A program made the position numbers and the translations under genes. Shown here in pieces: positions 1-64,000 of a stretch of DNA of 64,000 nt (positions within the stretch are counted from its first letter, which is position 1; the number at the start of each line of letters is the position of its first letter). This DNA is from Micromonospora profundi (GTDB lineage: Bacteria > Actinomycetota > Actinomycetes > Mycobacteriales > Micromonosporaceae): positions 5,179,001 to 5,243,000 of the forward strand of contig NZ_JAATJK010000001.1 of assembly GCF_011927785.1 (NCBI RefSeq), read 5' to 3'. The notes beneath the pieces were generated by a model. The model ran no database searches. It was not told the DNA's origin and worked only from the letters and a program-made list of their open reading frames with translations.

Positions 1-299
1 CCCTGCTGGCCGCGCCGCCGGTGCTGGTGCTCGACGAGCCCACCGAAGGGCTGGACCCGGTCGCCGCGGACGCGGTGCTCGCCTCCGCACTCGCCGCCAC
101 CCCCGTCGGGCACTCGGTGCTGCTGATCAGTCACCGGCTCAGCGGGCTGACCGAGTTGGACGAGATCGTCGTCCTGGACGGTGGCCGGGTGATCCAACGC
201 GGCCGGCACGCCGAGCTGGTCGCCGCGCCCGGCTGGTACCGGGACCAGTGGCTGCTCCAGGCGGCGGCCGAGCGCGGGTACCTGGCGCTCGCCCCCTGA
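1..299 (+). CDS. ABC transporter ATP-binding/permease C-terminal end (CydC-like), partial
   Basis: Only the last ~99 codons are present; the gene begins upstream of the window. The visible part is the end of an ABC nucleotide-binding domain: Walker B and D-loop (VLVLDEPTEGLD), then the H-loop histidine in LISHRLSGL, then a short tail. The wording of the Walker B/H-loop region and the tail (IVVLDGGRVIQRGRHAEL) resembles the CydC half of the CydDC thiol exporter, an inner-membrane exporter of cysteine/glutathione needed for cytochrome bd assembly. Walker A, signature motif and membrane domain are outside the window, so the CydC assignment is an inference; membership in the ABC exporter ATPases is certain. 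Confidence 0.8.
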   Translation, partial: LLAAPPVLVLDEPTEGLDPVAADAVLASALAATPVGHSVLLISHRLSGLTELDEIVVLDGGRVIQRGRHAELVAAPGWYRDQWLLQAAAERGYLALAP

Positions 300-366
300 C
301 CCGGTTCGGGGACGGACCAGGGTTGTCCCTGACGTCGGGGGTCGGCGCCCGTGGCAGGGTGGTGCC

Positions 367-1044
367 ATGCCACGCGCCGAGGACGTCCTGGTGGAGGAAC
401 ACCTGCAAGAGTTGGCCTCCCGCCTGCACGGGCCGGCGCGGCTGAAGTCCGACCTGCTGACTGAGGCGCGGCACGATCTGCTGGACGTCGTCGACGCGTA
501 CCGCGAGAACGGGGTGCCGCCCACGGAGGCGCAGCGCCGGGCGGTGGCCGAGTTCGGCTCGCCGGCGCAGCTGTTGCCCTCCTGGCAGGCCGAGCTGGCG
601 GTGGCCGCCCTGCGCGGGCTCTCCCTGCGGATGCTGGCCGTGGCCGGCGTGGCGGTGGTGGCCGGCGACCTGACCTGGCACGGGTCGAGTTGGAGTGCCG
701 GCGGGCCTCCGCCGTTCGCCTACCGGCTGCTGGCCGAGTCCGTCGACTGGATCTGGATGAGCGCGCTGCTGCTCGCGGTGGCGGGCCTGCTGGTGGTGGC
801 GGCGAGTGCCCGGTCGACCCGGCCGGGCGTGGCGGTCGCGCAACGTGCGGTGGGCACCGGTCTGACGGGCGTGCTGGTGCTCGGCATGCTTACCGGTGGG
901 GCGCTCTTCGGCTGGTCGCTCGGTATGTGGGACGCGGCGCTTACCTGGCCGCCGATGATCATCGGCCTGGTGCTGGCCGGCGGGGCGTACTTCTCGCTGA
1001 GCCGCGCGGCACGCGGCTGGCTGCGGGCCACCGTCGCCCGCTGA
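367..1044 (+). CDS. Membrane protein with N-terminal permease-prefix (HAAS-like) domain
   Basis: 225 aa. Residues ~1-75 form a charged helical domain (EEHLQELASRLHGPARLKSD...LTEARHDLLDVVDAYRENG...RRAVAEFGSPAQL), the pattern of the permease-prefix/HAAS domain. Four hydrophobic segments follow at about 88-105, 135-152, 165-185 and 193-212. The start is an ATG with AGGGTGG about 6 nt upstream. Such proteins are commonly paired with a PadR repressor, and a PadR gene lies convergently 18 bp downstream. The family often affects transport or envelope stress, but no specific substrate can be read here. It could be part of a sensor pair with the PadR protein; function unknown. Confidence 0.75.
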   Translation: MPRAEDVLVEEHLQELASRLHGPARLKSDLLTEARHDLLDVVDAYRENGVPPTEAQRRAVAEFGSPAQLLPSWQAELAVAALRGLSLRMLAVAGVAVVAGDLTWHGSSWSAGGPPPFAYRLLAESVDWIWMSALLLAVAGLLVVAASARSTRPGVAVAQRAVGTGLTGVLVLGMLTGGALFGWSLGMWDAALTWPPMIIGLVLAGGAYFSLSRAARGWLRATVAR

Positions 1045-1061
1045 TCACGGCCCGGTGCGGT

Positions 1062-1403
1062 TCAGGCCGGAGTGGTGGGGGCGGCGCCGGGGTCGAGGAA
1101 CCGCCCGACCGTCACGCGGAACTCCTGCCACCCGGCACGCTCACCTGCCAGTGCCCGGCGGCCGGAGTCGGTGAGCTGGTACGTGCGCCGCTCCCGCCCG
1201 TTGACGGTGCTCCAGGTGCTCGCCACGTGCCCGGCGCGCTCCAGGCGGCGCAGCGCCGGATAGATGGTGCCGGTGGGCAGGTCGAGGCTGCCGTCACTGC
1301 GGGCGCGCAGCGACTCGATGATCGCGTAGCCGTGCAGAGCGCCCTGTTCGAGAACGGCGAGGAGAAGCGCGTCGAGATGGCCGTGCAGCGACTGGGCCTT
1401 CAT
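1062..1403 (-). CDS. PadR family transcriptional regulator
   Basis: 113 aa from the ATG at 1403, whose reading begins MKAQSLHGHLDALLLAVLE. A longer reading from 1451 exists, but its first 16 residues look non-coding. The winged-helix domain is clear: GALHGYAIIESL, then PTGTIYPALRRLERAGHV (recognition helix) and the wing GRERRTYQLTDSGRRAL. PadR proteins are small dimeric repressors that usually respond to a ligand and often regulate themselves. The neighbour is the convergent prefix-domain membrane protein, the usual partner. A 13-bp palindrome lies 3 bp upstream of the start, consistent with autoregulation. Confidence 0.9.
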   Translation of the reverse strand: MKAQSLHGHLDALLLAVLEQGALHGYAIIESLRARSDGSLDLPTGTIYPALRRLERAGHVASTWSTVNGRERRTYQLTDSGRRALAGERAGWQEFRVTVGRFLDPGAAPTTPA

Positions 1404-1405
1404 GC

Positions 1406-1418
1406 GTAGCAACGCTAC
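1406..1418. promoter_or_regulatory. Palindrome just upstream of padR, candidate operator
   Basis: GTAGC-AAC-GCTAC is a perfect 5-bp inverted repeat with a 3-bp spacer, ending 3 bp before the PadR start codon. Its place in the 5' leader or core promoter suggests autorepression. That is inferred from position and symmetry only. Confidence 0.5.
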
Positions 1419-1593
1419 TTGTCGCGCGCCCTGTGCGCCACCGCCGCACACTCGCAGGCCCGAGCCGTTCGTGGAGCGGCCGACGGGGTGCGGGCTCCAA
1501 GCTTCCCGAGCCGCCGACTAGGGTATGTGCCCAGAGTCACTCGTCGGTCCGAGACGCCGGCGGGTCAGCAACCCGAAGCACACGGAGGTCAGC

Positions 1594-2541
1594 GTGGCCC
1601 GCCAGTCGCCCCAACGGCCCGACGCCGACGAGCCCGAGCTCGACGACACCACCGGCACGGCCGAGCCCGACGAGGCCGACGAGGCCGACGACACCCCCCG
1701 CGCCGCGGCCAACCGGGCGCTGTGGGAAGAGCTGCGGATCGACCCGGTGGAGATCGCCCTGCCCGCCGGCACCGGCTTCACGCTGCGGGCGTACCGGCCG
1801 GCGGGGTCGCTGACACCGACCGACGTGACCGAACGCGACCAGGACGACCCGTTCCTCGCCCGCCGTCAGGTCATCGAGGAGGAGGAAGACGACGAGACCG
1901 TCGTCATCCTCGACGAGGACCTCGCCGAGGAGTTCGCCGACGACGACGAGACCGAGCCGTCACGCCGTCGCCGGAGCGGCACCACGGACGCCGACGCGAC
2001 CGCCGACGAAGACGACGCGGACGAGGACGAGGACGACACCGACGAGGCGGACGACGAGGAGGTGCCGGTCTTCCTCAGCCACCGGGGCAAGCTGCTGCTG
2101 TTCAAGACCCCCGAGTCGTTGGTCAGTTTCATCCGTTCCGGCGCACCGAATGATCTGTCCCAACTGGACAGCTGGAATGAATTGTCCGAACGGGTCGAGC
2201 CGGCCGACATCGTGCCGCTCGACGAGGACACCTACGAACTCGACCTCGTTGTGGAAAACCTGCGCGGCGGGCACGACGCCTGGGATTCGACACTGCTCAT
2301 CGAGGCCGGCGAGGTCGCCCGCGACCTGTCGTACGCGTTGCAGCTGCCAGCGGTCCTGGACATGCTCTCCGCCGGCTCCAGCCTCGACAACCTTGACGAG
2401 GCCCTGCGGGCGACCGTCAACGGCGGCATCGGCGGTTTCATGGGCCGGCGACGGTTGAAAAAAATCGGGGCACAAACCGCAAGTCTGGGTTGGCGCACGA
2501 TTGTCGGCAAGATCTCTGCGGTCGTGGACTGGCGCGACTGA
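1594..2541 (+). CDS. Acidic conserved protein of unknown function
   Basis: 315 aa from a GTG at 1594, preceded by GGAGG at 1583-1587 (6-nt spacing); an upstream ATG at 1525 has no such site. The first half is very acidic and probably disordered: runs of D and E around residues 90-110 and 135-165, with one basic break SRRRRSG. The second half (about 165-315) looks folded: VPVFLSHRGKLLLFKTPESLVSFIRSG, then a helical region ending with GGIGGFMGRRRLKKIG. No catalytic motif or membrane segment is seen. It precedes the IS110-like/conservon-tail gene by 63 bp on the same strand and is probably cotranscribed with it. Function not recognised. Confidence 0.75.
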   Translation: MARQSPQRPDADEPELDDTTGTAEPDEADEADDTPRAAANRALWEELRIDPVEIALPAGTGFTLRAYRPAGSLTPTDVTERDQDDPFLARRQVIEEEEDDETVVILDEDLAEEFADDDETEPSRRRRSGTTDADATADEDDADEDEDDTDEADDEEVPVFLSHRGKLLLFKTPESLVSFIRSGAPNDLSQLDSWNELSERVEPADIVPLDEDTYELDLVVENLRGGHDAWDSTLLIEAGEVARDLSYALQLPAVLDMLSAGSSLDNLDEALRATVNGGIGGFMGRRRLKKIGAQTASLGWRTIVGKISAVVDWRD

Positions 2542-2604
2542 CCCGTACCGGGGAGCATCAGTTGCTGGCAGTAGGAAGACCTGTCCCGGGAGGAGGACGA
2601 CGCC

Positions 2605-4968
2605 TTGGCGCTCGTGCGCGTGTACTGCGGTCTGGCCTCGGCGGATTCGGCTGACCGACCGGCCCCGGCCAGGTCGACGCTGACGTCCGCGGTGGTCGAT
2701 GACGCAGGCCGTCTGCTGCATGTCAGCGAGATCGGTGACGACGCGGCTGGCTACGCCCAGCTCGTCGCGCTGCTCGTGGAGCGGTCGGGCGGGCCGAGCG
2801 GTGCGGCTATCGCCGCCGACAGCGATGACAACACTGTCACTTCGCTGTTGAGCGCGGCGGGTCGTCCCCTGGCGATCGCGGACGACGACCTGGTGGACGA
2901 CTTCGCCGAGCGCTTCGCCGACGACGACTCGCTTGAGGAGATGCAGTCACCGCCGGCCGAGCGTCGTGCCGTCGGCCTGGCCCGCGCGTTGCAGGCTGGC
3001 GCACTCTCCGCCGTCACACTGCCGGCACCCCGGGACCTCGCCGGCTACAAGCAGGTGCTCGCCGCGCACGCCGCTCTGGCCAGCGGCCGGCACTCCGCCG
3101 CCGTGGCGCTGCGTGAGGTGCTGCGGGAGCTCTACCCGGCCGCGCTGCGGGCTTACCCGGACCCGGCCGAGCCGGTCTCACTGGCGGTGCTGGACGCGCT
3201 GCCCGAGCCGGGCATGCTCGGCGGCACCGTCGCCCGCGGCCGCGAGGTGTCCGTCGCCGCGGACGCCATCGCCGCGCACCTCGCATCGGACGGGGTGGCC
3301 GACGCCGAAGAGATCAACGAGGCGGTCACCGCGCTGCGGGTCGCCATCTCGGAGACGCCGCGACGCGCCACCGTCAACCGGGCACTCACCTCCGCCGTGG
3401 CCGAGACGGTCCGGCAGGCCGTCGCCTCCGTACGGGCCTGTGATGCCGGCTGCGAGGCGCTGGTGAGCGCCCTCAGCTCACGGGTGCGGACGCCCGCCCC
3501 GACGCCGGGCCGCCGGGCCGCCGCCCGCCATGACGACTCTGCTAACGAGTTGCCCGGCCTGACCAACACGGGCACCGGCCTGCGTGCCGTCCGACCGACC
3601 CCGACACCCCAGCCGGCGCCTGTCGTCGGCCGGCGCAGCCGTCCCGAGCCGGCCCCGGGCAGCCCCCCGCTCGCGTCGCCGCGCCCACTCGGGCCGCCGC
3701 CGGTCGCCCCTGCTCCGGTCACGCCGCCTCCTGTCGCACCCGCGCCCATCGCCCCGGCTGCGATGGCCGGCCCGCCGGTTTCGGCACCTCCCGGGCGGGC
3801 CGAGCCGACCCCGAGCCGGATCGACGGCCCGACCAACCGCCCGGTCTCCGCGCCACCGCCTCCGCCGCCCGGGATCACCCCGATCGCTCCAGCGCAGCGC
3901 GGCACCGTGCCGCCGGCCGAGGCGGGCGAGCCGTTCCGGCCGACCCTCACCACCGCCGCGATCAACAACGCGCGGGCCGAACGGCAGCGCACTGTCATCC
4001 CGCCGCGTCCCAAGACCAACGGCGAGCGACCGAGCCACCAGCGGCCCATCGAGGAGCCGCACACCGGCGGGTTCAGCGCCACCGACCTCAGCATCCCGGT
4101 GCCCGCCCCCCGGCCGGGCCAGGAGCAGCAGGCGCCTCCGGGCTCCCGGGCGAACTGGCCTCTGGTCAACAACCCGGAGGACCCGGCCGACAGCTCGCCG
4201 AACAACCCGGCCGCCTACTCGTACGGTGGCGGGCGGGGCATCGAATCCCCGACCGATCCGGGTCGGGCCGACGGTCGGGTCACCCCGCCGTGGCTGGCTG
4301 ACGACCTGCCGCAGGAGCCGCCCATGCTGCGGCTTGTCGAGCCGCCGCCGCTGGCTGACCGGGCGCTGCGGGAAGGGCTCAACCCGTCGACCGACCCGCG
4401 CCTGGAGACGCCGCCGCTGCGGCTCGTCGACCGGGAGCAGGCCGCCCGCAACGACCGCCCCTCACCGCGTGCCGACCGTGCCCCCGAGCACCGCCCGGCG
4501 CCCCCTGTCGAGCATCGGCCACCGCCGGTCGCTGACGAGGGTGACGGCGACCTGCTGATCTTCGCGCAGGCCAAGTCCGCCTGGTTCGTCGGGCACGCCG
4601 AGGAGTCCGATCTGGACTGGTCGACCACCGCAGACACGGGCTGGCAGGCCGCCGAGCAGGCCGCCCGGCCGTCGGTTGGCGCCGAGACCAACGCCGGGCT
4701 GCCGAAGCGGGTGCCGCAGGCCAACCTCGTCCCTGGTTCCCCGCTGCGCGAGGAGCGTCCACTGCGGATAGTGCGCGACGCCGCCAGCCTCGCAGAAAAC
4801 ACCACAGGCTACTTCCGCGGCTGGCGTCGCGGGCAGGAGATCGGCGGGTTCGCGGTGGGTGGCCGACCGGGTCGCGAGGCCGCCGGCGGCTGGGACTTCA
4901 GCCGCGATCACGGTGACCGCGACGACGACCACGAGTACGAGTACCGCTCCGCGGGCTACCAGTCCTGA
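2605..4968 (+). CDS. IS110-transposase-like N-terminus fused to proline-rich linker and CvnA-like C-terminal tail
   Basis: 787 aa from a TTG with GGGAGGAGG at 2588-2596. Residues ~1-175 follow the layout of the IS110 DEDD RNase H-like domain: strand VRVYCGLASAD, strand LTSAVVDDAGRLLHVSEI, AGYAQLVALL, then a long helical part ending ALREVLRELYP. The acidic catalytic residues expected in IS110 (the D of GxDxxK, the E of ExTG, TDxxDA) are not recognisable, so transposase activity is unlikely. A helical stretch (~215-290) leads to a proline/alanine-rich linker (~300-640). The last ~150 residues contain LLIFAQAKSAWF, TADTGWQAA and AGLPKRVPQANLVPG. The same motifs in the same order end the conservon kinase encoded convergently next door. 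A role alongside the conservon is inferred. Confidence 0.75.
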   Translation: MALVRVYCGLASADSADRPAPARSTLTSAVVDDAGRLLHVSEIGDDAAGYAQLVALLVERSGGPSGAAIAADSDDNTVTSLLSAAGRPLAIADDDLVDDFAERFADDDSLEEMQSPPAERRAVGLARALQAGALSAVTLPAPRDLAGYKQVLAAHAALASGRHSAAVALREVLRELYPAALRAYPDPAEPVSLAVLDALPEPGMLGGTVARGREVSVAADAIAAHLASDGVADAEEINEAVTALRVAISETPRRATVNRALTSAVAETVRQAVASVRACDAGCEALVSALSSRVRTPAPTPGRRAAARHDDSANELPGLTNTGTGLRAVRPTPTPQPAPVVGRRSRPEPAPGSPPLASPRPLGPPPVAPAPVTPPPVAPAPIAPAAMAGPPVSAPPGRAEPTPSRIDGPTNRPVSAPPPPPPGITPIAPAQRGTVPPAEAGEPFRPTLTTAAINNARAERQRTVIPPRPKTNGERPSHQRPIEEPHTGGFSATDLSIPVPAPRPGQEQQAPPGSRANWPLVNNPEDPADSSPNNPAAYSYGGGRGIESPTDPGRADGRVTPPWLADDLPQEPPMLRLVEPPPLADRALREGLNPSTDPRLETPPLRLVDREQAARNDRPSPRADRAPEHRPAPPVEHRPPPVADEGDGDLLIFAQAKSAWFVGHAEESDLDWSTTADTGWQAAEQAARPSVGAETNAGLPKRVPQANLVPGSPLREERPLRIVRDAASLAENTTGYFRGWRRGQEIGGFAVGGRPGREAAGGWDFSRDHGDRDDDHEYEYRSAGYQS

Positions 4969-4990
4969 CCAAGTTCACCCCACCACACGC

Positions 4991-5048
4991 AAAGAGATCC
5001 TGGAAAGAGGTGGCCCCGCAGGGGGCGACTTCCTTCCAGGATCTCTTT
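4991..5048. terminator. Bidirectional terminator between convergent operons
   Basis: A perfect 15-bp inverted repeat: AAAGAGATCCTGGAA at 4991-5005 and its complement at 5034-5048. The 28-nt loop can itself pair partly (GGTGGCCCC against GGGGGCGAC). A-rich and T-rich edges flank the stem, as in an intrinsic terminator usable from both sides. It lies 22 bp after the stop at 4968 and about 90 bp beyond the cvnD stop. Confidence 0.85.
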
Positions 5049-5091
5049 TACGTTGCGTAGACCCACGAGGGGCGGGCCCGGGCAGCACTCA

Positions 5092-5125
5092 GCGCCCGGT
5101 GGCAGCCAGGGCCACCACCGGGCGC
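5092..5125 (-). terminator. Hairpin terminator after cvnD
   Basis: Perfect 11-bp arms GCGCCCGGTGG (5092-5102) and CCACCGGGCGC (5115-5125) with a 12-nt loop, 14 nt downstream of the cvnD stop on the - strand. There is no U-tract, which is common for actinobacterial hairpin terminators. Confidence 0.7.
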
Positions 5126-5138
5126 GGGATCGTCCCGG

Positions 5139-5732
5139 TCAGGCCGGAGCGACGGCGCGCGTACGGCGCATGGTGAGCACGTACTCGACAAGCGAGATCA
5201 GCACGTGCTTCGTCGACTCCCGGTTACGGGCGTCGCAGGCCACCACCGGCACGTCGCTCGAGATCGCCAAGGCGTCCCGGACATCCTGCGGGTCGTGGTA
5301 CTGCATCCCGTCGAAGCAGTTGATGGCCACCAGGTACGGCAGCCGCCGGTGCTCGAAGAAGTCGATCGCCGCGAAGCAGTCGGCCAGCCGGCGGGTATCC
5401 ACCAGCACGACCGCGCCGATCGCGCCCCGGACCAGTTCATCCCACATGAACCAGAATCGGGTCTGACCCGGCGTACCGAACAGGTACAGGATCAGGTCAC
5501 GGTCGATCGAGATCCGGCCGAAGTCCATTGCCACCGTGGTCGTCGTCTTGCCCGGCACCTGCCGGGTGTCGTCGACGCCCACGCCAGCGGAGGTCATGAT
5601 GGCCTCAGTGGTCAGCGGCGTGATCTCCGAGACCGAGCCGACCAGCGTCGTCTTACCGACGCCGAACCCACCGGCAATAACGATCTTCGCCGACGTCACG
5701 CGCCCGCTCGGGTTCGGCGGGCGGTGCGACAT
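5139..5732 (-). CDS. cvnD: Conservon small GTPase (CvnD-like, ATP/GTP-binding protein)
   Basis: 197 aa from the ATG at 5732, one base after the cvnC stop; a GTG at 5753 overlapping cvnC is the alternative. The P-loop is GGFGVGKTT. The G2 region is GKTTTTVAMDFG. The G3 position reads LFGTPGQTRF, with GTPGQ instead of the usual DxxGQ, as is typical of this MglA/Arf-like group. The G4 position reads NCFD. No membrane segment. In conservons the GTPase works with the Roadblock, DUF742 and kinase proteins as a membrane-associated signalling complex, likened to a G-protein-coupled system. It is the last gene of the four-gene operon, with no spacing from cvnC, and a hairpin terminator follows. Confidence 0.92.
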   Translation of the reverse strand: MSHRPPNPSGRVTSAKIVIAGGFGVGKTTLVGSVSEITPLTTEAIMTSAGVGVDDTRQVPGKTTTTVAMDFGRISIDRDLILYLFGTPGQTRFWFMWDELVRGAIGAVVLVDTRRLADCFAAIDFFEHRRLPYLVAINCFDGMQYHDPQDVRDALAISSDVPVVACDARNRESTKHVLISLVEYVLTMRRTRAVAPA

Positions 5733-5733
5733 G

Positions 5734-6111
5734 TCAGAGCCTGCGAAGTCCACTCAGCACCCTCTCCAGCAGTTCAGTGCCCACCGCGTCGTCGGAGTCG
5801 TCCAGGATGGTCGGCTCGTGGACCGCGACCAGGCCGTCCGTCGCCATGTCGGCGATGAGCACCCGGGCCACACCAAGCGGGAGCTGCATCCGCGCCGCGA
5901 TCTCAGCGAGCGACTGCACGCGTCCGTCACACAGCGCGGCGATGTACTGGTGTTCGCGGCCCTGACCGCCGTTGCCATGGGCAGCGGTCCGACCACGCAC
6001 CGTCGTTTCGACGAGCGCCTCCAGCGCGATATCAAGCCGGGGGCGGGTACGACCACGGGTCACGGCGTATGGACGGACCAACGCTCCGGTCGGTTCGTCA
6101 CGATCGGCCAT
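5734..6111 (-). CDS. cvnC: DUF742 protein (CvnC-like)
   Basis: 125 aa from the ATG at 6111, with AGGAGG about 11 nt upstream; a GTG four codons earlier would sit directly on the ribosome-binding site. The sequence is typical of DUF742: GALVRPYAVTRGRTRPR at the start, then a winged-helix-like region with CDGRVQSLAEIAARMQLPLGVARVLIADM and a tail ELLERVLSGLRRL. DUF742 proteins are the third component of conservons and are thought to link the Roadblock protein to the GTPase, perhaps as a DNA-binding or adaptor protein. An 85-bp gap with a small hairpin separates it from cvnB, unlike the tight junctions elsewhere in the operon. Confidence 0.9.
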   Translation of the reverse strand: MADRDEPTGALVRPYAVTRGRTRPRLDIALEALVETTVRGRTAAHGNGGQGREHQYIAALCDGRVQSLAEIAARMQLPLGVARVLIADMATDGLVAVHEPTILDDSDDAVGTELLERVLSGLRRL

Positions 6112-6183
6112 GTCGCCGCTCACCTCCTTCGCACCCGATACCGGCTCCCACCGGTGGAACTCGTCGTTGTTGTCGTTGCAGTT

Positions 6184-6204
6184 GCGCCGACCTCAAGTCG
6201 GTGC
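6184..6204 (-). promoter_or_regulatory. Intra-operon hairpin between cvnB and cvnC
   Basis: GCGCCGAC and GTCGGTGC pair with one G-U over a 5-nt loop, starting 5 nt after the cvnB stop. It could lower readthrough into cvnC-cvnD or set mRNA stability. Role inferred. Confidence 0.45.
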
Positions 6205-6208
6205 GACG

Positions 6209-6613
6209 TCAGCCCAGCATGCCCGCGGCCGCACGCGGCTGCGGGGTCAGGGCGTCGCCCACCCGGTCGACCAGTAGCGCCATCTCGTAGCCGACCTGCC
6301 CCACGTCGGAGCTGCGGGCGGCCAACACCGCAAAGGACGAACCGTCCGAGATGGACATCAGGAACAGGAAGCCGTTGTCCATCTCCACAACGGTCTGGAG
6401 TACGGCCCCGCCCTCGAAGCAGCGGGCTGCTCCCTGGGTGAGGCTGACCAGACCGGATGCGATCGCGGCGAGCTGGTCGGCCCGGTCCCGCGGCAAATCC
6501 CGTGACGACGCGAGAAGCAGGCCATCCGCCGAGACGGCGACCGCATGCGCGACACCGGGCACCCGGTCGGCGAAGTTGGCAAGCAGCCAACCAAGATCCT
6601 GCGTAGTTGTCAT
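6209..6613 (-). CDS. cvnB: Roadblock/LC7 domain protein (CvnB-like)
   Basis: 134 aa, the normal length for a single Roadblock/LC7 domain. Diagnostic segments are [55 protein letters not shown] and [18 protein letters not shown]. Roadblock proteins bind and regulate Ras-like GTPases; here the partner is the GTPase two genes downstream. Its ATG overlaps the stop of the kinase gene (ATGA), so the two are translationally coupled. It has no catalytic motif of its own. Confidence 0.93.
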
Positions 6614-9600
6614 CCTTCTTGCTCCTTCTGCCCGCTCCCGGCCGCTGAGCCTGAGCCAGACTGCGAGGATTGCTGCCCTCCCGGAGTCGCCTCCGGGCTG
6701 GTCGGGTTGTCCGAGGTGCTACGCCCTCGCTGCACGCCCCGGTGGTAGGCGGAGAGCAGGCCACGGACCGCCTCCGGGGAACGCCGCTGGACCGAGGTGG
6801 CGGGCTTCTCCACCGCGCCCGGCACCAACTGTGCCATCGGCTTGCGCTTCGGCAGACCGGTCGTGGTGGTCTCGTTCACCGGGACCGCGCTGGCCGCTGC
6901 CGAGGCGGCACGCCAGCCGTCGTCGGCGGCGGTCTGCCAGCCGTTTGTCTGCGGCTGGGGCCGGCGGTTCGGCAGGCTCTCGGCGAGACCGGGGCGTGCG
7001 CCCCCGTTCGCTGTCGACCCGTTGTCCCGCGGCGCTCCTCCGGTGCTCGGAGTGTCTGCCATCGGTGTGTTACCTGTCGTCCCGGGTGATGTCTTGTGGA
7101 CTGTCCGAGCCTTGGCCTCGACCGTTGCGAACTGCTGGGTCGCGTCGCCGCCGTTCGCCGCCGGCTTGGCCACCTCTGCCGCCTCCTCGGAACCCGGACG
7201 GCGGGTACGGAACCAGGCCGACTCGAGCTCCCGGAAGATCGGCAGCTCCATGGTCTCGTCCGCGTACCGCTGCCTGTTCTGGGCCTGCGGCTGCTGGGGT
7301 ACCGGACGGTTCTGGGCCGGCGCGGGCGTGACCGGGGCCGGCGATGCCTGCGGCTGGGCGGCAGCGGCCTGCTGCTCGGCGCGCGGCATCCGCGGCAGTT
7401 CCGTCGTCATGTCCAGGGCGGCGGCGAGCCGCTCGGGCACCGGCGGGGTCTGCGCGTCCCGCTCCGCGCCGGGAACCGGCGGCCAGGCCGGAGGCGCGGG
7501 GGTGTTGGAGGCGGGTGCGGGCGGAGCGGACCGGGGCGTGAAGCCGCTGAACGACTGGCTGGAGGCCGGGGGCGCCGAGTACGGCTGACCGGAGTACGGC
7601 TGCCCCGAGGCGGGCGGCGCCGAGTACGGCTGGCCGGAGGCCGGCGGCGTCGAATACGGCTGACCGGAGTACGGCTGCCCCGAGGCGGGCGACGCCGAGA
7701 CCGGCGACGCGGACACCGGCGGGCCACCGTAGGGCTGGCCGGAGGCCGGCGCGGCGGACACCGGCGGGCTGCCGTACGGCGCACCCGAGTAGGGGTGCCC
7801 GGAGTACGGCTGGCCGGAGGCCGGCGAGGAAGAGACCGGCGAGGAGGAGTACGGCTGAGCGGAGACCGGCGGCGCGGAGTACGGGCGCGCTTCCGGGCTG
7901 CTGGGCAACTGCCGCGGAATCCCCGGCTGCTGGCCGGTGGTCGTGGGCTCGTCACCGGCGCGGCGCTGCGGCAGCGGGTCGATCTGCTGGCCGTTTGCCG
8001 ACCGGGGCGTGAACCCGTCGCCGCCGTTGACGCTGTTCGACGCGCTGGCACCGGTCAGGTCGGACCAGGCCGGCATCGACCCGTACGCGCCGGCGTTGGC
8101 GGGCGTGCCGGCGCCGTTGCGCGAGGCCGGCTCGAACGGTCGGCCGCCCAGGGTGACCTGGTTGCCGGACTCTCCGGGGCGGGGGCCGTTGCCCAGCGCG
8201 GGCAGGGCGCCGAGACCGGGCGGGGGCCCACCGTACTGCTGGCCGGCAGCGGGCAGGGCCGGCGGCTGCTGCGGCCGGCCGGACAGCGCCCGGGGCACCA
8301 GCACGGAGGTCGGCAGGGTCACCTCGGCGACCGTGCCGCGATCGTTGCCGGGGCGCAGCTCGACGCGGACCCCGTGCCGCGATGCCAGCCGGGCGACCAC
8401 GACCAGGCCCATCATCCGGGACACGGCGACGTCCACCTGCGGGGGCGTTGCGAGCCGCTCGTTGAGGTCGTTCAACTGCTCGCGGCTGATGCCGATGCCG
8501 CGGTCCTCGACGTAGAGCGAGGCGCGGTCGCCGACCCGGCGGGCCTCGACCATCACCTGCGAGTCCGGCGGGGAGAACGCTGTGGCGTTGTCGAACAGTT
8601 CGGCCACGAGGTGCACGAGGTCGTTCACCGCGTGTGCGGCGACCTCGATGTCGCGGTCGATGACGCCGAACTCGATCCGGGTGTAGTGCTCGACCTCGGA
8701 CTGGGCGGCGCGCAGCACGTCGATGAGCGCGGCGGGCTCGCGCTGTACGCGTGTGGAGTCGGCGCCGGCGAGCACGAGCAGGTTCTCGTCGTTACGGCGC
8801 ATCCGGGTGGCCAGGTGGTCGAGCTGGAACAGCTCGGCCAGCCGGTCCGGGTCTTCCTCGCCGCGTTCCAACCGGTCGAGGTGACCGATGAGGCGGTCGA
8901 CAAGGATCTGCGAGCGGCGGGCCAGGTTGACGAACATCGTCGCGACAGAGGCGCGCAGGGTCGCCTGCTCGGCGGCCGTCCGGACGGCTTCCAGGTGGAC
9001 GGCGTTGAACGCCTCGGTCACCTGGCCGAACTCGTCCTTGCTGCGGACCGGCAGCGGCTCGGCGATCTGGTTGGCCAACTGCACCGGGGAGAGCTGGCCT
9101 ACGACCTGCGGGTCACGGAGTCGGGCCACCGCCTGCGGCAGACCGTACTGGGCGACCGAGAGGGCACCCTGGCGCAGCTCACGCAGAGATCGGGCCATCG
9201 AGCGGGCGACGAGGTACGCGAAGAGGATGGCCAGCAGCAGCATGCTGAGCAGCAGGCCGGTCTCCAGGAAGACCTGGCGCTGGACGTCCGCGCGCAGGTC
9301 GTTGGCCTTCGTGACCACGTCGCGGTCGAGTTGCGACTCGACGTTGCGGATCAGCTTGGCGTTGGCCGTCATGGCCGAGTCCCACTGGTCCGGGCCGAAC
9401 GGCGCCCCGCGCATGTCGCCTGTGGTGTTGCCGTCGATCCAGCCGATGTAGTTCTGCGCCTCGCGGCGGTCACCGCCGGCGACGGTCTGGTCGTGGAACT
9501 TGGCCTCGTCGGGGCTGGCGACAGCCTTGAAGCTCTGCAGCGCCTGCTGCTGGCCGGTGCCGCTGGCGATGTAGTCGGTGCGCAGGGCCGGGGTCAACCG

Positions 9601-10278
9601 TTGCCCGCCCTGGACGCCCAGTGCGCGGTGCACGACGACCCGGCGGACGGCGAGGAATTCCTTCTCCCGGGCGACGGCCGCGACGGCCCGCATCCGGTCG
9701 CTCAGGTCGTTGTTTCCGGCGAGCTGGGTGGCCGAGTCACGGATGGAGAGCAGGTCGTTGATCAGACCCTCGTACGCCTGGACGGCCTCGGCGAGCTTGA
9801 GTTTGCCGTTGAAGACCTGGCTGCGGACACCCGGCAGGTCCTTCAGGCTCTGGTCGATGCCGCTGAGCAGGCCGTCGAGGCTGCCCGGCAGGTCCTCAAG
9901 CTGGCCACGCTGCTGGCGGTAGGGGCCGGTCGTCTGGTCGACCCGGGTGTTCACCCGGTTGTACGCCTCCTGGTACTGCGCCTTCGGCTGCGTGCCGGTC
10001 GCCTGCAACAGCAGCACGGCGGTGGTCCGCTCGTCCTGCAGTGTGTCGACCAGAGCACCGGAGTAGCTCGACAGACTGGCCAGGTCGCCGGCTCGGTCGG
10101 CGTTGTTGAGCGTCTCCAGGTGGTCGACGAGACCACTGGTGCCCACCACGACCGTGGCGATGGTCGGCACGATCATGATGAGACCGAGCTTGGACCAGAT
10201 CGGCATGTCCCGGAGCCGGCTGGCCGGCCGGCCTAGCCGCGACAGGAAGGAGCCCGCCGTCTTTGGCCGTTTGCTCAC
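6610..10278 (-). CDS. cvnA: Conservon sensor histidine-kinase-like protein with nitrate/nitrite-sensing domain (CvnA-like)
   Basis: 1222 aa from a GTG at 10278. Order of parts: cytoplasmic start; first membrane helix (~31-50); extracellular NIT-type helical sensor (~55-315); second membrane helix (~340-362); HAMP-like segment; helical dimerisation region ([23 protein letters not shown]...[16 protein letters not shown]); and a HATPase domain with N-box [12 protein letters not shown] near residue 560 and G-box [14 protein letters not shown]. The dimerisation helix lacks an obvious phosphoacceptor histidine in the usual H-E context, as in other conservon kinases. A ~470-residue low-complexity tail follows, with SGQPYS-type repeats (~800-918) and the end motifs [12 protein letters not shown] and [14 protein letters not shown] shared with the gene at 2605-4968. 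It heads the cvnABCD operon. Confidence 0.92.
7525..7880 (-). repeat. In-frame degenerate repeat encoding Ser/Gly/Gln/Pro/Tyr units in cvnA
   Basis: Within cvnA this stretch encodes about 120 residues built from units such as [21 protein letters not shown] and [13 protein letters not shown]. The DNA units are near-identical multiples of 3 (for example 30 or 45 bp), so length changes keep frame. Such tracts are disordered and vary in length between strains. Confidence 0.8.
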
Positions 10279-10471
10279 GTCACCGCCCTCGCGATTACAG
10301 CTTCAGCGCGTTGCCCCGGGCAACGCTCAGCGACCGACCCGGCGGGTCGGACCCCCGAGATTCCATCACGACGCCCGGCAAGAAGAAAGCCCAGGTTGTC
10401 ACCTGCGGGAGGTGTGATGAGATGTTGATACGATTTGATCGCAGTCCGTCTGGTCGGAGTAACTGAAGGTA

Positions 10472-11074
10472 ATGGAACATCAGTACCGCGTTATCTTGCT
10501 CGCCGGCCCGTCTGGCTCCGGAAAGTCGTACATAGCACGGCAAACCGGCCTCCCGGTGCTGTGTCTGGACGACTTTTACAAGAACGGCGATGACCCTACG
10601 TTGCCCCGTCGAAACGGGCAGGTGGATTGGGATTCGCCGCAGTCCTGGGACGCCCGGACGGCCGTCGATACGATTGCGCGACTCGCCCGCGAAGGTCGAG
10701 CCGATGTGCCGGTTTATGCGATCGGCGCTGATCGTCGGGTGGCCACTCGGGCATTTGAAGTCGACGGATCGCCACTTTTCGTGGCCGAAGGGATTTTCGC
10801 CGCCGAGATCGTCGAGGAGTGCCGTCGGCGAGGGCTGCTCGCCGGGGCGTACGCGCTGCGCCGGCCGCGCGGGGCTACCTTCCTACGCCGGCTCGCCAGG
10901 GATCTGGCCGAGCAGCGCAAGGCACCTCGGGTGCTGCTCCGGCGCGGAGTGGCGCTGCTGCGGGCGGAGCCCGCGGTGCTACGCCGGCAGACCGGGCTGG
11001 GCGCGGAGGCGGCCCGCGCCCGGGAGGTGCTGCACCGGGTGGCCGGCCTGCTCGCCAGCCACCCGCACGCCTGA
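10472..11074 (+). CDS. Uridine kinase-like P-loop kinase
   Basis: 200 aa. A P-loop GPSGSGKSYIA opens the protein, followed by CLDDFYKNGDDPTLPR, the substrate-binding DDFY signature of uridine/cytidine and phosphoribulokinase-type kinases, then VDWDSPQSWD. LFVAEGIFAAEIV fills the place of the Walker B strand. The last ~60 residues are basic and Arg-rich. It would phosphorylate a nucleoside such as uridine with NTP. Gene context supports nucleoside salvage: adenosine deaminase is encoded convergently 5 bp downstream. The shorter C-terminus than classical Udk leaves substrate specificity open. The stretch 10279-10471 upstream has one short inverted repeat (CACCT-5-AGGTG at 10400-10414) and no other gene. 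Confidence 0.8.
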   Translation: MEHQYRVILLAGPSGSGKSYIARQTGLPVLCLDDFYKNGDDPTLPRRNGQVDWDSPQSWDARTAVDTIARLAREGRADVPVYAIGADRRVATRAFEVDGSPLFVAEGIFAAEIVEECRRRGLLAGAYALRRPRGATFLRRLARDLAEQRKAPRVLLRRGVALLRAEPAVLRRQTGLGAEAARAREVLHRVAGLLASHPHA

Positions 11075-11079
11075 ACGAT

Positions 11080-12159
11080 TCAGGCCAGCAGCTTCGCGTA
11101 CGCCGGCTTGATCACCTCGTCGATGATCCGGAGTCGCTCGTCGAACGGGATGAAGGCGCTCTTCATCGCGTTGATGGTGAACCACTGCAACTCCCGCCAG
11201 CCGTAGCCGAACGTCTCGGCCAGCAGGAACATCTCCCGCGACATGGAGGTGCCGCTCATCAGCCGGTTGTCGGTGTTGACGGTGACCCGGAACCGCAGGT
11301 CCCGCAGGAGGCCGATCGGGTGGTCCGCGATCGAGTCCACCGCGCCGGTCTGCACGTTCGACGAGGGGCACAGCTCCAGGGGGATCCGCTTGTCGCGGAC
11401 GTACGCGGCCAGCCGGCCCAGCACCGGGGTGCCGCCGGGGGTGACGTCGTCGACGATCCGCACGCCGTGACCGAGCCGGTCCGCCCCGCACCACTGGATG
11501 GCCTGCCAGATGGACGGCAGGCCGAACGCCTCACCGGCGTGGATGGTGAAGTGGAAGTTCTCCCGCTGGAGATACTCGAAGGCGTCCAGGTGCCGGGTGG
11601 GCGGGAAGCCGGCCTCGGCGCCGGCGATGTCGAAGCCGACCACCCCGGCGTCCCGGTGCCGCACCGCCAGCTCGGCGATCTCCTGGGAACGGGCGGCGTG
11701 CCGCATCGCGGTGAGCAGGGTGCCTACCCGGATGGTCAGGCCCGCCTCGACGGCCAGCGCGGTGCCCTCGGCGAACCCGGCGAGGACCGCCTCGACCACC
11801 TCGTCGAGGCTCAGGTCCTGCTCAAGGTGCTGCTCCGGGGCGAAACGCACCTCGGCGTAGACCACCCCGTCGGCGGCCAGGTCCAGCGCGCACTCACGGG
11901 CCACCCGGCGCAGCGCCGGCGCGGTCTGCATGACCGCCACTGTGTGCGCGAACGTCTCCAGATAGCGCTCCAGCGAGCCGGAGTCGGCGGCCTCGACGAA
12001 CCAGCGCCCGAGCGCCTCCGGGTCGGTGGTGGGCAGCTCGTGGCCGACCTCCGCCGCCAGCTCGACGATCGTCGCCGGCCGCAGGCCACCGTCGAGGTGG
12101 TCGTGCAGCAGTGCCTTCGGAGCCTTGACGATGTCCTCGTACCGGATAGTTGCGACCAT
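11080..12159 (-). CDS. add: Adenosine deaminase
   Basis: 359 aa. It hydrolyses adenosine or deoxyadenosine to inosine or deoxyinosine and ammonia. Metal-binding and catalytic motifs of the ADA family are present in order: HDHLDGGL near residue 19 (HxH), [10 protein letters not shown] (His and catalytic Glu), RLGHGVRI and [11 protein letters not shown] (Asp ligand). Length is typical of bacterial ADA (~330-360). The ATG start gives a correct N-terminus. It is convergent with the uridine-kinase-like gene and divergent from the RlmA-like gene (59 bp apart). Together with the BMP importer and cytidine deaminase nearby it marks this region as nucleoside salvage. Confidence 0.97.
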
Positions 12160-12218
12160 GCTCAGACCCTAGTCAGCGACCCTCCTGGGTCGGGACAGGA
12201 CCGGCCTAGACTCGGTTC

Positions 12219-13256
12219 GTGGATACAGCTCGGCGGCCTGACGTGGACCTCCGCATCCTCGAACGGCTGCGCTGCCCGGTGTGCGGGGATCCGCTGGCCG
12301 AGGTGACCGCAGGCACCGCCCGGGCGCTGCGCTGCCCGCGCCGGCACAGCTTCGACATCGCCCGTCAGGGTTACGTGAACCTGCTCGCCGGTCGCGCCCC
12401 GCACGTCGGGGACACCGCCGAGATGATCGCCGCCCGGGCCGACTTCCAGGCCGCCGGCCACTACGACGTCATCTCGGACGCACTCGCCGCCGCCGCGACG
12501 GAGGCTGTGGTCCGGCTCCGTGCGACGGCCACGCCGCCGCTGGCACCGACCCCGCCGTCCGCCCTTTGCTCTGCTTCAACCCACGCACCGGTTTCCGGGC
12601 AGATCTGTTGCGCGGAGGTAAGCAGAGCAGGGGACACACCAACAGGGGTACGGGTCGAAGCGCCGGCGCCTGACGTCAGGGCGTACCCCCTTGTGGTGGA
12701 TGCCGGCGCCGGCACCGGCCGGTATCTCGGCGCGGTGCTGGCGGCGCTACCGGACGCCGTGGGTCTGGCCCTTGACGTCTCCAAGCCGGCGCTGCGCCGC
12801 GCGGCACGCGCGCACCCCCGGGCGGCCGCTGCGCTCGCCGACACCTGGCAGCGGCTGCCCCTCGCCGACGCCTCGGCGGCCGTGCTGCTTAACGTGTTCG
12901 CGCCGCGCAACGGGCCGGAGTTCCACCGGGTGCTCGACCCGGCCGGCACGCTGCTGGTGGTCACGCCCGCCGCCGACCACCTCACCGAACTGGTGGACGC
13001 CCTCGACCTGCTGCGGGTGGACCCGGACAAGGCCGACCGGGTGGCCGCCAGCCTGGGCGGGCACTTCACTCCGGTCAGCTCGACTGTGCACCGTGCCGAG
13101 CTGACGCTCACCCGCACCGAGGTGGCCACCCTGGTCGGGATGGGGCCGAGCGCCTGGCACACCGACCCGGGCGCGTTGGCCGCCCGCCTGGCCGCGCTTC
13201 CCGAACCGGTCCGGGTGACAGTGGCGGTCCACCTCGACGCCCACCGGCCCCGCTGA
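12219..13256 (+). CDS. RlmA-like rRNA (guanine-N1)-methyltransferase with an internal insertion
   Basis: 345 aa from a GTG. The N-terminal zinc ribbon is CPVCG...LRCPRRHSFD, followed by ARQGYVNLL and GDTAEMIAARADFQAAGHY, the signature of RlmA (RrmA)/TlrB enzymes that methylate G745/G748 of 23S rRNA. The SAM-binding motif is VVDAGAGTGRYLG; later motifs are LALDVSKPALRRAAR and LNVFAPRN. Compared with E. coli RlmA (~269 aa) there are roughly 55 extra residues between the zinc ribbon part and SAM motif I. These are encoded by a stretch carrying an inverted repeat (12567-12629). Some actinobacterial relatives give macrolide resistance (TlrB type); position specificity cannot be told here. The reading frame stays open through the insertion. 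Confidence 0.88.
   Translation: MDTARRPDVDLRILERLRCPVCGDPLAEVTAGTARALRCPRRHSFDIARQGYVNLLAGRAPHVGDTAEMIAARADFQAAGHYDVISDALAAAATEAVVRLRATATPPLAPTPPSALCSASTHAPVSGQICCAEVSRAGDTPTGVRVEAPAPDVRAYPLVVDAGAGTGRYLGAVLAALPDAVGLALDVSKPALRRAARAHPRAAAALADTWQRLPLADASAAVLLNVFAPRNGPEFHRVLDPAGTLLVVTPAADHLTELVDALDLLRVDPDKADRVAASLGGHFTPVSSTVHRAELTLTRTEVATLVGMGPSAWHTDPGALAARLAALPEPVRVTVAVHLDAHRPR
12567..12629. repeat. Hairpin repeat lying in frame inside the RlmA-like gene
   Basis: Arms TGCTCTGCTT (12567-12576) and AAGCAGAGCA (12620-12629) are a perfect 10-bp inverted repeat with a 43-nt loop; flanking CCC and GGG extend the pairing imperfectly. The layout (10-15 bp arms, ~40-nt loop) matches the intergenic repeats at 22.5, 39.2 and 44.3 kb. 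The encoded residues (LCSAST...CAEVSRAG) are not part of the methyltransferase fold. Confidence 0.6.
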
Positions 13257-13264
13257 GCGCAGGC

Positions 13265-13945
13265 TCAGGTGGAGAGGTCGACCTCTTCCCAGCCGGGCGG
13301 CTCGTCGTGGTACGGCCCGCGCAGGATCACCGCCCACTCCAGCGCCCAGCGCCGCTGGCCGATCGCGTTCGCGTCGACGAGCCCCGGCGCACGCTGGCCA
13401 CCCCGCTCGGTCTCCAGGTAAGCCCAGTCCAGGCAGTAGTGCAGGTCGAGCAGGGCTGCCGCGTCGGCCGGATGCTGCGGAGCGGCAAGGATCCTCGTCC
13501 GCCAGTGGGAGAACGTCTCACCGTCGGCGATGTGCGGCAGCCGCTCGACAAGCCGCTCGTCCACGGCCAGGGTCGGGTCGAGCTGCTTGCTCAGTCCCAG
13601 CACCCAGGCCAGCGCGAACAGCGCGTCGTGGTGCAGCACGAACGAGCGGTGGTCGCCCTTGCCGCCCATGACGAACTGCCACTCCGGCGGGGTGACCATC
13701 TCCACCAGGTGCGAACCGAGCAGCCAACTCATCGCCGCCTGCGGGGGCATCCCGAAGCAGCGGGCCAGGATCAGGTGCAGCACGGCGATCCGCGCCTCGA
13801 TCTCCACCGTCGGGCGTAGCTCGATCTCGTCACCCGGCTCCCAGACGAGCGGGAACTGTGCCGGCGGCAACGGCAGGCCGAGCCGGGACAGCTCGTCCAG
13901 GCTCGCCTCGCGCACCTCACGTGGGTCGGGGGCAGGTACGGTCAC
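13265..13945 (-). CDS. DUF4272 domain protein
   Basis: 226 aa, soluble. The pattern SLDELSRLGLPLPPAQFPL near the start, a region of Arg/Glu-rich helices with IEARIAVLHLILARCFGMP, and HYCLDWAYLETER...VDANAIGQRRWALEWAV near the end match DUF4272, a family of unknown biochemical function often found near metabolic or contact-dependent loci. No catalytic residues are assigned. It follows deoA by 112 bp on the same strand and may be the last gene of that unit; its C-terminus is 8 bp from the convergent RlmA-like gene. Confidence 0.85.
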   Translation of the reverse strand: MTVPAPDPREVREASLDELSRLGLPLPPAQFPLVWEPGDEIELRPTVEIEARIAVLHLILARCFGMPPQAAMSWLLGSHLVEMVTPPEWQFVMGGKGDHRSFVLHHDALFALAWVLGLSKQLDPTLAVDERLVERLPHIADGETFSHWRTRILAAPQHPADAAALLDLHYCLDWAYLETERGGQRAPGLVDANAIGQRRWALEWAVILRGPYHDEPPGWEEVDLST

Positions 13946-14057
13946 GGCGGATCATCCTGTCTGCTCGCGACGGCTCAGGGCCGCTCGTCCCCCCTTGGCC
14001 TGCGACAATAGCGCTCCCCGGTGACCGACACCATGCCGGCCCGGCCGTCCGCCCGGG

Positions 14058-15341
14058 TCAGCCGATCCGCTCGATGACAAGCGGCGTCGCGGCCGGCGCG
14101 GCGGGCGCGATCCGCACCGCGCGGGCGGCCTCCGCAAGCGCCGCCGGGATCCGCGTGGCGTCGTCGGCGCGCAACTCGTAGAGGGGGTCGCCGGCCCGCA
14201 CCGCGTCGCCCGGCCGCCTGTGCAGCACCACCCCGGCCGGCACGCTGACCGGGTCCTCCTTGCGGGCGCGGCCCGCGCCGAGACGCCAGGCCGCAACCCC
14301 CATGGCGTACGCGTCGACGGCCGCCACGTACCCGTCCTGCTCGGCGCGGACCACCTCGACCTCCGGCGCGGTCGGCATCGGGGCGTCCGGGTCGCCGCCC
14401 TGCGCGCGGATCATCGCCCGCCAGGTGTCCATGGCGCGGCCGTCCCGCAGCGCGGCGGCCGGGTCGGCGTCCGACAGACCGGCGGCGTCGAGCATCTCCC
14501 GGGCCAGGGCCAGCGTCAGCTCCACCACGTCGGCCGGTCCCCCACCGGCAAGCACCTCGACCGACTCGGTCACCTCGACGGCGTTGCCGATCGCCAGGCC
14601 GAGCGGGGTGGACATGTCGGTGAGCAGGGCGACCGTCCGTACGCCGTGCGCGCCACCCAGCTCGACCATCGTGCGGGCCAGCTCGCGGGCCTGGTCGACG
14701 GACTTCATGAACGCGCCCGAGCCGACCTTGACGTCCAGGACCAGCGCGCCGGTGCCCTCAGCGATCTTCTTGCTCATGATCGAGCTGGCGATCAGCGGGA
14801 TCGCCTCCACTGTGCCTGTCACGTCACGCAGCGCGTACAGCTTGCGGTCGGCGGGGGCGAGCCCGGCACCGGCCGCGCAGATCACCGCGCCGACGTCGCC
14901 GAGCTGGGTGATGAACTCGTCGTTGCTCAACGCGGCCCGCCAGCCGGGGACCGACTCCAGCTTGTCCAGCGTGCCGCCGGTGTGCCCGAGGCCCCGGCCG
15001 CTGAGCTGCGGCACGGCCGCGCCGCACGCCGCCACGAGCGGAGTGAGCGGCAGGGTGATCTTGTCGCCGACGCCGCCTGTGGAGTGCTTGTCGACTGTCG
15101 GCCGGCGTACCGCCGACAGGTCGAGCCGCTCACCGCTGGCGATCATCGCGGCGGTCCACCTGGCGATCTCCGGCCCGGTCATGCCGTTGAGCAGGATCGC
15201 CATGGCCAGCGCGGACATCTGCTCGTCGGCGACCACCCCCCGGGTGTACGCGTCGACCACCCAGTCGATCTGGGCGTCCGACAGCACGCCCCCGTCCCGC
15301 TTGGCCCGAATGACGTCAACAGCAGCAAAACCACTACTCAT
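14058..15341 (-). CDS. deoA: Thymidine phosphorylase
   Basis: 427 aa from the ATG at 15341 (reads MSSGFAAVDVIRAKRDGG), with GGGAAGA about 7 nt upstream; an upstream extension to 15455 runs through a hairpin and is not coding. The pyrimidine-nucleoside phosphorylase signature is complete: STGGVGDKITLPLTPLVAACG, SGRGLGHTGGTLDKLES, KKIAEGTGALVLDVKVGSGAFM. Residue 18 onward matches the family N-terminus, and length matches bacterial DeoA (~430-440). It splits thymidine or deoxyuridine with phosphate. Together with cytidine deaminase just upstream it turns imported deoxycytidine or thymidine into base and deoxyribose-1-phosphate. Confidence 0.97.
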   Translation of the reverse strand: MSSGFAAVDVIRAKRDGGVLSDAQIDWVVDAYTRGVVADEQMSALAMAILLNGMTGPEIARWTAAMIASGERLDLSAVRRPTVDKHSTGGVGDKITLPLTPLVAACGAAVPQLSGRGLGHTGGTLDKLESVPGWRAALSNDEFITQLGDVGAVICAAGAGLAPADRKLYALRDVTGTVEAIPLIASSIMSKKIAEGTGALVLDVKVGSGAFMKSVDQARELARTMVELGGAHGVRTVALLTDMSTPLGLAIGNAVEVTESVEVLAGGGPADVVELTLALAREMLDAAGLSDADPAAALRDGRAMDTWRAMIRAQGGDPDAPMPTAPEVEVVRAEQDGYVAAVDAYAMGVAAWRLGAGRARKEDPVSVPAGVVLHRRPGDAVRAGDPLYELRADDATRIPAALAEAARAVRIAPAAPAATPLVIERIG

Positions 15342-15397
15342 CAGAAGATCTTCCCTAGTCTGTTGCAGATCCCGACCGACGGCCGCCGGCCATGTGG

Positions 15398-15469
15398 GGC
15401 GGGGGCCGACCGTGCCCGGCGGAGGGATCAAGCCTGACCGCCCGGAGCCGGGCACGGTCGGCCTCCGCC
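15398..15469. repeat. Hairpin with constant 26-nt loop, copy 1 (between cdd and deoA)
   Basis: Arms at 15404-15420 (GGCCGACCGTGCCCGGC) and 15447-15463 are perfectly complementary over 17 bp; pairing extends to 15398/15469 with one mismatch. The loop 15421-15446 contains GGGATCAAGCCTGACCGC and ends CCCGGA. It matches the loop of the hairpin at 49877-49950 at 25 of 26 positions, though the stems are unrelated. It starts 8 nt beyond the cdd stop codon on the - strand. Confidence 0.85.
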
Positions 15470-15476
15470 CCCAAGC

Positions 15477-16190
15477 TCAACCAGCAGCAGACCAGCGCAC
15501 CGGGATCTCCGCGGGCGGCTCACCCTCGCCGGCCCAGAAGATCGTGCCGGTGGCGTCCACCACCACGACCCGGGGGGTGCGGGCCGCACCCCAGGCGATG
15601 GCCTCCGCCGGGTCGCCCCAGCTGGGCGCCTCCTCCAGCACACCGGTCTCGGCGCCCGCGTCGTCGCCTGCCGACCGCTCCCAGTACGCCGTCCAGACCT
15701 GCTGGCCGGCGGACATGTCCGCGTGTACGAAGACGGTGCCGCGCCCACGCCAGGCGGCCAGCCGCTCGGGAACCACAGGCACCGGCGTCTCACCGGTGAC
15801 CGCCTCCAGGTCCTCCACGCCGAAGGCGTGCGGCAGCAGCTCGGCCATCCGCAGCGGGCCGCCCTTCGCCTCGACGAGGCATTCCGGGCCGCCGTGTTCC
15901 CACAGCAGTTGCCGGCACCGACCGCACGGCATCAACGGCTCGCCCGTGGCGTCGACGCAGGAGAGCGCCACGAGTCGACCGCCACCTGTGGCGTGCAGGC
16001 TGGACACGACACCGCACTCGGCGCAGAGCGTCACCCCGTACCCGGCGTTCTCCACGTTGCAGCCGACCACCACGCGACCGTCGTCGACAAGGGCGGCAGC
16101 CCCGACCGGGAACGACGAGTACGGGGCGTACGCGTGCCGCATCGCCTCCGTGGCGACGGCGCGCAGTAGCTCCCAGTCAATGTCGGTCAT
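15477..16190 (-). CDS. cdd: Cytidine deaminase with ~100-residue C-terminal extension
   Basis: 237 aa. Residues 1-~130 are a homotetrameric-type cytidine deaminase: YAPYSSFPVGAAALVDDGRVVVGCNVENAGYG, zinc ligands and catalytic Glu in CAECGVV, and PCGRCRQLL. The usual enzyme is ~130-140 aa and stops shortly after this. Here about 100 more residues follow (ETPVPVVPERLAAWRGRGTVFVHADM...TAYWERSAGDDAG... RVVVVDATGTIFWAGEGEP), which look like a small alpha/beta domain of unknown function. It deaminates cytidine and deoxycytidine to uridine and deoxyuridine. It lies 58 bp downstream of the nucleoside permease gene and is followed by a hairpin and deoA. Confidence 0.95.
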   Translation of the reverse strand: MTDIDWELLRAVATEAMRHAYAPYSSFPVGAAALVDDGRVVVGCNVENAGYGVTLCAECGVVSSLHATGGGRLVALSCVDATGEPLMPCGRCRQLLWEHGGPECLVEAKGGPLRMAELLPHAFGVEDLEAVTGETPVPVVPERLAAWRGRGTVFVHADMSAGQQVWTAYWERSAGDDAGAETGVLEEAPSWGDPAEAIAWGAARTPRVVVVDATGTIFWAGEGEPPAEIPVRWSAAG

Positions 16191-16248
16191 GTCACCATTC
16201 TGCCGAAGTAGCCCAGGCCGGAAGCCGGCAGGGGCGCAGCCGCCATGC

Positions 16249-17532
16249 TCAGCCCTTGACGTACGGCTTGCCGTCGGCGGCGGGCGCGCGGACCTTACCG
16301 ACCAGCCCTGCGACCGCGAGGATCGTCGCCAGGTAGGGCAGCATGGCCAGGAACTGACTGGGGATAGCGCTGTTGATCGCGCCGAGGTAGGTGGCGAGCT
16401 GGTCGGCGAAGCCGAAGAAGAGCGCGGCGAGCAGCGCGCCTGTCGGGTTCCACCGGCCGAAGATCAGCGCGGCGAGCGCGATGAAGCCCTTACCGCCGAT
16501 CATGTTCTTGGTGAACGAGTAGAGGGCCAGCGTGTAGGACGCACCGCCGATGCCCGCGACCACGCCGGCCAGCAGGACGTTGCGGTAGCGCACCCGCAGC
16601 ACCTTGACGCCGAGGGTGTCGGCGGCGATCGGGTGTTCGCCGACCGACCGGGTGCGCAGCCCCCAACGGGTCCGGAACAGCGCGATGTGGATCACCAGGA
16701 CCAGGAGCAGGCCGAGGTAGAGGAAGATGTTGCCGCGGAACAGCGCCGGCCCGAGCACCGGGATGTCCTTCAGCAGCGGGATCTCCCAGTTGCTGAAGCG
16801 CGGTGCGCTGTTGTACCTCTCCGCGTCGGTCTGCATAAGCCGCTCGTAGAGGAAGCCGGTCACGCCGACCGCGAACAGGTTCAGCACGATGCCGATGACG
16901 ACCTGGTCGACCAGGTAGCGGATGGCGAAGACGGCAAGCAGCAGCGAGATGAACGCGCCACCGATCGCGGCGGCCACGAGGCCCACCCAGACGCTGCCCG
17001 AGATGCTGCCGAACAGCGCACCGCTGAACGCGCCCATCAGCAGCTGACCCTCGATGGCCACGTTCACCACACCGGAGCGCTCGCACAGCACCCCGGCGAG
17101 CGCGCCGAAGATCAGCGGCAGGGCCAGGATGAAGGTGCCCCGGATGATGTTGACAAGCGGCATGAAGTTCTGCCCGGCCGGCGCGGCCGAGACCTGCCAG
17201 CAGAGGAAGGACAGCACGAACCCGAGCAGCCCGACGGCGAGCACCGGCAGGAACCAGCGTTTCGGCAGCCTGTCGGCGAGCAGGGCCGCCCCGGCGGCGA
17301 TCGTGATGATCCCGAACAGGATCGCGCCGATCGTCCCGTTGATCTCCAACGCGGCACCGGCCGCGTCGTCGCTGAGCGTGAAACGGGCCTGCTGGTCGGT
17401 GGCGAGCGCGCCGAAGAGCACTGTCGAGAGCAGCCCGAGCGCCAGCAGCACGGCGCCGACCTTGCGGTTGCGGGTCCAGAAGCCCTCGTCGACCGCGGCG
17501 ACCGCGACGTCGGGGACAGCCATGGTGGACAT
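16249..17532 (-). CDS. Nucleoside ABC transporter permease (NupQ/BmpG type)
   Basis: 427 aa with an N-terminal region MSTMAVPDVAVAAVDEGFWTRNRKVG followed by about ten hydrophobic segments. The core is the BPD_transp_2 family: GTFILALPLIFGALAGVLCERSGVVNVAIEGQLLMGAFSG and RTRWGLRTRSVGEHPIAADTLGVKV are the hallmarks of BMP-type nucleoside permeases. It forms the membrane channel with the permease immediately upstream (3-bp gap), the double ATPase and the BMP lipoprotein. Imported nucleosides feed Cdd and DeoA. Confidence 0.93.
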   Translation of the reverse strand: MSTMAVPDVAVAAVDEGFWTRNRKVGAVLLALGLLSTVLFGALATDQQARFTLSDDAAGAALEINGTIGAILFGIITIAAGAALLADRLPKRWFLPVLAVGLLGFVLSFLCWQVSAAPAGQNFMPLVNIIRGTFILALPLIFGALAGVLCERSGVVNVAIEGQLLMGAFSGALFGSISGSVWVGLVAAAIGGAFISLLLAVFAIRYLVDQVVIGIVLNLFAVGVTGFLYERLMQTDAERYNSAPRFSNWEIPLLKDIPVLGPALFRGNIFLYLGLLLVLVIHIALFRTRWGLRTRSVGEHPIAADTLGVKVLRVRYRNVLLAGVVAGIGGASYTLALYSFTKNMIGGKGFIALAALIFGRWNPTGALLAALFFGFADQLATYLGAINSAIPSQFLAMLPYLATILAVAGLVGKVRAPAADGKPYVKG

Positions 17533-17535
17533 GCG

Positions 17536-18887
<1,352 letters not shown>

Positions 18888-18891
<4 letters not shown>

Positions 18892-20495
18892 GCCTCGTCC
18901 TCGCTCGCGGGGCCGTCGGCGCTCGCCGGGCCCCTGCCTGCTGTGCCGGGGTCGTCGGCGGTGGGTGCCGCGCCGGACTCGGCGGCGGCGTCCGGGCTGA
19001 TGCCGGCCATCAACAGGCCGATCTCCTCGCGCGGGGTGTCCGGGGCGACGACGCCGATGATCCGGCCGCGGTACATCACCGCGATCCGGTCGGCCAACGC
19101 GACCACCTCGTCGAGCTCGCTGGAGACCACCAGGACGGCGGTACCGACGTCCCGCTCGCGGATGATCCGGCTGTGGATGAACTCGATCGAACCGACGTCG
19201 ACGCCACGGGTCGGCTGGGCGGCGATGAAGAGCTTCAGCGGCCGGGACAACTCCCGGGCCACGATCACCTTCTGCTGGTTGCCGCCGGACAGGGTGCCCA
19301 CCGACGCTTCGGCCGACGAGGTACGGACGTCGAACTGCTCGATCCGCTCCTTCGCCGAGGACGCGATCGCGTCCGGCCGGAGAGCGAACCCGGAGCCGAA
19401 CGGCGGCCGGTCGTAGATGTCCAGCACCAGGTTCTCCGCGACGCTGAACTCCTTGACCAGGCCGTCCACGCTGCGGTCCTCGGGGACGTAGCCGACGCCG
19501 GCGCGGAGCACCTTCTTTGTCGTCCAGCCGTCGATCCGGTCGCCACTCAGGCTCACAGTGCCGGCGAGCACCGGGCGCAGGCCCATGATCGCCTCGATCA
19601 GCTCGGTCTGGCCGTTGCCCTGCACGCCCGCTACGCCGAGCACCTCGCCCGCGCGTACGGTCAGGTCGACACCGTCGACGGCCCGGATCTGCCGGTCGTC
19701 GTCAACGACCAGCCCGGCCACCTCCAGCACCGGCTCGCCCGGTGTGGCAGGCGACTTGTCGACTGTGAGGCGCACGCTGCGGCCGACCATCAGCGCGGCC
19801 AGTTCGTCCCGGCTGGCCTCCGGGGAGGCGGTGCCGACGGTCTTGCCGCGCCGGATCACCGTGATCCGGTCGGCGATCGCCTTTACCTCGCCGAGCTTGT
19901 GGGTGATGAAGACGATCGACTTGCCGGCGGCCTTGAGCGCCCGCATGACAGTCAACAACTCCTCGGTCTCCTGGGGGGTGAGCACCGCTGTGGGCTCGTC
20001 CAGGATGAGCAGGTCGACGTCGCGGGTGAGCGCCTTGACGATCTCGACGCGCTGCTGGATGCCGACCGGCAGGTCCTCGATCACAGCGTCCGGGTCGACC
20101 CGCAGGTTGTAGCGCTCGGACACCTCGGTGACCTCGCGCCGGGCCCGCCGCCGATCCAGGAAGCCGCCGATGCCGCCCCTGACCTGCTCGGCGCCGAGCA
20201 TGACATTCTCCGTCACGGTGAAGACCGGCACCAGCATGAAGTGCTGGTGCACCATGCCGATCCCGGCGCCGATCGCGTCGGACGGGCCCCGCAGCTTCAA
20301 CGGCTTGCCGTCGACAAGGATCTCGCCCTCGTCGGGCTGGTAGAGCCCGTAGAGGACGTTCATCAGTGTCGACTTGCCCGCGCCGTTCTCGCCGAGCAGG
20401 GCGTGAATCTCTCCAGGCTCCACCGTCAGATCGATGTGGTCGTTGGCGACCAGATCACCGAACCGCTTGGTGATGCCGCGCAGTTCGAGTCTCAG
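18888..20495 (-). CDS. Nucleoside ABC transporter ATPase, two nucleotide-binding domains
   Basis: About 535 aa. The first domain has [17 protein letters not shown] and Walker [16 protein letters not shown]. The second has [13 protein letters not shown] (degenerate Walker A, usual for RbsA/NupO-type proteins) and signature [17 protein letters not shown] with [15 protein letters not shown]. This is the sugar/nucleoside (CUT2/BMP) double ATPase. The start is uncertain: homologous sequence begins at [13 protein letters not shown], where AGGAGG sits 5 nt before a CTG at 20495. An ATG at 20597 and a GTG at 20576 are possible upstream starts but would add a non-conserved extension. The last ~45 residues are acidic and low in complexity. 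Gene order is lipoprotein, ATPase, two permeases. Confidence 0.93.
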
Positions 20496-20580
20496 CGCAA
20501 CCTCCTGGAGTGCGAGCGATGGTGCAGCGTAGCTGCCGGTCGACCGGGTCGGACCGACACGGTCACCGTGGCGCACGATC

Positions 20581-20626
20581 GGCCGCTCCGGCTCCACGGG
20601 TGGTCACCCGCGGTGCCGGAGCGGCC
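20581..20626. terminator. Hairpin between the BMP lipoprotein and ATPase genes
   Basis: Perfect 12-bp arms GGCCGCTCCGGC (20581-20592) and GCCGGAGCGGCC (20615-20626), with further pairing inside the loop. It lies 62 bp after the lipoprotein stop on the - strand. In importer operons such a hairpin often lets the binding protein be made in excess over the membrane parts; that role is inferred. Confidence 0.65.
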
Positions 20627-20687
20627 GGATCTGTCGTACCTGTCCAGCCGCCCCTGCGATGATCTCACCGCATGGGACGGCCGGTTG

Positions 20688-21773
20688 TCACTTGGCCGGC
20701 TGGGCCTTCGAGCTGACCGTGATGGTCCCGGCGGCGATGTCCGCCTTGATCTTGTCGACCTCGGCCTTCAGCTCGGCCGGAACCTTGCTGTCGAAGTCGT
20801 GGTACGGGGCGATCGAGACACCGTCGTTGGCAAGGGTGCCGACGAAGCCCGGCGTGGCCGGCAGCTTGTCGCCACCGGCGGCCTTCAGCACGGCCTCCTT
20901 GACGGCGCCCGGGATGTTCTTGACGACCGTCGTGATGATCGCGGAGCAGTCCGGGGTGCTCTCGCAGCCGTCGACGTCCACCCAGATGGTGCTGTACTTG
21001 CCACCCGAGGCCTTGGCCGCGCTCGTGGTGCCGAGACCGGCGCCACCGGCGACCGGCATGATGATGTCCGCACCCTGGGCGACAAGCGCGTCGGAGACCT
21101 TCTTGCCCTCGTCCTGCTTGTCGAAGGCGTTGGAGAAGGAACCCTTCTGGGTCTCCTTGTTCCAGCCGAGCGCCTGGACGTCCTTCTTCTTCGTGGTGTT
21201 GTAGTACGCCACACCGTCGACGAAGCCGTCCATGAAGATGGTCACCGGCGGGATCGGCAGACCACCGTAGGTGCCCACCTTGCCGGACTTGCTCATCCCG
21301 GCGGCCAGGTAGCCCGCCTGGAACGCGGCCTGGGCGGTGTCGAACTGCATCGGGTAGACGTTGTCCACCTTCGGGTTGCCGTCGACGATGCCGAAGTGCT
21401 GGTTCGGGTTCGCCTCGGCGATCTTCTTGGTGGCGGTCTCCATCAGGCCACCGACGGCCAGGATGAAGTCGCACTTCTGGTTGACGTACTGCGTCAGGTT
21501 GGGCTCGTAGTCGGCCTCAGCCTTCGACGCCACGTACTTGATGTCGATGTTGTCGTTGGCGGCCTTGGCCTCCTGCAGACCCTTCCAGGCCGACGTGTTG
21601 AACGACTTGTCGTCGATGCCGCCGACGTCGGTCACCATGCAGGCGCTGAACTTCTTGGCGCCACTACCGGCGTTGTTGTCGTCATCGGGAGCCTCACCAC
21701 AAGCGGCAGCGCCCAGCACGAGGCCACCCGCCACGAAGGCGGAGGCGATCCGCATCCCACGCACAGAGCGCAA
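20688..21773 (-). CDS. BMP family nucleoside-binding lipoprotein
   Basis: 361 aa. A lipoprotein signal peptide (RIASAFVAGGLVLGAAACGEA) puts the lipid-anchored cysteine at residue 25, followed by an acidic linker. The mature protein begins ACMVTDVGGIDDKSFNTSAWKGL, the conserved start of the BMP/Med family, and continues with GIVDGNP and YNTTKKKDVQALGW. It is the extracellular substrate-binding component, most likely for purine or pyrimidine nucleosides given the neighbours. It is the first gene of the importer operon. The 258-bp gap upstream holds a 27-bp hairpin next to the start and no other gene. Confidence 0.93.
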   Translation of the reverse strand: MRSVRGMRIASAFVAGGLVLGAAACGEAPDDDNNAGSGAKKFSACMVTDVGGIDDKSFNTSAWKGLQEAKAANDNIDIKYVASKAEADYEPNLTQYVNQKCDFILAVGGLMETATKKIAEANPNQHFGIVDGNPKVDNVYPMQFDTAQAAFQAGYLAAGMSKSGKVGTYGGLPIPPVTIFMDGFVDGVAYYNTTKKKDVQALGWNKETQKGSFSNAFDKQDEGKKVSDALVAQGADIIMPVAGGAGLGTTSAAKASGGKYSTIWVDVDGCESTPDCSAIITTVVKNIPGAVKEAVLKAAGGDKLPATPGFVGTLANDGVSIAPYHDFDSKVPAELKAEVDKIKADIAAGTITVSSKAQPAK

Positions 21774-21789
21774 GACGTCTCCTTCCCAT

Positions 21790-21816
21790 TGCCCACCGCG
21801 TCATGCGCGGTGGGCA
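21790..21816. promoter_or_regulatory. Inverted repeat in the leader of the BMP importer operon
   Basis: TGCCCACCGCG and CGCGGTGGGCA form an 11-bp perfect stem over a 5-nt loop, 16 bp upstream of the lipoprotein start. It could be an operator or an RNA element in the leader. No known riboswitch pattern is recognised around it. Confidence 0.45.
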
Positions 21817-22031
21817 GCCCTTGCGCCGGCCTGCGTGTGCCGCCGGCGTCCCACGTTACGGACGGGAGCGTACGCCCGCGCCCACCCACCGGCCGCCAAT
21901 CGTGCACGACTGTTGAACGTCCGTTACCCCGGCGTAACCCTGGGGTGCGGCAAATCACTTCTCGTGCAGATCGGCGACCATGCGGGTGTCGCGAACGTCC
22001 GTTTCTCCGTGGTTCCCCAATGCCTGGCGAA

Positions 22032-22382
22032 CTAACGCCAGAACACCGCTACTGCCGCGTTGACCAGGGTCAACCCGACGATCGCGAGAAAGTGGCCACG
22101 GTTCACGCTCTCCCGCTTACGAGAGAAGAAGACCATGACAAAGATCAGCAGTGCGAGCACCAACTTGGTAACAAGCTTCGCGGGGGCCGGTTCGTCGCCG
22201 TCGCGCAGCGGCGCGGACAGTCCGATGCCTGTGACAAGTTGGATCACCGACCCCCAGAGCATGGCGGCGTTGACCCGCAGCCGGCCGGTGACATATTGGG
22301 CGATCCCGCCGCCGAGCAGCAGCGCGAAGCCGATCAGATGGACGTAGAGAAGGATCAGTCGAAGAGCTTCCACGCGGGCCAT
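22032..22382 (-). CDS. Small integral membrane protein of unknown function
   Basis: 116 aa with four predicted membrane helices: ~6-29 (LILLYVHLIGFALLLGGGIAQY), ~40-57, ~68-86 (LVTKLVLALLIFVMVFF) and ~97-114. Short basic loops (SRKRESVNRGH) separate them. The pattern is like the actinobacterial four-helix membrane proteins related to CopD/DUF2269 types, but no heme or copper ligands stand out apart from His15. It stands alone between the nucleoside importer and the mal locus, reading in the same direction. Function not known. Confidence 0.75.
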   Translation of the reverse strand: MARVEALRLILLYVHLIGFALLLGGGIAQYVTGRLRVNAAMLWGSVIQLVTGIGLSAPLRDGDEPAPAKLVTKLVLALLIFVMVFFSRKRESVNRGHFLAIVGLTLVNAAVAVFWR

Positions 22383-22453
22383 TGTCCCTCAACAACGACG
22401 CTTTGTAGTAGTCGCCCCGCCGTGCCGCCGCCATACCGTGACCCACCTCCCCC

Positions 22454-22526
22454 CGCGATCTTGCAGTTGCTGCCTCGACATACGGGACAACAACCACGAG
22501 AAGCCGACCGAAACTGCAAGATCGCG
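22454..22526. repeat. GATCTTGCAGTT hairpin repeat, copy A (downstream of the GH13 gene)
   Basis: Arms at 22454-22468 (CGCGATCTTGCAGTT) and 22512-22526 are perfectly complementary over 15 bp, with a 43-nt loop. Copy B at 39237-39308 shares the arms and parts of the loop (CTGCC-x-CGACA near the left arm, GACC before the right arm). It begins 20 bp after the GH13 stop and ends 71 bp upstream of the next start, so it may also act as a terminator. Confidence 0.85.
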
Positions 22527-22546
22527 AGGGCTGCAAGCGGGTGGAG

Positions 22547-24358
22547 CTAGGACAGGCGCCAGACCTGGAAGGTGGGGCCTTCGGCGGGGAGGGTCACAGC
22601 GCCCTCGGTGTCGGGGCGCAGGGGTGCCGCGCCGCCCTGGATGTTGTCGCCGGGCTTCAGGCCCGACAGCCGCACCGGGGCACCGGGCCCGCGCCTGGCC
22701 AACACCAGCACCGTGGAGGTCGGCGCCTCCCGCAGGAAGACGAGCGTGTCCGCGTCCGCGTGCACCCAGCGCAGGCCGCCGCGCCGCAGCGCCGGCTCGT
22801 CGCGGCGCAGCGTCAACAACGACCGGTACGCGTCGAACGTGCGCCGGTCCCAGCTCTCCGGCCGGTGCCACGGCATCGGGGTACGCGAGCCCTCCCCGTT
22901 CGTGCCGGTGAGGCCCAGCTCGTCCCCTGCGAACACCACAGGCGTACCGGGCATCGTGGCGAGCAGACCGGCGGCCACCTCCTGCCTGGCCGCGTCGCCG
23001 ACCACCGTGCGAATACGGGCCGAGTCGTGCGAGCCGAGCAGTTGCCAGGAGTGGGTGTACGACCGCCAGGACACCAGCGACCGGTAGGCGTTCATCGTGG
23101 CGAGTACCGCGCCCGCGTCACGCCGCCGTACCCCGCCCGGGGTGCCGAGGAAGTTCGGCACCGGGTCGTCGCCGTGGCGCAGCCAGGACCACACCGGGTC
23201 GGTGAAGCCGACGTAGTTCATGGTCCCGTGCCAGCCGTCGGCGTCCAGGTCGCCGGTGTGGTCGTGGCCGTGCTCGGCGAGCAGCAGCGCGTCCGGGCGG
23301 GTCTGCGCCACGACCTCGCGCAGCAGCCGCGCCACCTCGTGGGTGTACGCGTCCGCGCCCCGCCGCCCGGTCATGTTCGCCACGTCGACCCGCCAGCCGT
23401 CCAGCCCGTACGGCGGGCGCAGCCAGCGACGCAGCAGCGAATCCTCGGCGGTGGCGAAGCGACGGCGCAGCTCCGTGCTGCCCCAGTTGAGCTTCGGCAG
23501 CGACTTGACGCCGTTCCAGGACTCGAAATCCCCGCCGGGCAGGTCGAAGTAGTACAGGTCGCGTTCCGGGGCGTTCACGTCGGAGACGGCGGCGGTGAAC
23601 CATGCGTGGGCATCGCCGGTGTGGTTGCTCGTGATGTCGCCGAGCAGCCGCCAGCCCCGGGCGTGCACCGCGTCGGCGAGACGGGCCAGCGCCGCGTCCC
23701 CGCCCAGCAGCGGGTCGACGGTGTCGAAGCTCGCCGCGTCGTACCTGTGGTTGGAGCGGGCCGGGAAGACCGGCGTGAGGTAGACGGTGTTGACCCCGAG
23801 CCGGTCCAGGTGGTCCAGGTGTTCGGTGACGCCGTCGAGATCGCCGCCGTAGAGCTGGCGGGGCGTCTCCGGTCCCCGGCCGATGACCGGGGTGTCCCAG
23901 TCGCAGCCGATGGCCCAGTCCGGCAGGGTGCGGCCGTCGGCGGCGGCGGAGCGGGCGAACCGGTCCGGAAAGATCTGGTAGATAACCGCGTCCCGCGCCC
24001 AGGCCGGCGGCGGGGCGTAGCTGACAAGCTTGAAGTCGCCGTTGTCGGGCACGTCGTGGTCGGCCAGGCCGGCGGCGTTCAGCCAGCGGGTGCCGTGCTC
24101 GCCGTCGAGCAGGAAACGGTAGTTGCTGACCGGGTTGCGGACCTCGACGTCGGCCCGCCACCACACGTCACCGTCCTCGGTGCGGTCGATCTCGGCCTCG
24201 GAGAAGCGCGGCTCGCCGTCGCCCGTGGTGCGCACGTGCACCTGGCGGACGCCGGTGCCGGCCGGTACCCGGACGAAGACCGGAACGGTCTGCCCGAGCG
24301 CGGGCTCCTGCTCGGGGACGTAGGTGGCGGAGCCGTCGTGGTGCGCCTGGAGGGGCAT
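22547..24358 (-). CDS. GH13 alpha-amylase/neopullulanase-type glycosidase
   Basis: 603 aa, no signal peptide, so cytoplasmic. Residues ~1-115 form an N-terminal beta-sandwich (VPVFVRVPAGTGVRQVHVRTTGDG). The catalytic barrel starts at WARDAVIYQIFPDRFA. Conserved GH13 regions are LLGDITSNHTGDAH, GWRVDVANMTGRRG (nucleophile Asp), ALLLAEHGHD (acid/base Glu) and LLGSHDSARI (transition-state Asp; the usual N is replaced by S). A C-terminal beta domain follows. The YQIFPDRF start and N-terminal domain resemble maltogenic amylases and cyclomaltodextrinases, which cut imported maltodextrins. It is the last gene of the mal operon, 142 bp after malG; hairpins in that gap may reduce its expression. Confidence 0.9.
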   Translation of the reverse strand: MPLQAHHDGSATYVPEQEPALGQTVPVFVRVPAGTGVRQVHVRTTGDGEPRFSEAEIDRTEDGDVWWRADVEVRNPVSNYRFLLDGEHGTRWLNAAGLADHDVPDNGDFKLVSYAPPPAWARDAVIYQIFPDRFARSAAADGRTLPDWAIGCDWDTPVIGRGPETPRQLYGGDLDGVTEHLDHLDRLGVNTVYLTPVFPARSNHRYDAASFDTVDPLLGGDAALARLADAVHARGWRLLGDITSNHTGDAHAWFTAAVSDVNAPERDLYYFDLPGGDFESWNGVKSLPKLNWGSTELRRRFATAEDSLLRRWLRPPYGLDGWRVDVANMTGRRGADAYTHEVARLLREVVAQTRPDALLLAEHGHDHTGDLDADGWHGTMNYVGFTDPVWSWLRHGDDPVPNFLGTPGGVRRRDAGAVLATMNAYRSLVSWRSYTHSWQLLGSHDSARIRTVVGDAARQEVAAGLLATMPGTPVVFAGDELGLTGTNGEGSRTPMPWHRPESWDRRTFDAYRSLLTLRRDEPALRRGGLRWVHADADTLVFLREAPTSTVLVLARRGPGAPVRLSGLKPGDNIQGGAAPLRPDTEGAVTLPAEGPTFQVWRLS

Positions 24359-24402
24359 GGTGCTGCCTTTCGCGTCGTACGGACAGGAAGGGGGGCGGTC
24401 AC

Positions 24403-24433
24403 CCGCCGCGGCCGGTTCACCCGACCGCGGCGG
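24403..24433. promoter_or_regulatory. Hairpin between malG and the GH13 gene
   Basis: CCGCCGCGG (24403-24411) and CCGCGGCGG (24425-24433) form a 9-bp perfect stem. A second, smaller inverted repeat, GAGCC-GAGGA-GGCTC, overlaps the malG stop near 24490-24503. Both may be attenuators or mRNA-stability elements within the operon. Confidence 0.4.
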
Positions 24434-24500
24434 CCCGCCCTCCGAACCGCTCCGGTGTACGTCGACACGACGCCCTTGCCGCAGCGTGAGCCGAGGAGGC

Positions 24501-25411
24501 TCAGCCCTTTACCGCTCCGGAGGTGAGCCCGGAGACGATGTAGCGCTGGAGGAGTTGGAACACCAGCACCGTGGGGATCGCGGTGAGCAACGTGCCCGCC
24601 GCGAACATCCCGAAGTTGTTGTTGCGCTCGCCCGCCACCAGGCCGTACATGCCGACCGCGAGGGTCTTCGACTCGGGTTCGGTGAGGAACACGTTGGCGA
24701 TGATGAACTCGTTGATCGACCCGATGAACGCGAGCAGGCCGGTCACCGCCAGGATCGGGGCTACCAGCGGCAGCATGATCCGGAAGAAGATCTGCACGTG
24801 CGACGCGCCGTCCATGGTCGCCGACTCGTCCAGCTCCTTCGGCAGGGTGTCGAAGAAGCCCTTCATCAGCCAGGTGTTCGCGCCCAGCGCGCCACCCATG
24901 TAGAGCAGGAACAGGCCCCACGGGGTGTTGAAGCCGATCGACGGGTAGAGGTCGGTGAGCGTGGTGAAGATCAGGAAGATCGCCACGATCGCCAGGAACT
25001 GCGGGAACATCTGGATCAGCAGCAGCGCGAGCAGGCCGACCCGGCGTCCGGAGAAACGCATCCGGGAGAACGCGTACGCGGCGAGCGACGACAGGAAGAT
25101 CGACGCGAAGCTGGCCACGCCCGCCAGCAGCAGCGAGTTGAGGAACCAGTGGCCGAACGCGGTCCGGTCGAACAGGTTGACGAAGTTCTCCAGCGACGCC
25201 CCGGTGGGCAGCAGCTCGGTGGAGGAGAGCGTGCCGAGTGGGTTGAACGCCGCCGAGATCACGAACAGGATCGGGAAGAGGCTGAACGCCACCGCCAGCA
25301 CGCCGACCAGGTGCCGCCAGCCCACCTGGGCGAACCAGCGCTTGCGCGACCGGCGGACCGGCTTGCGACCGGCCTGGTCACGGTTGGCCGTGGGAGTGTC
25401 CACAGTGCTTG

Positions 25412-25415
<4 letters not shown>
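24501..25415 (-). CDS. malG: Maltose/maltodextrin ABC transporter permease (MalG)
   Basis: 304 aa with six membrane helices after a basic N-terminus (RKPVRRSRKRWFAQVGW). The EAA loop that contacts the ATPase reads ESATMDGASHVQIFFRIMLPLVAP. GGALGANTWLMKGFFDTLPKEL and INEFIIANVFL are typical of MalG. Its start overlaps the malF stop by 4 nt. No dedicated ATPase gene is in the operon, which is normal in actinobacteria where a shared MsiK-type ATPase serves several CUT1 importers. Confidence 0.94.
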
Positions 25416-27042
<1,627 letters not shown>

Positions 27043-27043
<1 letters not shown>

Positions 27044-28290
27044 TACTTGATCTGACCCTGGATCGTCTTGCCGGCGGCGGTGATCGTCGTGGCCGGGTCG
27101 GCACCGCCGATGATGGCGGCCTCCGCCTTACCGAACGGGTCCCAGATCGCGGCCATGGCCGGGATCGCCGGGAGCACGTGGCCGTTCTTGCCGGCCTCGG
27201 AGAACTTCGCCAGGTCCTGGTCCTCGCCCTTCACCTGGTCGAAGGCGGCGGTCAGCGCCGGCGGGCGCGGCTCGGCCTTGTACAGCGCGACGGCCAGCTC
27301 GGGCTTGGTCACGTAGTTGGTGACGAACTCCTGGGCCAGCGCCTTGTTCTTGCCCTTGCTGGCGACGTAGAACGCCTGCACGCCCACGAACGGCTGGGCT
27401 TCCTTGCCGCCGGCGAAGCCGGGGACCGGGGAGATGTCGTAGGAGATGTTCGCCTTCTTGGCGTCGGCGACGGCCCACGGGCCGGACACCAGGTAGGCGC
27501 ACTTCTTGCTGGTGAACGTGGAGATCGCGTTCTCCGGGGTGATGGAGCGCTTCAGCGCCCCGTCGCCCTTCTCGCCGAGCTTGGCGATCTTCTGGAAGGC
27601 CGCGATCGACTCGGGCTTGCCCACGCCCAGGTCCTTCGGGTCGTAGTCGCCGTTGGCCGACGTGCCGAACAGGTAGCCGCCGCCCGAGGTGTAGAGCGGG
27701 TAGATGTGGTACGAGTCGCCGTTCTGGCCGGACTGGAGGCACAGGATTTCACTGGCCTTCTTGTCGGCCTTGAGCTTCTTGCCGGCGGCGACCAGGTCCT
27801 CAATGGTCTTCGGCGCGTCGGGGGCCAGCTCGGTGTTGCGGATCAGCGCCACGTTCTCGGTGGCGTACGGCACGCCGTAGAGCTGGCCGTTGAAGGTGAC
27901 CGCCTTGACCGCGGTCTCGTTGAAGCCGCTCTTCTGCTCGGCCGGGAGCTGCACCGGGTCGATGGCGCCGTTCTGGACCAGGTTGCCGATCCAGTCGTGC
28001 GCGCCGACCACGACGTCCGGGCCGCTGCCCTGCTGGGAGGCGGTGACGAAGTTGGTCTGCAGGTCCTTGCTGACGGCCTGGACCTCGACGGTCACGCCGT
28101 TCTCCTTGCCGAACTCATCGGCGAACGGCTTGAGGGCGGCGGTCCGCTTGTCGTCCGCCCAGATCACCAGCTTGCCGCCGGCGGCCTTGGGGGATTCGTT
28201 GGCGGCCGGTTCGTCGCTGTCGCCGCCACACCCGGAGGCGGCGAGCGCCAGGGCGAAGAGGGCGACCACACCCGCGGTACGGATGCGCAT
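27043..28290 (-). CDS. malE: Maltose/maltodextrin-binding lipoprotein (MalE)
   Basis: 415 aa from the ATG at 28290, with AGGAG 5-6 nt upstream. Two further ATGs at 28308 and 28374 are less likely because they would push the signal peptide away from the start. Signal: RIRTAGVVALFALALAASGC, with the lipid-anchored Cys followed by GGDSDEP. The mature domain starts GKLVIWADDKRTAALKPFADEF, which is the MalE start almost word for word. Later segments are YGVPYATENVALIRN and AYLVSGPWAVADAKKA. It binds maltodextrins outside the membrane and delivers them to MalFG. First gene of the operon, with repressor sites upstream. Confidence 0.95.
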
Positions 28291-28352
28291 CGGTACTCCT
28301 GTCGTCATGGCGGGTCCGCCGGGGGAAGGGCGGCTCCGCCAGTGGGAACTCT

Positions 28353-28467
28353 GGAAGTTCTTGCCAACCGGCACAGCGATGCTGCGCCACTGCTCTCACG
28401 TTGCCGGGACGTTAGCAAGAGGTTGCAGATTATGGAAGCTCTTGCAGAGGCCCACGCAAGAACTTGC
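28353..28467. promoter_or_regulatory. Four palindromic operator-like sites between malE and the LacI gene
   Basis: Sites fit GSAAGNNSTTGC, a LacI/GalR-style palindrome: 28353-28364 (GGAAGTTCTTGC), 28415-28426 (GCAAGAGGTTGC), 28434-28445 (GGAAGCTCTTGC) and 28456-28467 (GCAAGAACTTGC, perfect). Three are about 20 bp apart centre to centre. The last lies 20 bp before the lacI-type start, and the first 63 bp before malE. Binding by the adjacent regulator is inferred. Confidence 0.75.
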
Positions 28468-28487
28468 CGGTGGGCTAAAGTGCCGCC

Positions 28488-29534
28488 ATGCGCGCTCGAC
28501 TGTCCGACATCGCCCAGCAGGCTGAAGTCAGCGAGGCCACGGTGTCGCGGGTGCTCAACGACCGCCCCGGCGTGGCTCCGGAGACCCGGCAGGCCGTTCT
28601 CACCGCCCTGGACGTGCTCGGCTACGAGCGCCCGGCCCGCCTGCGCAAGCGCAGCGCCGGGCTGGTCGGCCTGGTCGTGCCGGAGCTGGACAACCCTATC
28701 TTCCCCGCGTTTGCGCAGGTCATCGAGTCCACCCTGGCGCAGAGCGGGTTCACACCGGTGCTCTGCACGCAGACCGCCGGCGGCGTCACTGAGGACGAGT
28801 ACGTGGAGATGCTGCTGGACAGGCAGGTCTCCGGGATCGTCTTCGTCTCCGGCCTGCACGCCGACACCGCCGCCAACCACGACCGCTACCGGGCGCTGCT
28901 CGCCCGACCGCTGCCCGTCGTGATGATCAATGGGTACGTCCCCGGCATCGGCGCACCATTCGTCTCCTGCGACGACCGGGAAGCCGCCGAGCTGGCCGTG
29001 GCCCACCTCGTGGCGCTCGGGCACCGGCGGATCGGCCTGATCACCGGCCCGGACCGGTTCGTGCCGGTGCAGCGCAAGGTGGCTGGCTGGCGAGCGGCGA
29101 TGACCCGGCTGGCCGGCGTCGCCGAGGCCGACCTGGGATCCTTTGCCGAGTTGTCACTGTTCGGTGTGGAGGGTGGCGAGGCGGCCGCCAGTCGCCTGCT
29201 GGATCGGGGCGTCACAGGCGTGGTCTGCGGTTCCGACCTGATGGCGCTCGGCGCGGTCCGGGCGGCGCGGCAGCGCGGCATGACCGTTCCCGGCGATCTC
29301 TCGGTGGTCGGCTACGACGACTCGCCGCTGATGGCCTTCACCGACCCGCCGTTGACCACGATGCGCCAGCCGGTCGCCGCGATGGCGGTGGCAGCGGTCC
29401 GGGCCCTGGTGGACGAGATCAACGGGCATGGTGCCCCGCACTCGGAATACCTGTTCCGCCCGGAACTCGTGGTGCGCGGCTCGACAGCTGTCGCGCCGGC
29501 TGGCGCGCAACTCTCTTACGCAAGATCTGCTTGA
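28488..29534 (+). CDS. LacI family transcriptional regulator (MalR-like)
   Basis: 348 aa. The helix-turn-helix is complete at the start: RLSDIAQQAEVSEATVSRVLNDRPGVAPETRQAVLTALDVLGY. The periplasmic-binding-like sensor domain follows (GLVGLVVPELDNPIFPAFAQVIE, VMINGY, GHRRIGLITGP, LSVVGYDDSPLMAFTDPPLTTMRQP). It is divergent from malE and upstream of an alpha-glucosidase gene, as for actinobacterial MalR/AglR. It probably represses both, with release by a maltose-type sugar. A TAAAGT element sits 6 nt before the ATG, so its mRNA may be leaderless. Confidence 0.95.
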   Translation: MRARLSDIAQQAEVSEATVSRVLNDRPGVAPETRQAVLTALDVLGYERPARLRKRSAGLVGLVVPELDNPIFPAFAQVIESTLAQSGFTPVLCTQTAGGVTEDEYVEMLLDRQVSGIVFVSGLHADTAANHDRYRALLARPLPVVMINGYVPGIGAPFVSCDDREAAELAVAHLVALGHRRIGLITGPDRFVPVQRKVAGWRAAMTRLAGVAEADLGSFAELSLFGVEGGEAAASRLLDRGVTGVVCGSDLMALGAVRAARQRGMTVPGDLSVVGYDDSPLMAFTDPPLTTMRQPVAAMAVAAVRALVDEINGHGAPHSEYLFRPELVVRGSTAVAPAGAQLSYARSA

Positions 29535-29560
29535 CTCTTGCAGCAGGGGACCGGCATATT
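29520..29560 (+). promoter_or_regulatory. Promoter of the alpha-glucosidase gene with operator half-sites
   Basis: TTGACT (29531-29536) and CATATT (29555-29560) are 18 bp apart and fit a sigma-70-type promoter. The ATG at 29567 lies 6 nt after the -10 box, so transcription would start at or next to the start codon. GCAAG (29520-29524) and CTTGC (29537-29541), the arms of the mal operators, flank the -35 box. The promoter overlaps the end of the regulator gene. Confidence 0.7.
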
Positions 29561-29566
29561 GCTCGA

Positions 29567-31198
29567 ATGATCAGGACTGCCCCCCTGCCCCACGCCGACG
29601 ACGACTGGTGGCGCTCCGCTGTCGTCTACCAGGTCTACGTGCGCAGCTTCGCCGACAGCAACGGCGACGGCGTCGGGGACCTCCAGGGCATCCGGCAGCG
29701 CCTGCCATACCTGCGCGACCTGGGCGTGGACGCGCTCTGGTTGACCCCCTTCTACACCTCCCCCATGGTCGACGGCGGGTACGACGTCGCCGACTACCGG
29801 GACGTCGACCCGATGTTCGGCACGCTCGCCGACTTCGACGCGATGATCACCGACGCGCACGCCCTCAACCTGCGCATCATCGTCGACCTGGTGCCCAACC
29901 ACACCTCCAGCGCGCACCAGTGGTTCACCGCCGCCCTCGCCGCGGGCCCCGGCTCGCCCGAGCGGGCGCGCTACCTCTTCGCCGACGGTCAGGGCGCGCA
30001 CGGCGAGTTGCCGCCGAACGACTGGGAGAGCATCTTCGGCGGCCCCGCCTGGACCCGGGTCGCGGACGGCCAGTGGTACCTGCACCTCTTCGACCCGACC
30101 CAGCCGGACCTGAACTGGCGGCACCCGGAGGTCCGCGCCGAGTTCCTCGACGTGCTGCGGTTCTGGCTGGACCGAGGTGTGGACGGCTTCCGGATCGACG
30201 TGGCACACGGGATGATCAAGGCCGAAGGGCTGCCCGACGTCGGCTTCAGCACGATGACGACAGGCCAGCGCCAGGTCGAACTGCTCGGCAAGGGCCGACT
30301 GCCGTACTTCGACCAGGACGAGGTCCACGAGATCTACCGCACGTGGCGGCCCGTCCTGGACAGCTACCCGGGCGGTCGGATGGCGGTCGCCGAAGCGTGG
30401 GCCGAGACCCCCGAGCGGCTGGCCCGCTACATCGGCCCGGACGAGCTGCACCAGGCGTTCAGCTTCGACTTCCTCGACGCCACCTGGTCGGCCGACTCGT
30501 TCCGCAAGGTGATCGACACCGCACTTGCCGAGTCGCAGGTGGTCGGTGCGCCCACCACCTGGGTGCTGTCCAACCACGACAAGCAGCGGCACGTCACCCG
30601 CTACGGCGACGGCGCCGAAGGGCTGCGTCGGGCACGCGCCGCCAGCCTGCTGATGCTCGCCCTACCCGGCTCCGCCTACCTCTACCAGGGCGAGGAACTG
30701 GGCCTGCCCGAGGTCCTCGACCTCCCCGACGGGCTACGGCAGGACCCGGCATTCCTGCGTACCGGCGAGAGCCGCGACGGCTGCCGGGTGCCCATCCCGT
30801 GGAGCGGCGACCTGCCGCCGTACGGCTTCGGGCCAGCCGGCAGCGAGGTGAGCTGGCTGCCCGCCCCGGCGACCTGGCGTGCCCTGTCTGTCGCCGCGCA
30901 GACCGGCGTGCCCGGCTCGACGCTGGAGCTGTACCGGGCCGCCCTGCGGATCCGCCACGAACACCCGGCGCTGGCCGTGGACGCCGGCGGGGTCGCCTGG
31001 CTGGAAGGTGAGCCAGGTGTGCTGGCCTTCTCCCGCACCGCCGGCTCGACAGTGCTGACCTGCGTGGTGAACCTCAGCGGCGCACCAGTCCTCATCGACG
31101 GGTACGGCGAGCCGATCCTCGCCAGCGAGCCGCTCACCGGGCAGGGCTCCGGCCAACTGCTGCCCGTCGACGCAACCGCCTGGTTGGAACGGCGCTGA
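29567..31198 (+). CDS. GH13 alpha-glucosidase (oligo-1,6-/maltodextrin glucosidase type)
   Basis: 543 aa from the ATG at 29567; an in-frame start at 29531 would overlap the promoter and the regulator stop. The sequence begins DDWWRSAVVYQVYVRSFADSNGDGVGDLQGI, with the NGDG calcium-type loop of oligoglucosidases. Catalytic regions: RIIVDLVPNHTSS, GVDGFRIDVAHGM (nucleophile Asp), GRMAVAEAWAE (Glu) and WVLSNHDKQRHVTRYG (Asp). The VAHGM after the nucleophile resembles alpha-1,4-type glucosidases such as AglA. It has no signal peptide and would release glucose from imported maltose/maltodextrin. It follows the LacI regulator; a strong hairpin ends the unit. Confidence 0.94.
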   Translation: MIRTAPLPHADDDWWRSAVVYQVYVRSFADSNGDGVGDLQGIRQRLPYLRDLGVDALWLTPFYTSPMVDGGYDVADYRDVDPMFGTLADFDAMITDAHALNLRIIVDLVPNHTSSAHQWFTAALAAGPGSPERARYLFADGQGAHGELPPNDWESIFGGPAWTRVADGQWYLHLFDPTQPDLNWRHPEVRAEFLDVLRFWLDRGVDGFRIDVAHGMIKAEGLPDVGFSTMTTGQRQVELLGKGRLPYFDQDEVHEIYRTWRPVLDSYPGGRMAVAEAWAETPERLARYIGPDELHQAFSFDFLDATWSADSFRKVIDTALAESQVVGAPTTWVLSNHDKQRHVTRYGDGAEGLRRARAASLLMLALPGSAYLYQGEELGLPEVLDLPDGLRQDPAFLRTGESRDGCRVPIPWSGDLPPYGFGPAGSEVSWLPAPATWRALSVAAQTGVPGSTLELYRAALRIRHEHPALAVDAGGVAWLEGEPGVLAFSRTAGSTVLTCVVNLSGAPVLIDGYGEPILASEPLTGQGSGQLLPVDATAWLERR

Positions 31199-31287
31199 GC
31201 GGGTAACCGATCTGGACCTGGTCGTCCGCCGTGCCCCGCGCCGGCGGGCGACTGGGGTACCGGCCCCTTGTGGTGGGGGGTGAGGTG

Positions 31288-31325
31288 CACCGGCGCCACG
31301 CGGATTCGTCCGCGTGGCGCCGGTG
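31288..31325 (+). terminator. Hairpin terminator after the alpha-glucosidase gene
   Basis: Perfect 16-bp arms CACCGGCGCCACGCGG (31288-31303) and complement (31310-31325) with a 6-nt loop ATTCGT, about 90 bp after the stop. No U-run follows. It ends 23 bp before the next gene's start. Confidence 0.8.
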
Positions 31326-31348
31326 TCCGTCGCGACGGAGGTGACCTC

Positions 31349-31720
31349 ATGGTGGTACGGATCGCCCAGTGCACGATCGACGTCGAGGACCTGGACGTGA
31401 TGGTCGCGTTCTGGTCGGCAGCGCTCGGCTACGAGGTCTTGCAGGGCGACGACGGCAGCGCGAAGCTCTGGCCGTCGGGACAGCTGTCCGGGGCCGCGCC
31501 CACCGTCTGGTTGCAGGGCTCGGGCACCGCCAAACGGGGCAAGAACCGGCTGCACCTCGACCTTGTCGCGGACGCCGACCCGCAGACCGAGGTACGGCGG
31601 TTGGTGGGCCTCGGGGCGCGACCCGTGGACGTCGGGCAGACCGGGTCCGAGGGTTTCACAGTGCTCGCCGACCCGGAGGGCAACGAGTTCTGCGTACTGC
31701 ACTCCGAACCGACCCGCTGA
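31349..31720 (+). CDS. VOC (glyoxalase/bleomycin-resistance-like) family protein
   Basis: 123 aa from the ATG at 31349, with GGAGG 7 nt upstream. It shows the paired beta-alpha-beta-beta-beta units of a VOC fold: RIAQCTIDVEDLDVMVAFWSAALGYEV, then RLHLDLVADADPQTEVRRLVGLGARPV, ending FTVLADPEGNEFCVLHSE. Putative metal ligands are few (His in LHLD, Glu in the last strand). The family includes dioxygenases, glyoxalase-like and binding proteins, and the reaction cannot be predicted. It stands alone between the alpha-glucosidase gene and a convergent small gene. Confidence 0.9.
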   Translation: MVVRIAQCTIDVEDLDVMVAFWSAALGYEVLQGDDGSAKLWPSGQLSGAAPTVWLQGSGTAKRGKNRLHLDLVADADPQTEVRRLVGLGARPVDVGQTGSEGFTVLADPEGNEFCVLHSEPTR

Positions 31721-31730
31721 ACCCTTACTG

Positions 31731-32156
31731 TCACTTGGCGGTGAGCAGCGCCGCGATCCGGGTGAAGCCGGCGCGGACCTCGGCCTCGTCCGGCGGTTCG
31801 GTGGGCTCTCCGTGACCCGCCTCGTCGGCCTCGGCGTCCAACTCCTCGTCGACCACGTCCTCGAAGTCGCCGTACAGATCGGCTCCCTCGGCCTGCCGGG
31901 CCTCGTCCTCGGCGGCGACCTGGGCGGCGGCGATCTCACTGCGGATCTCGTCGGGCGACAGCGCCGGCAGCAGCGGCTCCACCACGGCCATCAACTGCTC
32001 GTCGGCCACCACCGCCTCGGCCAGCGCCAGCGCGTGCGGCCGCTCGTACGGCCCGCAGACCACCGGCTCCCACTCGTCGAGGTCGCCGAGCGGACCGAAG
32101 GTGATGATCCACGGCAGGCCGAGCATCGGCGAGTCGGACGGCAGGTCAAGTGTCAT
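31731..32156 (-). CDS. Small acidic conserved protein of unknown function
   Basis: 141 aa from the ATG at 32156; a much longer upstream reading passes through a 9-bp tandem repeat and is unlikely to be coding. Residues ~1-60 look folded (GLPWIITFGPLGDLDEWEPVVCGPYERPHALALAEAVVAD). The rest is acidic and probably helical or disordered (DLYGDFEDVVDEELDAEADEAG), ending with EAEVRAGFTRIAALLTAK. No known motif. It is convergent with the VOC gene, 10 bp apart. Confidence 0.65.
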   Translation of the reverse strand: MTLDLPSDSPMLGLPWIITFGPLGDLDEWEPVVCGPYERPHALALAEAVVADEQLMAVVEPLLPALSPDEIRSEIAAAQVAAEDEARQAEGADLYGDFEDVVDEELDAEADEAGHGEPTEPPDEAEVRAGFTRIAALLTAK

Positions 32157-32222
32157 GAGTGCGCCCACCGGCTCATCATTGCCGCTCCCGCCGGGAAGGT
32201 GGGCGTCATTCGCCTCAACGTA

Positions 32223-32355
32223 CGTCGGACGTGGGCCGACGTGGGCCGACGTGGGCCCACGTGGCAGACGTAGCCGACATGGCCGACGTAGCCGGGGTAG
32301 CCGAGGTGGCCGACCTGGACCGACGTAGCCGGGGTGGCCGAGGTGGACCGACGTG
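32223..32355. repeat. Degenerate 9-bp tandem repeat
   Basis: Around 14 diverged units of about 9 bp with consensus GCCGACGTG/GCCGACGTA, mixed with GCCGGGGT variants. The first units are nearly exact (GTGGGCCGACGTGGGCCGAC). It lies 67 bp upstream of the small acidic gene, in a stretch (32157-32631) that holds no supported gene. Confidence 0.8.
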
Positions 32356-32419
32356 GTTCGCCGGCGGCACCGATGGCCACGCCGGCGCGCCCTCCGCGGG
32401 GGGCGGTCGGCCATAAGCG

Positions 32420-32457
32420 TGATGACTCTGAGGTATCAATATGCCTGAGAGTCATCA
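32420..32457. repeat. AT-richer inverted repeat
   Basis: TGATGACTCT (32420-32429) and AGAGTCATCA (32448-32457) are a perfect 10-bp inverted repeat. Pairing continues inward imperfectly (GAGGTAT against ATGCCTG) around a centre ATCAAT. Its base composition is clearly lower in G+C than its surroundings. It could be an operator, a terminator or the end of a former mobile element. The remaining 32458-32631 shows nothing I can support. Confidence 0.6.
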
Positions 32458-32631
32458 GGCGTTTCAGGGCGCCAGCGACGCCGCCGCGCTGTTCCAGCAG
32501 GCCACCGACACCAGGCCGGAAGAGACCACGACGTCACAATCATCACCCGCCACGCCGACGGCCTCGTCGGGACCTGCTCGATGCGTCGGCGCAGTTGCGG
32601 CGAGGTGGAGCGAAGGGCGATCCCGTCCCGC

Positions 32632-33015
32632 TCAGTCGTGGCGGATGGCGTCGAGGGCGGCGCGGACCAGGGCGAGGGCACGGTCCGGCGGGACGCCCAG
32701 CCGCCGTGCCTCGGCCGCGTACCCGGCGGCGGCCTGCTGCAGCCGGTCCAGGGCGTCGTCCCGGCCGGGGGCGACGAACGTACCGTTGCGCCCTCGGGTC
32801 TCCAACAGCCCCGCCGCTTCCAGCTCCCGGTACGCCCGGGCCACCGTGTTCGCGGCCAGCCGCAGGTCGGCGGCGAGCTGCCGGACGGTGGGCAGTCGGC
32901 TGCCCACCGGCAACCGGCCGTCGCCGATCAGCTCGGCGAGTTGCCCGCGCACCTGCTCGTACGGTGGCACCGGGGAATCCTGGTCGACCGAGATCAGCAC
33001 CTGCGTACCTTCCAC
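32632..33015 (-). CDS. GntR family regulator (YtrA/YhcF-like)
   Basis: About 127 aa. The start may be the GTG at 33015 (4 nt after the upstream stop) or the GTG at 33030 (overlapping it); homologous sequence begins near VLISVDQDSPVPPYEQVRGQLAELI. The winged-helix is GRLPVGSRLPTVRQLAADLRLAANTVARAYRELEAAGLLETRGRNGTFV. The protein is short, with a ~45-residue helical tail (ALDRLQQAAAGYAAEARRLGVPPDRAL) and no ligand domain, as in YtrA types. It is translationally coupled to the yihY-like gene, which suggests they work together, perhaps in envelope response. Confidence 0.92.
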   Translation of the reverse strand: MEGTQVLISVDQDSPVPPYEQVRGQLAELIGDGRLPVGSRLPTVRQLAADLRLAANTVARAYRELEAAGLLETRGRNGTFVAPGRDDALDRLQQAAAGYAAEARRLGVPPDRALALVRAALDAIRHD

Positions 33016-33019
33016 GTCG

Positions 33020-33952
33020 TCAACCCCCACCGCCCGGCGTACCCGGATCGGTGTCCTCTTCGAGGTTCGTCGGCGGCGGCCCCTCCGCCAGGTCGATCAC
33101 CCGTCCCTTCTGGCTGGTGGCGAGGAGCGCCGCTCCGAACAGCACCAGCTGGTTGAGCAGGTAGAGGTAGAGCAGCAACCCGACCGCGCCGGCCACCACC
33201 GTGTACGCCGGGTTCCGCTCGGTGCGCACCACGTAGTACCGGCCGACGGTGTTGAGCAGTGTGATGCCGATCGCGACAAGCACCACCACCGGGCGCAGCC
33301 GGGACCGGCTCATCCGCAGCCGGGGCACCGCGACAAGCAGCGCGACGGCGAGCACCGCGTTGAACAGCACGCTGAGGGCCGCGCTGATCGTGGTGAGGCC
33401 GACCGAGCCGGTGCTGCGCAGCAGAAAGCGCAACAGCGACTCCAGCGCGTCCACCGCCGCCACCGACACGCCGAGCAGCACGAAGACGCCGATCATCACG
33501 CCGAGGTCGACCAGCCGCCGGACCACAAGGTTGCCCGGCTGCTGGTTGAGCGCGTACATCAGCCGCTGCGAGGAGCGGATCGACTCCACCCAACCGATGC
33601 CGGTGAACACCAGGATGATCAGGCCGACCACGCCGACGGTGCCGCTGGAGTTGGCGATCTGCTGCGCGTCCAGGAACGGCAGGTTCTCCTTCAGGAAATC
33701 GGCCGCCGCCTCGCTGACCTCGTCGTTGTCCTCAAGGATCGCGCCGAAGATGGAGTACGCGACAAGGGCGAGGGCGAAGACCGCGAAGAACCCGTAGTAG
33801 GCGATCGCCGCGGCCAGTCGCCCGGCCAGCACCTCGGCGTAGAGCGCTCCGGCACGCCACACGTGATCGAAGAGCCCCGACCGGCGGCGCGCGGCGGTCA
33901 CCCAGCGGTCGATGCCCGCCTCGATGGCTCCGAACACGTTCACGCGGGTCAT
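33020..33952 (-). CDS. YihY/virulence factor BrkB family membrane protein
   Basis: 310 aa. The start is placed at the ATG 33952, but a GTG three codons later has better spacing from GAGG. Six hydrophobic segments are visible (for example AAAIAYYGFFAVFALALVAYSIF, VGVVGLIILVFTGIGWVESI, GVMIGVFVLLGVSVAA, YTVVAGAVGLLLYLYLLNQLVLFGAALLAT). AIAYYGFFAVFAL and LYLYLLNQLVLFGAAL are the conserved BrkB/YihY segments. The tail is acidic and Pro/Gly-rich. It sits in an inner membrane; the exact function of the family is unsettled. A GntR gene follows directly. Confidence 0.92.
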   Translation of the reverse strand: MTRVNVFGAIEAGIDRWVTAARRRSGLFDHVWRAGALYAEVLAGRLAAAIAYYGFFAVFALALVAYSIFGAILEDNDEVSEAAADFLKENLPFLDAQQIANSSGTVGVVGLIILVFTGIGWVESIRSSQRLMYALNQQPGNLVVRRLVDLGVMIGVFVLLGVSVAAVDALESLLRFLLRSTGSVGLTTISAALSVLFNAVLAVALLVAVPRLRMSRSRLRPVVVLVAIGITLLNTVGRYYVVRTERNPAYTVVAGAVGLLLYLYLLNQLVLFGAALLATSQKGRVIDLAEGPPPTNLEEDTDPGTPGGGG

Positions 33953-34022
33953 CCTCGCCGATCTCCCACCGCCGCTGTGGCAACCGGCTCCGAATGCTCG
34001 CCGGCCGGCGCGTCGGCGACGG

Positions 34023-34547
34023 TCAGTTGCCGAGGCGGAAGTCCCGGCGGGGTTGCCACCGGGCCGCCCCGCTGTGTGAAAAGAGGGTGAACGCGTCGAC
34101 CTGGAACATCGCGGAGAAGTCGGCCAGATCCTCGTACACCTTGTCCAGTGCCTCCGGCGACACGTCCTGCGCCACCGTGACGTGCGGGTGGTAGGGGAAG
34201 CGCAGCTCGCGGTGCACGTCCGGCACGGCGGCGATGGCCGCGGCAAGCAACTCGCACTCGCTGATCCCGGCGGCGACCGTCACGAACACCACCTGGGTCA
34301 CCGGGCGGAAGGTGCCGGTGCCGCGCAGGTGCAGCGCGAACGGCGGGTGCGCGGCGGCCACGTCGCCGAGGTGCCGTTCGACAGCCGGGAGGCTGGCGGT
34401 CGGGATCTCGGTCGGGCCGAGCAGCGTCACGTGGGCCGGCACCGCGAGGGCGTCACCGGCCTCGACCCGCCGCCGGGTGAGCTGACTCCCCCAGGGCTCG
34501 GGGATGTCCACCGCGATGCCGATCTGGATGGTGTCGCCCGACGGCAT
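34023..34547 (-). CDS. 2'-5' RNA ligase family protein
   Basis: 174 aa from the ATG at 34547. It carries two HxT motifs of the 2H phosphoesterase superfamily: PAHVTLLGP (~residue 38) and YHPHVTVAQD (~residue 120). The spacing of about 80 residues is as expected. These enzymes act on 2'-5' or cyclic phosphate ends of RNA or nucleotides; the physiological substrate in actinobacteria is unknown. It lies between trpS and the YihY gene on the same strand, 70 bp from each, and may share their transcript. Confidence 0.9.
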   Translation of the reverse strand: MPSGDTIQIGIAVDIPEPWGSQLTRRRVEAGDALAVPAHVTLLGPTEIPTASLPAVERHLGDVAAAHPPFALHLRGTGTFRPVTQVVFVTVAAGISECELLAAAIAAVPDVHRELRFPYHPHVTVAQDVSPEALDKVYEDLADFSAMFQVDAFTLFSHSGAARWQPRRDFRLGN

Positions 34548-34617
34548 CACCCCGCCACTGCGATCCACGCTCCGCGCCGCCTCTTGCGCCACCGACCCGC
34601 CCACCTGTCCCGCGGCG

Positions 34618-35676
<1,059 letters not shown>

Positions 35677-36849
35677 TCATGACGGGCCGGCGGGTCGGCC
35701 ACGGCCCGCCGCTGCCGGGGCGTTGACCTCGCCCGGCTCCCCCGCCCCGAAACGTCGTGTCGACGCGGCTGCGGGTCCGCCCTGCCGCGCGGCGTAGCTC
35801 TCCCGAAGCGGCGCCGTCCCACCGTCGCGGGCCGACCCTTCATCGACGCCGCCGACCGCGCGCGAGGCGGCAGCGTCGCGGCGCTGGTCCGGCATGCGCA
35901 CCGCCGAGACCGCGAGCCGGGCCACCCGGCGCCCGTCAAGTGCCAGCACGCGCAGCAGCCAGCCGCCGGGCGGGTCGCCCGGATCGAGCCCGCCGTCGTC
36001 GGCCGGCCCGGCGGGCACCGTCACCTCGTCGCCGGTCACCGGCAGTCGGCCCAGCGCTGCCATCACGTACCCGCCGACCGTCTCGTACGGCCCGTCGGGC
36101 AGAACCACCCCGGTCCGCTCGGCGAAGTCGGCGAGGTTGAGCCTGCCGTCCACCACCGCCGGAAGGCCGCCGTGCACCGGGTCCGGCGCCGTGTCGTACT
36201 CGTCGTGGATCTCCCCGACGAGTTCCTCGATCAGGTCCTCCAGCGTGACGATCCCGGCGGTGCCGCCGTACTCGTCGATCACCACCGCCAGGTGGTGACG
36301 CTCCCGGCGCATCTCGGTGAGCGCGGCCAGCACCCGTTTGCTGCCGGGCAGCCGCTTGACCTCGCGGGTCAGCTCACCGACGGTGGCGCAGGGGTCGGTG
36401 TCCGGGCGCAGCAGCACGTCGCGCAGGTGCACGAAACCGACCACGTCGTCATGGGTGCCGTCGGTGACCGGGTAGCGGGTGTGCGTCTCGGCGCGGACCA
36501 GTCGGGCCGCCTCGGCGATGGTCAGCCGGGCCGGCAGGAAGACCACCTCGGTGCGGGGCATCATCACCTCGCGCACCAGGCTGGCACCGGCCGCCAGGAC
36601 CTCGTCGATGATCCGTCGCTCGTCCGGATCGAGCACCGTGTTCGCCGCGACCAGGTCGCGCAGGTCGGCTTCGGAGATGCGCTCCCGGCCGGCCGCCGGG
36701 CCGGCTCCGAGGAGGTCGGTGACGAGGCGGCTGGCACCGTCCGCGGCGCGGACCAGCACCCGGGCGACGGCCCTGGCGAGCGGGCCGGGGTCGCGGCGGG
36801 GTCGCCCCCGCGCGCGTCGCCGGAGCCCGGCACGGGCCACATCCCGCAT
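35677..36849 (-). CDS. CBS-pair/CorC_HlyC domain protein (hemolysin-related, without DUF21)
   Basis: 390 aa from the ATG at 36849. Residues ~1-65 are basic and helical, with no membrane helix. EADLRDLVAANTVLDPDERRIIDEVLAAGASLVREVMMPRTEVVFLPA leads into a CBS pair (TIAEAARLVRAETHTRYPVTD; HHLAVVIDEYGGTAGIVTLEDLIEELVGEI). A CorC_HlyC domain follows (PYETVGGYVMAALGRLP) and then a disordered tail. The layout is that of soluble CorC; related actinobacterial proteins carry an N-terminal DUF21 membrane domain, absent here. The family is tied to Mg/Co efflux and membrane integrity; no enzymatic role is proposed. Confidence 0.9.
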   Translation of the reverse strand: MRDVARAGLRRRARGRPRRDPGPLARAVARVLVRAADGASRLVTDLLGAGPAAGRERISEADLRDLVAANTVLDPDERRIIDEVLAAGASLVREVMMPRTEVVFLPARLTIAEAARLVRAETHTRYPVTDGTHDDVVGFVHLRDVLLRPDTDPCATVGELTREVKRLPGSKRVLAALTEMRRERHHLAVVIDEYGGTAGIVTLEDLIEELVGEIHDEYDTAPDPVHGGLPAVVDGRLNLADFAERTGVVLPDGPYETVGGYVMAALGRLPVTGDEVTVPAGPADDGGLDPGDPPGGWLLRVLALDGRRVARLAVSAVRMPDQRRDAAASRAVGGVDEGSARDGGTAPLRESYAARQGGPAAASTRRFGAGEPGEVNAPAAAGRGRPAGPS

Positions 36850-36933
36850 GACAGAGATGGTAGACACCGTTGGCCCGTCGCACGTGGCATCAGGGAGAGC
36901 CGGCATGTTCGGCTCTGTTTAGACGTGAGAGAT

Positions 36934-36939
36934 TATGAT
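36934..36939 (+). promoter_or_regulatory. Candidate -10 box of galEK
   Basis: TATGAT lies 98 bp upstream of the galE GTG, between the divergent CBS-protein gene and galE. No good -35 match stands at 16-18 bp. A roughly 90-nt leader would result. The remaining leader (to 37036) has no stable structure I can point to. Confidence 0.4.
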
Positions 36940-37036
36940 GGAATGGGTTGGCGGCGCGGCCGGTCGAGGTGCCACGCGCAGCCGTAGGGTGATCATCAAG
37001 GACCGCGTCCCGGCGGGCCAGGCAGGAGGCAACGAC

Positions 37037-38023
37037 GTGAAACTGCTCGTCACCGGGGGCGCCGGCTTCATCGGCAGCGTCGTGACCCGGATGCTGCTCG
37101 ACGCCGGGCACCAGGTCGTCGTCCTGGACGACCTGCGCACCGGTCATCGCGAGGCACTCGCTCCGGACGCCACCCACGTCGAGGCGTCCATCCACGACGC
37201 CGCCCAGGTCGTCACTCCCGACGCCGGGTTCGACGGGGTGCTGCACTTCGCCGCCCTGATCGCCGCCGGTGAGTCGATGGTCAAGCCTGAGCTGTACTGG
37301 CAGAACAACACAGTCGGCACGCTCGCCCTGATCGACGCGGTCCGGGCCGCCGGGGTGCCCCGGATGGTCTTCTCCTCCACCGCGGCCGTCTACGGCAACC
37401 CCACCGAACTCCCCATTCCGGAGACAGCGGTCAAGGCGCCCACGAACACGTACGGCGCCACGAAGCTCGCCGTCGACATGGCACTCACCTCCGAGGCCAT
37501 CGCGCACGGGCTGGCCGCCGTCTCGCTGCGCTACTTCAACGTCGCGGGCGCCCACCTCACCGGCGATGTCGCGCTGGGCGAGCGACACGACCCGGAGACG
37601 CACCTCATCCCCATCGCGTTGGAGGTCGCCGCCGGCCGGCGGGAGAAGCTCCAGCTCTTCGGCGACGACTACCCCACCGTGGACGGCACCTGCGTCCGCG
37701 ACTACATCCACGTCGCCGACCTGGCCCGTGCCCACCTGCTGGCGCTTGACGCCGCCACCGCCGGCCAGCACCGCGTCTACAACCTGGGCAACGGCAACGG
37801 CTTCACCAACCGGCAGGTCGTCGACGTGGTCCGCGAGGTCACCGGCCACCCGGTGCCGGTCGAGGTCGCGCCGCGCCGCGAGGGCGATCCCGCCGAGCTT
37901 GTCGCCTCCTCCGCGCTGGCCCGCGACGAACTGGGCTGGGAGCCGCAGAAGCCGACCCTGCACGACATGATCGGCGACGCCTGGGCGTTCTACCGCGCGC
38001 ACATCCTGGAGCAGCACCAATGA
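37037..38023 (+). CDS. galE: UDP-glucose 4-epimerase
   Basis: 328 aa from a GTG with AGGAGG 7 nt upstream. It interconverts UDP-galactose and UDP-glucose with bound NAD. The Rossmann motif is LLVTGGAGFIGSVVTRML; the catalytic Ser/Thr and YxxxK appear in FSSTAAVYGNP and NTYGATKLAVD. The substrate region is LRYFNVAGAH and the C-terminal part is GTCVRDYIHVADLARAH. Length is typical. galK starts inside its last codons (38020), so the two are translationally coupled. galT is not in the window. Confidence 0.95.
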   Translation: MKLLVTGGAGFIGSVVTRMLLDAGHQVVVLDDLRTGHREALAPDATHVEASIHDAAQVVTPDAGFDGVLHFAALIAAGESMVKPELYWQNNTVGTLALIDAVRAAGVPRMVFSSTAAVYGNPTELPIPETAVKAPTNTYGATKLAVDMALTSEAIAHGLAAVSLRYFNVAGAHLTGDVALGERHDPETHLIPIALEVAAGRREKLQLFGDDYPTVDGTCVRDYIHVADLARAHLLALDAATAGQHRVYNLGNGNGFTNRQVVDVVREVTGHPVPVEVAPRREGDPAELVASSALARDELGWEPQKPTLHDMIGDAWAFYRAHILEQHQ

Positions 38024-39180
38024 CCGGTGACGTGGCCGAGCGGGCCGCCGCAGGCTTCACCGAGCTGTACGGCGTCGAGCCGGCCGGCCGTTGGGCAGCA
38101 CCGGGTCGGGTGAACCTGATCGGCGAGCACACCGACTACAACGACGGGTTCGTGCTGCCCTTCGCGTTGCCGCTGCGTACCGTCGTAGCCGCCGACCGGC
38201 AGGCCGACGAAAGTTGGACGGTCTGGTCCGAGCTCTCCGGCGAGACCATCACCTTCGGCGCGGACGACGTGGCCGAGCCGGGCCGGGTGACCGGCTGGGG
38301 CGCGTACGTGGCGGGGGTGGTGTGGGCGTTGCGCGACGCCGGCCATCCGGTGCCCGGTGCCCGGCTGGCGATCGCCTCCGACGTGCCGCTGGGCTCGGGG
38401 CTCTCCTCGTCGGCGGCGCTGGAGGCAGCAGTGCTCGCCGCCCTGCTCGACCTCGGCGGGTTGGAGTTGCCTGCCGAACGGCAGCCACGGCTGGCGCAGC
38501 GCGCGGAGAACGTCTACGTCGGCGCGCCAACAGGCATCATGGATCAGTCCGCGGTGATCCGCTGCCGGGCCGGGCACGCGCTCTTCCTCGACTGCCGCGA
38601 CGAGTCCGTCGAGCACATCCCGTTCGATCTGGACGCCGCCGGGCTGGCTGTGCTCGTCATCGACAGCCGGGCGCCGCACCGGCACGCCGACGGCGAGTAC
38701 GCCGACCGCCGCCGGTCCTGCGAGGCGGCGGCCAAGGCGCTCGGTGTTCCCGCGCTGCGCGACGTGACCGTCGACCAGCTCGACGCCGCGCTGGCCCGCC
38801 TCGACGACGAGGTGACCCGGCGGCGGGTCCGGCACGTGGTCACCGAGGACCAGCGTGTGCTCGACACTGTCGCACTGCTCCGCGCGGGCCGGGCCCGGGA
38901 CATCGGCCCGCTGCTCACCGCCTCGCACGTCTCGATGCGCGACGACTTCGAGATCACCGTGCCGGAGATCGACACGGCCGTCGAGGCGGCGCTGGCGGCA
39001 GGCGCGCTCGGCGCCCGGATGACCGGCGGCGGCTTCGGCGGGTGCGTCCTGGCCCTCATCGAGGCGGACCGCGCCGAAGCGGTGGCGACCGCCGTCAGGA
39101 CGGCCTACGCCGAGCGCGGCTTCACCGCCCCCAACACTCTGACGGTCCTCCCCGCCCCCGGCGCAACCCGCCTCGACTAA
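38020..39180 (+). CDS. galK: Galactokinase
   Basis: 386 aa. It phosphorylates galactose to galactose-1-phosphate with ATP. GHMP kinase motifs are complete: the galactokinase signature GRVNLIGEHTDYNDGFVLPFAL, the ATP loop VPLGSGLSSSAALE and the last motif ARMTGGGFGGCVLAL. The catalytic Asp lies in GIMDQSAV. Length fits bacterial GalK (~380-390). The ATG overlaps the galE stop by 4 nt. With galE only, a separate galT elsewhere would be needed to complete the Leloir pathway. A 7-bp tandem repeat and a hairpin repeat follow the stop. Confidence 0.96.
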   Translation: MTGDVAERAAAGFTELYGVEPAGRWAAPGRVNLIGEHTDYNDGFVLPFALPLRTVVAADRQADESWTVWSELSGETITFGADDVAEPGRVTGWGAYVAGVVWALRDAGHPVPGARLAIASDVPLGSGLSSSAALEAAVLAALLDLGGLELPAERQPRLAQRAENVYVGAPTGIMDQSAVIRCRAGHALFLDCRDESVEHIPFDLDAAGLAVLVIDSRAPHRHADGEYADRRRSCEAAAKALGVPALRDVTVDQLDAALARLDDEVTRRRVRHVVTEDQRVLDTVALLRAGRARDIGPLLTASHVSMRDDFEITVPEIDTAVEAALAAGALGARMTGGGFGGCVLALIEADRAEAVATAVRTAYAERGFTAPNTLTVLPAPGATRLD

Positions 39181-39193
39181 CCCCCGACCTGCA

Positions 39194-39235
39194 GCACCCC
39201 GCACCCCGCACCCCGCACCCCGCACCCCGCACCCC
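39194..39235. repeat. Six perfect 7-bp tandem repeats (GCACCCC)
   Basis: Six exact copies of GCACCCC run directly up to the hairpin repeat at 39237, 14 bp after the galK stop. Beyond the hairpin, 39312-39375 is a second, less regular purine-rich repeat of GGGAGCGGCAGCGG type. Such short tandem repeats tend to change in copy number. Confidence 0.9.
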
Positions 39236-39236
39236 G

Positions 39237-39308
39237 GCGATCTTGCAGTTTCTGCCGCGACAATTCCCCTACAAGGGGGCAGAACGGCGACCAAAACTGC
39301 AAGATCGC
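39237..39308. repeat. GATCTTGCAGTT hairpin repeat, copy B (between convergent galK and cysN)
   Basis: Arms at 39237-39251 (GCGATCTTGCAGTTT) and 39294-39308 are perfectly complementary over 15 bp with a 42-nt loop; the loop contains a smaller hairpin (TTCCCCT-ACA-AGGGGGC). Arms and loop edges match copy A at 22454-22526. It lies between two gene ends, where it could terminate transcripts from both sides. Confidence 0.85.
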
Positions 39309-39380
39309 GAAGGGCGGGAGCGGCAGCGGCGGGAGTGGCAGCGGGAGGCGGGCGCGGAGCGGGAGCGGCGGGTGCGGGTG

Positions 39381-40691
39381 TTAGGCCGCTTCGACGATCA
39401 TTGCCGCGCCCACTGTGCGGTTGGTGGCCTCGTCGATGATGACGAAGCCACCGGTGGTGCGGTTGCGGCGGTACTCGTCGGCCAACAGCGGCACCGTGGT
39501 GCGCAGCCGTACCCGACCGATCTCGTTGAGGCGCAGCTCGTCGGCCGACTCGTCACGGTGCAGCGAGTTGATGTCCAGCCGGTAGTGCAGCCCACGCACG
39601 ATCGCCCGCGCCGAACGGGTGGTGTGCTTGATCGCGTACCGGCCGCCGACCCGCAACGGACGGGTCTCGTCCATCCAGCAGACCATCGCCTCAATGTCCT
39701 GGGCGACCGCTGGCGCGTTGTTCGGCCGGCAGATCATGTCGCCCCGGGAGATGTCGATCTCGTCGGCCAGGCGTACCGTCACCGACATCGGCGGGAACGC
39801 CTCCGCGACGGGCCCGTCGGCGGTCTCCACGGCGGCGATCCGGCTGGTGAAGCCGGACGGCAGCACCATCACCTCGTCGCCGGGCTTGAGCACACCAGAG
39901 GCGACCTGGCCGGCGTAGCCGCGGTAGTCGGTGACAGTGGTGGACTGCGGCCGGATCACGTACTGCACGGGGAACCGCACGTCGACAAGGTTGCGGTCGC
40001 TGGCGATGTGCACCCGTTCCAGGTGGTGCAGCAGCGACGGGCCCTCGTACCACTGCATGTTCTCCGACCGGGACACGATGTTGTCGCCGCGCAGCGCGGA
40101 GACCGGCACCACCGTCAGGTCCGGTACGTCGAGCTTCGCGGCGAACGCCGTGAACTCGTCGGCGATCCGCTCGAAGACCTCCTGCGACCAGTCCACCAGG
40201 TCCATCTTGTTGACACACAGCACCAGGTGCGGCACCCGCAGCAGCGAGCAGAGGAACGCGTGCCGGCGGGACTGCTCGACAAGGCCCTTGCGGGCGTCCA
40301 CCAGGATCAGCGCCAGGTCGGCCGTGGAGGCCCCGGTGACCATGTTGCGGGTGTACTGGATGTGCCCGGGGGTGTCGGCGATGATGAACTTGCGCCGTGG
40401 CGTGGCGAAGTACCGGTACGCCACGTCGATGGTGATGCCCTGTTCCCGCTCGGCCCGCAGACCGTCGGTGAGCAACGCCAGGTTGGTGTACTCGTCGCCA
40501 CGGGCAGCGCTTACCGCCTCCACGGCGGCGAGCTGGTCGGTGAAGAGCGACTTGGTGTCGTAGAGCAGCCGCCCGATCAGCGTCGACTTGCCGTCGTCCA
40601 CGCTGCCGGCGGTGGCGAACCGCAGCAGGTCCATCGGCCGCGCCTCCGATGTGGTCTCGGCGGCGGCCGGGGCCACGATCTCGGTGGTCAT
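39381..40691 (-). CDS. cysN: Sulfate adenylyltransferase subunit 1 (GTPase)
   Basis: 436 aa. An EF-Tu-like GTPase that drives sulfate adenylation by CysD. Motifs: P-loop GSVDDGKSTLIGRLLYD, G2/G3 EREQGITIDVAYRYFATPRRKFIIADTPGHIQYTRNMVTGAS and G4 LCVNKMDLVDW. Two beta-barrel domains follow. The protein ends after the third domain, so there is no fused APS kinase (CysC) as in some actinobacteria (about 610 aa). The start overlaps the cysD stop (ATGA). Product APS leads to cysteine synthesis or to PAPS. Confidence 0.96.
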   Translation of the reverse strand: MTTEIVAPAAAETTSEARPMDLLRFATAGSVDDGKSTLIGRLLYDTKSLFTDQLAAVEAVSAARGDEYTNLALLTDGLRAEREQGITIDVAYRYFATPRRKFIIADTPGHIQYTRNMVTGASTADLALILVDARKGLVEQSRRHAFLCSLLRVPHLVLCVNKMDLVDWSQEVFERIADEFTAFAAKLDVPDLTVVPVSALRGDNIVSRSENMQWYEGPSLLHHLERVHIASDRNLVDVRFPVQYVIRPQSTTVTDYRGYAGQVASGVLKPGDEVMVLPSGFTSRIAAVETADGPVAEAFPPMSVTVRLADEIDISRGDMICRPNNAPAVAQDIEAMVCWMDETRPLRVGGRYAIKHTTRSARAIVRGLHYRLDINSLHRDESADELRLNEIGRVRLRTTVPLLADEYRRNRTTGGFVIIDEATNRTVGAAMIVEAA

Positions 40692-41602
40692 CAGAAGTAC
40701 CCCTCCCGCTTGCGGTCCTCCATGGCGGCCTCGCTGACCCGGTCGTCACCACGGGTCGCGCCACGCTCGGTGATCCGGGTGGCCGCCACCTCCTCGATGA
40801 CCTTCTCCACGGTGTCCGCGTCCGACCTGACGGCGGCGGTGCAGGAGGCATCACCGACGGTGCGGTAGCGCACCTGCGCCTTGAACCGCTCCTCGCCCGC
40901 CCGGGGGCGGAAGAACTCGTTCACGGCGTAGACCATGCCGTCGCGCTCGATCACCTCACGCTCGTGCGCGTAGTAGATCGACGGCAGGGGAATCCGTTCC
41001 CGGGCGATGTAGTGCCAGACGTCCAGCTCGGTCCAGTTGGACAGCGGGAAGACCCGGATCGACTCACCCGGGTGGTGCCGGCCGTTGTACAGCGACCACA
41101 GCTCCGGCCGCTGGTTCTTCGGGTCCCACTGGCCGAACTCGTCGCGGAAGCTGAACACCCGCTCCTTCGCCCGGGCCTTCTCCTCGTCCCGGCGGGCGCC
41201 ACCGAACAGCGCGTCGAAGCGGTGCTTCTCCACCGCCTCCAACAGCACCGGCGTCTGGATCCGGTTGCGCATCCCGTCGCCGGACTCCCGGACCAGCCCA
41301 CTGGCCAGCGCCTCCGGCACGCTTGCCACCACGAGCTGCAACCCCAGCTCGGCGACCCGCTGGTCGCGGTATTCGAGGACCTCGGGGAAGTTGTGCCCGG
41401 TGTCGACGTGCATCACGGGAAAGGGGATGTTGGCCGGGGCGAACGCCTTCTGCGCCAGCCGCAGCATGACGATCGAGTCCTTGCCGCCGGAGAAGAGCAG
41501 CACCGGGCGTTCCATCTCGGCGACCACCTCGCGCATCACGAAGATGCTCTCCGCCTCAAGGGCGTCCAGGTGGGAGACCCGGTAGGCGGCGGGGGCGCTC
41601 AT
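40691..41602 (-). CDS. cysD: Sulfate adenylyltransferase subunit 2
   Basis: 303 aa from the ATG at 41602 (reads MSAPAAYRVSHLDALEAESIF). It is a PP-loop ATP pyrophosphatase that makes APS from ATP and sulfate; the PP-loop is LLFSGGKDSIVMLRLAQ. Family segments include PVMHVDTGHNFPEVLEYRD, GGARRDEEKARAKERVFSFRDEFGQWDPKNQRPELW and the C-terminal GDASCTAAVRSDADTVEKVIEEVAATRITERG. Length is typical (~300). It lies between cysQ (74 bp upstream) and cysN (overlapping). Confidence 0.97.
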   Translation of the reverse strand: MSAPAAYRVSHLDALEAESIFVMREVVAEMERPVLLFSGGKDSIVMLRLAQKAFAPANIPFPVMHVDTGHNFPEVLEYRDQRVAELGLQLVVASVPEALASGLVRESGDGMRNRIQTPVLLEAVEKHRFDALFGGARRDEEKARAKERVFSFRDEFGQWDPKNQRPELWSLYNGRHHPGESIRVFPLSNWTELDVWHYIARERIPLPSIYYAHEREVIERDGMVYAVNEFFRPRAGEERFKAQVRYRTVGDASCTAAVRSDADTVEKVIEEVAATRITERGATRGDDRVSEAAMEDRKREGYF

Positions 41603-41676
41603 GACCGCGGCTCGATTCGCTTGCTCATCCGATTTCCAGACCTTTCCGGTCGGGCATGTCAAGAAGTCCGCTCAGG

Positions 41677-42507
41677 CTACCCGGAATGCCTCTGCAACGC
41701 TGCAAGCAACCGACTGGCGAGATCTTTGCGACAGACCAGCAGGTCCGGAAGGCGCGGATCCGCCTCGTTGTATCGAAGCGCAGAACCGTCGATCCGGGAA
41801 GCGTGCAGGCCGGTGGCCGTCGCCACAGCGACCGGAGCAGCCGAGTCCCACTCGTACTGCCCGCCGGCGTGGATGTACGCATCCACCTCGCCGGTCACCA
41901 CAGCGGCGATCTTCGCGCCGGCCGAACCCATCGGCACCAGGTGCGCACCCACGTCCTCGGCCAGGTCGGTGAGGAACACCGGCGGACGGCTCCGGCTCGC
42001 CGCAAGGCGGATCTTCCGCTCGCCGGCCGTCGCCGCCTCCACAGTCATCGGCGGGTACGCCGGCGGGTAGTCGGTGCCCAGCACCCGGTGCTGCGCCGGC
42101 AGCCCCACCGCCCCGGCGACCAGCCCGTGCCCGCTCGGCGCGTTGCGCGCCCAGAGGGCGATGTGCACCGCCCAGTCCGAGCGGCCCTCCTCCGAGAACT
42201 CCCGGGTGCCGTCCAACGGGTCGATGATCCACACCCGGTCGGCGGCCAGCCGGGACACCGCTTCGGCGTTCACCTCGGCCGCCCAGGCCAGCCGCGAGCC
42301 CTCGTCCTCCTCGGACAGCACCGCGTCCCCAGGCCGCCACTTCGCCAGCTCCGTGCGGATCAGGTCGTGCGACACCTTGTCACCGGCCGACTTCAGGGCG
42401 CCCGCGTCCGCGAAACCCAACTCCTCACGCAGGGCGAGCAGCGCCTGGCCCGCCCGGGAAGCCAACCACCTGGCGAACGCGCCGTCGATCATCGGAGGAC
42501 TGCCCAT
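41677..42507 (-). CDS. cysQ: 3'(2'),5'-bisphosphate nucleotidase CysQ
   Basis: 276 aa from the ATG at 42507, with GGGAG 6 nt upstream. An inositol-monophosphatase-fold, metal-dependent phosphatase: SAGDKVSHDLIRTEL, AVLSEEDEGSR, WIIDPLDGTREFSEEGRSDWAVHIAL (the WIDPLDGT signature) and GGQYEWDSAAPVAVATATGLHASRIDGS near the end. EWDSAAP with YNEADPRLPDLLVCR is specific to CysQ types. It converts PAP to AMP, preventing its build-up during sulfate assimilation. First gene of the cysQ-cysD-cysN unit. Confidence 0.93.
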   Translation of the reverse strand: MGSPPMIDGAFARWLASRAGQALLALREELGFADAGALKSAGDKVSHDLIRTELAKWRPGDAVLSEEDEGSRLAWAAEVNAEAVSRLAADRVWIIDPLDGTREFSEEGRSDWAVHIALWARNAPSGHGLVAGAVGLPAQHRVLGTDYPPAYPPMTVEAATAGERKIRLAASRSRPPVFLTDLAEDVGAHLVPMGSAGAKIAAVVTGEVDAYIHAGGQYEWDSAAPVAVATATGLHASRIDGSALRYNEADPRLPDLLVCRKDLASRLLAALQRHSG

Positions 42508-42640
42508 CTGACGCTCCCGTCGCCTCGCCCGCGTCCCGCACCGCACGGACCGATTGGCCACGACCCGCTGCGCTTGTCGCGGCACCCCGAAGGCGCAGAC
42601 TACCGGCCCACCATTTCCGATCAGGTACGGCCCGCCCGGC

Positions 42641-43231
42641 TCAACCGCCGTGGTAGAGGTTCTGGGTGGGCTCCACGCCCTTGTGGATCACTGACTCCAC
42701 CACGTCGGCGGCCCTGTCCACCAGGAAATCCAACTCCTTGCGCTCCGCCGCGCCGAAATCCGACAGCACATAATCCGCAGGATCCTGCCGACCCGGCGGG
42801 CGGCCGACACCGAACCGCACCCGGACGTAGTCCTTCGTGCCCAACGACTTCGACATCGACCGCAGGCCGTTGTGCCCGCCCTCGCCGCCGCCGCACTTGA
42901 TCCGCACCTGGCCGAAACCGATGTCCAGCTCGTCGTGCACCGCGATCACCTGCGCCGGAGGCACCTTGTAGAACTGCGACAACGCCGCGACCGGCCCACC
43001 CGAAAGGTTCATGTACGTCAGCGGCTTGGCAAGCACCAGCTTCGGCCCGCCGAACCCCAGCCGCCCCTCGGCGACCTCAGCCACAGCCCGCTTGTGGCGG
43101 CCGAACCGCGCTCCCACCCGCCCGGCCAGCAGGTCGGCCACCATGAACCCGACGTTGTGCCGGTTCCCGGCGTACTCCCGACCGGGGTTGCCCAGGCCGA
43201 CCACAAGCCACGGCCCCGCCTCGTCCGTCAC
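42641..43231 (-). CDS. pth: Peptidyl-tRNA hydrolase
   Basis: 196 aa from a GTG at 43231. It releases tRNA from prematurely dropped peptidyl-tRNA. The family motif is [26 protein letters not shown], containing the catalytic His (NRHNVGF). [48 protein letters not shown] (catalytic Asp, and HNGLRS) and [13 protein letters not shown] follow. Length fits bacterial Pth (~190). Directly downstream of rplY, a widespread order. Confidence 0.96.
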
Positions 43232-43326
43232 GACCTGATCCCCTTCGCAGTTCCGCCCGACCGACCCCGACACGCCAGCAGGCGCCCCCGAATCCTCGGG
43301 GACGCCTGCCGCATCGTACGAACCGA

Positions 43327-44025
43327 TCAGGCCTCGGTGCGCGCCTCGGTGTTCTCCGCGCCCTCGGCGGCCGGAGCGGCGTCCGCGCCCTCGGAGCCCT
43401 CGGTGACCTCGCCGACCTCGGCGTCAGCCTCCTCGGTGGCCTCCTCGACGTCGGGCAGCGTCGCCTCGAGCTGCTCGGCGGTCGGGGCGGCGGTCACCGC
43501 GGCGACCGGCAGCGACGGGTCGACAGCCAGCTCGACACCGCTCGGCAGCTCGACGTCGCCGGCGGTCACCTGGGAACCCGCCTCCAGGCCCTCGATCGAA
43601 GCCTCGAGGTGGTCCGGCACCTTGGTGGCGTCGGCGGTCACCGAGAGGGTGTCGTGGTCGTGCACGATCAGGGTGTCCCGGGCGGCCTCGCCGGTCAGCT
43701 GGATCGGGACCTCCACGGTGACCTTCTCGCCCCGACGGACCAGGATGAGGTCCACGTGCTCGAAGCTGTCCCGGATCGGGTCACGCTGGATCGCCTTCGG
43801 CAGCGCCAGCACCTGGGTGCCGTCGGTGATGTCGATCGCGAAGAGCTGGTTGGCGCCACCCTTACGGATGGCCGCGGCGAACTCCCGCGACGGCAGCGCG
43901 ATGTGCTTGGGCTTCTCGCCGTGGCCGTACAGCACGGCTGGCACCTTGCCGGCCCGGCGGGTACGGCGGGCACCACCCTTGCCGAACTCGGTGCGGGGCT
44001 CGGCGCTGATCTTTACCTCGGACAC
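43327..44025 (-). CDS. rplY: 50S ribosomal protein L25/general stress protein Ctc
   Basis: 232 aa. The N-terminal ~95 residues are the L25 5S-rRNA-binding domain ([52 protein letters not shown]). A TL5/Ctc beta-domain follows, ending near residue 185, and an acidic tail rich in E, A and T ([24 protein letters not shown]) completes it. This is the long Ctc form typical of actinobacteria. It sits between prs and pth in a common bacterial order. Confidence 0.95.
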
Positions 44026-44288
44026 GGGGAAACTCCTGATACTTTCGCTGCGGCGGCTTGTCGTCTGGCGGTGCTGGGGCGAGGGGCTCGCTGGGGCTCA
44101 TGCGTCATGAACGACTGCCCGGAGCACCGCGTCGATGACGGTGCCTCCGTGCGGCGCTCTTTCAGCGGCCCGCCGGGCACCCTCGCCGTGGCAACCGCAC
44201 CAGTCTACCCGAGGTGATTCCGCGGCTCACGGCAGTCCCCGGTCACCGCCGCGAGCCGGCCCACCGACGGCTCTCCCGCCAGCGTGCC

Positions 44289-44353
44289 AGCCCTGTTTCG
44301 CATCAGCTTGCCAGCTTCGGACCCGCCGGCGCGTCAAACGGCGAAACAGGGCT
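44289..44353 (-). terminator. Inverted repeat after prs
   Basis: Perfect 13-bp arms AGCCCTGTTTCGC (44289-44301) and complement (44341-44353) with a 39-nt loop, 20 bp downstream of the prs stop on the - strand. The design resembles the repeats at 22.5 and 39.2 kb though the sequence differs. The rest of the 347-bp stretch 44026-44372 holds the rplY upstream region; I see no gene there. Confidence 0.7.
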
Positions 44354-44372
44354 CGCCCGGGTCAGGAAACGA

Positions 44373-45353
44373 TCAGCTCAGCCCGCCGAAGAGGGTGGTC
44401 ACCGAACCGTCGTCGAAGACCTCCCGGATCGCCCGCGCCAGCAGCGGCGCGATCGACAGCACCGTCAGCTTGTCCAGTTGCTTCTCCGGCGGCAGCGGCA
44501 GCGTGTTGGTGACCACGATCTCGCTGATCGAGCTGTTCTTCAGCCGCTCGGTGGCCGGGTCCGACAGCAGCGCGTGGGTGGACGCCACCACGATCTCCGC
44601 CGCGCCCGACTCCTTGAGGATGTCAGCGGCCTTCGTGATCGTGCCGCCGGTGTCGATCATGTCGTCGACGATCAGGCAGACCCGGCCCTCCACCTCACCG
44701 ACAACCCGGTTCGCCACGACCTGGTTCGGCTTCATCGGGTCGCGGGTCTTGTGGATGAACGCCAGCGGGCACCCGCCCAGCCGGTCGGTCCACCGCTCGG
44801 CCACCCGTACCCGGCCCGAGTCCGGTGCCACCACCGTCATCGGCCGGCCCGCGTACTTGTGCTCCACGTACTCGGCGAGGATGTCCATCGCGAAGAGGTG
44901 GTCCACCGGGCCGTCGAAGAAGCCCTGGATCTGCGCGGTGTGCAGGTCGACGGTGAGGATCCGGTTCGCGCCCGCGGTCTTCAGCAGGTCCGCGACCAGC
45001 CGCGCCGAGATCGGCTCGCGGCCCCGGTGCTTCTTGTCCTGCCGCGCGTACGGATAGAACGGCAGCACGACGGTGATCCGCTTGGCGGAACCCCGCTTCA
45101 GCGCGTCCACCATGATCAGGGTCTCCATGACCCAGGTGTTCACCCCGTGCGTCACGGACTGCACCACGAAGGCGTCCGAACCACGTACCGAGTCCTTGAA
45201 CCGTACGAAGATCTCGCCGTTGGCGAACTCGTACGCGTCGGAGGGCGTCGGCGCCACGCCGAGCACCTCGCCGATCTCCTTGGCCAACTCCGGAAACCCT
45301 CGTCCGGAAAAGAGCATCAGGCTTTTGCGGTTTTCGGCGACGATGCTGCCCAT
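44373..45353 (-). CDS. prs: Ribose-phosphate pyrophosphokinase
   Basis: 326 aa. It makes PRPP from ribose-5-phosphate and ATP, feeding purine, pyrimidine, histidine and tryptophan synthesis. Motifs: LMLFSGRGFPELAKEIGEVLG start, FANGEIFVRFKDSVRGSDAFVVQS, the ATP-binding flexible part YPYARQDKKHRGREPISA, and the PRPP motif RVCLIVDDMIDTGGTITKAA. Length and motifs are those of class I bacterial PRPP synthetases. It follows glmU by 57 bp, the usual actinobacterial pairing. Confidence 0.97.
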   Translation of the reverse strand: MGSIVAENRKSLMLFSGRGFPELAKEIGEVLGVAPTPSDAYEFANGEIFVRFKDSVRGSDAFVVQSVTHGVNTWVMETLIMVDALKRGSAKRITVVLPFYPYARQDKKHRGREPISARLVADLLKTAGANRILTVDLHTAQIQGFFDGPVDHLFAMDILAEYVEHKYAGRPMTVVAPDSGRVRVAERWTDRLGGCPLAFIHKTRDPMKPNQVVANRVVGEVEGRVCLIVDDMIDTGGTITKAADILKESGAAEIVVASTHALLSDPATERLKNSSISEIVVTNTLPLPPEKQLDKLTVLSIAPLLARAIREVFDDGSVTTLFGGLS

Positions 45354-45410
45354 GGGCCCGTCTGCTCCCGTTTGTCGGCGATACCCGGCCCGGTGATGGT
45401 GGGTCGGAGA

Positions 45411-46943
45411 CTATTCGGTTGCAGTATCTCCCGCGCCGGACGGCCCGCCCACCGTCTCGCCCGGCCCGTGCATTGCCTCACTGTCACTTGCGGCACCGGC
45501 ACCATTGGGCGCACCCTGCACCGCACCCGCCCGCTCAGCCGCCTGGGCCGCAGCAGTGCCGGCCCGCCGCTTCACCACCCAGCCTTCGATGTTGCGCTGG
45601 CGGGCACGGGCGACACCCATGGCACCGGCCGGCACGTCATCCACGATGACCGAGCCCGCCGCCGTGTACGCGCCGTCGCCCACCTCGACCGGCGCCACGA
45701 ACATGTTGTCCGCGCCGGTCCGTGCGTGGCTGCCGATCACCGTGCGGTGCTTGTTGACCCCGTCGTAGTTGACGAAGACCGACGCCGCCCCGATGTTGCT
45801 CTGCTCGCCGATCGTCGCGTCACCCACGTACGTCAGGTGCGGCACCTTGGAGCCGGCACCGATCTCCGAGTTCTTCACCTCGACGAACGTGCCGACCTTC
45901 GCCTTGTCGGCGAGTCGAGCAGCCGGCCGCAGGTAGGCGTACGGGCCCACGCTGGCGCCCGCGCCCACCTCGGCGCCCACCGCGTGGCTGCGCACCACCG
46001 AGGCGGCCGGGCCAACGATCGTGTCGACGAGCGTGACGTCCGGCCCGATGAGCGCGCCCGCGCCGACCACTGTGCTGCCGCGCAGCTGCGTGTTCTGGTC
46101 GACGACCGCGTCGCGGTCCAGCGCCACTGTCACGTCGATCCAGGTGGTAGCGGGGTCGAGCAGGCTGACGCCGGTGCGCATCCAGGCCTCGTTGACCCTG
46201 TCGCGCAGCAGGCGGCGCAGCGTCGCCAGCTCCACCCGGTCGTTGCAGCCCAACGTCTCCACGTGGTCGTCCGCGACGTGCACGGCGACCGGCTCGCCGG
46301 ACGAGCGGAGCAGCCCGAACACGTCGGTCAGGTATTCCTCGCCCTGGTCGTTGTCGGTGGAGAGCTTGCCCAGCGCGTCGCGCAGCCGCATCGCGTCGAA
46401 CGCGTAGATGCCGGCGTTGATCTCCCGGATGGCGCGCTGCGTGGCGTCGGCGTCGCGCTCCTCGACGATCTGCTCCAGGCGCCCGTCGGCGTCCCGGACG
46501 ATCCGACCGAGCCCTGTCGGGTCCGGGACCTCGGCGGCCAGCACTGTGGCCGCGGCGCCGGCCTGCTCGTGCGCGGTGACAAGCGCGCCGACGGTCTCCG
46601 GGCGCAGCAGCGGCACGTCCCCGTTGATCACCACGACGGTGCCGGCTCCGTCCGGTACGGCCTCCAGGGCGATGCGGACGGCGTGCCCGGTGCCGAGTTG
46701 CTCGGCCTGGAGCACGGGCGTGGCGTCCGGGGCGACATCGGTGAGGTGGGCGCGGACCTGGTCGGCGCCGTGCCCGACCACGACGACCGTGCGGTCGGCG
46801 GCCAGCGGCGCGGCCGCGCTCAGAACGTGGCCGAGCAGCGTACGACCGAGCAGGGGGTGCAGCACCTTTGGCAGTGTCGACTTCATCCGCTTGCCCTCAC
46901 CGGCGGCGAGCACGACGACGGTTCGAAGGTGGGGCTGGGGCAC
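45411..46943 (-). CDS. glmU: Bifunctional GlmU (N-acetylglucosamine-1-P uridyltransferase/glucosamine-1-P acetyltransferase)
   Basis: 510 aa. The N-terminal pyrophosphorylase domain has [28 protein letters not shown] and [17 protein letters not shown]. The C-terminal half is a left-handed beta-helix acetyltransferase with hexapeptide turns ([75 protein letters not shown]). It makes UDP-GlcNAc for peptidoglycan. The ~60-residue Ala/Gly-rich tail is a typical actinobacterial extra. The tRNA-Gln gene lies 110 bp upstream. Confidence 0.97.
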
Positions 46944-47053
46944 GACGTGGCTCCCGTCGGGACGGCGGACACTCTCGCGGTCATGCTAACCGCGGGGTCC
47001 GGCCATGTTCCCACTTACCCCCAGCCGACCTCAGAACGGGCCAAACTGGGCAG

Positions 47054-47125
47054 CTCGGCCGCCAGGGTTCGAACCTGAAATACGGGTACCAAAGACCCGG
47101 GTGTTGCCAATTACACCACGGCCGA
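47054..47125 (-). tRNA. tRNA-Gln (anticodon TTG)
   Basis: 72 nt on the - strand. Acceptor stem TCGGCCG pairs with CGGCCGA; the D-arm contains GTGTAATTGGCAACAC. The anticodon stem CGGGT/ACCCG encloses the loop CTTTGGT, giving anticodon TTG (reads CAA/CAG). The T-arm holds GGTTCGAACC. The discriminator base is G, as expected for Gln. No CCA is encoded. No gene is seen between it and the desaturase start (47126-47392) other than the operator-promoter region. Confidence 0.95.
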
Positions 47126-47322
47126 TCATCGACGCGAGCGCATCGCATCCCGCCGCTACACCTTAGCGTCCCTGTCGCCCAGCGCCATCGCCGATCGGGC
47201 GTCGGTGCCGCACCCGAAGTCCCCGGCCCGCCTCCAACGGCCCTGAGCCCAACCCCGCGCGGCGGCGCGATGCCCCGGCGGCGACACCTCTGACCTGGCT
47301 TTCCGAAACTTCCTCGTGCGAT

Positions 47323-47351
47323 CTACGGTGCCGTAAGTTACGGTGACGTAG
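47323..47351. promoter_or_regulatory. Two-tier palindromic operator in the desaturase promoter
   Basis: The inner palindrome CCGTAA-G-TTACGG (47331-47343) is perfect; the outer arms CTACG (47323-47327) and CGTAG (47347-47351) share its centre. A possible -35 TTACGG lies inside it, with TAGTGAT about 16 bp downstream and the desaturase ATG ~27 bp beyond. Such sites are typical of TetR-family dimers; the TetR gene downstream is the candidate binder. Confidence 0.65.
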
Positions 47352-47392
47352 GCGTAGCTTAGTGATCTTTTCGTCCCCCTCTGCGAGGTGCA

Positions 47393-48358
47393 ATGTCGAC
47401 CGCTCTGCTTGAACCGAACACTGCCGGTCCCGGCCCGAAACCGCTCACCGACGGCAGCCAGTCCCCCGGAATCCTGGCCGCCCTCTATGCCTTCGTGGTG
47501 ATCCCCTTCGTGGCCCTGCTGGTCGCCGTCCCGCTGGCCTGGGGTGGCTGGCTGGGCTGGACCGACGTGATCATCGGCCTGGTCTTCTACGTGGTCAGCG
47601 GACTCGGCATCACCGTCGGCTTCCACCGCTACTTCACGCACGGCTCGTTCAAGGCCAAGCGGTGGCTGCGCGTCTCCCTGGCGGTAGCGGGTTCCCTTGC
47701 GGTGCAGGGCGAGATCATCCAGTGGGTGGCCGACCACCGGCGGCACCACGCCTTCTCCGACCTGGAGGGTGACCCGCACTCCCCGTGGCGCTTCGGCACC
47801 AGCTTCTGGGCTCTGACCCGGGGCCTGTTCCACGCCCACGTCGGCTGGTTGTTCCGCCGGGAGTTGTCCAACCGGGCGCGGTTCGCGCCCGACCTGATCG
47901 CCGACCGTGACATCAGCCGGGTGGACCGGCTGTTCCCGGTGCTGGTGATGGTGTCGCTGCTCGGCCCGGCAGTGATCGGCGGCCTGGTGACCTGGTCGTG
48001 GCAGGGCGCGCTCACCGCGTTCTTCTGGGCCGGGCTGGTCCGCATCGGCCTGCTGCACCACGTCACCTGGGCGATCAACTCGGTCTGCCACGTCTACGGC
48101 GAGCGTCCGTTCGCCATGCGTCAGGGCGACCGGGCGTCGAACTTCTGGCCGCTGGCGATCCTGTCGTTCGGCGAGAGCTGGCACAACCTGCACCACGCCG
48201 ACCCCACCAGCGCGCGGCACGGCGTCCTGCGCGGTCAGGTGGACATCTCCGCACGCGTCATCTGGCTGTTCGAGAAGACCGGAGCGGCATCGCAGGTCCG
48301 CTGGCCGAAGCCGGAACGCATCGCGGCGAAGCTCGTGAAGCCTGTCCCACCGCAGTAA
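47393..48358 (+). CDS. Acyl-CoA/fatty acid desaturase (delta-9 type)
   Basis: 321 aa membrane enzyme that puts a cis double bond into saturated acyl chains using O2 and a di-iron centre. The three histidine boxes are present: HRYFTHGSF, HRRHHAFSD and HNLHHADPT. Four hydrophobic segments fall at about 28-50, 58-77, 170-195 and 200-218. GFHRYFTH and SWHNLHHADP are typical of SCD/DesC-like acyl-CoA desaturases; DesA3 of mycobacteria is a comparable protein. The upstream operator and the following TetR gene suggest control by acyl-CoA state. Confidence 0.93.
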   Translation: MSTALLEPNTAGPGPKPLTDGSQSPGILAALYAFVVIPFVALLVAVPLAWGGWLGWTDVIIGLVFYVVSGLGITVGFHRYFTHGSFKAKRWLRVSLAVAGSLAVQGEIIQWVADHRRHHAFSDLEGDPHSPWRFGTSFWALTRGLFHAHVGWLFRRELSNRARFAPDLIADRDISRVDRLFPVLVMVSLLGPAVIGGLVTWSWQGALTAFFWAGLVRIGLLHHVTWAINSVCHVYGERPFAMRQGDRASNFWPLAILSFGESWHNLHHADPTSARHGVLRGQVDISARVIWLFEKTGAASQVRWPKPERIAAKLVKPVPPQ

Positions 48359-48474
48359 AGCGGGCGGTACTCCGGGGAGGCGCCTGGCAGGATGGCCGGG
48401 TGACCGAGCCAAGCGGGGGACCGGACGGCTCGGCGGACAGGGCCGGGCCCGCTCCGGGTACGGTCGCACGGCAC

Positions 48475-48497
48475 GGCGGGCGGCGAAGCCGCCCGCC
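48475..48497 (+). terminator. Hairpin between desaturase and TetR genes
   Basis: GGCGGGCGGC-GAA-GCCGCCCGCC is a perfect 10-bp stem with a 3-nt loop, 116 bp after the desaturase stop. It may terminate or weaken transcription before the tetR gene. The 219-bp gap otherwise has no supported gene. Confidence 0.65.
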
Positions 48498-48577
48498 AGT
48501 GAGGCGACGATGTGAACGGGCACAACGGAGGGTCCATCCCACGGCAGGGCGTCACCGAGCGCCAGCGAGGTGGCGAC

Positions 48578-49258
48578 ATGCCTGAGGTAAGCGACGATGC
48601 CGGGGGCCGGCGCGCGGCTCCGGCGCCCAAACCCAAACCCGCCTCCCGGGTACGCATGTCGGCGGCCCAACGGCGGGAGCAGTTGATCGCGACGGGCCGT
48701 CAACTGTTCGCCGAACGCGGATTCGACGCCACCTCCATCGAGGAGGTGGCGGCCCGCGCCAAGGTTTCGAAGCCTGTCGTGTACGAGCACTTCGGCGGCA
48801 AGGAAGGGCTCTACGCGGTGGTGGTGGACCGGGAGGTCCGGGCCCTGCTGGACCGGATCACCACGGCGCTCACCGCGGGGCATCCGCGCGAGTTGCTGGA
48901 GCAGGCGGCGATGGCCCTGCTGGGCTACATCGAGGAAGAGACAAGCGGCTTCCGGGTGCTGGTCCGCGAGTCGCCGCTGATGTCCGGCACTGCCAACTTC
49001 AGCAGCGTGATGAACGACGTGGCCCACCAGGTCGAGCACATACTGGGCGCCGAGTTCAAGAGCCGGGGCTACGACCCGAAGTTGGCCGAGTTGTACTCCC
49101 AGGCGCTTGTGGGCATGGTCGCGTTGACCGGCCGCTGGTGGATGGAGGTTCGTAAGCCGCGCAAGGAGATGGTGGCGGCGCACCTGGTCAACCTGGCCTG
49201 GAACGGCTTGTCGCACCTGGAGGCGAAGCCGGGCCTGATCACCGCGCGGCGTCGCTGA
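48578..49258 (+). CDS. TetR family regulator, probably of the adjacent desaturase
   Basis: 226 aa from the ATG at 48578, with GAGGTGG 5-7 nt upstream. A polar ~28-residue leader precedes the TetR DNA-binding domain: SAAQRREQLIATGRQLFAERGFDATSIEEVAARAKVSKPVVYEHFGGKEGLYAVVV. The ligand domain is all helical, with LLGYIEEETSGFRVLVRESP and LVGMVALTGRWWMEVRKP. VVYEHFGGKEGLYAVVVDREV is very like the group of TetR regulators that control desaturases and fatty-acid genes in mycobacteria and relatives. Same direction as the desaturase gene. Confidence 0.92.
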   Translation: MPEVSDDAGGRRAAPAPKPKPASRVRMSAAQRREQLIATGRQLFAERGFDATSIEEVAARAKVSKPVVYEHFGGKEGLYAVVVDREVRALLDRITTALTAGHPRELLEQAAMALLGYIEEETSGFRVLVRESPLMSGTANFSSVMNDVAHQVEHILGAEFKSRGYDPKLAELYSQALVGMVALTGRWWMEVRKPRKEMVAAHLVNLAWNGLSHLEAKPGLITARRR

Positions 49259-49289
49259 CCGGGTCGGCGAGGGCTGCTGACCCGAGGGG

Positions 49290-49766
49290 TCAGCGGCGGT
49301 GCACCTCGGCCACCGGGTGGCTACGCCTCTGGCGTTCCGTCTCGGCGTGCTCCTCGGACCCGACCTTGTCGTAGAGGCCGGTGCCCAGCAGGATCAGGCC
49401 GAACACCATCGACACGATCACTGTGGACATCGAGAAGTTGAGGAAGTTCGCCTCGGTCTGCAGCACCGACATCATGAGGATGCTCGTCACGAGGAACACC
49501 GCGCCGGCGGTGAGGTTCATGTAGTGGCCGAGGTTGGTGCGCCGGGACGCCCCGATGATCAGGACAACTCCGAAGATCACCGAGGCGAGCGAGAAGGCCA
49601 GGTTGGTGCGCAGGCCGAGCGCCCAGTGGCTGCCCCTGTCGAACAGCGGGTCACCGAGCGTCTCGGCGACACCCCACACGCCGAAGACCAGGATGTAGAG
49701 GCCGATCAGACCGGCGAGGACCCGGTAGAGCGGCCGTGCCGGATGGTTCACCGGAAAGTGCGCCAT
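49290..49766 (-). CDS. DUF4383 membrane protein, paralogue 1
   Basis: 158 aa from the ATG at 49766 (reads MAHFPVNHPARPLYRVLAGL). Four membrane helices at about 15-38, 50-70, 80-102 and 108-130, then an acidic and basic tail (DKVGSEEHAETERQRRSHPV). The NHPARPLYR start and the short GSEE motif after helix four are diagnostic of DUF4383. No function is known. The second copy (50020-50475) lies upstream on the same strand; the pair looks like a tandem duplication, separated by the constant-loop hairpin. Confidence 0.9.
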   Translation of the reverse strand: MAHFPVNHPARPLYRVLAGLIGLYILVFGVWGVAETLGDPLFDRGSHWALGLRTNLAFSLASVIFGVVLIIGASRRTNLGHYMNLTAGAVFLVTSILMMSVLQTEANFLNFSMSTVIVSMVFGLILLGTGLYDKVGSEEHAETERQRRSHPVAEVHRR

Positions 49767-49876
49767 GCCTCGAACCCCCTGAATCGACCGTTTCAGGAGG
49801 ATTGTCACCCGACGCGACAGAAGCTGTCCGCTGAACAGCCAAAGCGGAAGGTCCGCCGAAAGGCGGGACCAGGTCA

Positions 49877-49950
49877 GGTTCTCGCCGGAGCCCGAGCTGC
49901 GCAGGGATCAAGCCTGACCGCCCGGAGCAGCTCGGGCTCCGGCGAAAACC
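49877..49950. repeat. Hairpin with constant 26-nt loop, copy 2 (between the DUF4383 genes)
   Basis: Arms 49877-49900 and 49927-49950 pair over 24 bp with one mismatch (core CCGGAGCCCGAGCTGC). The loop 49901-49926 equals the loop at 15421-15446 except for one base. The outer 17 nt of the right arm (GGGCTCCGGCGAAAACC) recur at 49969-49985 as a direct repeat. It lies 69 bp beyond the stop of the upstream DUF4383 gene on the - strand. Confidence 0.85.
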
Positions 49951-50019
49951 ACAACAGCGAGCAAGGTCGGGCTCCGGCGAAAACCCACGGCCGCAACCAA
50001 GAGAAGCGACCAAAGGAAC

Positions 50020-50475
50020 TCAGAGCACGAGGCGAGCCTTCTGGAACGCCTCCGCCTCCTCCTCCGACCCGACCTTGCCGTACATGCCGGCCATGAGCAG
50101 CACCATCGAGACCGTCAGCATGACGATCACGGTGAAGACGCTGAAGTTGAAGATGTTGGCATCGGTCCGGATGAACGCCAGGCTGCCCAGGCCGATCGCC
50201 ATGAGGGCGTACGCGAGCCACTGGTTGATCGCCACGTCGATGTTGCGGCCGAGCACGGTGCCGACCAGCACGACGATCCCCAGAAGGACGCTGAGCAGCG
50301 AGAACCCGAAGTTCGTGCCCTGACCGAGCACGTGGGTGTCGTCCTGCGCGAAGAGCTCGTCGCCGGCGGTCGTGATGATGCCGAGCACACCGAAGACCAC
50401 CAGGTACAGACCGGTCAGCCCGCCGATCGCCCGGTAGATCGGCCGCGCGGGGTGGTTGACGGGGGTGTGGGCCAT
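50020..50475 (-). CDS. DUF4383 membrane protein, paralogue 2
   Basis: 151 aa from the ATG at 50475 (reads MAHTPVNHPARPIYRAIGGL). It is clearly homologous to the protein at 49290-49766: the same NHPARPxYR start, four helices (LTGLYLVVFGVLGIITTAG, SLLSVLLGIVVLVGTVL, LAYALMAIGLGSLAFI, FTVIVMLTVSMVLLMAGMY), and a KVGSEEEAEAFQKARLVL tail. Both have the TxANxxNFSxxTVIVxM stretch. Role unknown. Confidence 0.9.
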   Translation of the reverse strand: MAHTPVNHPARPIYRAIGGLTGLYLVVFGVLGIITTAGDELFAQDDTHVLGQGTNFGFSLLSVLLGIVVLVGTVLGRNIDVAINQWLAYALMAIGLGSLAFIRTDANIFNFSVFTVIVMLTVSMVLLMAGMYGKVGSEEEAEAFQKARLVL

Positions 50476-50576
50476 GTCTGATCTCCAACGCCGTGGGTGA
50501 GGTGTCGCCGACGATTGTCCCGCATGTGGTGGTGTGACGCCGCACACGGCCCCCGGGCCGGCGTCTCCCACCCCGG

Positions 50577-52382
<1,806 letters not shown>

Positions 52383-52402
52383 GTTCCACCCTTCATGATC
52401 AA

Positions 52403-52434
52403 GGCGTCCCGGTGCCGGCGGGCACCTGGACGCC
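52403..52434 (-). promoter_or_regulatory. Leader hairpin before the ABC-F gene
   Basis: GGCGTCC plus GGTGCC pair with GGCACC plus GGACGCC around a 4-nt loop, with one opposed mismatch. It ends 20 nt upstream of the ABC-F start codon. Several ABC-F genes are controlled by leader attenuators; no leader peptide is evident here. The rest of 52383-52608 holds diverged direct repeats (GTCGGTCGGCCGCGG type) but no gene. Confidence 0.5.
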
Positions 52435-52608
52435 TGTCCCAAGGGTACGCGGACGTCCGCGAGAGCTTCGCCGCGCGCCCGCGGCCGACCGATGGACCAC
52501 AGGGTTGACCCGCCGCGGGCAACCGACAAACCGCAGGTCGGAGCGCCGCGGCCGACCGACGGGCCGCCGGACGCGAGAGGCCAGCCGACGCGGCAGCCGG
52601 GCGAGAGG

Positions 52609-53559
52609 TCAGCCGACGCGGGCGCCGGCGACCGGGCCGTGCGCGACCCGCGCCAGTCTGCACACGCCGGCGACGGCCAGGTCGGCGGCGATCCGTTCCG
52701 CGTTTGCCGCGTCGGAGGCGAGGAAGACGCAGGTAGGGCCGGAGCCGGAGACGATGCCGGCGAGCGCGCCGGCCGCCTCGCCGGCCTTGAGCGTGTCCGC
52801 CAGTGCCGGGCGCATGGCCAGTGCGGCGTCCTGAAGGTCGTTGCCCAGCGTACGGGCGAGGACCCGGGGGTCGCGTTGACGCAGCGCGCCGAGCAGGGCA
52901 TCGGTGCTGCCCAACGGAGTGCCGGCCGCGCCGGTGTCGCGGAGCCGGTCCAGCTCGCGGTAGGCAGCCGGGGTGGACAGGCCAACGTCGGCGATCGCCA
53001 CGACCCAGTGCCAGGACGTCGGTCGGGCCAGCACGGGGCTGACGGCCTCGCCCCGGCCGGTGCCCAGCGCCGTGCCGCCGTAGATCAAAAACGGCACGTC
53101 GGAGCCGAGGTCGGCGGCGATCCCGGCCAACTCGTCACGGGACAGCCCGGTGCCCCACAGCGCGTCGCAGGCCACAAGCGCGGCGGCCGCGTCGGCGCTG
53201 CCGCCGGCCAGACCACCGGCGAGCGGGATCTGCTTGCGCAGGTGCAGCCGGGCGTGCGGCAACACTCCCGCGTACCCGGCGAGGGCGTGCGCGGCGCGGA
53301 TCACGAGGTTCGTGTCGTCCAGCGCCAGCTCGCCGGTGCCCTCGCCCTCCATGGTGAGCGCGAGGGTGTCGCCCCGGCGCGCGGTCAGCTCGTCGTAGAT
53401 CGAGATCGCGTGGTAGACGGTGTTCAGCTCGTGGTAGCCGTCGCGGCGCAGCGGGCCCACCCCGAGGTGCAGGTTGATCTTCGCGGGGACTCGTACCTTG
53501 ACCGGCCCGAGGGCACCACGCCGCTCGTCCTCGTCGTCCGGTCGCCAGGCCTCGGTCAC
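52609..53559 (-). CDS. ispE: 4-diphosphocytidyl-2-C-methyl-D-erythritol kinase
   Basis: 316 aa from a GTG. A GHMP kinase of the MEP isoprenoid pathway that phosphorylates CDP-ME at the 2-hydroxyl. Motifs: KVRVPAKINLHLGVGPLRRDGYHEL, the ATP loop PLAGGLAGGSADAAAALVA, and GIVSGSGPTCVFLA. Length fits (~300). Its start overlaps a possible 29-codon gene by 4 nt. The neighbour order rsmA-ispE-ABC-F is common in actinobacteria. Confidence 0.96.
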   Translation of the reverse strand: MTEAWRPDDEDERRGALGPVKVRVPAKINLHLGVGPLRRDGYHELNTVYHAISIYDELTARRGDTLALTMEGEGTGELALDDTNLVIRAAHALAGYAGVLPHARLHLRKQIPLAGGLAGGSADAAAALVACDALWGTGLSRDELAGIAADLGSDVPFLIYGGTALGTGRGEAVSPVLARPTSWHWVVAIADVGLSTPAAYRELDRLRDTGAAGTPLGSTDALLGALRQRDPRVLARTLGNDLQDAALAMRPALADTLKAGEAAGALAGIVSGSGPTCVFLASDAANAERIAADLAVAGVCRLARVAHGPVAGARVG

Positions 53560-53645
53560 GGGGTGCCGGTCCGCGTACGCAGGCGGATGTCGAATGGCTT
53601 GGCCACGATCAGCACCTCGACGGAGTGAGCGGAGTGGGCGGGCAT
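53556..53645 (-). CDS. Possible small protein coupled to ispE (29 aa)
   Basis: ATG at 53645, stop overlapping the ispE GTG (GTGA). The product would be MPAHSAHSVEVLIVAKPFDIRL followed by a basic tail of 7 residues. It fills the 95-bp gap between rsmA and ispE almost exactly. The ribosome-binding site is weak (AGTAGG). It may be a real small protein, a leader peptide that couples translation, or chance. Confidence 0.3.
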   Translation of the reverse strand: MPAHSAHSVEVLIVAKPFDIRLRTRTGTP

Positions 53646-53654
53646 CGCGTCAGC

Positions 53655-54524
53655 CTACTTCGCGGCCGGCGTACCGACCGGAGCCGACGCGGCGATCGCG
53701 GCGAACTGCTCCACGGTCAGCGACTCGCCCCGGGCGCCGGGGTCGACACCCGCGGCGGTGAGCGCGGCGGCGGCCCGGTCCGCGCCGCCGGCCCAACCGG
53801 CCAGCGCGGCGCGCAGGGTCTTGCGACGCTGCGCGAAGGCCGCGTCCACCACTGCGAAAACCCGTTCCCGGGGTACGTCGGCGCGCGGTGGCTGGCGGCA
53901 CGTGAAGGCGACGAGGCCGGAGTCGACGTTGGGTACCGGCCAGAACACGTTCGGCGGCACCCGACCGGCACCTCGGGCCTGGGCGTACCAGGCAAGCTTG
54001 ACCGACGGAATGCCGTACACCTTGGAGCCGGGACCGGCGACCAGCCGGTCGGCGACCTCCTTCTGCACCATTACGAGGCCGTGGCGCAGGCTCGGCAGCT
54101 CGGCGAGCAGGTGCAGCACCACAGGCACTGCCACGTTGTAGGGCAGGTTCGCCACAAGCGCGGTCGGCGCGGGGTCGGCGAGTTCGTCGGCGCGGATGCG
54201 CAGCGCGTCGGCCCGGTGCACGGTGAGCCTGTCGGCGTCCGGGCCGGCGTACCGCGCGGCGGTGTCCGGCAGCGCCCCGGCGAGCACCGTGTCGATCTCG
54301 ACGGCGTGCACGTGCCCGGCGACGGGCAGCAGCCCCAGTGTGAGCGAGCCGAGCCCGGGGCCGACCTCCAGGGCCACGTCGTCGGGGCTCAGACCGGCGG
54401 CCGTGACGATCCGACGCACTGTGTTCGGGTCGTGCACGAAGTTCTGGCCCAGCTTCTTGGTGGGCGCGACGCCCAGCCGGGCGGCGAGTTCCCGGATCTC
54501 CGCCGGGCCGAGGAGACCGGTCAT
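53655..54524 (-). CDS. rsmA: 16S rRNA dimethyladenosine transferase
   Basis: 289 aa. It dimethylates A1518 and A1519 of 16S rRNA (KsgA). Motifs: [21 protein letters not shown] motif [30 protein letters not shown], catalytic NLPYN in [26 protein letters not shown] and the C-terminal [20 protein letters not shown]. Length and motifs are complete. It comes between tatD (46 bp upstream) and ispE. The usual actinobacterial rpfB gene between tatD and rsmA is missing. Confidence 0.96.
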
Positions 54525-54570
54525 GGCTGGCAGCGTAACTGCGACGTCGGGACCGTCCGTGCGGCCGGGC

Positions 54571-55458
54571 TCACCACGGGCCGAAGACCCGGTCGCCGGT
54601 GGCGGAGATGGCCGTGCACAGCTCGTCCAGGTCGGTGCCGGTGGTAGCGGCGAGCGAGCGGACGGTGAGCGGGATCAGGTACGAGGCGTTCGGCCGGCCC
54701 CGGTACGGCATCGGGGTGAGGTAGGGCGCGTCGGTTTCCACAAGGATCTGGTCCACCGGGGTCAGCGCGGCCGCCTCGCGCAGGGCACCCGCGCTGCCGA
54801 ACGTGACGGTGCCGGCGAAGCTGAGCAGGAAGCCACGGCGGACGCACTCGCGGGCGAAGTCGGCGTCGCCGGAGAAGCAGTGCAGCACCACCGTGTCCGG
54901 TGCGCCCTCGTCGTCGAGGATCCGCAGCACGTCGGCGTGTGCGTCCCGGTCGTGGACGACGAGCGCCTTGCCGTGCCGCTTGGCGATGGCGATGTGCGCC
55001 CGGAAGCTCTCCTCCTGCGCGGCGCGCCCCTCGTCGCCGGTACGGAAGAAGTCCATCCCGGTCTCGCCGATCCCCCGGACCCGTTCCCGGGCGGCCAACG
55101 ACTCGATCTCCCGAAGCGCCTCGTCGAGGTCGGCCAACCGGGGTGCCTCGTTGGGGTGCAGCGCCACGGTGGCCAGCACGGCCGGGTGACGCTCGGCGAC
55201 GTCCGCGCCCCACACTGAGGACGCCACGTCGACTCCGACCTGGACCAGCCGATCCACGCCGACCTCGGCGGCCACGGCGACCGCCGAGCCGATCGGGTCG
55301 TCGGTCGACCCTCCGCCGGGTACGCCGGCCTCGCTGACGGTGATGTCCAGGTGGGTGTGGCTGTCCAGCACCGGCCGGGGCAGTGGTTCGGGGGCGGGTG
55401 GGAACTCTCCGGCCCGCCGGGCGGCACGCTCGCGGCGGGTTTCAGTGGGCTCGCTCAT
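54571..55458 (-). CDS. tatD: TatD family metal-dependent hydrolase (DNase)
   Basis: 295 aa from the ATG at 55458. Metal-binding and catalytic residues of the family: LDSHTHLDI (HxH), GIGETGMDF (Glu), [10 protein letters not shown] (His), VVLHCFSGD (His) and [11 protein letters not shown] (Asp). The ~35-residue N-terminal extension ([24 protein letters not shown]) is basic and probably disordered, as in actinobacterial TatD. It acts as a Mg-dependent 3'-exonuclease or deoxyribonuclease. It follows metG by 119 bp and precedes rsmA. That gap shows no gene. Confidence 0.94.
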
Positions 55459-55577
55459 CAGCGACAGCATCACACACCGGGGCTGTCCATCTGCCCGCCA
55501 CCCGGCGTTCACCTCGACCACGCCGCGCGGCGGCGGCCCACCGTCGCCGCGCGGCGTTCGAAGCCGGGCCCGGACGG

Positions 55578-57380
55578 TCACTCGGCCAGGCGGGCCAGCT
55601 CCTCGTCGACGATCGACGGGTCGAGCTTGCGGAACACCGGCTTCGGCGGTGCCAGCGGCCGGCCGGACTCCAGCGGCACCGACTCCCAGCGCGCGCCGAC
55701 CGTGTAGTCCCCGGTCAGCACCGGGTACGACGGACCGCCGTCCAGGTCGTCGACCTGCTCGATGACAGGCATCGGCGCGTGTACGCCGGTGCCGCCCAGC
55801 AGCTCGTGCACCTGCTGCGCGGAGTGCGGCAGGAACGGGGTGAGCAGCGTGTTGGCGTCACTGACCACCTGAAGGGCGACGTGCAGGATGGTGCCCTGGC
55901 GGGGCTTGTCGGCCTCGGCCTTGAGCTTCCACGGCGCCTGCTCGGACAGGTACCTGTTGGCCTCGGCGACCACCTTCATGGCCTCGCCGATGGCCTGCTT
56001 CTGCCGGTGCCGGCCGATCAGGTCACCGACCGTGGCGAAGCCGGCCCGGGCCACCGCGAGCAGCGCCTCGTCTGCCTCGGTGAGTCCTGCCGGGTCGACC
56101 GGCGGGATGGCGCCGAAGTTCTTCGCCGCCATCGAGACGGACCTGTTGACCAGGTTGCCCCAGCCGGCGACCAGCTCGTCGTTGTTGCGGCGGAGGAACT
56201 CGGCCCAGGTGAAGTCCGTGTCGTTGCTCTCCGGGCCGGCGGCGGCGATGAAGTAGCGCAGCGCGTCGGCGTCGTAGCGCTCCAGGAAGTCGCGGACGTA
56301 GATGACCACCTTGCGGGACGAGGAGAACTTGCGCCCCTCCATGGTCAGGTACTCGCTGGAGACCACCTCGGTGGGCAGGTTGAGCCGGCCCAGCTGGCCG
56401 GGCTCACCGTCGCGGGAGCCCTCGCCGGAGTAGCCGGAGAGCAGCGCCGGCCAGATCACCGAGTGGAAGACGATGTTGTCCTTGCCCATGAAGTAGTACG
56501 ACCGCGCGTCCTTGCCCTCGCCGTCGGTCGACCACCACCTGCGCCACGCCTCCGGGTCGCCGGAGCGGCGGGCCCACTCGATCGAGGCGGACAGGTAACC
56601 GATCACCGCGTCGAACCAGACGTAGATCCGCTTGTCGGGCCGGTCCCGCCAGTCGTCCAACGGAATGGGTACGCCCCACTCCAGGTCCCGGGTGATCGCC
56701 CGCGGCTGGAGGTCGTCGAGCAGGTTGCGGGAGAACCGCAGCACGTTGGGCCGCCACCCGTCGCGGGTGTCCAGCCACTGCCGCAGCACCTCGGCCAGCG
56801 CGGGCAGGTCCAGGAAGAAGTGCTCGGTCTCGACGAACTTCGGGGTTTCCCCGTTGATCCGCGACTTCGGGTCGATCAGGTCGATCGGGTCGAGCTGGTT
56901 GCCGCAGTTGTCGCACTGGTCGCCGCGCGCGCTGTCGTACCCGCAGATCGGGCAGGTGCCCTCGATGTAGCGGTCGGGAAGGGTGCGCCCGGTGGACGGC
57001 GAGATGGCGCCCATGGTGGTCTTCGGCACGATGTAGCCGTTGCGGTACATCCCCTCGAACAGTTCCTGCACCACCGCGTAGTGGTTGCGGGTGGTGGTGC
57101 GGGTGAACAGGTCGTAGGAGAGCCCGAGGCCGTGCAGGTCCTCGACGATCACCCTGTTGTACCGGTCGGCCAGCTCGCGCGGGGTGACCCCGTCGGCGTC
57201 GGCCTGCACCTGGATGGGGGTGCCGTGCTCGTCGGTGCCGGAGACCATGAGCACGTCGTGGCCGGCCATCCGCATGTACCGGGCGAAGACGTCGGAGGGA
57301 ACGCCGAAACCGGAGACGTGGCCGATGTGGCGGGGGCCGTTGGCGTACGGCCAGGCCACTGCCGCGAGAACGTGACTCAT
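55578..57380 (-). CDS. metG: Methionyl-tRNA synthetase
   Basis: 600 aa from the ATG at 57380. Class I synthetase: [32 protein letters not shown] (HIGH motif HIGH), a four-Cys zinc knuckle ([18 protein letters not shown]), and [15 protein letters not shown] in place of the KMSKS loop (reads KFSSSR). [16 protein letters not shown] and [16 protein letters not shown] are conserved. No C-terminal tRNA-binding EMAP-type domain is present. It charges both initiator and elongator tRNA-Met. Its leader contains a long hairpin. Confidence 0.97.
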
Positions 57381-57418
57381 GAGCAGCAAGCCTAGTGACC
57401 CGTCCGGGAGCCCCGCGA

Positions 57419-57471
57419 ACCAATAGGGGGTGCCGGCCCGGCGGACTGGGCCGACCACCCCGACTATTGGT
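57419..57471. promoter_or_regulatory. Long hairpin in the metG leader/divergent intergenic region
   Basis: ACCAATAG (57419-57426) pairs with CTATTGGT (57464-57471). Inside, GGGGTG pairs with CACCCC and CGGCCC with GGGCCG around an 8-nt loop. Hence an 8+6+6-bp stem with two small bulges, 39 nt before the metG ATG and 59 bp before the divergent gene. It does not look like a T-box. It could be an operator or an RNA control element. Confidence 0.6.
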
Positions 57472-57529
57472 CCGATTTGTTCCCGACACGCTGTCGACCT
57501 GCCCGTTCCGTCCCCGTGACCGGTGTGCA

Positions 57530-58525
57530 ATGGTCGTCGTGACTGGCAGACGAACGGCGCGGGACCACGACGACCGTCCCACCGGGCCGGTGGCCGGCGA
57601 CGAGCCCGTCCAGACGCCTGACCCGGCCCGAGGCGCCCGGGTGGCACCTGGCGCGTCCCGGGGTGCCGGGGTCGCGCCGCAGCCCCGGCCGGTGCCGGGC
57701 GTCGGCAGGGGGCCGGCCAACGGCGCGGCGCTCGGTGTGGAGCCGGTTCACGGGCCGGCGGACGACCCGGAGCCGGCCGGCGCAGCGCCAGTCGAGGTGG
57801 AGCCGACCACCGGGGCGCCTGTGGACGCGGTGCCACGACGGGTGCCGGTCCGCCAGCAGAGCCGCTGGCACCGAGGTGCCCGGCGGCTCGACGCCGACGC
57901 GCCTGACGACGAGGACGGTGCCTTCTGGGCGCCGATCGAGCAGGTGCACTGGGACGGCACCCCGGTCCGGCAGGACACCGAGCCCCAGCGCGACCGGCGG
58001 GTCGCACGCCGCGCCCCGCCCCGGACGGCAGCGCTGCCGGACCCGCTGCCCGGGCTTGCCGCGCTGGTGCTGCTGAGCCTGGTCACGGCCTTCTTCGCCT
58101 GGGTCAGCGCGGGGCCGTTCTGGCTCGCGGTCGGGCACGCCCGCACCGGCACAGTGGTGATCGACGAGTGCACCGGCGACGGGCTCACCCAGCGGTGCCG
58201 GGGCGTCTTCAGCGCGGACGACGGGCAGTTCCTGGCCCATGGCGTACGGGTTAGCGGTGTACCGGCCGGACGGGACGCGCGGGGGACGACGCTGCCCGCT
58301 CGGATGACCGGCCCGGACAGCGGCACCGCGTACGCCGACACCGGTGCCGGCCGGCACCTGCGCTGGCTGCCAGGCCTGCTGGTGGTGGCCGGCTGCGCGG
58401 CCGGCATCGCCCGCTGGACCGGCGCGACCCGGTTGCCCGGCCGGAGGCACCGCCTCTGGGCGGTCACCGCCGCACTTGCCGGCCCGGCGCTGATCACCAT
58501 CGGTTTCCTCGCCGCCGCGTGGTGA
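57530..58525 (+). CDS. Proline-rich membrane protein of unknown function
   Basis: 331 aa from the ATG at 57530, or from the GTG three codons later. The first ~180 residues are rich in Pro, Ala, Arg and Asp and look disordered. Residues ~185-330 contain three hydrophobic segments: [40 protein letters not shown] and [21 protein letters not shown]. Between the first two lies an outward region with two cysteines ([19 protein letters not shown]), perhaps a disulfide. The last codons GCG-TGG-TGA start a tandem repeat. It is divergent from metG. Not recognised. Confidence 0.7.
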
Positions 58526-58608
58526 ATCCTGCGCCGCTTAGTGAATCTGCGCCCCGTGGTGAATCTGCGCGTGGTGAATCCACCGCCGCGTGGTGAGCCC
58601 AGCGCCGC
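58519..58608. repeat. Tandem repeat of the gene end downstream of the membrane protein gene
   Basis: Five units of 15-19 bp with consensus GTGGTGAATCTGCGCCGC: 58519-58537, 58538-58555, 58556-58570, 58571-58589 and 58590-58608. The first unit includes the stop codon of the upstream gene (tgg tga), so later units are extra copies of that 3' end. Confidence 0.8.
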
Positions 58609-58630
58609 GCGGCGGAGTCGGCGGGCCGGT

Positions 58631-59479
58631 TCAGCTGTGCACGATCGTGTAGACGTCGCGGCGGCGGAGGGCGTACTCGGTGGCGACCTCGGTGATCGCG
58701 TCCCGGCGGGACAGGCCGGCCGCCTCCCGCTCGGCGACCGCCGCGCGCAGTGTGTCGTCGTCGGGACGTTCCGCTGCGGTCACCGGCGCCCCGGCGACCA
58801 CAAGGGTGATCTCCCCGCGCGGGTCGCCATCGGCGGCCCAGCGGGCCAGTTCACCGAGAGGGCGGCGGAGCACCTCCTCGTAGGTCTTCGTGAGTTCCCG
58901 GCAGAGCGCGGCCGGCCGATCCGCGCCGAACGTCTCGGCCAGGTCGGTGAGCGCCGCGCCGATCCGGTGTGGGGCCTCGAAGAAGACGAGGGTGCGTTCC
59001 TCGGCGACGAGCGCCCGCAGACGGGACCGGCGAGCGCCGGGCGTCCGAGGTAGGAACCCCTCGAAGCAGAACCGGTCGCAGGGCAGCCCGGAGACGGCGA
59101 GGGCGGTGGTGACCGCGCTGGGCCCGGGGGCGACGGTGACCGGCGCCCCGGCGTCCAGCGCGGCCCTGACCAGTCGGTAGCCGGGGTCGGAGACGCTCGG
59201 CATGCCTCCGTCGGTGACCAGAGCAACCGTGTAGCCGCCGAGGATCACCTCGACCAGTTCCGGGGTCCGGCGCTCCTCGTTGCCCTCGAAATACGAGACG
59301 ATCCGACCACCGACGGTGATGTCGAGGTCACGGGCCAGCCGGGTCAGGCGGCGCGTGTCCTCGGCGGCCACCACATCGGCGCTGGCCAGCACCTCCCGGA
59401 GCCGGGCCGACGCGTCGGCGGGGTTTCCGAGCGGGGCACCGAGCAGAATGAGGCGCCCAGCCTCGGACATTTCACCCAC
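58631..59479 (-). CDS. rsmI: 16S rRNA (cytidine(1402)-2'-O)-methyltransferase
   Basis: 282 aa from a GTG at 59479, with AAGGAG 8 nt upstream. An SPOUT-unrelated, tetrapyrrole-methylase-fold enzyme: RLILLGAPLGNPADASARLREVL, AAEDTRRLTRLARDLDI, VALVTDGGMPSVSDPGYRLVRAAL and PGPSAVTTALAVSGLPCDRFCFEGFLP are family hallmarks. The C-terminal region (LRAAVAEREAAGLSRRDAITEVATEYALRRRDVYTIV) matches RsmI proteins. It methylates the ribose of C1402 in 16S rRNA. It is divergent from the mannosyltransferase gene, the normal actinobacterial arrangement. Confidence 0.95.
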   Translation of the reverse strand: MGEMSEAGRLILLGAPLGNPADASARLREVLASADVVAAEDTRRLTRLARDLDITVGGRIVSYFEGNEERRTPELVEVILGGYTVALVTDGGMPSVSDPGYRLVRAALDAGAPVTVAPGPSAVTTALAVSGLPCDRFCFEGFLPRTPGARRSRLRALVAEERTLVFFEAPHRIGAALTDLAETFGADRPAALCRELTKTYEEVLRRPLGELARWAADGDPRGEITLVVAGAPVTAAERPDDDTLRAAVAEREAAGLSRRDAITEVATEYALRRRDVYTIVHS

Positions 59480-59551
59480 GACATCGTCTCCTTCATCGAC
59501 AATCCATACCGCTATCGGGGACGACGGGCGCCACCGGGCACCTTGGCAGCC

Positions 59552-59557
59552 TACGAT
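59552..59557 (+). promoter_or_regulatory. -10 box directly before the mannosyltransferase start
   Basis: TACGAT ends 6 nt before the GTG at 59564. Transcription would then begin at or beside the start codon, giving a leaderless mRNA. No convincing -35 box is visible. Confidence 0.55.
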
Positions 59558-59563
59558 CGCCGG

Positions 59564-61279
59564 GTGACGAGTGCGTCGACAGCGCAGAGCCCGAGCGCCG
59601 ACCCGGCAGACACGGTCGAGGTGACCGGCGAGCCCGGCCCCACGGCGGATCCACCGGCACCCCGCGTGGAGGGCGGCGGCGCTGCCGCTGTGATCCGCCG
59701 CCGGTTCGCCACAGTCGACGCCCGGGCGGACCGGTTCTCGTGGCTCGCCACAGCAGTCGTGGTGGCCATCGCGGCGATCCTACGTTTCCTCGGCCTGTCC
59801 AGCCCCAGCGGTAAGATCTTCGACGAGACGTACTACGCCAAGGACGCGTACGGGCTGATCAGCCGCGGCGTCGAGTGGAACTACAAGGACAACGTCGCCT
59901 CGTACGTGGTGCACCCGCCACTGGGCAAGTGGTTGATCGGCCTCGGCGAGTGGGCCTTCGGCTATCAGGACGCCGATTCGAAGGTCTCCGTTCCCGGGCA
60001 CCTGATCACCACCTCGCCGGAGTTCGGCTGGCGGTTCTCGGCGGCCGTCATCGGCACCCTGTCGGTGCTCCTGCTGGTCCGGATCGGCCGGCGGATGTTC
60101 CGCTCGACGGTCCTGGGGTGCGCTGCCGGTCTGCTGCTCGCCCTGGACGGCTTCCACCTGGTGCTGTCCCGCGCGGCGCTGCTCGACATCTTCCTGCTGT
60201 TCTTCGTGCTTGCCGCGTTCGGCGCGTTGGTGCTCGACCGCGACGCCAGCCGCCGACGCTGGGCGCGCGCTCTCGACGACGGGCTCGACACGAGCCGGCC
60301 GGGTCGGGCCGGCCGACCGCCGACGGGCTGGCGTACGTGGCCGTGGTGGCGCCTGGCCGCCGGGGTGCTGATCGGCTGCGCCTGCGCGGTGAAGTGGAGC
60401 GCTGTCTACTTCGTGCCCGCGTTCGCGCTGCTGGTGATCCTCTGGGAGGTCGGGGTCCGCCGGTCCGCGGGCGTCCGCCGGCCCTGGCGGGACACCGTGC
60501 TCGACGAGCTGCCGTGGCTGGTGCTGGCCGGCGTGCTGATCGTGGTCACCTACATCGCCACCTGGTCGGGGTGGCTGCTCTCCGACGACGGCTACTACCG
60601 GCTGGCGTCGTCGACGGCGTACCCGACCGACAAGCTCAGTGACGCCCCGGTGATCGGCCCGCTGATCAACCTCTTCGAATACCACCGCGCTGCGTACGGC
60701 TTCCACGCCCAACTCGACGATCCCCACAAGTACCAGTCGTGGCCGTGGCAGTGGCTGCTGCTCGGCCGTCCGGTGGCGTTCCACTACGCGACCGACGGGG
60801 CGTGCGGCGCACCGAGCTGCGCCTCGGAGATCCTGCTGCTGGGCACCCCGCTGCTGTGGTGGTCGTTCCTGCCCGCCCTGGTGGCGCTGGTGTGGCTGGG
60901 TGTGGCACGGCGCGACTGGCGGGCCGGCGCGATCCTGCTCAGCGTGGCGGCCGGGCTGCTGCCCTGGTTCGTGCTCGCCCTCGACGGCCGGACGATGTTC
61001 TCGTTCTACACCGCGCCGGTGCTGCCCTTCCTGGTGCTTGCCGTGGTCTACGTGCTGGGTGCGCTCATCGCACCGGCCGGGGGCGAGGTGGGCGAGGTGA
61101 CTCGGCTGACGCCCGGCGACCCGGCGTACGAGCGGCGGCTGGTGGGCAGTGTCGCGGCCGGCGCCTACGTGCTGCTGGTGGGGCTGTGCTTCGCGTACTT
61201 CTATCCGATTTTCGTGGGCAAGGTGATTCCGTACTCGGATTGGCTGTCGCGAATGTGGCTCGACGGTCGGTGGATATAG
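59564..61279 (+). CDS. pmt: Protein O-mannosyltransferase (dolichyl-phosphate-mannose type)
   Basis: 571 aa from a GTG at 59564. It is an integral membrane enzyme that transfers mannose from polyprenyl-phosphate-mannose to Ser/Thr of exported proteins. The catalytic loop is KIFDETYYAKDAYGLISRGVEWN with the DE pair, and VVHPPLGKWLIGLGEWAF follows. About 10-11 hydrophobic segments are visible; later family parts are AVKWSAVYFVPAFALL, HKYQSWPWQWLLLGRPVAF, FSFYTAPVLPFL and a C-terminal WLDGRWI. Length compares to Rv1002c-type Pmt (~520). A polar ~60-residue leader precedes the first helix. Two hairpins follow the stop. Confidence 0.95.
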   Translation: MTSASTAQSPSADPADTVEVTGEPGPTADPPAPRVEGGGAAAVIRRRFATVDARADRFSWLATAVVVAIAAILRFLGLSSPSGKIFDETYYAKDAYGLISRGVEWNYKDNVASYVVHPPLGKWLIGLGEWAFGYQDADSKVSVPGHLITTSPEFGWRFSAAVIGTLSVLLLVRIGRRMFRSTVLGCAAGLLLALDGFHLVLSRAALLDIFLLFFVLAAFGALVLDRDASRRRWARALDDGLDTSRPGRAGRPPTGWRTWPWWRLAAGVLIGCACAVKWSAVYFVPAFALLVILWEVGVRRSAGVRRPWRDTVLDELPWLVLAGVLIVVTYIATWSGWLLSDDGYYRLASSTAYPTDKLSDAPVIGPLINLFEYHRAAYGFHAQLDDPHKYQSWPWQWLLLGRPVAFHYATDGACGAPSCASEILLLGTPLLWWSFLPALVALVWLGVARRDWRAGAILLSVAAGLLPWFVLALDGRTMFSFYTAPVLPFLVLAVVYVLGALIAPAGGEVGEVTRLTPGDPAYERRLVGSVAAGAYVLLVGLCFAYFYPIFVGKVIPYSDWLSRMWLDGRWI

Positions 61280-61313
61280 GCACCGGCAGGCGACGCGCCG
61301 CACAGCGCGACGC

Positions 61314-61350
61314 AGACGGGCCCGCACGCTTCAAGCGTGCGGGCCCGTCT
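61314..61350 (+). terminator. Terminator hairpin 1 after pmt
   Basis: Perfect 16-bp stem AGACGGGCCCGCACGC (61314-61329) with its complement (61335-61350) and a 5-nt loop TTCAA, 35 bp after the stop. Confidence 0.85.
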
Positions 61351-61360
61351 GGACAAAGGC

Positions 61361-61408
61361 GCGCGCCCCGATCGCCTGCCACGGGGGAAGCGGGCGATTG
61401 GGGCGCGC
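61361..61408 (+). terminator. Terminator hairpin 2 after pmt
   Basis: GCGCGCCCCGATCGCC (61361-61376) pairs with 61393-61408 over 16 positions with one G-T, and a 16-nt loop. It stands 10 bp after hairpin 1, forming a tandem. From 61409 to 61644 I see no supported gene. Confidence 0.75.
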
Positions 61409-61644
61409 ATGAAGAGCTTAACCACCCCGCACCACCGGCACAACGGGTCGACTTGGGTCAGATTCCCGACCATACTCACCGCGTCCAGCACATTCCTTCG
61501 ATAGTTGACCGAGGGTGACCCGTCGTGGACCCTGCGCCTCGATGGGCTGCTTCGATGTTCATGCGACGCCGCGCGGCTGACGCGGGCGTCCAGTTCCGTG
61601 CCGCACCGGGCCTGTGCGGCGATCGTGACAGGAGGCGGGGCGCT

Positions 61645-62010
61645 GTGGAGTTACTGGCCCGGGTCCGGGAGATCTGCCTGGCCCTGCCCGAGGTGACCGA
61701 GCGACCCAGTCACGGGTCACCGACCTGGTTCGTCCGGGACAAGAGCGTCTTCGTCACCCTGCACGCCGACGGGCACCACCAGAACGACTTCCCACACCTC
61801 TGGTGCGCGGCCCCGCCGGGCGCGCAGGCGGAGCTGACCGCCGCCGACCCGGAACGCTTCTTCCGCCCTCCCTACGTGGGTGGTCGGGGGTGGCTCGGCG
61901 TACGGCTCGACGGCACGGTCGACTGGGTCGAGATCGACGAGTTGTGCCGGGACGCTTACCGGGAGATCGCGCCGAAGCGGCTTGTCGCCCTGCTCGACGC
62001 GTCCGCCTGA
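61645..62010 (+). CDS. MmcQ/YjbR family protein
   Basis: 121 aa from a GTG at 61645, with AGGAGG 9 nt upstream; longer upstream readings lack family sequence. Family features: LLARVREICLALPEVTERPSHGSPTWFVRDKSVFVTLHADG, PERFFRPPYVGGRGWLGVRLDGTVDWVEIDELCRDAYREIAPKRL. These are small DNA-binding-like (CyaY-fold) proteins whose function is not established. It is a single gene, 76 bp before the VWA gene. Confidence 0.9.
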   Translation: MELLARVREICLALPEVTERPSHGSPTWFVRDKSVFVTLHADGHHQNDFPHLWCAAPPGAQAELTAADPERFFRPPYVGGRGWLGVRLDGTVDWVEIDELCRDAYREIAPKRLVALLDASA

Positions 62011-62073
62011 CCCCCGTCCCGCCGCGGTGATCATCGGGCGGTCACCCGGATGATCGTCCAAAGTGGATCTCAC

Positions 62074-62079
62074 TACACT
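62074..62079 (+). promoter_or_regulatory. -10 box directly before the VWA gene start
   Basis: TACACT ends 7 nt before the GTG at 62087, again a leaderless arrangement. A weak -35 (TGATCG) lies 17 bp upstream. Confidence 0.5.
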
Positions 62080-62086
62080 GCGGGCC

Positions 62087-63370
62087 GTGATCAACTTCAG
62101 ACGATCGACGGCCGTCCTCCTTGGACTGCTGGCGACCACCGCGCTGACCGGGCCGGTCCCGGCGAGAGCCGGCGAGGAGCCGGTGACCGAACCTCCCCGC
62201 GTCGAACTCGTGCTCGACGTGAGCGGCTCGATGCGCGCCGCCGACATCGACGGACGCAGTCGGATCTCGGTAGCCCAGCAGGCGTTCAACGAGGTGGTGG
62301 ACGCGCTGCCGGAGGAGACGCAGCTCGGCATCCGGGTGCTCGGCGCGACCTACCGGGGCAAGGACAAGAAGGTCGGCTGCCAGGACACCCAGCAGATCGT
62401 GCCTGTCGGGCCGGTGGACCGTGCCCGGGCCAAGGACGCGGTGGCGACACTCCGTCCGACCGGGTTCACGCCGGTCGGGCTCGCCCTGCGCTCCGCCGCG
62501 CAGGATCTGGGCAGCGGTTCCACCACCCGACGCATCGTGCTGATCACCGACGGGGAGGACACCTGCGCCCCGCCGGACCCGTGCGAGGTGGCCCGGGAGT
62601 TGGCCGCGCAGGGCACCAGCCTCGTCGTCGACACGCTCGGTCTCGCGCCCGACGAGAAGGTCCGCCGGCAACTGCTGTGCATCGCCAGCGCGACCGGCGG
62701 CACGTACACCGCGGCGCAGAGCGCTGAAGAGCTGACCGGACGGATCAAGCAGCTCGTCGAGCGGGCCGCCGACACCCACACGCGGGCACCGACAGTCGTC
62801 GGCGGTACCAGCGCCTGTGACTCGGCGCCGCTGCTCGCCCCCGGTGTCTACGCGGACCGGGAGGCGTTCTCCGAGCACCGCTACTACCGCGTTCCGGTAC
62901 GCCCCGGGCAGGAGCTGCGTGCCTCGGTGAGCATGGCGCTGGACCGGCCCGTGAACCGGGACTACGGGGTGCTGCTGCGGGCCACCGCCGCCGACGGCCG
63001 GGAACTCGTCCGGGGCGCCGACGCCGGCAGCGGACGCGCCGACGTGCTCTCCGCCGGGCTGCGCTGGTCGGCAACCGCCGACGACGAGGACGACACGGTG
63101 GCCGAGCAGAGTGCGGCGCCCGTCGTCGAGCCCACCACCGTCTGCCTTGTGGTGAGCAATTCGTTCGCCCCCCGCCCCGGAACGGCCGCGACGCCCGGCA
63201 TGCCTGTGGAGCTGACCATCGACGTGGTCGCCGCCGCTCCCGGCCCGGACGGCCCCGACCTCGGCCGGGGCTGGGTGCTGCTCGCCCTGCTCACCGTCGC
63301 CGGACTGCTCACCGGCCTGATCGCCGGTCTGCTCACCCGCTGGTGGGTCGCCACCTGGAGGGAGAACTGA
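62087..63370 (+). CDS. Exported von Willebrand factor A domain protein, membrane-anchored
   Basis: 427 aa from a GTG at 62087. It has a signal peptide (INFRRSTAVLLGLLATTALTGPVPARAG, cleavage after ARA), then a VWA domain with MIDAS residues DVSGSM (VELVLDVSGSMRA), a central Thr (RPTGFTPVGLAL) and DGEDTC (VLITDGEDTCAPPD). A second beta-rich outer region (~230-370) follows, and a C-terminal membrane helix (WVLLALLTVAGLLTGLIAGLLT) with a short basic tail. This is the layout of secreted VWA proteins thought to bind metal and partner proteins. The next gene starts at its stop codon (TGATG), so the two probably act together. Confidence 0.9.
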   Translation: MINFRRSTAVLLGLLATTALTGPVPARAGEEPVTEPPRVELVLDVSGSMRAADIDGRSRISVAQQAFNEVVDALPEETQLGIRVLGATYRGKDKKVGCQDTQQIVPVGPVDRARAKDAVATLRPTGFTPVGLALRSAAQDLGSGSTTRRIVLITDGEDTCAPPDPCEVARELAAQGTSLVVDTLGLAPDEKVRRQLLCIASATGGTYTAAQSAEELTGRIKQLVERAADTHTRAPTVVGGTSACDSAPLLAPGVYADREAFSEHRYYRVPVRPGQELRASVSMALDRPVNRDYGVLLRATAADGRELVRGADAGSGRADVLSAGLRWSATADDEDDTVAEQSAAPVVEPTTVCLVVSNSFAPRPGTAATPGMPVELTIDVVAAAPGPDGPDLGRGWVLLALLTVAGLLTGLIAGLLTRWWVATWREN

Positions 63371-64000
63371 TGCGTACACCGCTGTTCCGCTCGCTCGTCG
63401 CGCTGCTCGCCGCCGGTGGGGCCACGCTGCTGCCCGCGGCGGCCGCCGCCGCCCCCACGCCGTCGCCGGGCGCCACCCCTGTGACCCGCGCCGGCACCTC
63501 GTTCCTCACCGCCACCCCGATCACCGCCGGGCAGCCGGTACGGGTGGACGCCTCGGTCGGCGACCACCTGTACTGGTCGTTCCCTGCCACCGCCGGGCAG
63601 GTGCACGAGATCAGTGCCACCGTCACCTTCCCGAAGGCACGCTCCGGCGCGTCCACCTGGACCGTCGACGTCTTCGACGGGCTGCGGCGGCGGCAGGCCT
63701 GCACCGCCGGGGCGCAGACCCCGACGGTGGACGCGAAGGCGTCGAGCGTGGCGCTGGGCTGCACACTGCGCGAGGTGCGGCCCTGGGCGGAGCCGTGGTC
63801 GGCCGACCCGCTGCCCGGCACGTACGTCGTCCGGCTCTCCGTTGTGGAACTGCCCGAGCCGGACCTCGGCGCGCCCATCGACGTGGACCTGCTCGTCGGA
63901 GTCGTCGCCGACCGGGGCTCCTCGGCCGAGGACGGTGAGCTGGCCGCGCCACTTGTGGCGAACACCAAGGCGGGGACAGTGCTCACCGCCGTACCCACGG
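63370..64000 (+). CDS. Secreted protein coupled to the VWA gene, partial
   Basis: 210 codons are present from the ATG at 63370; the gene runs off the window. It has a signal peptide (TPLFRSLVALLAAGGATLLPAAAAAAP), then a Thr/Pro linker and a beta-rich region starting TPVTRAGTSFLTATPITAGQPVRVDASVGDHLYWSFPATAGQ, which resembles bacterial pre-peptidase-like beta-sandwiches. A pair of cysteines (RRRQACTAG...VALGCTLR) may form a disulfide. The start overlaps the stop of the VWA gene by one base. It continues beyond the window, and the C-terminal anchoring is unknown. Confidence 0.85.
   Translation, partial: MRTPLFRSLVALLAAGGATLLPAAAAAAPTPSPGATPVTRAGTSFLTATPITAGQPVRVDASVGDHLYWSFPATAGQVHEISATVTFPKARSGASTWTVDVFDGLRRRQACTAGAQTPTVDAKASSVALGCTLREVRPWAEPWSADPLPGTYVVRLSVVELPEPDLGAPIDVDLLVGVVADRGSSAEDGELAAPLVANTKAGTVLTAVPT

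Follow-up and report, generated by a model that had tools for sequence, protein, structure and literature searches.

To our knowledge, the known dispersed bacterial palindromes are conserved in their stems or ends. In Rickettsia, palindromic elements that occur in frame within coding genes are repeats with conservation along their whole length, and the integron attC site sits behind the 3′ end of a gene. REP elements (GTAG/CGTC palindromes) possess stems of 5–13 bp, loops of 2–20 nt and an end tag, as given in the main text of the paper describing them, in which the words Micromonospora and Actinobacteria do not occur (PMC3733652). The attC hairpin, as far as the account drawn on here goes, is recognized by its structure with only the bottom strand being used, and carries extrahelical bases, a central unpaired spacer and a variable terminal structure (PMC2727003). 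The inhibitory RNA-polymerase aptamers (iRAPs) of E. coli are described, in the part of the source considered, as acting in the nascent RNA and preferentially antisense, lowering transcription in cis and reducing antisense interference (PMC5865726).

The hairpin element analysed here inverts the usual palindrome rule: the loop is fixed, the arms are free, and the fold is selected on the strand opposite the gene.

Two copies in the window and their neighbour genes

The window is the whole stretch analysed, 64,000 nt of Micromonospora profundi (NZ_JAATJK010000001.1:5,179,001–5,243,000), and coordinates below are positions in it. Hairpin copy 1 (15396–15471, loop strand +) consists of 25 pairs, one of them G.T, around a conserved 26-nt loop (15421–15446, +). 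Copy 2 (49877–49950, +) has 24 stem positions with one mismatch around a 26-nt loop (49901–49926, +). The first-pass annotation stated that the two loops are identical at 25 of 26 positions with equal boundaries, which is confirmed; none of 100 shuffles of the window reached two loop matches. It also described a perfect 17-bp stem for copy 1. The 17 loop-adjacent pairs are indeed perfect, but the paired region extends beyond them. Its description of the stems as private and sharing nothing holds insofar as copies 1 and 2 belong to different arm sub-families, although the arms in the genus do form recognizable sub-families.

The cytidine deaminase gene cdd (15477–16190, −; ORF and Pfam) has its stop 5 nt from hairpin 1, and the cdd mRNA is predicted to contain the complement of the copy 1 loop. 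Downstream of cdd and the hairpin, in the same direction, lies a pyrimidine nucleoside phosphorylase gene (14058–15341, −; ORF and Pfam), with the start codon at 15341 being our choice. The gene preceding copy 2 (50020–50490, −; within ORF 50020–51012), whose upper boundary is approximate and whose likeness to a DUF4383 gene was judged by eye, has its stop ~70 nt from the hairpin, and a DUF4383 gene (49290–49808, −; Pfam) lies on the opposite side in the same direction. Both copies show the usual polarity described below, copy 1 between cdd and the phosphorylase gene and copy 2 between two DUF4383-like genes. Within 49951–49990, ~15 nt beyond the hairpin, there is a near-identical second copy of the outer right arm of copy 2 (GGTCGGGCTCCGGCGAAAACC).

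Invariant loop and covarying stem

A genome-wide search with a 17-mer of the loop gave 19 places at up to three mismatches, nine of them at up to two. All nine sit in hairpins of 22–25 bp with a 26-nt loop, and a covariance search of the genome returned the same nine hairpins and only one weak extra place (E 0.05). In the alignment of these nine, two-sided changes occur at 22 of 25 stem positions, and pairing is present in 95.0% of 278 stem cells. The covariation score is 0.586, versus 0.152 when shuffled (0 of 500 shuffles reach the observed score) and at most 0.145 for slid versions, over which the structure has an advantage, being defined from the same nine sequences. The inner loop pairs are invariant in the nine copies and so uninformative for or against an inner fold.

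Among 195 distinct copies collected with their flanks, 166 have a stem with a net score of at least 16. Most of these long stems are without a bulge, 150 of them measure 22–26 bp (mode 24), and Watson–Crick pairs occupy 3807 of their 3922 scored positions; many of the remaining 29 copies resemble decayed or slipped stems. The flanking inverted repeat, singled out earlier as the feature to look for around further loop copies, is present in all nine copies of the genome itself and in 166 of the 195 collected. The loop was compared in 222 copies, picked for a paired stem and with up to four mismatches permitted in the 20-nt core. Eleven core positions are constant, and the others each vary in at most four copies; both outermost loop bases, G and A, are retained together in 212. 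Arm sequences change from genus to genus and form sub-families inside a single genus. Positions 3 and 24 of the loop change jointly from A..G to C..A in 13 of the 222 copies, some of which are rpoB–rpoC copies.

A scan of 1.14 Mb, made up of loci enriched for the element, contained 166 hairpins with at least 16 net Watson–Crick pairs, of which 123 carry the element loop and 43 do not. The latter are rarer and mostly shorter (41 score 16–20 and two higher). Insertion of the loop into ordinary long hairpins sharing the element stems was considered and rejected, as none of the 43 non-element stems resembled element arms when judged by eye.

The first-pass idea of a structured element read by its loop, with the stems kept for pairing, is supported by the stem covariation and by the near-invariant core in the 222 copies. 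It is well supported by these comparisons that the element is a dispersed, polar and presumably cis-acting unit of ~74 nt, with a near-invariant, partly self-paired apical loop of 26 nt on a sequence-free stem of 22–26 bp.

Polarity relative to genes and replication

The surroundings of the 166 long-stem copies were examined with a simple home-made gene caller, by which 24 copies lie inside predicted genes. The right-hand gene of the loop strand is antisense to it, with its 3′ end facing the hairpin, in 117 of 141 intergenic copies, and the stop codon lies within 60 nt of the hairpin in 88 of these 117; the reverse polarity is seen in 24 of the 141. The genes before the nine copies of the genome are rpoB, polA, two aldehyde dehydrogenase-like genes, DUF2550, cdd, a DUF4383-like gene, an ABC binding protein gene and one unclear case. 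They look unrelated, and a regulon was rejected on this ground.

Replication was also rejected as the cause of the polarity, since the loop strand is the lagging template in only 38 of 110 listed copies of 15 genomes (dnaA was sought in 18 genomes, three multi-contig ones were dropped, the terminus was assumed to lie opposite dnaA, some copy lists were incomplete and some genome lengths rounded). The polarity tracks genes more than replication. Close inverted pairs of hairpins were considered as transposon ends and rejected, because 7 of 12 annotated loci are convergent genes with one hairpin behind each; two of the seven are orthologues, and the other five of the 12 depart from the plain convergent picture.

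Strand bias of imperfect pairs

A strand that must fold tolerates G.T (G.U in RNA) but not A.C. On the loop strand of the 166 long-stem copies, the imperfect pairs comprise 91 G.T and 24 A.C (p 2e-10), or 74 and 24 when counted per cluster and position; where both neighbour genes are antisense to the loop strand, the numbers are 32 and 6. Read in the sense of the gene, 225 element copies give 19 G.T and 103 A.C, whereas 145 ordinary hairpins behind stops, a control rich in orthologues, give 31 and 15 in the same reading (Fisher p 2.6e-10 versus the element). A stricter control of 77 hairpins, with orthologue sets removed and one hairpin kept per similarity group, gives 21 and 8. Since the copies share ancestry, the wobble p-values overstate independence, and the bias is weaker when 24 loose clusters are counted once each (17 with G.T and 10 with A.C). 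When RNA energy is computed for the stem only, 92 of 134 imperfect stems are more stable on the loop strand and 25 on the sense strand. Including the real loop gives the sense strand a slight advantage in mean energy (−63.6 versus −62.5 kcal/mol, 222 copies), because its apical 26 nt form a somewhat better fold.

The strand selected to fold is the one antisense to the upstream gene, with ordinary hairpins behind genes leaning the opposite way. Taken together, the sequence comparisons show that the loop is near-invariant, that the stems covary, that the element is polar and that pairing is under selection on the antisense strand. The strand bias alone fits single-stranded DNA as well as RNA and cannot tell the two apart.

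These data bear directly on another reading, in which the element works in the sense strand as an mRNA 3′-end element of the upstream gene, namely a terminator, an RNase III site or an end-protecting stem, with the loop bound by an RNA-binding protein. The position just behind stop codons and the better apical fold in the sense strand would agree with it, as would the short hairpin mostly kept between rpoB and rpoC by relatives without the element. However, the excess of A.C over G.T in the sense reading is opposite to that of ordinary hairpins behind genes, and no T run follows the stem. We consider a sense-strand role improbable.

Distribution across genomes

With up to two mismatches, the loop is found in 207 of 354 genomes of the family and in 21 of 44 genera, at 0–31 matches per genome, these counts being loop matches for which complete hairpins were not required; 16 genomes of the genus are without any match at this threshold. 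With up to one mismatch, it is found in 33 of 61 relatives including the window's genome; 32 of these belong to the genus and the remaining one to a different family of the same order. In G037, the genome from that different family, a locus (L070) has two loop-like matches at up to three mismatches (4027–4046 and 4157–4176), 130 bp apart in the same orientation; the stricter search (up to one mismatch) listed one match in this genome.

In a sample of the phylum, matches were confined to 2 of 396 genomes, that of the window and that of one congener. Among named genomes, at least 120 stretches matched, and the 80 matches listed are mostly from Micromonospora, with Actinoplanes and other genera, which we take to be of the same family, also among them. 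Trueperella bonasi (two entries) and an Actinomycetaceae MAG (one entry) are likewise among the matches listed; by our estimate, about two chance matches to the pattern are expected in a collection of that size. Two distant matches were accepted for having stems, L126 with 21 of 21 pairs and L121 with 18 positions and a net score of 14, and both adjoin gene starts rather than ends; L137 was rejected as a distant copy since it has no good stem.

Such variable copy numbers, with 16 empty genomes in the genus, and the patchy spread to Trueperella and the Actinomycetaceae MAG, despite only two matching genomes of the window's genus in the phylum sample, raise a serious rival, which is also the main one. 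The element may be a non-autonomous mobile hairpin. Its loop strand would then be acted on, in single-stranded DNA form, by a putative recombinase or transposase recognizing both loop and fold, and insertion would prefer gene ends. The strand bias, fitting single-stranded DNA equally well, is compatible with it. On the other hand, the polarity tracks genes, and the loop strand coincides with the lagging-strand template, the one that single-strand transposition usually uses, in a minority of the listed copies. Copies differ in their outer stem, and terminal motifs stay at or below ~0.6 bits. No match to the loop was found in viral contigs (exact pattern) or in the plasmids searched. Phages and plasmids were accordingly rejected as carriers; the phage matches cover only ~33 nt at 88% inside a coding gene and were taken as chance.

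Gain, loss and switching at orthologous sites

The spacer between rpoB and rpoC contains the element in some species, a short ordinary hairpin in many and a decayed loop in four; in several of the short hairpins, the arms resemble the outer portion of the long stem. A tree was built from 57 aligned pieces, of which one (G003) was relabelled as element and another (G206) as decayed by hand before counting; on this tree, element presence requires 10 changes, seven of them forced by well-supported branches. The clustering of the element on the tree is weak, with 43 of 500 shuffles being as low. Some sister species have unrelated spacers, and the spacer types do not follow the gene tree. Recombination therefore plays a part and blurs gain versus loss.

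This departure from the gene tree, along with the near-perfect Watson–Crick stems, could be accommodated by an evolutionary by-product without function, in which palindromes are kept perfect by template-switch repair and the loop is spread by recombination; palindrome correction by template-switch repair does yield near-perfect stems. Yet neither the gene polarity nor the strand bias versus control hairpins would be explained, nor would the constancy of the loop across genera whose arms differ, and we regard a by-product as very improbable.

Behind polA, in 30 genomes compared, the element is present in G000, G030 and G024; G002 has a short hairpin with the same outer arms, and the others show no trace of the element in the stretch inspected. 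Several species have two further copies in frame within a Methyltransf_28 gene, one copy with its loop strand in the gene's sense. At the first of these sites, G000, G002 and G024 retain GGGGTTTCC, as a deletion between two TCCG repeats would leave. In G008, G021, G009 and G013 (L367, L370, L381 and L382), there is an apparent different palindrome at the methyltransferase hairpin linker; its arms resemble ATCAAGNNGTTTG ... CAAACNNCTTGAT, and it may represent another palindromic family in the same gene. Beside the first site in G224 (L366), tandem near-identical repeats of ~33 nt code for GVGGAGFVAS-like units.

Orthologous sites switch between a long hairpin and a short loopless one, with filled and loopless sites being found at rpoB–rpoC, at polA and in the methyltransferase gene. 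Several loopless sites carry remnants of the long form, which points to loss, and no clean recent insertion with an empty site was found among the orthologous sites compared. The earlier alternative, that the element inserted into terminator hairpins through their loops, has evidence on both sides: short hairpins with matching outer arms do occur as it would have them, but several sites hold remnants of loss and none a clean insertion.

In G224, 17 copies are related in their arms and share part of their flanks. At four places in this genome, pairs of hairpins bound a repeated unit of ~2.4 kb (L417, L418, L419 and L420; aligned pieces 77–98% identical), which encodes a secreted protein with no Pfam match. 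This protein has 4980 relatives, and the 120 listed are mostly from Micromonospora, with several copies in one species. A similar secreted-protein start peptide is found beside hairpins in L069 and L073. The related copies of G224 with the hairpin-bounded unit, and the in-frame copies in the methyltransferase gene, speak for the mobile hairpin; the lack of a clean recent insertion among the sites compared speaks against it. Weighing both sides, we think a mobile single-strand hairpin unlikely.

Proposed function

We tentatively favor, at somewhat less than even chances, the reading that the element is a signal read by its loop, which labels the 3′ ends of genes and works through the antisense strand, stopping or destabilizing backward transcription. 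RNA polymerase would enter the 3′ end of a gene from outside, either in antisense transcription or by read-through from a convergent gene. The nascent antisense RNA would fold into the loop-strand hairpin; its loop would then be read, by the polymerase or by a putative trans factor, and that transcription would be stopped or destabilized. Transcription in the sense direction need not stop at the hairpin, and such passage would account for a copy lying between cdd and the phosphorylase gene and for those in the rpoB–rpoC spacer.

The support for antisense action comes from the covariation with few wobbles, the polarity in 117 of 141 copies, the strand bias versus controls, the stem-only energies and the lack of a replication effect, together with the reported antisense preference of the E. 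coli iRAPs (PMC5865726), to which the proposed effect is comparable. Against it stand the slightly better sense fold with the real loop, the missing T run, the 24 of 141 copies with reverse polarity and the 24 of 166 intragenic ones, as well as the sense-oriented methyltransferase copy, the per-cluster count of 17 versus 10 and the location of L126 and L121 at gene starts. A more specific version is doubtful. In it, the loop-read antisense hairpin would be a polar guard behind housekeeping genes across Micromonosporaceae, which blocks backward transcription and lets sense transcription pass, and genomes losing the factor would lose the loops. Loss of the loop after loss of the putative trans factor would explain the 16 genus genomes without a match.

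If acting as RNA, the element would be a widespread and unannotated means of shielding the 3′ ends of genes against antisense transcription; if acting as DNA, it would represent a novel type of recognition site in single strands. In both cases, the near-invariant 26-nt loop offers a direct handle for finding its reader.

Comparison with known classes

Searching the window with Rfam 15 at gathering cut-offs gave only a tRNA and no match to the element. In nine 3-kb loci at a lax threshold, the hairpins gave only sub-threshold matches resembling microRNA precursors and RT-13, with a cspA-like stretch elsewhere. A literature search, whose scope was largely journals outside subscription, returned no description of a fixed-loop hairpin element. 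In a flank profile of 121 distinct arms, the 3′ flank of the loop strand is rich in C and A, the sense 3′ side has no T run beyond the first position (T 0.55), and no position outside the stem exceeds 0.6 bits, with no end tag.

None of the known classes tested has its defining features in the element. Intrinsic terminators resemble it as GC-rich hairpins behind stop codons. The element differs in having no T run, in its reversed strand bias relative to ordinary hairpins and in its presence between rpoB and rpoC; selection for pairing in the sense RNA of the upstream gene, which defines such terminators, is not what the pairs indicate (G.T 19, A.C 103). Rickettsia palindromic elements are alike in their in-frame copies inside genes, whereas the element has a conserved loop and free arms. 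As described in the REP paper, REP elements are likewise short dispersed palindromes whose copy number varies widely between species, some being in genes and paired units being common; in contrast, the element has a sequence-free stem of 22–26 bp and a fixed loop of 26 nt, and lacks a tetranucleotide tag (PMC3733652). On the account of attC given above, attC and the element share a hairpin recognized by structure and a folded strand antisense to the preceding gene. Both also lie behind the 3′ end of a gene. They differ in that the terminal loop is the conserved part of the element, which has neither the extrahelical bases nor the central spacer. The iRAPs, known from SELEX in E. coli, are likened to the element by their described effect rather than by sequence or structure (PMC5865726).
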